Positions 1-22,159 of a DNA stretch of 22,159 nucleotides are shown one piece after another. The notes under the pieces are model-generated. The model ran no database searches and was not told where the DNA came from. It saw only the letters and a program-made list of their open reading frames with translations. Location of the stretch: the IMG/VR virus record IMGVR_UViG_3300021492_000071, positions 1 to 22,159 of that record; one strand, written 5' to 3'. The DNA is from a virus. Both the position numbers and the translations under genes were made by a program. The stretch's first letter is position 1. The number at the start of each line of letters is the position of its first letter.

Positions 1-1473
1 ATGCTGAAATTGAAGGTTGATTTGGAGAAAGCAACCGAGATGTTTTTAGAGGGAGATTTATCTTACAAATATTTTGTTGAGAACATCGTAAGGGAAATAG
101 AAGGAAGCGAGCTCACAGTTCCGAAGTTTCAGGAAGAGTGGGTGGACGCCGCTCTCACTCACCAGAACGTGGTCATAGCCGCTTCGAGAGGCTCGGGGAA
201 AACCATTACTTTCGGCGTGCTTCTGCCTCTTTACTTGGCAACGTATCACGCCAATAAAACATTTTTGATAATATCTCCGACAGAAGACAGGGCTTTTGAA
301 ATTCTGCAGAAAATCAGGTACACCATCGAAAACAACAATTTGTTGAAATTTTTGAAGCCAACAAGCACTGCGGGAACTTGGACCAAATCCAAAATAGACA
401 CTTCCAACCACTGCTTGTTTTATTCCAAATGCCTGTCTCCCAACTTGAGAGGCTATCACGTGGATTACCTTCTCGTTGAAGAGTGCGGTCAGATACAGGA
501 TGTGGATATGTTTTTGTCTGCTGTTCTTCCAACGATATATGCAAAAAAGGGAAAGTGCATAGCCATTGGAACTCCCGAAACGAGCTACGATTTGCTGGCA
601 AAACTGAAAAAAAACCCTCACTTTTACAGCATGGAGTTTCCAGCCATAAAAGACGGCAAACCTTTGTGGCCTGAAAGGTATCCGCTTTCGAAGCTGAAGA
701 CAATCAAAAGAACTATTGGAGAGTCGAGGTTCAACAGAGAATATCTGCTTCAGCTCACGTCGGACGAAGACAGAGCTTTTCCTTCCGACGTTCTTGTAGC
801 CAGTCTGGATTCCGACAGAGGATTTCTGAAGTACGGAGACGCGTCAAAGAGCTATTTTGTCGGCGTTGACTTGGCGGAGTCGCCGAAGGGAGACTACACT
901 GTGTTCACCGTTCTTGAAAAGCAAACGAATGGGAGTTTTGCTTTGGTGCATCTGGAGAGAATGAGAGGCGTTCAGCCGAATATTCAGGAAAGAATGCTGG
1001 AAGAACTGTACGAAAAATTCAAGCCGTTGAGGATAGAAGTGGATAGAAGTCTTTTTGGGCACACCTTTATCACGAATTTGAGAAGTGCAGGTCTTCCTGT
1101 GGTTGCTTTTGATTTCTCTCCGGGCAAGAGAGGATTGATTCTTCACACTTTGCAACGGGCTTTTGAAGACAGGAAGATCATACTGCCTTACAACGCGGAG
1201 GCAGAACCTTTGACAAAAATACTTCTGCACGAACTGTCGTACATAGACATCTCAAAAGGAAAGTTCAAAAGCAAAACGACTCACGATGATTGTGCCATAT
1301 CTTTAGCTCTGGCTTACTACGCCGCCTGCAAGTATAAATCCTGCTCGGTATATGGAGCGAGTTCGCAAGTTAATATATATAATAAAGTATCTAATTATGG
1401 GGCTGGGGAAAGTTATATTAGCCAGATGGAAAAACGCATGGAAAGGCTTAAAGAACAACTCGGTTTGGCTTAG
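1..1473 (+). CDS. terL: Terminase large subunit
   Basis: DNA-packaging motor of a tailed virus: the ATPase pumps DNA through the portal and the nuclease cuts concatemers. Seen: Walker A ASRGSGKT (residues 61-68), Walker B LLVEEC (157-162) preceded by the RG pair (150-151) typical of terminases, then an RNase H-fold nuclease with acidic residues D290 (GVDLAE), D348 (IEVD) and D429/D430 (THDD). The 490-residue length is normal for the family. The last ~40 residues after the nuclease are low in conserved features, and the DNA coding them also holds a TATA-like element and the start of the next gene. The first codon is the first base of the window, so an upstream extension and any small-terminase gene cannot be judged. 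Confidence 0.95.
   Translation: MLKLKVDLEKATEMFLEGDLSYKYFVENIVREIEGSELTVPKFQEEWVDAALTHQNVVIAASRGSGKTITFGVLLPLYLATYHANKTFLIISPTEDRAFEILQKIRYTIENNNLLKFLKPTSTAGTWTKSKIDTSNHCLFYSKCLSPNLRGYHVDYLLVEECGQIQDVDMFLSAVLPTIYAKKGKCIAIGTPETSYDLLAKLKKNPHFYSMEFPAIKDGKPLWPERYPLSKLKTIKRTIGESRFNREYLLQLTSDEDRAFPSDVLVASLDSDRGFLKYGDASKSYFVGVDLAESPKGDYTVFTVLEKQTNGSFALVHLERMRGVQPNIQERMLEELYEKFKPLRIEVDRSLFGHTFITNLRSAGLPVVAFDFSPGKRGLILHTLQRAFEDRKIILPYNAEAEPLTKILLHELSYIDISKGKFKSKTTHDDCAISLALAYYAACKYKSCSVYGASSQVNIYNKVSNYGAGESYISQMEKRMERLKEQLGLA
1371..1380 (+). promoter_or_regulatory. TATA-like element inside the terminase 3' end
   Basis: TAATATATAT is centred about 22 nt before the ATG at 1397, the spacing expected for a leaderless archaeal transcript. 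It lies within terminase coding sequence. Inference from composition and spacing only. Confidence 0.4.
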
Positions 1474-1684
1474 GCTTCGCCGCCTTTTCAAGTCCGAAGC
1501 AGCCAAATATTTTTATGCGTCAACTATATACATCTTGGTGTCTGGAGCTTTGTTTAATTGTTTTGCTGCAACCTGCTTCAATTCGAGATTTGATATTATA
1601 AGTGTATTAGGCTACGGTTATGTTTTGTTTTTCATTCGCTACGAATTTGTTGAACTCGTGAGAGACATCAAAAGAAGAAGATGA
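1397..1684 (+). CDS. Small two-helix membrane protein between terminase and portal
   Basis: 95 residues, family not recognised. Seen: a basic amphipathic N-terminal part rich in K, R and W, then two likely membrane helices (around YASTIYILVSGALF and ISVLGYGYVLFFI) separated by a short loop, and a basic tail ending KRRR. The first 77 nt overlap the terminase in another reading frame, and the end overlaps the portal start in an ATGA. An in-frame ATG at 1352 would give a longer form, but 1397 is preferred because of the TATA-like element 22 nt upstream. The two-helix topology resembles small holins, but the location in the packaging cluster gives no support for lysis. It could equally help assembly at the membrane. 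Confidence 0.6.
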   Translation: MGLGKVILARWKNAWKGLKNNSVWLRLRRLFKSEAAKYFYASTIYILVSGALFNCFAATCFNSRFDIISVLGYGYVLFFIRYEFVELVRDIKRRR

Positions 1685-2820
1685 TACCGCTCAATAGATA
1701 CATATTAAGGGAAGAAAAGCCTGTGAAGGTGAAAACATCATCAGTCAAATCTACCGTGCCTGAATTTAAAAGGCTTGATTTGGCGGAAGCTGAAAGGATA
1801 TACATGACTGATGCTTTGGTAAGGAACGCGATAAACACTTCCGTGCACCTGTTCGACTGCGATTACGAGATTGAAGCTTCGACGAGCAGAATTAAAAACG
1901 AAGTGGAAGTGTTTTTGGACAGCATCGATTTTCCTCAATTGAGGAGAGACATCGCAAGAGACGCTTTTGTATACGGAGACGCTTGGTGCGAACTCGTTTA
2001 CAAAAACAACGAATTGATAGGCGTTGTCGGTCTGAACCCGAGAACCATCGACTACCAGAAAACAAACATGGGAGCAATAAAGCTTGACAGGTACGGCAAT
2101 CCTGTAGGATACCTTCAGGCTGTAAACGCGGAGCAGATTATGGATTCCCAAATCCAGAGAAGACTGGTAACGGTGGGAGGAGTTACGGGAATTCCTTTGA
2201 GAAACGACCAAGTTGCAAGATTTTACTTCGACAAAATAGGAGATGGGTGGTACGGTTTAGGTTTGATAGAACCCATATATTCCGTTACTTTGGGAAAAAA
2301 CGAGGCTGAAATGGGATTGTCTCACGTAATTCACAAAGTCGGCTTCCCTATTATAATTATGAGCGTCGGAGACGGAGAACACGAGCCGTCTCCCGATATG
2401 ATTAGCAACGGATTAAACCTGATTAAAGACTTGAATTACAAAACAGAATTATCAATACCTTATTACATGAAAGTAGATACGCTGAAAGTTACGAGGATAG
2501 AAAAATTGAAAGAATTTCTCGATTATTTTATCGAACAACAAATTACTGGAATGGGTTTGCCGGGAGCAATAGCAACAGGAAGAGGAGAAGATGTTAATAG
2601 ATCTACTTTGGTGTCTCAGATAAAGATATTTATGAAGATTAACGACGCGAGAAGGAATTTGTTTGCTTACCAATTCAACACTCAGGTATTGGCGAGATTG
2701 GCCAAGTCCCGCAACTGGCACACAACACCTAAAATTGTTCCCAAACCCACAGATATTGAAAGCCTGCTTGAAGGCGTCCAGAAGGACACCAGACGTGATA
2801 AAACTGGAGAGATAGGATGA
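1681..2820 (+). CDS. Portal protein
   Basis: Forms the dodecameric ring at the capsid vertex through which DNA enters and leaves, and docks the terminase and neck. Seen: 379 residues with the portal-type stem region DAFVYGDAWCELVY (from residue 94), followed by GLNPRTIDYQK and a polar pattern of alternating strands, then a long helical C-terminal half (LKEFLDYFIEQQITGMGLPGA) as in HK97/SPP1-type portals. It sits directly after the terminase, as usual. It overlaps the preceding gene by ATGA and also overlaps the next start by ATGA (2817-2820), so the three genes are probably translationally coupled. It is on the short side for portals because it has no fused MuF domain. Confidence 0.88.
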   Translation: MIPLNRYILREEKPVKVKTSSVKSTVPEFKRLDLAEAERIYMTDALVRNAINTSVHLFDCDYEIEASTSRIKNEVEVFLDSIDFPQLRRDIARDAFVYGDAWCELVYKNNELIGVVGLNPRTIDYQKTNMGAIKLDRYGNPVGYLQAVNAEQIMDSQIQRRLVTVGGVTGIPLRNDQVARFYFDKIGDGWYGLGLIEPIYSVTLGKNEAEMGLSHVIHKVGFPIIIMSVGDGEHEPSPDMISNGLNLIKDLNYKTELSIPYYMKVDTLKVTRIEKLKEFLDYFIEQQITGMGLPGAIATGRGEDVNRSTLVSQIKIFMKINDARRNLFAYQFNTQVLARLAKSRNWHTTPKIVPKPTDIESLLEGVQKDTRRDKTGEIG

Positions 2821-5800
2821 ATCTCATCTTTTTGGGAACTGGTCCTGCCCTTCCCGTAAGAGGCAGAGGAAAAAATTATAGGAGCAATTCCTCTCTTCTA
2901 ATTGAAACGAAGAATCACAATATACTGATAGACGCCACTCCGATGGTTGAAGAACAGCTGTTTAAGAATGCTGTAGACAAAGTGGATGCCGTGCTGATTT
3001 CTCACATGCACAGCGATGCTGTAAAAGGTCTGCCAAAACTGCTTGAAAAATTCGGCGAACTTCCAGTCTACACTTTAAAGCACAACTTTGAACTGATGCA
3101 TGATATATGGAAAGACATAAAACTGGAGGAGCACGACATAGAGCCCGGGAAGCCGTTTCAGGTGTTCGGAATCACTTTTATACCTTTTAGAGTTATTCAC
3201 GCAGAGCCGTTTCCAACGGGCAGGAAATATCCCTGCTTGGGATTTAGATTCAACGGAGTCGTGTACGCTGCGGACATGGAAGCAATCCCTCCGGAATCTG
3301 AGAAATACTTTGAAAACGCCGATTTGATGATAATCGATGCTGCCATGTACTTTGACAGAAAAATCAGAGGACACATGAACACCGAACAGGCTTTGCAGTT
3401 AGTTAAGAAATTCAAGCCTAAAAAGGCGATATTGACGCAGATAGGCAAGACATATCCAGACCATTACAAAGTTCAGAAAAGAATAGACGAGTACTGTAAA
3501 TTATACGGCATTTCTACTGATGTAAAACTGGCTTATGACGGAATGAAGATTGAGAATTTGGCATTGTCTCAACACGCAAAAGAAAATGTGAAAAAACTGA
3601 AAAAGGAAGCGGAAATCAAAAAAAGGACAGCTATATATTTAGTCAAACCGCACGCCGAATTGATTTACAACAACGAAAAGAAGTTGATTGTAAAATCAAG
3701 AAACTTCAAAAACATGCTGGACAAGCCTCTTTATCTATTAGATAACGAGTTCTGCTACGGCATTATTAAACTGACAAACGTCAAAAAAATAAACCTGAAA
3801 GAATTTGAGGAGCTTGGAGACAAGCATAAAATTACTGAAGCAGAGCGGGAAAAGTGGTGGGACGACAAAAATGAGCTGTACGCCTATGAATTTGAATGGG
3901 TGGAGCACTTTCCAGAACCAAAACCGGCTGTCGTCCCTAAAGGAGCACAAACGTTTGTGGAAGACTGGAGTTTTGCCAGCAAAGTGGAAAATTCAGAGGA
4001 TTTTAGATTTCACAGGACATTAGAGCTGATTCAGGACATTTACAATTACAACGCCCACAACATGGAAAATGAAGTGTTGGCTGACGATTTCAGACTTGCG
4101 GTAGCTTATTACTCCAGAATCCTGCAGGGCAAAAAAATAAAATTCTCTAAAGAGCAAATCGTGAAGCTGGCGACCAAGATACTAAAAGAAATAGCGAGAA
4201 GGAAAAAAGCTGGAAAGATGAACTGGACTGCCAATCCAGACGCAAAAACAGAAGCATACCGCCAGCTGTGGAAGGAAGTTGAATTGAGCAAAGAAGAAAG
4301 AGATATTTTATCGGCAACAACTTTATCTAAAAAAAAAGACTTACTGCATCAACTGCTTCCAACATTAGAAAACAAAACCATTATTAAAGACTTTATCAGT
4401 TTGGTTGGATCTACTGTTGAAAAAGGAGAAGGACATGACGTAGATATTTTGATAAGATTAGACGGTTTGGATTTCATAAAAAGAGCCATTTACACTTTGT
4501 TTAGAAAGAAATTAGATAAATTAGGAATTGACAAGGATGTTCATGTGTTCTTTGAACCTACTGGACCTGCAGATTCATTTATACCATTATACGATTTGAA
4601 ATTAGAGTTGAGAAATCCATTTAAGAAAGTAGAAATGAAAGAATTAGATTTATCCGAAATTCCAGTGCCTTATCTGCCTCAAAAGCCTTACGGTTCTGCA
4701 TACAATTCAGTTGAGGATTTGCTGGATAAGGCAAAAGAAGACACAGAATATTATGTTGAAAAGAAATTCAATGGCTTTCACGCTTCTATTGTCAAAAAAG
4801 GCGATGCAGTAAAGATATATTCAGAGCAGAAAAAAGACATTACTTCGGCATTCAAAACTCTTGTAGAAGACATTAAAAAACTAAGCGACAAGGACTTTTA
4901 CGTGGATGGAGAATTAGTGCCTTACGACAAAGACGGGAAAGCTTTGGGAAGGCGTCCATTAATGAAATTCATAGGAGCTGTTGAATCTGGGAAACAAGTG
5001 GATGATTCCAACATAAAACTGCACATTTGGGATATTATATATTATGACGGCAAAGACTTGAGAAGTCTGCCTCTGAAAGAAAGAAAAGAATATTTGAAAA
5101 AACTTAAACTAACTGATAGAATCACAGACACTCCTTACAAACTGGTTAAAGGAAAAGAAGAACTGAAAAAAGCTGTGGAATGGGCGGCAGCATTGCCCAG
5201 CAGCGAAGGAGCTGTAATAAAAGAAGCCGATGCTCCTTATACTTTTGACGAAAAGTCCCGTGCTTGGCTGAAATATCACAAATTATACGATATTGACTGC
5301 GTTGTTTTGCAGCAAAATAAGACTTCGAAAGAAGGAACATACAATTATAAAATAGGAGTATATGTGACGGATGAACAAGCCAAGAAAATAAATCCAGACA
5401 GATTAACAGAATTCAACGGCAAAAAGGTTTTAGATTTGAAAAATACATTCAACACTACTGAAACATTTAAACCGGGAGATATAATTAGCGTAGAAATAGA
5501 GGATATTTGGAGGCATGAAACTCCTAAAGGCATCTACTATTCCATACATAAGCCTAAAATAAGGCACATAACAGAGAAAAAAGAAACCACGCCCTTGTCT
5601 GAACTGGATAATTTAGTGTGCTCTATCGGCTCTAAAGTCGTAGAGGAGCAGGAAGTTGTCGTGGAGAGAAACAGCAAACTGCCTAAAGAAAGTGTTGACG
5701 ATACCGAAGATTCTGAAGGCGGAACGAGAAGCGAAGCTGCTAAGAAGTTTTTTGAGGAAAATTGGCATAATTTGTATCCCAAATCTGGCAAAGGAGAATG

Positions 5801-6425
5801 GGTATATCAACTTCATTTTAGAGGGTTGTCTGAACAGGAAGCAAAAACTTTAGATCTTAGAGGTTTATTAATGCAAGGCACACACTCTGTTCACGGAGAT
5901 TTGAGACTAAGCAATAACGGAACCTTGCATGGGTTTACGGTATTTGAAGGTTCTGCCAAAGATATACCCGTAAAAGAAAGCTCTAAATTGATTTACATGG
6001 CACAGCATAAAGGAGAAACAAAGTTTGAGAAATTGGAAGTAGCTCCCAAGTTATTGCAACCGCGAGGCTGGCTCCTAGTTGGACGAGACAAACCTTATTT
6101 ATCACCACCAAAAGGCATTGGAAGCACAACGAACAAATGGGCTAAATTCTTTGCGTTGGATTGGGGCACTTATGAACTGGGTGTTATTAGAGAGCACAGC
6201 CGCGAATATTTCTTGCGTGGCAATAATATGAAAGGCAGAGTGCTAATCACTTATGCTCCCGTTGCCGGTTCGAGAAAATGGCTTATAGATTTCCCGGTTG
6301 ACCAGACTCCTTACGCAAAATCTCACGATTTGAACGAAGTAATAGCGGAATTGAAGCAAAAGAAACAGAAGTGGCTGATATGGTGCAAACCCGGGGAAAA
6401 GCCCAAGAAAATCAAGATAGATTAG
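2817..6425 (+). CDS. Multidomain polyprotein: MBL fold, ASCH/PUA-like, nucleotidyltransferase, ATP-dependent DNA ligase, LigD phosphoesterase-like
   Basis: 1202 residues in one frame. (1) Residues 1-250, metallo-beta-lactamase fold with H63-x-H65-x-D67-A68, H128, D153 and H186; Ala replaces the usual last His of HxHxDH. (2) About 273-367, ASCH/PUA-like (IYLVKPHAELIY, NEKKLIVKSR). (3) Helical linker, then a pol-beta-type nucleotidyltransferase core: G531-S532 with D541-x-D543. (4) About 640-822, ligase adenylation domain: motif I E648-KKFNG (K650 the predicted AMP lysine, Asn in place of Asp), III DGELV (697), IIIa IWDIIYYDG, IV SEGAVIK (796), V WLKYHK (817). (5) OB-like to about 925. (6) About 980-1190, LigD 3'-phosphoesterase-like: QLHF (998) and HGDLRL (1026-1031). 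ATGA coupling to the portal puts it where MuF/head proteins usually lie. Inference: a DNA-end processing and sealing protein, possibly packaged with the genome. Domains 1, 4 and 6 are the surest. Confidence 0.85.
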   Translation: MNLIFLGTGPALPVRGRGKNYRSNSSLLIETKNHNILIDATPMVEEQLFKNAVDKVDAVLISHMHSDAVKGLPKLLEKFGELPVYTLKHNFELMHDIWKDIKLEEHDIEPGKPFQVFGITFIPFRVIHAEPFPTGRKYPCLGFRFNGVVYAADMEAIPPESEKYFENADLMIIDAAMYFDRKIRGHMNTEQALQLVKKFKPKKAILTQIGKTYPDHYKVQKRIDEYCKLYGISTDVKLAYDGMKIENLALSQHAKENVKKLKKEAEIKKRTAIYLVKPHAELIYNNEKKLIVKSRNFKNMLDKPLYLLDNEFCYGIIKLTNVKKINLKEFEELGDKHKITEAEREKWWDDKNELYAYEFEWVEHFPEPKPAVVPKGAQTFVEDWSFASKVENSEDFRFHRTLELIQDIYNYNAHNMENEVLADDFRLAVAYYSRILQGKKIKFSKEQIVKLATKILKEIARRKKAGKMNWTANPDAKTEAYRQLWKEVELSKEERDILSATTLSKKKDLLHQLLPTLENKTIIKDFISLVGSTVEKGEGHDVDILIRLDGLDFIKRAIYTLFRKKLDKLGIDKDVHVFFEPTGPADSFIPLYDLKLELRNPFKKVEMKELDLSEIPVPYLPQKPYGSAYNSVEDLLDKAKEDTEYYVEKKFNGFHASIVKKGDAVKIYSEQKKDITSAFKTLVEDIKKLSDKDFYVDGELVPYDKDGKALGRRPLMKFIGAVESGKQVDDSNIKLHIWDIIYYDGKDLRSLPLKERKEYLKKLKLTDRITDTPYKLVKGKEELKKAVEWAAALPSSEGAVIKEADAPYTFDEKSRAWLKYHKLYDIDCVVLQQNKTSKEGTYNYKIGVYVTDEQAKKINPDRLTEFNGKKVLDLKNTFNTTETFKPGDIISVEIEDIWRHETPKGIYYSIHKPKIRHITEKKETTPLSELDNLVCSIGSKVVEEQEVVVERNSKLPKESVDDTEDSEGGTRSEAAKKFFEENWHNLYPKSGKGEWVYQLHFRGLSEQEAKTLDLRGLLMQGTHSVHGDLRLSNNGTLHGFTVFEGSAKDIPVKESSKLIYMAQHKGETKFEKLEVAPKLLQPRGWLLVGRDKPYLSPPKGIGSTTNKWAKFFALDWGTYELGVIREHSREYFLRGNNMKGRVLITYAPVAGSRKWLIDFPVDQTPYAKSHDLNEVIAELKQKKQKWLIWCKPGEKPKKIKID

Positions 6426-6426
6426 C

Positions 6427-6448
6427 GTCAATTCTGTCAATTCTGTCA
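6427..6448. repeat. Short tandem repeat, 9-bp unit
   Basis: GTCAATTCT occurs twice head-to-tail and is followed by a partial third copy (GTCAT), just after the stop of the polyprotein. No clear role; could be a protein-binding site or chance in an A+T-rich spacer. Confidence 0.4.
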
Positions 6449-6463
6449 TTTGATAACTACTTT

Positions 6464-6473
6464 GAAATAAATA
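6464..6473 (+). promoter_or_regulatory. TATA-type promoter for the protease/scaffold gene
   Basis: GAAATAAATA is centred 26 nt before the ATG at 6495, in a 69-bp gap. It matches the other leaderless promoters in the window, and marks a new transcription unit for capsid maturation and capsid genes. Confidence 0.65.
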
Positions 6474-6494
6474 CTCGATAGTGCTGTTTTATTT

Positions 6495-7688
6495 ATGGGA
6501 CAGTCTAAAAAGGCTTTTGTGAGAAAAAATTGGCCTTTGATGTCTGCAGGAAAAGCCAATGGTATAAATTATTCTCCAGAGGTTATTAAGCAGGCTTTTG
6601 ATGCGACTGTTTGGGACAGAAAAACAACTTCCATATTTTTGGACCATCGCCCTTACGAGGCGAGCACTTGGATTGGAGAAGTCAAAAATCTTCACTTAGA
6701 TGGAGAAGATTTGAGGGGGGATGTTTATATTTATGATGTGAATACGATTAACAAGCTCGAAGCTGGTGCCAAATTTGGCATATCTCCAGAGCTTGAAGGG
6801 AGAGAGGAAAATGGAGAGATGAAGGAAATGAAATTCCTTAATTTTAGTGTAGTGTTTGAGCCCGCTGTCAAAACAACTTATCTGAACAAAGACAGCGGAG
6901 GCATTAGAACAAATTACATAAATCAAAAATTCTTTCTCAGTGCTGAATCTGAGAAAGAAATTCTTATAGAGCAGGTTGTTGACCCTGCTATGGCACGCTT
7001 CTGTTTTGTGGATTCCGACGGCAATCTTTGCCGTTGGTATCCGCAGGATGGGAGAATTTTGAATATGCAAGACGAAGAAAAAAAGGATGGGAACGACGTA
7101 AAAGAGGAAGCAAAGACTGAAGAAACAAAGGAAGAAAGCAAAGAAGAGCCTAAACAGGAATCTACTCAGGAACTTTCGGAAATAAAAGAAATGCTTAAGA
7201 GAGTTCTGGAAGAGAACAAAGAAATCAAAGAAGAATTAGCAAAGAAAAAGAAAGAGAAATATCCAGAGGAAAAGAAAGAGGATTATCCTGCACCCGAAGA
7301 ATTGAAAAAGAAAAAGAAGGAGAAATATCCTGAATACCCAAAGATGGAAGAAGAAAACAGGCAGAAGCTTGGCGAAGAGCTTTCGGAAGACATTATAGAG
7401 GCTTTGCGGGAAGTTAATTCTGAATACACCGACTTCGTCAAAGAATACATCAAAGAACACAAAGGCGAAGGAAGTATAGCAGAATTAATGAAAAAAGCCG
7501 CAAAGGAATGGAAATCCAGACAGAAAGAAAAAGAGCAGGAAGAAACAAAGAAATCCTTGCAGGAAAACAGGCAAACTGTTCCTCAGGCGGGAGAAACTCA
7601 AAAATTAACCGAAGTACAGTTTGAGGAACTGGACGCTGAATTGGCAAAATTCCTGCTTGAGCAGCAAGCTACTCTATCTGAAAGGTGA
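6495..7688 (+). CDS. Prohead maturation protease fused to a scaffolding tail
   Basis: Predicted serine protease that cleaves scaffold and capsid proteins during prohead maturation. Residues 1-150 carry the prohead-protease pattern: FLDHRP with H51, W-IGEV-NL-LDGEDLRGDVYI, FGISPE with the likely nucleophile S97, and the strand FLNFSVVFEPAVKTTYLN. From about residue 195 the protein becomes a very long Lys/Glu-rich helix, consistent with an internal scaffold (delta-like) domain. The helix contains repeated KKKEKYPE-type segments near residues 250 and 275. Only 397 residues carry both functions, and no separate scaffold gene is seen. The gene lies immediately upstream of the capsid gene, as is standard. 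Start chosen because it is 26 nt from a TATA element. Exact protease clan is inferred. Confidence 0.8.
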   Translation: MGQSKKAFVRKNWPLMSAGKANGINYSPEVIKQAFDATVWDRKTTSIFLDHRPYEASTWIGEVKNLHLDGEDLRGDVYIYDVNTINKLEAGAKFGISPELEGREENGEMKEMKFLNFSVVFEPAVKTTYLNKDSGGIRTNYINQKFFLSAESEKEILIEQVVDPAMARFCFVDSDGNLCRWYPQDGRILNMQDEEKKDGNDVKEEAKTEETKEESKEEPKQESTQELSEIKEMLKRVLEENKEIKEELAKKKKEKYPEEKKEDYPAPEELKKKKKEKYPEYPKMEEENRQKLGEELSEDIIEALREVNSEYTDFVKEYIKEHKGEGSIAELMKKAAKEWKSRQKEKEQEETKKSLQENRQTVPQAGETQKLTEVQFEELDAELAKFLLEQQATLSER

Positions 7689-7689
7689 T
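7683..7689 (+). promoter_or_regulatory. Shine-Dalgarno site deciding the capsid gene start
   Basis: AGGTGAT, the archaeal anti-16S sequence, lies 4 nt before the ATG at 7694 and contains the TGA stop of the upstream gene. It argues against the GTG at 7685 as start and suggests stop-start coupling. Confidence 0.65.
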
Positions 7690-7693
7690 AAAA

Positions 7694-8785
7694 ATGGATG
7701 AACAAACCTTGAGATTGGTTCAGTCTTCTTTTACAAAGAAGACACTAAGCGACTTCTTTTTGAAAAGAAGTCAGGTGGACGCGGAAGGAAATGTACAGAG
7801 GAAAATATACAGATTAGCAGACACAACTACTTCTACATCAGGAATGGCTACAAGCACGCCTGCTACCACAGGTATTCAGGGAATAATGTGGTTCAAAGAG
7901 ATAATCAAATACGCAGAAGACTTGAGAAGATTTGACCAAGCAGTTATGCACAACGAATACATGGTCAATACAGGTGCTCACGAAGTGATGGTGCCAAGAG
8001 CTACAAGTCATTTGTCTTTGAACTATTCAACCAGCGAAGGTTCTGACAGAACACTTACAGCATTGGACAATCTCAGCACGACAGCCGTAACATTGTCGGC
8101 TTCTGACTTCAAAAAGGGCGGAATAGGCATCTCAAAGGAACTTGCCATGACATCTATGGTTGACATGTTGGCACACGCTCGACATGTAATAACCCAAGAT
8201 TTGGCAAGGGATTTAGATGTAGCAATCGCCACAGAACTCCAAGATACTTCTGTAACTAACAGAGTGTTTGGAGGTTCTGGAGTTTCCGACCCTAGCGGTT
8301 TGTCTGCTGGAGACGTGCTGACAACTGACTTAATAGCAGATGCTATGGAAAAGTTGGAATCTAACAACTATGTTCCAAAACTGCTGTTTGTCTCACCAGC
8401 ACAGATCAAAGCATTTAGAAAAGACAGTCAATTTGTGAATGCCAGCGAATATGGAAGCAACGAAGTGGTTTTAAAAGGTGAAATAGGACAATACTTGGGC
8501 ATCAGGATAATAAAAACCACCAATACACCGGCATACAGTTCAGGAGCAACAGACACAAACCAGAACACAAAAACATGGGGTGCAGCTGGACATTGTTGTA
8601 TAATGGTAGGAACGAACAATTGGGACCAGTTGGTTTCAGGAGTTGTCGCATGGAAAGAGAAGCCTAACGTGGACTATGAATTCAACAAACTCAAAAGCAA
8701 GCACATATTCTACGCAAATCAGGCTTACAAAGTGAAGCTATTAGAACCAAAAGCAGTCTGTTTAATTAAAGTAACAGACGCTTAA
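7694..8785 (+). CDS. Major capsid protein (HK97 fold)
   Basis: Builds the icosahedral shell. The 363-residue product has a charged N-terminal helix region (about 1-65), then the HK97-fold pattern: an E-loop-like segment, the spine helix DLARDLDVAIATEL, and the P/A-domain signature DAMEKLESNNYVPKLLFVSP followed by FRKDSQF-ASEYG and GEIGQYLGIRIIKT. The end, HIFYANQAYKVKLLEPKAVCLIK, is the usual A-domain strand series. The gene follows the protease/scaffold, and a strong T-tract terminator comes right after it, as expected for the most abundant product. The N-terminal part may be a cleaved delta-like region, but I see no clear cleavage site. Confidence 0.88.
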   Translation: MDEQTLRLVQSSFTKKTLSDFFLKRSQVDAEGNVQRKIYRLADTTTSTSGMATSTPATTGIQGIMWFKEIIKYAEDLRRFDQAVMHNEYMVNTGAHEVMVPRATSHLSLNYSTSEGSDRTLTALDNLSTTAVTLSASDFKKGGIGISKELAMTSMVDMLAHARHVITQDLARDLDVAIATELQDTSVTNRVFGGSGVSDPSGLSAGDVLTTDLIADAMEKLESNNYVPKLLFVSPAQIKAFRKDSQFVNASEYGSNEVVLKGEIGQYLGIRIIKTTNTPAYSSGATDTNQNTKTWGAAGHCCIMVGTNNWDQLVSGVVAWKEKPNVDYEFNKLKSKHIFYANQAYKVKLLEPKAVCLIKVTDA

Positions 8786-8833
8786 TCTTTTTGTTTTTTT
8801 GTATTTTTTTTAGTTTTTTTTACAGAATTTTTT
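8786..8833 (+). terminator. T-tract terminator after the capsid gene
   Basis: Four or more runs of 6-8 T in under 50 bp, without an inverted repeat, directly after the capsid stop codon. This is the normal form of archaeal intrinsic termination. Confidence 0.7.
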
Positions 8834-8849
8834 AGTGAAAACTATAGTT

Positions 8850-8859
8850 GATATAAATA
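8850..8859 (+). promoter_or_regulatory. TATA promoter of the fibre/decoration gene
   Basis: GATATAAATA is centred 26 nt before the ATG at 8881. It lies in a 17-nt stretch (8847-8863) repeated exactly at 17823-17839 before the putative tail-tube gene. Confidence 0.75.
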
Positions 8860-8880
8860 CTTCTCTAAATATGTTATAGT

Positions 8881-9327
8881 ATGACGGAAGCATACAAATG
8901 GGGGTTTCACTCAGGCAAGCTTACGGCAAAAGATGTTTTAGTAAAGGATACTTTAGAGATTAGAGGCAATATGACTTTTGGTGATGCTTCTGCTGATACT
9001 TTTACTGTTACTGGAAGATTAACTGTCAATGGAGGCATGGTGCTGAAGCGTGTGAGTAAATCTTCTAATTACACAGCTGCTGTTACAGATTCAATAATTG
9101 GTGTAGATACAAGCAGCTCGGCAGTTACAATCACTTTGCCAAGTGCAGGGGCTATTGCAGGGAAAGTATTTATCATTGCTGATGAAGGCGGAAACGCAGG
9201 CAGCAATAACATTACTGTAGCTACAGAGGGTTCAGAAACAATTGATGGTTCTGCTACGGCAACCATTAGCAGCAATTATGGTGCTTTAAGAATCTACTCT
9301 GACGGAACGAATTTCTTTACTTTTTAG
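8881..9327 (+). CDS. Fibre or capsid-decoration-like protein
   Basis: 148 residues, beta-rich and low in charge. The pattern TDSIIGVDTSSSAVTITLPS, then VFIIADEGGNAGSNNITV, ETIDG and a final LRIYSDGTNFFTF is the repeating module seen at the ends of many phage tail-fibre, whisker and head-fibre proteins. The N-terminal part (LEIRGNMTFGDASADTFTVTGRLTVNGG) looks like a short triple-beta-helix or trimer stalk. It is transcribed alone from a strong promoter just after the capsid gene, which suggests high copy number. A head fibre or decoration protein is the best guess; a baseplate or tail fibre cannot be excluded. Confidence 0.65.
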   Translation: MTEAYKWGFHSGKLTAKDVLVKDTLEIRGNMTFGDASADTFTVTGRLTVNGGMVLKRVSKSSNYTAAVTDSIIGVDTSSSAVTITLPSAGAIAGKVFIIADEGGNAGSNNITVATEGSETIDGSATATISSNYGALRIYSDGTNFFTF

Positions 9328-9343
9328 AATTTTAAATAGTATT

Positions 9344-9514
9344 ATGGAAAACAAATCTGCCAATAAAGTGGAGACTCGACAGAAACTACTCAGACAAATA
9401 ATTATAGAAACAGATGGCGATTCAATACATGTTGCTAAATTTGAAACAACACCGTTAGAAGCAGCAGAGATATTCAGAAGACTGCTCAAAAGAATGGCAC
9501 AAGATTGGTTGTAG
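9344..9514 (+). CDS. 56-residue conserved-looking small protein
   Basis: A short open frame starting with the ATG in a TATTATG context, as at several other genes here, 16 nt after the previous stop. The product begins MENKSANKVETRQKLL, continues with a strand-like IIIETDGDSIHVAKFET and ends in a helix TPLEAAEIFRRLLKRMAQDWL. This compact beta-then-helix pattern with hydrophobic spacing looks like a folded protein rather than noise, and the frame fills the gap between neighbours. Family and function not recognised. Context suggests a minor structural or regulatory protein. Confidence 0.6.
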   Translation: MENKSANKVETRQKLLRQIIIETDGDSIHVAKFETTPLEAAEIFRRLLKRMAQDWL

Positions 9515-9518
9515 TTAG

Positions 9519-9526
9519 TATTTATA
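9519..9526 (+). promoter_or_regulatory. TATA promoter of the HeH-protein gene
   Basis: TATTTATA is centred about 25 nt before the ATG at 9547, in a 32-bp gap. Confidence 0.55.
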
Positions 9527-9546
9527 GTTCATAATTATTTAAAATT

Positions 9547-9828
9547 ATGGTAACAATTAAAGGTCCTTTGAAAATCAAAAGCGGAGAAAAATTGCCCGAT
9601 AAATTAGCAGATGTAATCAAAAAACAATTTGGGATTGTAGAAAACAAGCCAGAAAAAACAAGGTCAGAAGCTAAAAAAGTAGTATATACTAGAAAGGCCT
9701 TAGAAAAAATGGATTACAATAAGCTAAAAGAAATAGGATACAAGTTAAGAGTACGAGGCAGGAGCAAAAAAGGCTTAATAGAGGATATATTGGCTGTTCA
9801 AGCTGGCAGGAAAAAGCCTGAGTTTTAA
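9547..9828 (+). CDS. Small protein with a HeH/SAP-like motif
   Basis: 93 residues. The N-terminal part (MVTIKGPLKIKSGEKLP, then a short helix) looks like a small strand-helix unit. A basic linker follows, and residues about 47-85 (YTRKALEKMDYNKLKEIGYKL, R-RGRSKKGLIEDIL) have the helix-extended-helix pattern of the SAP/HeH/Rho-N group, a nucleic-acid or protein contact motif often found in phage head-tail joining proteins. The next gene starts 2 nt after its stop, so the two are probably co-translated. Role inferred: head completion or DNA-contacting neck component. Confidence 0.6.
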   Translation: MVTIKGPLKIKSGEKLPDKLADVIKKQFGIVENKPEKTRSEAKKVVYTRKALEKMDYNKLKEIGYKLRVRGRSKKGLIEDILAVQAGRKKPEF

Positions 9829-9830
9829 TC

Positions 9831-10217
9831 ATGCATCTAATAGCTTTAATAGAACATTCTTCTGGAGATTGGGAGAAATTACAGGAGTGGATTCATTCTA
9901 TTCCTGTTAAGAATTTGAAAGGCGAAACCACATATCCTTGTTGCCGAGAATTGAAATTATTAGACATCACTTTAGACGAATCTTGCGTTGACCAGTTATT
10001 GGAAAGACTGCCTAAAGGAACCGGGCACGTAAATCCTGAAGACGTTAACAATATGAGAGAAATGATACAGGCAGTAACGCCTTTGCAATCCGTTGATTTG
10101 AGCAAAATGGGAACTAAAACATTGAATAATCAAAAACCGCCTCAAACATTCTGTTATTTTATAATATTGGGAGCGATTCCCGACAGAAAAAACAAAGAAG
10201 GCTTGGACTTGCTATAA
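9831..10217 (+). CDS. Uncharacterised protein, paralogue of the minus-strand gene at 15926-16342
   Basis: 128 residues, family not recognised. It shares with the product of 15926-16342 the N-terminus MHLI-L-E, a W-I-S pair around residue 20, a strand ELKLLDITL (against EVKIYDIRI), a long helical middle, and the C-terminus ILGAIPDRKNKEGLDLL (against PLGMIEDPVNKEGEEWL). Similar length and matching order of the blocks argue for common ancestry. The mixed strand/helix pattern suggests a small alpha/beta fold. It starts 2 nt after the stop of the HeH-protein gene, so it is expressed with structural genes. Function unknown. Confidence 0.65.
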   Translation: MHLIALIEHSSGDWEKLQEWIHSIPVKNLKGETTYPCCRELKLLDITLDESCVDQLLERLPKGTGHVNPEDVNNMREMIQAVTPLQSVDLSKMGTKTLNNQKPPQTFCYFIILGAIPDRKNKEGLDLL

Positions 10218-10220
10218 ATA
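10211..10220 (+). promoter_or_regulatory. TATA promoter overlapping the preceding stop codon
   Basis: GCTATAAATA is centred about 25 nt before the ATG at 10242 and contains the TAA stop of the upstream gene. A GAGAGGA run at 10229-10235 could also serve as a ribosome binding site. Confidence 0.6.
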
Positions 10221-10241
10221 ATAATTTGAGAGAGGATTATT

Positions 10242-10676
10242 ATGGCACGACAGGTTGTTAGATTTGATGGAGTTACTGTAGACAGGGAAATCTCAGATGC
10301 TGAAGAAAGAATCCCTGACGGTTGGAAGGAAGTTACTATTAAATTCAAACAATCCAGCCTTTCTTCCGGAAAGCAAACCTTTACTGTCAGCCTTGGAAGC
10401 GGCTCAAAACAGATGGTAAAGCAGGTGATTATTTCTGTTGGAGACACGGGAGACGAATGGGGCACGGATGGATATTTTCAAGTTCACAGAACGGATGGAA
10501 CTCCTGACGAATCAGATCCTTCGGATACTTTGCTTGGCGAACACTATTTCAACGAATCCAACATGCTGATTATCGACAAACCAGAAGCTTCTTCGGAAGC
10601 GTTGAAAATAGTGCTGGACCACAATGCCGGATCGGCAAAAGACATTAGAGGGTCTGTAAAATATTATTATAAATAG
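10242..10676 (+). CDS. Beta-rich putative virion protein
   Basis: 144 residues, not recognised. No membrane segment. The sequence alternates strand-like stretches (VTIKFKQSSL, KQTFTVSLGSGSKQMVKQVIISVG, LKIVLD, VKYYYK) with acidic loops rich in D, G and S (DTGDEWGTDGYFQ, TDGTPDESDPSD), as in capsid-decoration or tail beta-sandwich proteins; the acidic loops could bind metal. It has its own TATA element and lies between head genes and the large LamG protein, so a virion role is likely, but which one cannot be said. Confidence 0.55.
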   Translation: MARQVVRFDGVTVDREISDAEERIPDGWKEVTIKFKQSSLSSGKQTFTVSLGSGSKQMVKQVIISVGDTGDEWGTDGYFQVHRTDGTPDESDPSDTLLGEHYFNESNMLIIDKPEASSEALKIVLDHNAGSAKDIRGSVKYYYK

Positions 10677-10685
10677 TAAAGTATT

Positions 10686-13571
10686 ATGAAGGTGGATACA
10701 AAAACATACCGGACAGCATTAAAAGTAGCATTTATAGCAGTTTTAACTCTTTGTATGCTGCATGCCGTATTTACGAACAGCGTAAAAGATTTATGTTCTT
10801 CTGGAACGTGGCAGCACATATTGGGGTATTACTATTTCTGCCCTGCTGAAAATTCGTATAGGTACTGCGAAAAGCTCAGCTCTACGAATAGAACGTGCTA
10901 TCTGATGGACGAATCAGACTTGCCCAAAGCTGTGCTTTCCGACAGGAAAATATTGAAGCTTGTTAAATCAGACGGAGTGTCCAGTCTGCTGAATTTTAAT
11001 ATTACTTATATTGGCCCGCACACCGCCAAAATACACTGGAAATGGAAGAATCAGACCATACGAAAAAAAGTCTTTTCCAGCGGTTTTTCGCTGGAGCAGG
11101 CAAAGTCTTTTGCTGTAAAAACAATTGCCACGTGCAAACAGTATAAAAATGTTTCTTTATGCAAAGGCGGAAAGTGGAAAGCTTATAATTCTACGCATTA
11201 TATATGTACCTCCAACGGAGAATTGGAAAAGTGTATCAACATCTCTCAGGACAATATCTGTTATCATCCAAAGATTATACAATATTGTACAAACATTTCA
11301 AACACAACTAAATATGTGTTGAAAATATCTCCAAAAATTGCGTATACAAACCTGCTGAAAGTCAAGTCTAAAGGTCTGCCTGTAAAATACTTTGTAACCA
11401 AGAAAGCGGAATTTGTCAATCAGTCGAGTACTACATCTCCAGAATTCACCAAATTTTTGAAGTCGATTCCAGCAAAACAGGCAAAGCTTTCTTCCGGAAA
11501 AAATCTCACAAAAAGCCTAAATTTGGATGTCAGCAAATCAGAAGGCTACTTTATATTGAACTTGCGAAAAGCAGCTCCTGGACAGAGAGTTATTATTGGT
11601 TTCAATTCCACTGTGTTTACAGTCGAAGAGCCTGACAACTGCGAATATATAAACGATATAACTCCATCATTCAATGTTTCTCCTTCCGGGGATTATGATT
11701 ACTACAACCTGACATTGTACATCAACGGAACAGAAAAGGGAAGTGCGATGAATGTTCCAAACAACACATATGCTGTTATTACCAGCTCCGTGCTTACAAC
11801 TGAAGGCCTGTATGAATGGTATGTTGAAGCAAAAGTCGGAGGCACATCGGTTTCTAATACATCTACAATGTATTTCACTCTGGATACAACTCCGCCTGTA
11901 GTGACTATAAATTATCCTAGAAACAATGGAAGAGTAAGAGTTTACAATCCTTGTCTCAATTTTACATACATCGAAGACCATCCCAACAATGTTTATTTCC
12001 AGATAGACGGTTTGCCTACAAATTACACTACACATCCTTATTTGACTGATGATCACATGGTGCTGTACTTGAAAATGGATGAAGGTGCGAGCAACATGGC
12101 TTATGACAGTTCTAAATACGGAAACAACGGAACAATTCATGGAGCAACTTGGACAACTGGGAAATTCGGCTCTGCTCTGGAGTTTGACGGAGTGGATGAT
12201 TATGTAGAAGTGCCTGATAGCGATAGTTTAAATATTACTGATGCGATTACGATTGAGGCGTGGGTGAAAATACTTAATTTGGACACTGCTAATAGGATAG
12301 TAGCAAAAAGAATAGGAGTGAAGAGTGCTTATGATTTTGTGTTTAGAGGGGATAGTTTAAAACGATTAAACATTCTTTTCCGTGATGGTGATAACATGGA
12401 TAATCTTTTTTCAGCCCCTAATGTTATAATTGATACTTTATGGCATCATGTAGTAGTAGTCAGAAATGACTACAACGTTGAGTTTTTTGTGGATGGCGAA
12501 CCGGTTGGTACAGCTATAGCTCGATATGATATGATTACCTTAGAATATCCAGTTCTAATAGGATGTTTGGAAAAAGCAGCTTCTTGGTTTTATGGCACAA
12601 TAGACGAAGTCCGCATCTACAACCGAGCCTTGTCGGCAGAGGAAATCAAAGAGCATTATTACAAAGGCCTGAAAACGCATTATGTTAGGTTAAATGACCG
12701 AGGATACCCAGATATAAACAACACAACAAAACTTCTTCTTACATTTGACCAAAGCAATAAGACATCTGGGAGTGCGGATGGCGAGACTGTATATGACATT
12801 TCGGGCAACGGAAATGACGGAACAATTCACGGAGCAAATTGGACAACTGGGAAATTCGGCTCTGCTCTGGAGTTTGACGGAGTTGATGATTATGTATATT
12901 GCGGGAATGATGAAAGTCTACGCCCATCAGATGCAATTACACTCGAAGCCTGGATTAAACCTTTGTCTTCAGGTTATGAAATCATAAATTATCGTATTAA
13001 TGGAGCTGGTCCTTACTATGTCTACCATATTCGTAAAAGTGGTGCTGCAATCACTTTATATGATGGAAGTGATGATGGTTTAGGATATACAATTCCTTAT
13101 ACTTTATCAAAAAATTCGTATCATCATTCGGTTCTTGTTTTTTCAAGAGCAGAGCGTAAATTTAAATATTATGTAGATGGGATTTTGAGAGGTTCAAAAA
13201 CAACAGGGGATTATCCTTTATATACTCATTGCACACCAAATCATCCTGATTGTAATATACACGGGTTCTTTATAGGTTGTGCACGTAATGGTATTCGACA
13301 TTTTCCTGGCACAATAGACGAAGTCCGCATCTACAACCGAGCCTTGTCGGCAGAGGAAATTAAAGAGCATTACAGACTGGGAAACGGAGTTCACAATGTA
13401 ACTGCTTATGTAGTGGATTTAGCAGGAAACAAAGGTACAGCAACCAGCAAGTTTTCCATAAGATACATCTCAACTTCATTGGATTATGTGTTTTATTCAG
13501 TAATCGGCTCTTTTGGTGCGGCATACCTTGTTTACAGGCTAAGGAGAAGGAGAAGAAGACGCAGACATTAG
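10686..13571 (+). CDS. Large membrane-anchored surface protein with two LamG domains
   Basis: 961 residues. Seen in order: N-terminal signal/anchor helix (about 11-29, KVAFIAVLTLCMLHAVF); a Cys-rich region to about 205 with many NxS/T sites; an Ig-like stretch with the TTPPVVTINYP signature (about 405); LamG/concanavalin-like domain 1 (about 457-658) and domain 2 (about 683-896), each opening with the D-S-NG-NDGTIHGA-W pattern and closing with GTIDEVRIYNRALSAEEIKEHY; another short Ig-like strand set; a C-terminal membrane helix (about 934-951) and a tail of about ten arginines. LamG domains bind glycans or surface proteins. With anchors at both ends it is expected at the host surface or as an extended receptor-binding spike. 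Its place in the head-neck cluster is unusual. Receptor binding or superinfection control is inference. Confidence 0.75.
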   Translation: MKVDTKTYRTALKVAFIAVLTLCMLHAVFTNSVKDLCSSGTWQHILGYYYFCPAENSYRYCEKLSSTNRTCYLMDESDLPKAVLSDRKILKLVKSDGVSSLLNFNITYIGPHTAKIHWKWKNQTIRKKVFSSGFSLEQAKSFAVKTIATCKQYKNVSLCKGGKWKAYNSTHYICTSNGELEKCINISQDNICYHPKIIQYCTNISNTTKYVLKISPKIAYTNLLKVKSKGLPVKYFVTKKAEFVNQSSTTSPEFTKFLKSIPAKQAKLSSGKNLTKSLNLDVSKSEGYFILNLRKAAPGQRVIIGFNSTVFTVEEPDNCEYINDITPSFNVSPSGDYDYYNLTLYINGTEKGSAMNVPNNTYAVITSSVLTTEGLYEWYVEAKVGGTSVSNTSTMYFTLDTTPPVVTINYPRNNGRVRVYNPCLNFTYIEDHPNNVYFQIDGLPTNYTTHPYLTDDHMVLYLKMDEGASNMAYDSSKYGNNGTIHGATWTTGKFGSALEFDGVDDYVEVPDSDSLNITDAITIEAWVKILNLDTANRIVAKRIGVKSAYDFVFRGDSLKRLNILFRDGDNMDNLFSAPNVIIDTLWHHVVVVRNDYNVEFFVDGEPVGTAIARYDMITLEYPVLIGCLEKAASWFYGTIDEVRIYNRALSAEEIKEHYYKGLKTHYVRLNDRGYPDINNTTKLLLTFDQSNKTSGSADGETVYDISGNGNDGTIHGANWTTGKFGSALEFDGVDDYVYCGNDESLRPSDAITLEAWIKPLSSGYEIINYRINGAGPYYVYHIRKSGAAITLYDGSDDGLGYTIPYTLSKNSYHHSVLVFSRAERKFKYYVDGILRGSKTTGDYPLYTHCTPNHPDCNIHGFFIGCARNGIRHFPGTIDEVRIYNRALSAEEIKEHYRLGNGVHNVTAYVVDLAGNKGTATSKFSIRYISTSLDYVFYSVIGSFGAAYLVYRLRRRRRRRRH
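12121..12206 (+). repeat. LamG border repeat A, copy 1
   Basis: 86 bp that match 12811-12896 at 81 positions, including about 45 identical bases from 12149. It encodes the opening of LamG domain 1 (NGTIHGATWTTGKFGSALEF). The following 386 bp have no comparable DNA match to the second domain. Confidence 0.85.
12593..12658 (+). repeat. LamG border repeat B, copy 1
   Basis: 66 bp matching 13307-13372 with one mismatch (a synonymous Ile codon). It encodes the closing strand and helix of LamG domain 1 (GTIDEVRIYNRALSAEEIKE). Confidence 0.88.
12811..12896 (+). repeat. LamG border repeat A, copy 2
   Basis: Second copy of the 12121-12206 sequence (81 of 86 identical), opening LamG domain 2. Followed by a 410-bp core unlike that of domain 1. 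Confidence 0.85.
13307..13372 (+). repeat. LamG border repeat B, copy 2
   Basis: Second copy of 12593-12658 (65 of 66 identical), closing LamG domain 2. Confidence 0.88.
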
Positions 13572-13572
13572 A

Positions 13573-13580
13573 TTTATATA
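13573..13580 (+). promoter_or_regulatory. TATA promoter of the connector gene
   Basis: TTTATATA is centred about 23 nt before the ATG at 13600. This spacing excludes the in-frame TTG at 13588, which would be only about 11 nt from the TATA element. Confidence 0.7.
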
Positions 13581-13599
13581 CTTGTAGTTGATAAATATT

Positions 13600-14265
13600 A
13601 TGTGTGCTTTTTGTACAGTTTTAGATGTGAGAAGTATAATCAGTCTCACAGAAGATGATATATCTGACGAGCAAATAGCTTCCTTAATTTCCTATGCTCA
13701 ATTGCAGTTGGCTCAAGAAGTGTATGTTTATCACGAAGATGAAGAAGTGTCATATATTGATGAAGAAAAGGACAATGATATAGATGGTTCTAACAAGGTA
13801 TATTACACTCGTTTCTGGCCTATTGCCGACAGAAATCAGGACGGCGTTGTAGATTCGAACGATGTCAAGGTTTACAAGTTCGATTCTGAAGGAAACAGGA
13901 CTGAAGCGACTATAAGCTCCATAGACGCTGCAAGAGGAAAAATAACTTTGTCAGAAGCACCCACGTCAGACTATACACTTAAGATTACGTATTCTTCTTA
14001 TCCGCCAAATATTACGAGCAGTGATTTGAAAATGGCGTGCATATACCTGACAGCTGCTCTCTGCTACGCGAAATGCGACCCGACAATCTTGAAACATTTA
14101 GACACTTTAGACGTTTTGAGAATGCCGGACCCGTACAACAGGTTTATGAAGATGTACAAAGATACATTAACTAGGATAAAATCGGGAATGGCTATGAAAG
14201 GAGAAGACTCCGAAACTGTTGCCTTTGAGGATATTCGAAGCGAACTTCCTCGCAGAAGCATTTGA
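13600..14265 (+). CDS. Head-tail connector (adaptor) protein with an EF-hand-like loop
   Basis: 221 residues. The N-terminus (LDVRSIISLTEDDISDEQIASLISYAQLQL) and the C-terminal helices (SSDLKMACIYLTAALCYAK, MKMYKDTLTRIKSG) form the pattern of gp6/gp15-like adaptor proteins that sit under the portal. Between them is a beta-rich insertion (about 50-125) holding D77-R-N-Q-D-G-V-V-D-S-N-D88, a textbook EF-hand/dockerin calcium loop with Asp or Asn at positions 1, 3, 5, 9 and 12. Inference: the loop binds calcium and stabilises the neck. Start is the ATG 23 nt from the TATA box. The next gene starts 2 nt after the stop, so they are coupled. Confidence 0.72.
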   Translation: MCAFCTVLDVRSIISLTEDDISDEQIASLISYAQLQLAQEVYVYHEDEEVSYIDEEKDNDIDGSNKVYYTRFWPIADRNQDGVVDSNDVKVYKFDSEGNRTEATISSIDAARGKITLSEAPTSDYTLKITYSSYPPNITSSDLKMACIYLTAALCYAKCDPTILKHLDTLDVLRMPDPYNRFMKMYKDTLTRIKSGMAMKGEDSETVAFEDIRSELPRRSI

Positions 14266-14267
14266 AT

Positions 14268-14741
14268 ATGAGCGTAGATATAACTAAGAACACGATTGCC
14301 CAGACAGTGCCTGAATACGTAGCCGATGTGCTGAGAAACAACCTAACAGACAAGCAGTCGCCGGCAAGGAGCAATTCTGAATGGATATTGGTGAATCACG
14401 AAGACGAAGTCCATATAAAAGGCAATCTGCCGAGAGTATACATAGATTATGCCGGGGGCTCGAGAGCAGCCAAAGCTCCAGAAGTAATAGGTCCTGTGAC
14501 AGTTCTAATAGATATAGAGATATGGTGCAGCGGTTCCAACGCTAAAACGCATAGAAACCAGCTTGCCGATGAAATTACTCAATACCTTACAGATCAAGAT
14601 TCTTCTGACGGAAACAAAACTTTCAGAGAGCAGAGCCTGATGTTCGAAAATTGCAGCGGTTCTAATGAAGACGACATTATAGACGATGTTCTGGTTAGAA
14701 TTCACAAAATTACTTTCCAATTTAGGTATTACGGCCACTAA
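14268..14741 (+). CDS. Tail-terminator or neck-completion-like protein
   Basis: 157 residues. The order is an N-terminal helix (IAQTVPEYVADVLRNNLTD), a strand PRVYIDYAGG, a strand VTVLIDIEIWCSG, a helix THRNQLADEITQYLTD and a final strand DVLVRIHKITFQFRYYG. This alpha-beta arrangement, and the place between the adaptor and the gp10-like gene, fit the tail terminator/head-tail joining family (gpU/gp17-like). The ATG at 14268 is preferred over an upstream TTG at 14262 that would overlap the previous stop. Family level similarity only; specific role inferred from synteny. Confidence 0.6.
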   Translation: MSVDITKNTIAQTVPEYVADVLRNNLTDKQSPARSNSEWILVNHEDEVHIKGNLPRVYIDYAGGSRAAKAPEVIGPVTVLIDIEIWCSGSNAKTHRNQLADEITQYLTDQDSSDGNKTFREQSLMFENCSGSNEDDIIDDVLVRIHKITFQFRYYGH

Positions 14742-14746
14742 ATATT

Positions 14747-15322
14747 ATGTTGAGCTTGGAATTGAAAGTCAAGGGACTGGAAAAGTTTAGAACTCTGACG
14801 AGAAACTTTCCAAAAGCCATGATTAAATTGAGCAAAGACACGAGAAATAAAATAGCAGATACTCTCATAGACGAGCTGAAGGTTCAAACCAGAGCTCACA
14901 ACAAAGTGGTAACGGGGCATTTGATTCAGGATATATACAAAAAAAATTACAAAGATAAGACAATAGTGTACTTTGGCAAGCCGAGAAGTGCATACGCCGT
15001 ATATGTTGATTTGGGAAGCAAGAACAAAAGACCGCCTAACCCGATGAAAAAGAGAATAGGCTATTCCATATACCAATGGGTTCTGCTGAGAAATTTGGTG
15101 GCTAAACAAAGGAGAAGAAAATATCCGGGCACAAACAAGGAGTATGGAAAACCTTATCAGCCTTCTCAACAGCAGCTCGCTTATATGATAGCGTGGCACG
15201 TAGCTAGAGAAAAGACTAAAGCGACGCACATCACCAGAAAAGCATTCAGAAAAACGCGGAGAAAAATAGATAGGATGATAGACGAAGAAGTAGAAGAAGT
15301 AATGAGATTATATGGATTCTAA
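14747..15322 (+). CDS. HK97 gp10-like neck/tail-joining protein
   Basis: 191 residues. Begins LELKVKGLEKFRTLTRNFPKAM, a strand followed by a long amphipathic helix, then VVTGHLIQDI and FGKPRSAYAVYVDLGSKNKRPPN, the signature of the HK97 gp10-like family that completes the head-tail interface. A very basic C-terminal half (RRRKYPG, KAFRKTRRKIDRM) could contact DNA or the acidic neck. The ATG sits in the ATATTATG context and is 5 nt after the previous stop. The stop codon overlaps the stop of the convergent minus-strand gene (15319-15322), so there is no space for a terminator between them. Confidence 0.78.
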   Translation: MLSLELKVKGLEKFRTLTRNFPKAMIKLSKDTRNKIADTLIDELKVQTRAHNKVVTGHLIQDIYKKNYKDKTIVYFGKPRSAYAVYVDLGSKNKRPPNPMKKRIGYSIYQWVLLRNLVAKQRRRKYPGTNKEYGKPYQPSQQQLAYMIAWHVAREKTKATHITRKAFRKTRRKIDRMIDEEVEEVMRLYGF

Positions 15323-15597
15323 TATTTCAAAAATATTTTCTGGTTTTTGCGTTTGGTTTCGTGCTTTTCCACCAATCGTTTGTGATTTTTTAGCATATCT
15401 TTGTAGTTTCTGAAATCTTTGGCGTACAAGACGCTCTTTTCAGTAAAATTATCGTGAAAGTTCGCGAGAGAAAATTTGACAACATTGGTGTGCCCGATAT
15501 TTTGTCTTGAATCAAATACGGAAGTTATGATTATTACATAGTTTGTCTTGAATGTTTTTGGGAACAAAATGTCTTGAAAATAGAGGTCTTTGCTCAT
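15319..15597 (-). CDS. Minus-strand cassette gene 3, unknown
   Basis: 92 residues, not recognised. Begins MSKDLYFQDILFPKTFK, followed by strand-like NYVIIITSVFD and VVKFSLANFHD, and ends in a basic helix (NYKDMLKNHKRLVEKHETKRKNQK). The start overlaps the upstream stop by ATGA (15597-15594), which decides between this ATG and one five codons upstream. It shares with gene 2 of the cassette an ITS-FD segment (TSVFDSRQN against TSIFDVHLK), which may hint at a common origin but is too short to rely on. Confidence 0.65.
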   Translation of the reverse strand: MSKDLYFQDILFPKTFKTNYVIIITSVFDSRQNIGHTNVVKFSLANFHDNFTEKSVLYAKDFRNYKDMLKNHKRLVEKHETKRKNQKIFLKY

Positions 15598-15935
15598 AAT
15601 ACAGAATACCAATCTTTTTTGATGTTGGAAGTTTCTCCAATAAAAGCAAGAGGTCTGCAGTCAATTAGTCTGGCATTTTTGAATGCTATTCTAACAAACC
15701 AATACCCTAAAGAGCCGCTGGAACTTGCTTTGTTGAAATCTGGGTCGTTGCTTGCAGCGATTATAACGGTGTAATAATCCTCAGGCAGGTCGTAATCGAA
15801 ATCCAAAATCATTTTGGCTTTTGTTCCAAAACACTTAAGATGGACATCAAATATGCTGGTTATAAGATTGACTTCTCTATTGGCGTTGCTGATTTGAAGA
15901 AGCATTGTACTCAAAACATCTGGTTTCAAAGCCAT
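15594..15935 (-). CDS. Minus-strand cassette gene 2, unknown
   Basis: 113 residues, not recognised. Mixed alpha/beta: a helix PDVLSTMLLQISN, strands VNLITSIFDVHLKCFG and AKMILDFDYDLPEDYYTVIIAAS, a Ser/Gly loop, then strand GYWFVRIAFKNARLI and a C-terminal segment ending KKDWYSVL. It overlaps gene 1 by 10 nt and gene 3 by 4 nt, so the three are one polycistronic unit. No membrane helix, no recognised catalytic motif. The soluble acidic character and cassette context suggest a regulator or an anti-host factor, but nothing in the sequence proves it. Confidence 0.65.
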   Translation of the reverse strand: MALKPDVLSTMLLQISNANREVNLITSIFDVHLKCFGTKAKMILDFDYDLPEDYYTVIIAASNDPDFNKASSSGSLGYWFVRIAFKNARLIDCRPLAFIGETSNIKKDWYSVL

Positions 15936-16342
15936 TCTTCTCCTTCTTTATTTACAGGGTCTTCAATCATACCCAAAGGCACAACGTAAAACCAACCTCT
16001 AAACTCTTTAGGATTTCTTGGTTCTGTGCGTTCAGGAATTATTATTCTCTTTAGTGAAGTGAACTTAGACAAAAGCCAATACAATCTGTCTAAAGTTTTA
16101 CCCAAATGCTTTTTTACGTTGCCTGTATTTGTTGTCAGTCCTATCTGATTTTGAAGATCCTGTAAAAATCTGTCTTTAGCAGAGGCTTTTATGCGAATAT
16201 CGTATATTTTTACTTCAGATACGTGAGGCACAACATCTCCTGTTCTGTATTTTCCCTCTTCTTTGTATCGTTTGGAATTTATCCATTTTACAAATTGCTT
16301 GTGCTGGGATTTTGGACCCTCTGTTAAAAAAATCAAATGCAT
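15926..16342 (-). CDS. Minus-strand cassette gene 1, paralogue of 9831-10217
   Basis: 138 residues. The N-terminus MHLIFLTEGP, W-I-S motif near residue 20, strand VSEVKIYDIRI, helical middle and C-terminus PLGMIEDPVNKEGEEWL match, in order, those of the plus-strand protein at 9831-10217. The middle is more basic here (KASAKDRFLQDLQNQIG, VKKHLGKTLDRLYWLLSKF) and has a strand pair around RGWFYVV. The ATG at 16342 matches the MHLI start of the paralogue and lies about 20 nt from a minus-strand TATA element; a TTG five codons upstream is rejected. Function unknown. Confidence 0.7.
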   Translation of the reverse strand: MHLIFLTEGPKSQHKQFVKWINSKRYKEEGKYRTGDVVPHVSEVKIYDIRIKASAKDRFLQDLQNQIGLTTNTGNVKKHLGKTLDRLYWLLSKFTSLKRIIIPERTEPRNPKEFRGWFYVVPLGMIEDPVNKEGEEWL

Positions 16343-16356
16343 AAATGTATACAACA

Positions 16357-16365
16357 ATATATATA
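16357..16365 (-). promoter_or_regulatory. TATA element of the minus-strand cassette
   Basis: An alternating A/T run read as TATATATAT on the minus strand, about 20 nt before the ATG at 16342. It forms the left half of a divergent promoter region (16343-16409). Confidence 0.55.
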
Positions 16366-16378
16366 ACTAAAAACAGAA

Positions 16379-16386
16379 AAAAATAT
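16379..16386 (+). promoter_or_regulatory. TATA element of the HhH/Transposase_20 gene
   Basis: AAAATATA centred about 27 nt before the ATG at 16410. A purine run (GGGAAAGGA) between them could be a short-leader ribosome binding site instead. Confidence 0.5.
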
Positions 16387-16409
16387 AAGGGAAAGGAACA
16401 TATATTTAT

Positions 16410-17285
16410 ATGCAACCGAAAGTAAATGTTGAGATGGCAACGATAATAGCGAATGTGTACTACGGACATCAGTCGGCTAGAATAGCCAACTTTAACAGAA
16501 TTAGAGACCTTATCCGAAAGAGGCACGAAGACATTCCGTTGAACATTCCAGAAGAGAAAAAAGAGGACAAAGCCTACATTAACAGGTACATAGACAGAAA
16601 CCTTGAACCTTTGCTGAAAGAAATAGTCAAGAAATACGGCAATTTGGGCGACGAAGAGCGATACTTCATTGAAGAGTTTACAAAGATTGCCAGCGAAACC
16701 AAAACACTTGAAAGGCGATGCCTCAAACTAATGGACAACTTTTTATCTCACGAGCCAATATGGAACTGGCTGAAGCGGATAAAAGGGATTTCGAAAGTCT
16801 TGGCGATAAACCTGATCAGAAACTTTGGCTACTGCGAAGGTGCCAACAGCCCTTCCAGTATATGGAAATACGCAGGTCTTGATGTGGTGGATGGAAAAGC
16901 GAGAGTGAGAAAACACGGGCAGAAACTGGAATACAGACCAAGAGCCAAAGTTGTTGCTTGGCTTGTGGGAGACAGTTTCCTGAAACAGAGAACGCCTTAT
17001 TACAGAGAAATTTACGACAAAGAAAAGCAGAGACTTGAGGCTCTGGAGTTTAAGCCGGGAGAACTGCACGAAAAATATCCTAACAATTACAAAGTGACGG
17101 ACACCAAATTGACGCCTCTGCACATACACAGGAGAGCTATGAGAAAAATGGTGAAAAGGTTTCTAATTCACTATTTGACTGTTGCGAGGAAAATGAAAGG
17201 ATTGCCAATTAGAGCTCCTTATGTGGAGGAAAAACTTGGACATACTCATATAGACAATCCGCCGCTTACAGACGGATTGTTCTAA
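16410..17285 (+). CDS. HhH/Transposase_20 domain protein lacking the RuvC-like half of IS110 transposases
   Basis: 291 residues. Residues about 118-200 match the C-terminal domain of IS110/IS116/IS902 transposases: the helix-hairpin-helix LKRIKGISKVLAINLIRNFG (121-140), IWKYAGLDV (151-159), RVRKHGQ and RAKVVAWLVGDSF, then YYREIYDKEKQRL. The N-terminal DEDD (RuvC-like) catalytic domain is missing; instead there are about 110 helical residues (IIANVYYGHQSARIANFNRIRDLI). The serine-glycine pair usual after the YAGL segment is replaced by D161-G162, so the catalytic serine seems absent. Basic C-terminus HIHRRAMRKMVKRFLIHYL. Most likely a DNA-binding protein derived from, or sharing ancestry with, IS110 transposases, used by the virus. 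It has its own promoter, a terminator, and lies next to a repeat array. Confidence 0.7.
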   Translation: MQPKVNVEMATIIANVYYGHQSARIANFNRIRDLIRKRHEDIPLNIPEEKKEDKAYINRYIDRNLEPLLKEIVKKYGNLGDEERYFIEEFTKIASETKTLERRCLKLMDNFLSHEPIWNWLKRIKGISKVLAINLIRNFGYCEGANSPSSIWKYAGLDVVDGKARVRKHGQKLEYRPRAKVVAWLVGDSFLKQRTPYYREIYDKEKQRLEALEFKPGELHEKYPNNYKVTDTKLTPLHIHRRAMRKMVKRFLIHYLTVARKMKGLPIRAPYVEEKLGHTHIDNPPLTDGLF

Positions 17286-17310
17286 TTTTTTTCTTTTTTT
17301 TCTTTTTTTT
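17286..17310 (+). terminator. T-tract terminator
   Basis: Three runs of 7-8 T separated by single C, starting directly after the stop of the HhH protein gene. No stem-loop. It is the first part of the 330-bp gene-free stretch 17286-17615. Confidence 0.7.
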
Positions 17311-17316
17311 ATTATA

Positions 17317-17609
17317 AGCGAGCCTTTTATTTATAGCAAAACCATTAAGTTCAAGCGGATAGAACAGAAAAAAATAAAAAACATGTATAACAAAGAGCCA
17401 TCAATTTTCAGAATATCCATTAGAGGAGAGCGAGCCATAAAATAGCAGAAGCACCAAATGGAACGAGCGAGCCATAAAATAGTAGAGAACCACCATAGAT
17501 AAGCGAGCCACTATATTACAGGAACCCATAACAAAATAGCGAGCCGCTTCAAGATAGAAACCCTTTTAGTCATAGCGAGTCAAACCTGATATAAATATCA
17601 TTAGTAACT
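17317..17609. repeat. Degenerate tandem array, eight 36-38 bp units with core AGCGAGCC
   Basis: Unit starts at 17317, 17354, 17392, 17429, 17466, 17502, 17538 and 17574. The core AGCGAGCC is exact in units 1, 4, 5, 6 and 7, and changed in unit 2 (AGCGGATA), unit 3 (AAAGAGCC) and unit 8 (AGCGAGTC). Units 4 and 5 share 17 bp (core plus ATAAAATAG). A weaker second block, AGAA-CC-like, recurs about 17-26 nt into most units. Periods of 36-38 bp are not all multiples of three and no open frame spans the array, so it is non-coding. It ends in the TATA element of the next gene. Possible operator/enhancer array, iteron-type origin, partition or packaging site. Confidence 0.8.
17588..17597 (+). promoter_or_regulatory. 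TATA promoter of the tail gene cluster
   Basis: GATATAAATA centred about 24 nt before the ATG at 17616. It lies inside the last unit of the repeat array, 14 nt after its core. Confidence 0.75.
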
Positions 17610-17615
17610 AATATT

Positions 17616-17849
17616 ATGAAGACAAAGGATTTGGAAGACAACAGGAGATGGGTGTTAAACAATTCGCAGGAGCCAATTACAGTATATGATTACGCCAGAA
17701 AAAGAGACATCACTCTTTTGCCGGGACAAACCGCAGTAATCACAAAAGCTCCGGAAACGAAACAAACCAAGAAAAAACAGGAAAAGTCTAAAGACAGCAC
17801 TGAAGACAAAGTAGATTTGAAAGTTGATATAAATACTTCCGCGGAATAA
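17616..17849 (+). CDS. Small protein, unknown, first gene of the tail cluster
   Basis: 77 residues. Residues 1-45 (RRWVLNNSQEPITVYDYARKRDITLLPGQTAVITK) look like a small beta barrel or sandwich; the rest is a disordered K/E/T-rich tail (TKQTKKKQEKSKDSTEDKVD). Proteins of this shape are common near tail genes in head-tailed viruses but I cannot name the family. The last codons also contain the TATA element of the next gene. Confidence 0.6.
   Translation: MKTKDLEDNRRWVLNNSQEPITVYDYARKRDITLLPGQTAVITKAPETKQTKKKQEKSKDSTEDKVDLKVDINTSAE
17826..17835 (+). promoter_or_regulatory. TATA promoter of the putative major tail protein
   Basis: GATATAAATA centred 26 nt before the ATG at 17857, located in the coding end of the previous gene. 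The 17 nt at 17823-17839 are identical to 8847-8863. Confidence 0.75.
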
Positions 17850-17856
17850 TAATTCT

Positions 17857-18435
17857 ATGGTGGATGCTTGGACAGAATGGGGATTACTGGCTATCTGTCC
17901 GAAAGGAGGCAGTTTTATAGAGTACAACGGCAGTATAGATAGAGATTCTTTAGAGATTACTCAAGGCACTAAGGATTTTGATATAATACACTTATTGAAT
18001 GGTGGCTGTTTGGAAAAACCAACTCCTGAAGGAGAATATGTAATATCTTTTGACATTTACTTTATAGATTTAGATACCACAGACAATTCAGGAATATTAC
18101 AATTGTTCCACACAACGAAAGACAATTGGGACACCACAGGACCTTTATCAGTCACTAACAGCAGAAACAGAGACCAATTTAAAGTGGTTGTTTTGTTTAC
18201 AGAAGACACTACTGTTACTTCCGCTAGCAGTGCAATAACCAACAAAGCTGCATGCAGGTTTATACTAACAAATGCCAGATTTGTTGAAGCAACTCCGGTT
18301 TCTTTTGGAGACGGAATTCTTAAAGTAACATGTAAATTCAAAGCTGCACCGTACACGAAAGCAGGTGCAGGAAACTTTACAGTAGAATCGGCAACAAGTT
18401 CGGACTCTTTAGATGCAGTTCCAGACTTTAGTTAA
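17857..18435 (+). CDS. Putative major tail (tube) protein
   Basis: 192 residues, beta-rich, no Cys-rich or membrane parts. Strands such as EYVISFDIYFIDLD, FKVVVLFTEDTTV, ACRFILTNARFVEATPVSF and ILKVTCKFKAAPYT fit the tail-tube fold, in which a beta sandwich with a long loop forms hexameric rings. Position is the main support: it precedes the chaperone-like pair and the tape measure gene, has the strongest-looking promoter of the tail cluster, and is followed by a T-rich terminator, as expected for an abundant structural protein. Family assignment rests on synteny and fold pattern, not on a diagnostic motif. Confidence 0.68.
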   Translation: MVDAWTEWGLLAICPKGGSFIEYNGSIDRDSLEITQGTKDFDIIHLLNGGCLEKPTPEGEYVISFDIYFIDLDTTDNSGILQLFHTTKDNWDTTGPLSVTNSRNRDQFKVVVLFTEDTTVTSASSAITNKAACRFILTNARFVEATPVSFGDGILKVTCKFKAAPYTKAGAGNFTVESATSSDSLDAVPDFS

Positions 18436-18453
18436 TTTTTGTTTGTTTTTTTT
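18436..18453 (+). terminator. T-rich partial terminator after the tail-tube gene
   Basis: Runs of 5, 3 and 8 T with only two G, between the stop of the tail-tube gene and the next ATG. Would attenuate transcription so that downstream genes are made at lower level. Confidence 0.5.
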
Positions 18454-18705
18454 ATGGACAGATCTACAAAAGAAGCACTCTTTAAGGTTCTTAAAGAAAA
18501 TCCAAAAGCTTTATACATCGGTTCTCCTACTGTAAAAGAGCAGTTTCAGCAGGTGGCACTTGAGAAATTCAACAACAACTACGGAGCATTTTTGGATTTC
18601 TTGTTTTATTTCTGGCTTTACAACAAAGACAAAATGAACTTTCAATTGGCTGAAAAAATAAGAGATTTGGAAGACAGAGTCAAAAGGCTTGAGGAAATGA
18701 GTTAA
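18454..18705 (+). CDS. Small helical protein with C-terminal coiled coil
   Basis: 83 residues, not recognised. N-terminal helix (STKEALFKVLKENPKALYI), an aromatic patch (AFLDFLFYFWLYNKD) and a C-terminal heptad pattern (LAEKIRDLEDRVKRLEEM) suited to oligomerisation. The ATG directly follows the T-run; a TTG at 18439 inside the T-run is rejected. Between tail tube and chaperone genes, so a tail-assembly role is likely. The aromatic patch is short for a membrane helix. Confidence 0.65.
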   Translation: MDRSTKEALFKVLKENPKALYIGSPTVKEQFQQVALEKFNNNYGAFLDFLFYFWLYNKDKMNFQLAEKIRDLEDRVKRLEEMS

Positions 18706-18714
18706 TATATATAG
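18702..18714 (+). promoter_or_regulatory. TATA element with downstream Shine-Dalgarno
   Basis: TTAATATATATAG is centred about 33 nt before the ATG at 18741; GAAGG lies just before that ATG. This suggests a short leader rather than a leaderless start. A T-run (18715-18721) follows and may instead mark attenuation. Confidence 0.45.
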
Positions 18715-18740
18715 TTTTTTTGTTAATATAATATTGAAGG

Positions 18741-19202
18741 ATGGATATTGAAAAATTAAAGTCTCACTTGGGGAAGGCAAGAGAATACAAAATAGGCAAG
18801 GATACTTTTTATTTTAAGCCATTGACTGTCGAGTATCTGCCGGAGATGTTCTCAATTATCAACAAATTGTCTATTAATACCGAAGCACCTTTGAGCAATT
18901 TAGACAAAGAATCCATCAGCACGCTCACTAATTTGGTAAGAATAATGATTAAAAAATCCTATCCAAATATGGAAAGAGATTATATAGAGAAGCTGACGAA
19001 AGAAGGCGTGTCTGAAGAAGAAGCCAAAAGAGAAGCCCAAAATACAATAGACGAATTCATATTCGCTAATTTCTTTCCTTTAGTTACGGCATTGTTTGAG
19101 GTCAACGATTTGGGAGCACCTAAACTGGAAACAAGCAAAATGAGCAGTTTGAGGGCTCACATGGAGCAGTTGAAAAAGGCAAAAGAAGCCAAAAATGCCT
19201 GA
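18741..19202 (+). CDS. Tail assembly chaperone-like protein (G-type)
   Basis: 153 residues, mostly helical. Opens GKAREYKIGKDTFYFKPLTVEYLPEMFSIINKL, the pattern of tail-assembly chaperones (a small strand pair on substrate-like FKPL then helices), followed by acidic helices (NTIDEFIFANFFPLVTALFEVND) and a Lys-rich end. It is placed between the tail-tube and tape-measure genes and overlaps the next gene by 8 nt in another frame, the layout known from lambda G/GT. It would coat the tape measure protein during tube polymerisation. Confidence 0.68.
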   Translation: MDIEKLKSHLGKAREYKIGKDTFYFKPLTVEYLPEMFSIINKLSINTEAPLSNLDKESISTLTNLVRIMIKKSYPNMERDYIEKLTKEGVSEEEAKREAQNTIDEFIFANFFPLVTALFEVNDLGAPKLETSKMSSLRAHMEQLKKAKEAKNA

Positions 19203-19410
19203 AACCAAGAAATCTGTAAACGAAATAATAACGAGAGCTTTTGCTAAAAAACCAAGATCTGATTTTCTAATACAGGCTCATCACGCCTTTATGATTAATT
19301 ACGGCTGGATACCTTTGGAAGAATTTAAAAATTTACCCATACCTACGTTTTTGAACTTGTCCGAACAATTAAAGAAAATGGCGGACGAAATAAATAGAAA
19401 ATCAAGGTGA
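19195..19410 (+). CDS. Tail assembly chaperone-like protein (T-type)
   Basis: 71 residues: SVNEIITRAFAKKPRSDFLIQAHHAFMINYGWIPLEEFKNLPI then a helix LSEQLKKMADEINRK. This short fragment resembles the T part of lambda-type G-T chaperone pairs. Own ATG at 19195, overlapping the upstream gene by 8 nt, so it may be made by coupled reinitiation or as a +1/-2 frameshift product; its frame is open upstream only back to 19174. The next gene's Shine-Dalgarno overlaps its stop codon. Confidence 0.62.
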   Translation: MPETKKSVNEIITRAFAKKPRSDFLIQAHHAFMINYGWIPLEEFKNLPIPTFLNLSEQLKKMADEINRKSR

Positions 19411-19411
19411 T
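19405..19411 (+). promoter_or_regulatory. Shine-Dalgarno site of the tape measure gene
   Basis: AGGTGAT, 6 nt before the ATG at 19418, containing the TGA stop of the previous gene. Same arrangement as at the capsid gene. Confidence 0.65.
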
Positions 19412-19417
19412 AGGATT

Positions 19418-22159
19418 ATGGCAGAACATAAAATTAAAGGAACTATTGAATGGAAGGAGATTGGGGCAGAAAAAGTAACAAGCAGCATCAGCAGAGTTGA
19501 ACAAGCAATGAGAAAATTAAGCATGGAGCTAAGCAACAGAGTAAGTCCGGCTACAGTACAATTGCGTAAACAATTAGCTCAAGCAGGCATTGCCGTGTCT
19601 AAAACAGGAACATTTTACGACAAAGCAACTAATGCAGCACTCACATATTCGGATGCTGCTTCTAGAATTCAAAAAGCAAATCTGGATAAAACATACGATG
19701 AATTGTCTAAGAAAATTAGTGTATTTGACAAAACAGCTATGAAACAGTATATGACAATGAAAATACAGCAGCATGGCTGGTCAGTTGCTAATGATTCTGC
19801 TAAAAAACTTACAAATACGATAAGCGAACAATCGGAAGAAGCTATGAAAGTAAAGCGAAGGTTTGATATGCTTACTAAAGGACACAAGTCCTTTGGAGAT
19901 GCTATAATTAATAGCGGAGATAAAGTAAACTGGCTTAGTGCTAATTTTGACAGGCTAAAAGAGGCGGGAGACAGAGCCTACCAAAAATCTTGCGACATTC
20001 AAGAATTAAGCAAGCATTTACGCTTATCTATTGGACAACTTGCACCAACTTTGAAAGAAGCAGGGATAGGTTTCAACGAACAAAACAAATTAATTAACAC
20101 GGCTACGAATGAGATGATTCCCCACCAGCTTGCAATCAAAAGATTAATAGACCATTACAGTTCTTTTGGAGGCGTAATGTCTATGGATAGAGATGCTTTT
20201 GTAGCTTTGAAAAAACAAGGCTATGAATTTTTGGGTACTGGAGCTAAGTTTGCTACATGGATTAGACTAGCCACTCACGGTTTGCATGGATTTAAAATGG
20301 AATTGCTATCTACAATGTTTTTTGGAATGCAAATGCAACAAATAGGTATGAGCATGCTAAGGCCTGCTATGAAAATGTTTGGGATTACTGAATTATTTTC
20401 CAATGTTTTGGCTGTGGTGATGCTGCCTGCACTACATTTGATATTTCCATATCTGTTAGGTCTCGCAAAATGGCTCATGGATTTGGGACCTGCAGGAAAA
20501 ATGGTGCTTGGGTTTGGAGCGATGTTTATGGTGGCTGCTGGCGGTATTATATATTTTGGTTCTCAACTAGGGCTGTTTATAGGAGCAGTGCCTAAGATAT
20601 TTGTTGCAGTGAGCATTGTAAAAAAAGGTGCTATAGACATGGTTAAAGCACTAATAAGCGGGGGTCGTAAAATGGTACTGTATGCAAGTGCGAAATTGTG
20701 GCCTAGACTTGCAGGCATTTTTGGAAAGGGAATGGATTTGTTGGGTTTGAGAATGAAAACAAAAGGCAGGAGTGTAACAACGATATTTGCGAGAATGGGC
20801 ACTAGATTGTCAGGCACATCCAGAATGACAGGAATGGCTGTGGGCACAGGAATGTTGGGACCTATTGGGATGGCATTGATGGGCATACTTGCTGCCATAG
20901 CCATATTTACCGTCGCTTGGTCTAAAAACTGGTTTGGCATTCGGCAAAAAACAGGAGCATTTGTTGTCTGGTTTTCAGGAGTTTATGATAAGTGGATAAA
21001 ACCTGTTTTGTTTCAGGCTGGCGTAGGAATAGTGATTTTGAAAAACACGTTCGTATTTGTGCTTACAAATATTAAAAATATTTGGTCTTTCACATGGTTG
21101 AGCATTAAATCAGCAGCTTTTAAAACATGGAATACTTTACTCGCAGGTGTTGAAACATTTGTAAATGGTATGTTAGCTCCATTCAGAATACTTTATGAGA
21201 AAGGAGGAGATGTAGCTAAAGGTGCTGCAAAGCTTTTTGGTTTTGGTCTTGAAATGCCTAAGTTTCCAAAATTTGATTTAAGTGCTTTCAAAGTAAGTAC
21301 TGAAGAAGTAGACAGCGAATTAACAAAAGTCAAAGGAAGCTTGAAAAGTGCTTTTACAGATACAGCAGTTAAAACGGCAAAAGATGTAAAGTGGTTGGAT
21401 GGAGCTTTATCGGGACTTACTGGAACTATCAAAAACTGGGGAGAAGGAATGATAGAATCAGGAAATAAGATGGACGCCGAAAGAGAAGCTAAAGAAGCCA
21501 ATGCTGAATCTACGAATAAGCTTAGCGAAGTCATATCTAACTTTACAGGCATGATAACAGGAACGTTTACGCCTGCAGTGAATGAATCAACGGACAAAAT
21601 AAACACCAATACAGACGCAATTATCAGCAGCGGAAACGAATCCTTAAAGACTTTACCAAAGATAAATGATTTGACGACTTCCATCAACGACACGAGCAAA
21701 GCAGCTCGAAATGCTGCACAAGCTTTGAATTATTCATTTGAGCCTGCACTGAACGACCAACAAATAGCTTTATACAAAGTCAGAACGGCTTTGTCGTATA
21801 CAACCAGCTGGGTGTATTCTTACATACGTGCTTTGAACAGGATACCAAGATACATACACACTACAGTCCACAAAGAAATTATTGTAACGGAAAGGAGAGG
21901 CATATTCGGCTGGGGTTTCTTTGGTTTACAGCATGGCGGTATTGTAACAAGACCAATTGTAGCAACGCTGGCTGAAAAAGGTCCAGAAGCTGTAATACCT
22001 CTCAACAGAGCTGGAGGAGCATCAGCACCTTCTTTAGGCAATATAACCGTACACAACACCTACAATATTTCGGGAGTATCTAGTCCTGACGACGTTGAAG
22101 CGAAGATAGAAGAGGCAAATGCCAAGCTAATAGATGATTTAAAAGCTATGATTAGGTAA
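19418..22159 (+). CDS. Tail tape measure protein
   Basis: 913 residues; sets tail length and is ejected with DNA. Seen: long helical N-terminal part (about 1-300, SSISRVEQAMRKLSMELSN, KRRFDMLTKGHKSFGDAI), hydrophobic segments at about 325-395 (LAVVMLPALHLIFPYLLGL, GAMFMVAAGGIIYF) and 479-500 (GPIGMALMGILAAIAIFTVAW), a Ser/Thr/Asn-rich helical region, and the family's typical C-terminal end GGIVTRPIVATLAEKGPEAVIPLNRAGG (from residue 840) followed by a coiled-coil helix. No lysozyme or peptidase domain is seen. Using about 1.5 angstrom per residue, a tail near 135 nm is inferred. The gene ends on the last base of the window, so baseplate genes are out of view. Confidence 0.92.
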   Translation: MAEHKIKGTIEWKEIGAEKVTSSISRVEQAMRKLSMELSNRVSPATVQLRKQLAQAGIAVSKTGTFYDKATNAALTYSDAASRIQKANLDKTYDELSKKISVFDKTAMKQYMTMKIQQHGWSVANDSAKKLTNTISEQSEEAMKVKRRFDMLTKGHKSFGDAIINSGDKVNWLSANFDRLKEAGDRAYQKSCDIQELSKHLRLSIGQLAPTLKEAGIGFNEQNKLINTATNEMIPHQLAIKRLIDHYSSFGGVMSMDRDAFVALKKQGYEFLGTGAKFATWIRLATHGLHGFKMELLSTMFFGMQMQQIGMSMLRPAMKMFGITELFSNVLAVVMLPALHLIFPYLLGLAKWLMDLGPAGKMVLGFGAMFMVAAGGIIYFGSQLGLFIGAVPKIFVAVSIVKKGAIDMVKALISGGRKMVLYASAKLWPRLAGIFGKGMDLLGLRMKTKGRSVTTIFARMGTRLSGTSRMTGMAVGTGMLGPIGMALMGILAAIAIFTVAWSKNWFGIRQKTGAFVVWFSGVYDKWIKPVLFQAGVGIVILKNTFVFVLTNIKNIWSFTWLSIKSAAFKTWNTLLAGVETFVNGMLAPFRILYEKGGDVAKGAAKLFGFGLEMPKFPKFDLSAFKVSTEEVDSELTKVKGSLKSAFTDTAVKTAKDVKWLDGALSGLTGTIKNWGEGMIESGNKMDAEREAKEANAESTNKLSEVISNFTGMITGTFTPAVNESTDKINTNTDAIISSGNESLKTLPKINDLTTSINDTSKAARNAAQALNYSFEPALNDQQIALYKVRTALSYTTSWVYSYIRALNRIPRYIHTTVHKEIIVTERRGIFGWGFFGLQHGGIVTRPIVATLAEKGPEAVIPLNRAGGASAPSLGNITVHNTYNISGVSSPDDVEAKIEEANAKLIDDLKAMIR

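Follow-up and report, generated by a model that had tools for sequence, protein, structure and literature searches.

A predicted LigD-like DNA end-healing and sealing polyprotein encoded among the head genes of viruses that appear to infect archaea

The 22,159-base IMG/VR virus fragment analyzed here (the window, meaning that whole stretch of DNA) encodes, directly after its portal gene, a polyprotein in which an MBL-fold domain, an ASCH domain, a predicted nucleotidyltransferase (NTase), an ATP-dependent DNA ligase and a LigD-type 3'-phosphoesterase (PE) follow one another in a single chain. On balance, we favor the view that this is a head-associated, LigD-like healing and sealing polyvalent protein of an archaeal tailed virus, acting on viral DNA; this suggests that the virus particle may carry a DNA repair kit for its own genome. 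The domains, their conservation and the gene context are described below, together with the catalysis, substrate, packaging and timing that we infer from them.

Domains of the window polyprotein

The gene order in the window is terminase, portal, polyprotein, prohead-protease-like gene and N4-gp56-like major capsid gene, with the following features:

1..1473, + strand: terminase large subunit (PF17289 2e-14, phrog_38 2.6e-49), perhaps truncated by the contig start
1681..2820, + strand: portal protein, Mu/phrog_9232 type (PF06074, Portal_Mu, 2.3e-11; phrog_9232 9e-21)
2817..6425, + strand: entire 1202-aa polyprotein, with an ATGA overlap with the portal gene
2817..3566, + strand: MBL-fold hydrolase domain, residues 1-250 (PF12706, Lactamase_B_2, 1.3e-28; alignment)
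3618..3941, + strand: ASCH domain, about residues 268-375 (relative above the Pfam cut-off; AlphaFold and Foldseek)
3942..4328, + strand: helical region, about residues 376-504 (alignment and AlphaFold model)
4329..4706, + strand: predicted Pol-beta-superfamily NTase, about residues 505-630 (motifs and profiles)
4704..5291, + strand: adenylation domain of an ATP-dependent DNA ligase (PF01068, DNA_ligase_A_M, 5e-29; PDB DNA ligase 3gde 6.6e-17)
5292..5651, + strand: OB-fold-like part of the ligase, about residues 826-945 (assignment from its location after motif V)
5769..6422, + strand: LigD-type 3'-phosphoesterase, residues 985-1202 (AlphaFold/Foldseek, hhalign)
6495..7688, + strand: prohead-protease-like protein, C-terminal part long and charged (family profile Prot 2e-81)
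7685..8785, + strand: major capsid protein, N4-gp56-like (phrog_1357 1.7e-17, TIGR04387 2.7e-16)

The polyprotein ORF (2817-6425) runs uninterrupted from ATG to stop, and its start overlaps the stop of the portal ORF (1681-2820) as ATGA. This overlap had been noted in the original prediction, made from the letters alone, and the domain list given there for the 1202-aa protein was also correct, diverged phosphoesterase included, as judged from Pfam, profiles and AlphaFold/Foldseek. PADLOC, run on the window polyprotein, returned no match. The family profile Prot connects the product of 6495..7688 to S78-type proteases in contigs L072 and L154, and the DUF2213 match of this protein is weak. Further along the window lie a gene for a 961-aa protein with Ig-like and LamG/concanavalin-like domains (10686-13571), likely to be a virion surface protein, and, amid the tail genes, a transposase-like gene (16410-17285; phrog_4285 2.8e-46, IS110-type Pfam match 0.0024).

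The ligase has motifs I (K650-F-N-G), III (E699), IV (E797-G) and V (W817-L-K); motif I had been read as KxDG, and is actually KFNG in the window and in L002, L003 and L007, with KxDG in most other members of the family. The family LIG profile spans residues 642-946, in agreement with the ends of the OB-fold-like region, and the NHEJ ligase model (NHEJ_ligase_lig, TIGR02779) matches the window polyprotein at 8.4e-23, below that model's cut-off. In an unrooted tree, the viral ligases are set apart from archaeal host ligases with a support of 100.

Motifs and profiles support the prediction that residues 505-630 form a Pol-beta-type NTase. The motif residues in the window are G531, S532, D541, D543 and D593, and the GS-x8-DVD pattern, together with a third acidic residue, is conserved among relatives (alignment, motif scan); the hG[GS]-x-DxD signature of the Pol-beta superfamily is present, the third carboxylate being missing in some family members. 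The Pfam NTP_transf_2 match is weak (0.015), and a search of the PDB with the NTase profile returned solely Pol-beta-superfamily proteins, all of them weak (E 0.04-1.2). Alignment to archaeal minimal NTases with hhalign gave 79.8%, and 60 shuffles gave at most 1.2%. AlphaFold modeled the region poorly (pLDDT ~30-50), and a polymerase activity for this domain is a guess, because the NTase is minimal and the model failed.

A LigD-type phosphoesterase had been proposed at residues 980-1200, and this is borne out by structure prediction and profile alignment. The window PE model (pLDDT 85) was compared with the PDB by Foldseek, and all seven matches at E<=0.001 were LigD PE structures, including 3p43, 3n9b, 3p4h, 5dmp and 2lj6. 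The PE was not detected directly by a Pfam scan of the window polyprotein, and a PDB profile search using just four PE sequences gave no match; PF13298 scores were obtained for the homologous regions of L010, L011, L063, L064 and L165, with at least one relative above the cut-off. The family PE aligned with archaeal cellular LigD PE at 96.5% in hhalign (60 column shuffles, at most 2.7%), whereas the window clade alone reached 47.6%, so the link between the window PE and LigD goes through relatives and structure. The H-H-D-R signature is invariant across a nine-sequence alignment and corresponds in the window to H1000, H1026, D1028 and R1030, with a His-His spacing of 25 residues rather than about 6. 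A catalytic His of LigD PE, H84 of the Pseudomonas enzyme, is not retained at the residues aligned with it, although archaeal cellular PEs are variable there too.

The MBL domain retains H63, H65, D67, H128, D153 and H186, but residue 68 is an alanine rather than a histidine, and the metal motif described previously as HxHxDH is actually HxHxDA. The complete dinuclear site HxHxDH...H...D...H is absent from the window clade, which has HxHxDA/C, whereas HxHxDH is intact in the MBL of L063, L064, L134, L138, L145, L147, L148, L150 and L154. The label "MBL nuclease" proved to be unsupported, there being no beta-CASP match and one metal-ligand histidine missing from the window clade; given KxNG and HxHxDA, the activity of the ligase, the MBL or both could be altered in this clade. 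The ASCH assignment is confirmed: its Pfam score is weak in the window (0.025), but the close relative L007 is above the Pfam cut-off, the AlphaFold model of residues 250-640 has a pLDDT mostly >90 over the ASCH domain, and Foldseek matches to this model at E<0.001 were all of the ASCH type (TTHA0113, ZmASCH and YqfB were matched). The helical region that follows is common to the window, L002, L003, L007 and L009.

Comparison with L002, a 92%-identical relative, gave a dN/dS of 0.03-0.09 for the NTase, ligase and PE, which are thus under purifying selection; no ratio is given for the MBL and ASCH domains, because synonymous sites are saturated.

Relatives and shuffling of modules

Relatives were found by sequence searches and a profile map, on 45 contigs, some of which are near-duplicates or share one MAG; a single-protein scan found two, and family alignments were needed for the remainder. 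The contigs were recruited on ligase or PE similarity, never by gene neighborhood. Most are from uncultivated viruses, and ANMV-1 and contigs binned with Methanosarcinales/Methanophagales are also included. The window polyprotein is no isolated case, and the modules are shuffled among its relatives.

Both the NTase and the ligase are present in 40 of the 45 contigs (as separate nearby genes in L165 and L166), and several of the others are cut by contig ends. A PE is present in 39 contigs; L009 has none, so that the NTase-ligase-PE core is not strictly constant. The MBL (14 contigs), ASCH (22) and D12-type DNA adenine methyltransferase (11) modules are optional and shuffled: the order is MBL-ASCH-NTase-ligase-PE in the window, MBL-ASCH-methyltransferase-NTase-ligase-PE in L007, NTase-methyltransferase-ligase-PE in L011, and ASCH-methyltransferase-MBL-NTase-ligase followed by a separate PE gene in L063 and L150. 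The idea of a one-chain kit therefore holds for the window, but in other members the core is often divided between two or three genes, and MBL and ASCH can each be absent. In L002, the closest relative, these sequences recur at 81-92% identity but form two proteins, and a methyltransferase separates MBL from ASCH. L003 and L009 also have the ASCH-NTase-ligase fusion, which shows that its presence in the window is not due to misassembly.

The family profiles were built partly from the same loci, and the E-values that they give there are not independent; many of the domain calls are backed by Pfam, which is independent of these profiles. The active-site motifs (NTase DxD, ligase KxDG/KxNG and EG..K, PE H-H-D-R) are retained family-wide. 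Of the 50,697 deposited phage records, ANMV-1 alone shows the NTase-ligase-PE architecture. Its AJP62006.1 ("ATP-dependent DNA ligase") is a true member, with NTase, ligase and PE directly after the portal, but without MBL or ASCH and annotated as a ligase only; the family seems to have been overlooked because this sole member in the deposited phage records was annotated just as a DNA ligase. The preceding ANMV-1 protein, AJP62005.1 (L004:1913-3193), is annotated as a "MutT-like phage hydrolase" and is actually the portal (PF06381 3.2e-22). No description of the polyprotein family was found in the open-licence literature, against which, with Pfam, NCBIfam, PHROGs and PADLOC, novelty was judged; subscription papers may hold one.

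Some genes of the family are interrupted. Intein/Hint and LAGLIDADG domains break up the ligase and PE domains in L063:2135-7081, L063:7036-10077 and L153:7224-12350, and inserted genes split the polyprotein at differing points in L020 (647-2344 and 5849-6919) and L002 (2860-5521), the downstream half beginning with a coiled coil in both. A common inserted cassette was considered for L002 and L020 but found no support, as neither the inserts nor the coiled-coil N-termini show detectable similarity. Several other candidates were set aside: MT837453.1 (L005, "Bacteriophage sp."), an MBL match that is apparently bacterial chromosome (MurB-, peptide deformylase- and TPR-like genes); ligases of Sinorhizobium/Rhizobium phages, in which the ligase domain alone matches and no head genes are annotated among the neighbors a few kb to either side; and most Halobacteriota matches, which are ordinary host DNA ligases. 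The best plasmid matches to L007 had nothing beyond Dam-type methyltransferases in common with it, and plasmids had nothing in common with the NTase-ligase part of L064.

Linkage to head genes and possible functions

A portal gene was detected in 21 of the 45 contigs, always upstream, and the gap was between -155 and +192 bp in 20 of these, the exception being L153, in which the portal call is weak. A prohead protease lies downstream in 28 contigs, and three others have just a capsid gene there (31 in total). A scan of 84,980 species genomes, a set that is not made up of viruses alone, found four loci, each with a portal gene directly upstream. The linkage to structural genes on which the original prediction staked itself is thus present and very strong, and extends to fusions: L151 encodes NTase, ligase, PE and an XkdF protease in a single chain (Pfam XkdF 2.3e-29, ligase 5.4e-26), ligase-PE-protease fusions are found in L165 and L068, a PE-protease fusion in L015 and an ASCH-portal fusion in L021. 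These prohead protease and portal fusions are the best argument that the polyprotein may be associated with the head.

The polyprotein would probably be produced alongside the portal and prohead protease and built into or attached to the head, where the protease perhaps cleaves it into domains. At packaging or shortly after entry, the PE would trim blocked 3' ends, the Pol-beta-type NTase would add or fill in nucleotides and the ligase would then seal, the likeliest substrates being nicks, gaps or ends in the virus's own DNA. The optional modules (MBL, ASCH and adenine methyltransferase) may serve in the processing or protection of DNA, or against host defense.

Known systems offer comparisons. 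Polyvalent proteins of phages and conjugative elements are large, shuffled, multidomain proteins encoded beside portal or terminase genes (Iyer et al. 2017, PMC5512222); some are fused to MuF or portal, and entry with the DNA has been proposed, but they are scarce in archaea and almost all those of >1000 aa are bacterial (PMC5512222). The viral family resembles them in having several catalytic domains per chain, shuffled among relatives and encoded with portal/terminase genes; the terms "DNA ligase", "LigD", "ASCH" and "lactamase" have no match in the main text of that paper (PMC5512222). LigD, of bacterial and archaeal NHEJ, processes ends with its PE, adds nucleotides with its polymerase and then ligates (PMC7719229). 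The likeness lies in the combination, within one chain or across neighboring genes, of an ATP ligase, a PE of the same type and a domain that adds nucleotides, whereas the viral family has a Pol-beta-type NTase, the order NTase-ligase-PE, additional MBL, ASCH and methyltransferase modules, and a location among head genes. LigD's own polymerase is of the primase type, and this domain was absent from Pfam and NCBIfam scans of the window polyprotein. LigD pairs with Ku, for which (PF02735) no match was found in eight family records, several of them fragments; the scheme proposed above would need neither Ku nor the LigD polymerase. The mycobacteriophage Corndog borrows the LigD of its host and encodes Ku, whereas the archaeal-virus family encodes ligase, PE and NTase, none with Ku in the eight records searched. 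End joining involving the Corndog Ku is thought to circularize the phage genome (Pitcher et al. 2006, as cited in PMC4351075).

A more far-reaching reading, put forward tentatively, is that the heads of archaeal tailed viruses hold a self-contained, Ku-less end-joining machine that enters with the DNA to repair, circularize or protect the genome. Such a machine would combine PE, Pol-beta-type NTase, ATP ligase and optional nuclease-like or methylating modules as a virus-specific counterpart of NHEJ, and its composition would be nearer to the eukaryotic set (MBL enzyme, PolX-type polymerase, ligase) than to LigD.

It is less likely, although worth weighing, that the same enzymes mend nicks and gaps of replicated viral DNA solely within the infected cell, late in infection, preventing stalling of the packaging motor, with the protein outside the virion and its gene placed with the head genes owing to timing. 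The close portal spacing in 20 contigs would also be expected from co-expression with packaging genes, and no adjacent portal was detected in L064, L135 and L136; however, the prohead protease fusions and the ASCH-portal fusion bind modules physically to head proteins, and the methyltransferase and MBL modules suit entry more than packaging. Repair or modification of RNA (tRNA) to counter host nucleases, by an RNase Z-like MBL, 3' addition by the NTase, PE healing and RNA ligation, with ASCH as an RNA-binding domain or ac4C hydrolase, seems improbable. The window MBL is similar to RNase Z/PhnP-type enzymes, ZmASCH and YqfB are among the ASCH structures matched, and a sister virus, G001, encodes an RNA ligase as a distinct gene next to TerL, but the polyprotein ligase is much nearer to DNA ligases (PF01068 5e-29; in L007, 2.7e-28 vs 3e-5 for RNA_ligase), the PE is of the LigD type and a D12-type DNA adenine methyltransferase is added in 11 contigs; DNA is preferred over RNA as the substrate because of these ligase, PE and methyltransferase types. 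It is highly improbable that the domains have for the most part no activity and contribute to the portal vertex or prohead core as structural or DNA-binding components, since, despite the missing MBL metal ligand and the KxNG motif of the window clade, dN/dS is low, active-site residues are conserved in distant members and nine members have an intact HxHxDH.

If the head-associated repair protein that we favor does travel in the particle, it would supply archaeal hosts, among which NHEJ is reportedly rare (PMC7719229), with a full set of activities for healing and sealing DNA ends. This would show a route for the repair or circularization of a viral genome upon arrival, add archaeal viruses to the known range of polyvalent proteins, here with a function in repair instead of attack, and provide biochemistry with a natural series of reshuffled end-joining modules.

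Hosts and the sister virus

The viruses with this polyprotein family appear to infect archaea, to judge from clues in some of the contigs. ANMV-1, recorded from an uncultured archaeon, has a TATA-box-binding protein (TBP) gene; the matches in species genomes lie on contigs binned into MAGs of Methanosarcinales and Methanophagales, binning being no more than suggestive of host; and G001, the sister virus and closest relative of the window, has genes for RNase HII and for a TFIIB-repeat protein, the latter a marginal match. The RNA ligase (PF09414 4.8e-16) and TFIIB-repeat protein (5.5e-5) of G001 are encoded beside TerL (L160:12682-13626 and 13608-14195, both on the - strand), the RNA ligase being a gene separate from the polyprotein. 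Elsewhere in G001, a JAB-type peptidase adjoins a ThiF/E1-like protein (L161:7500-8240 and 8246-8821, + strand), a ubiquitin-like conjugation pair in what is probably an archaeal virus.
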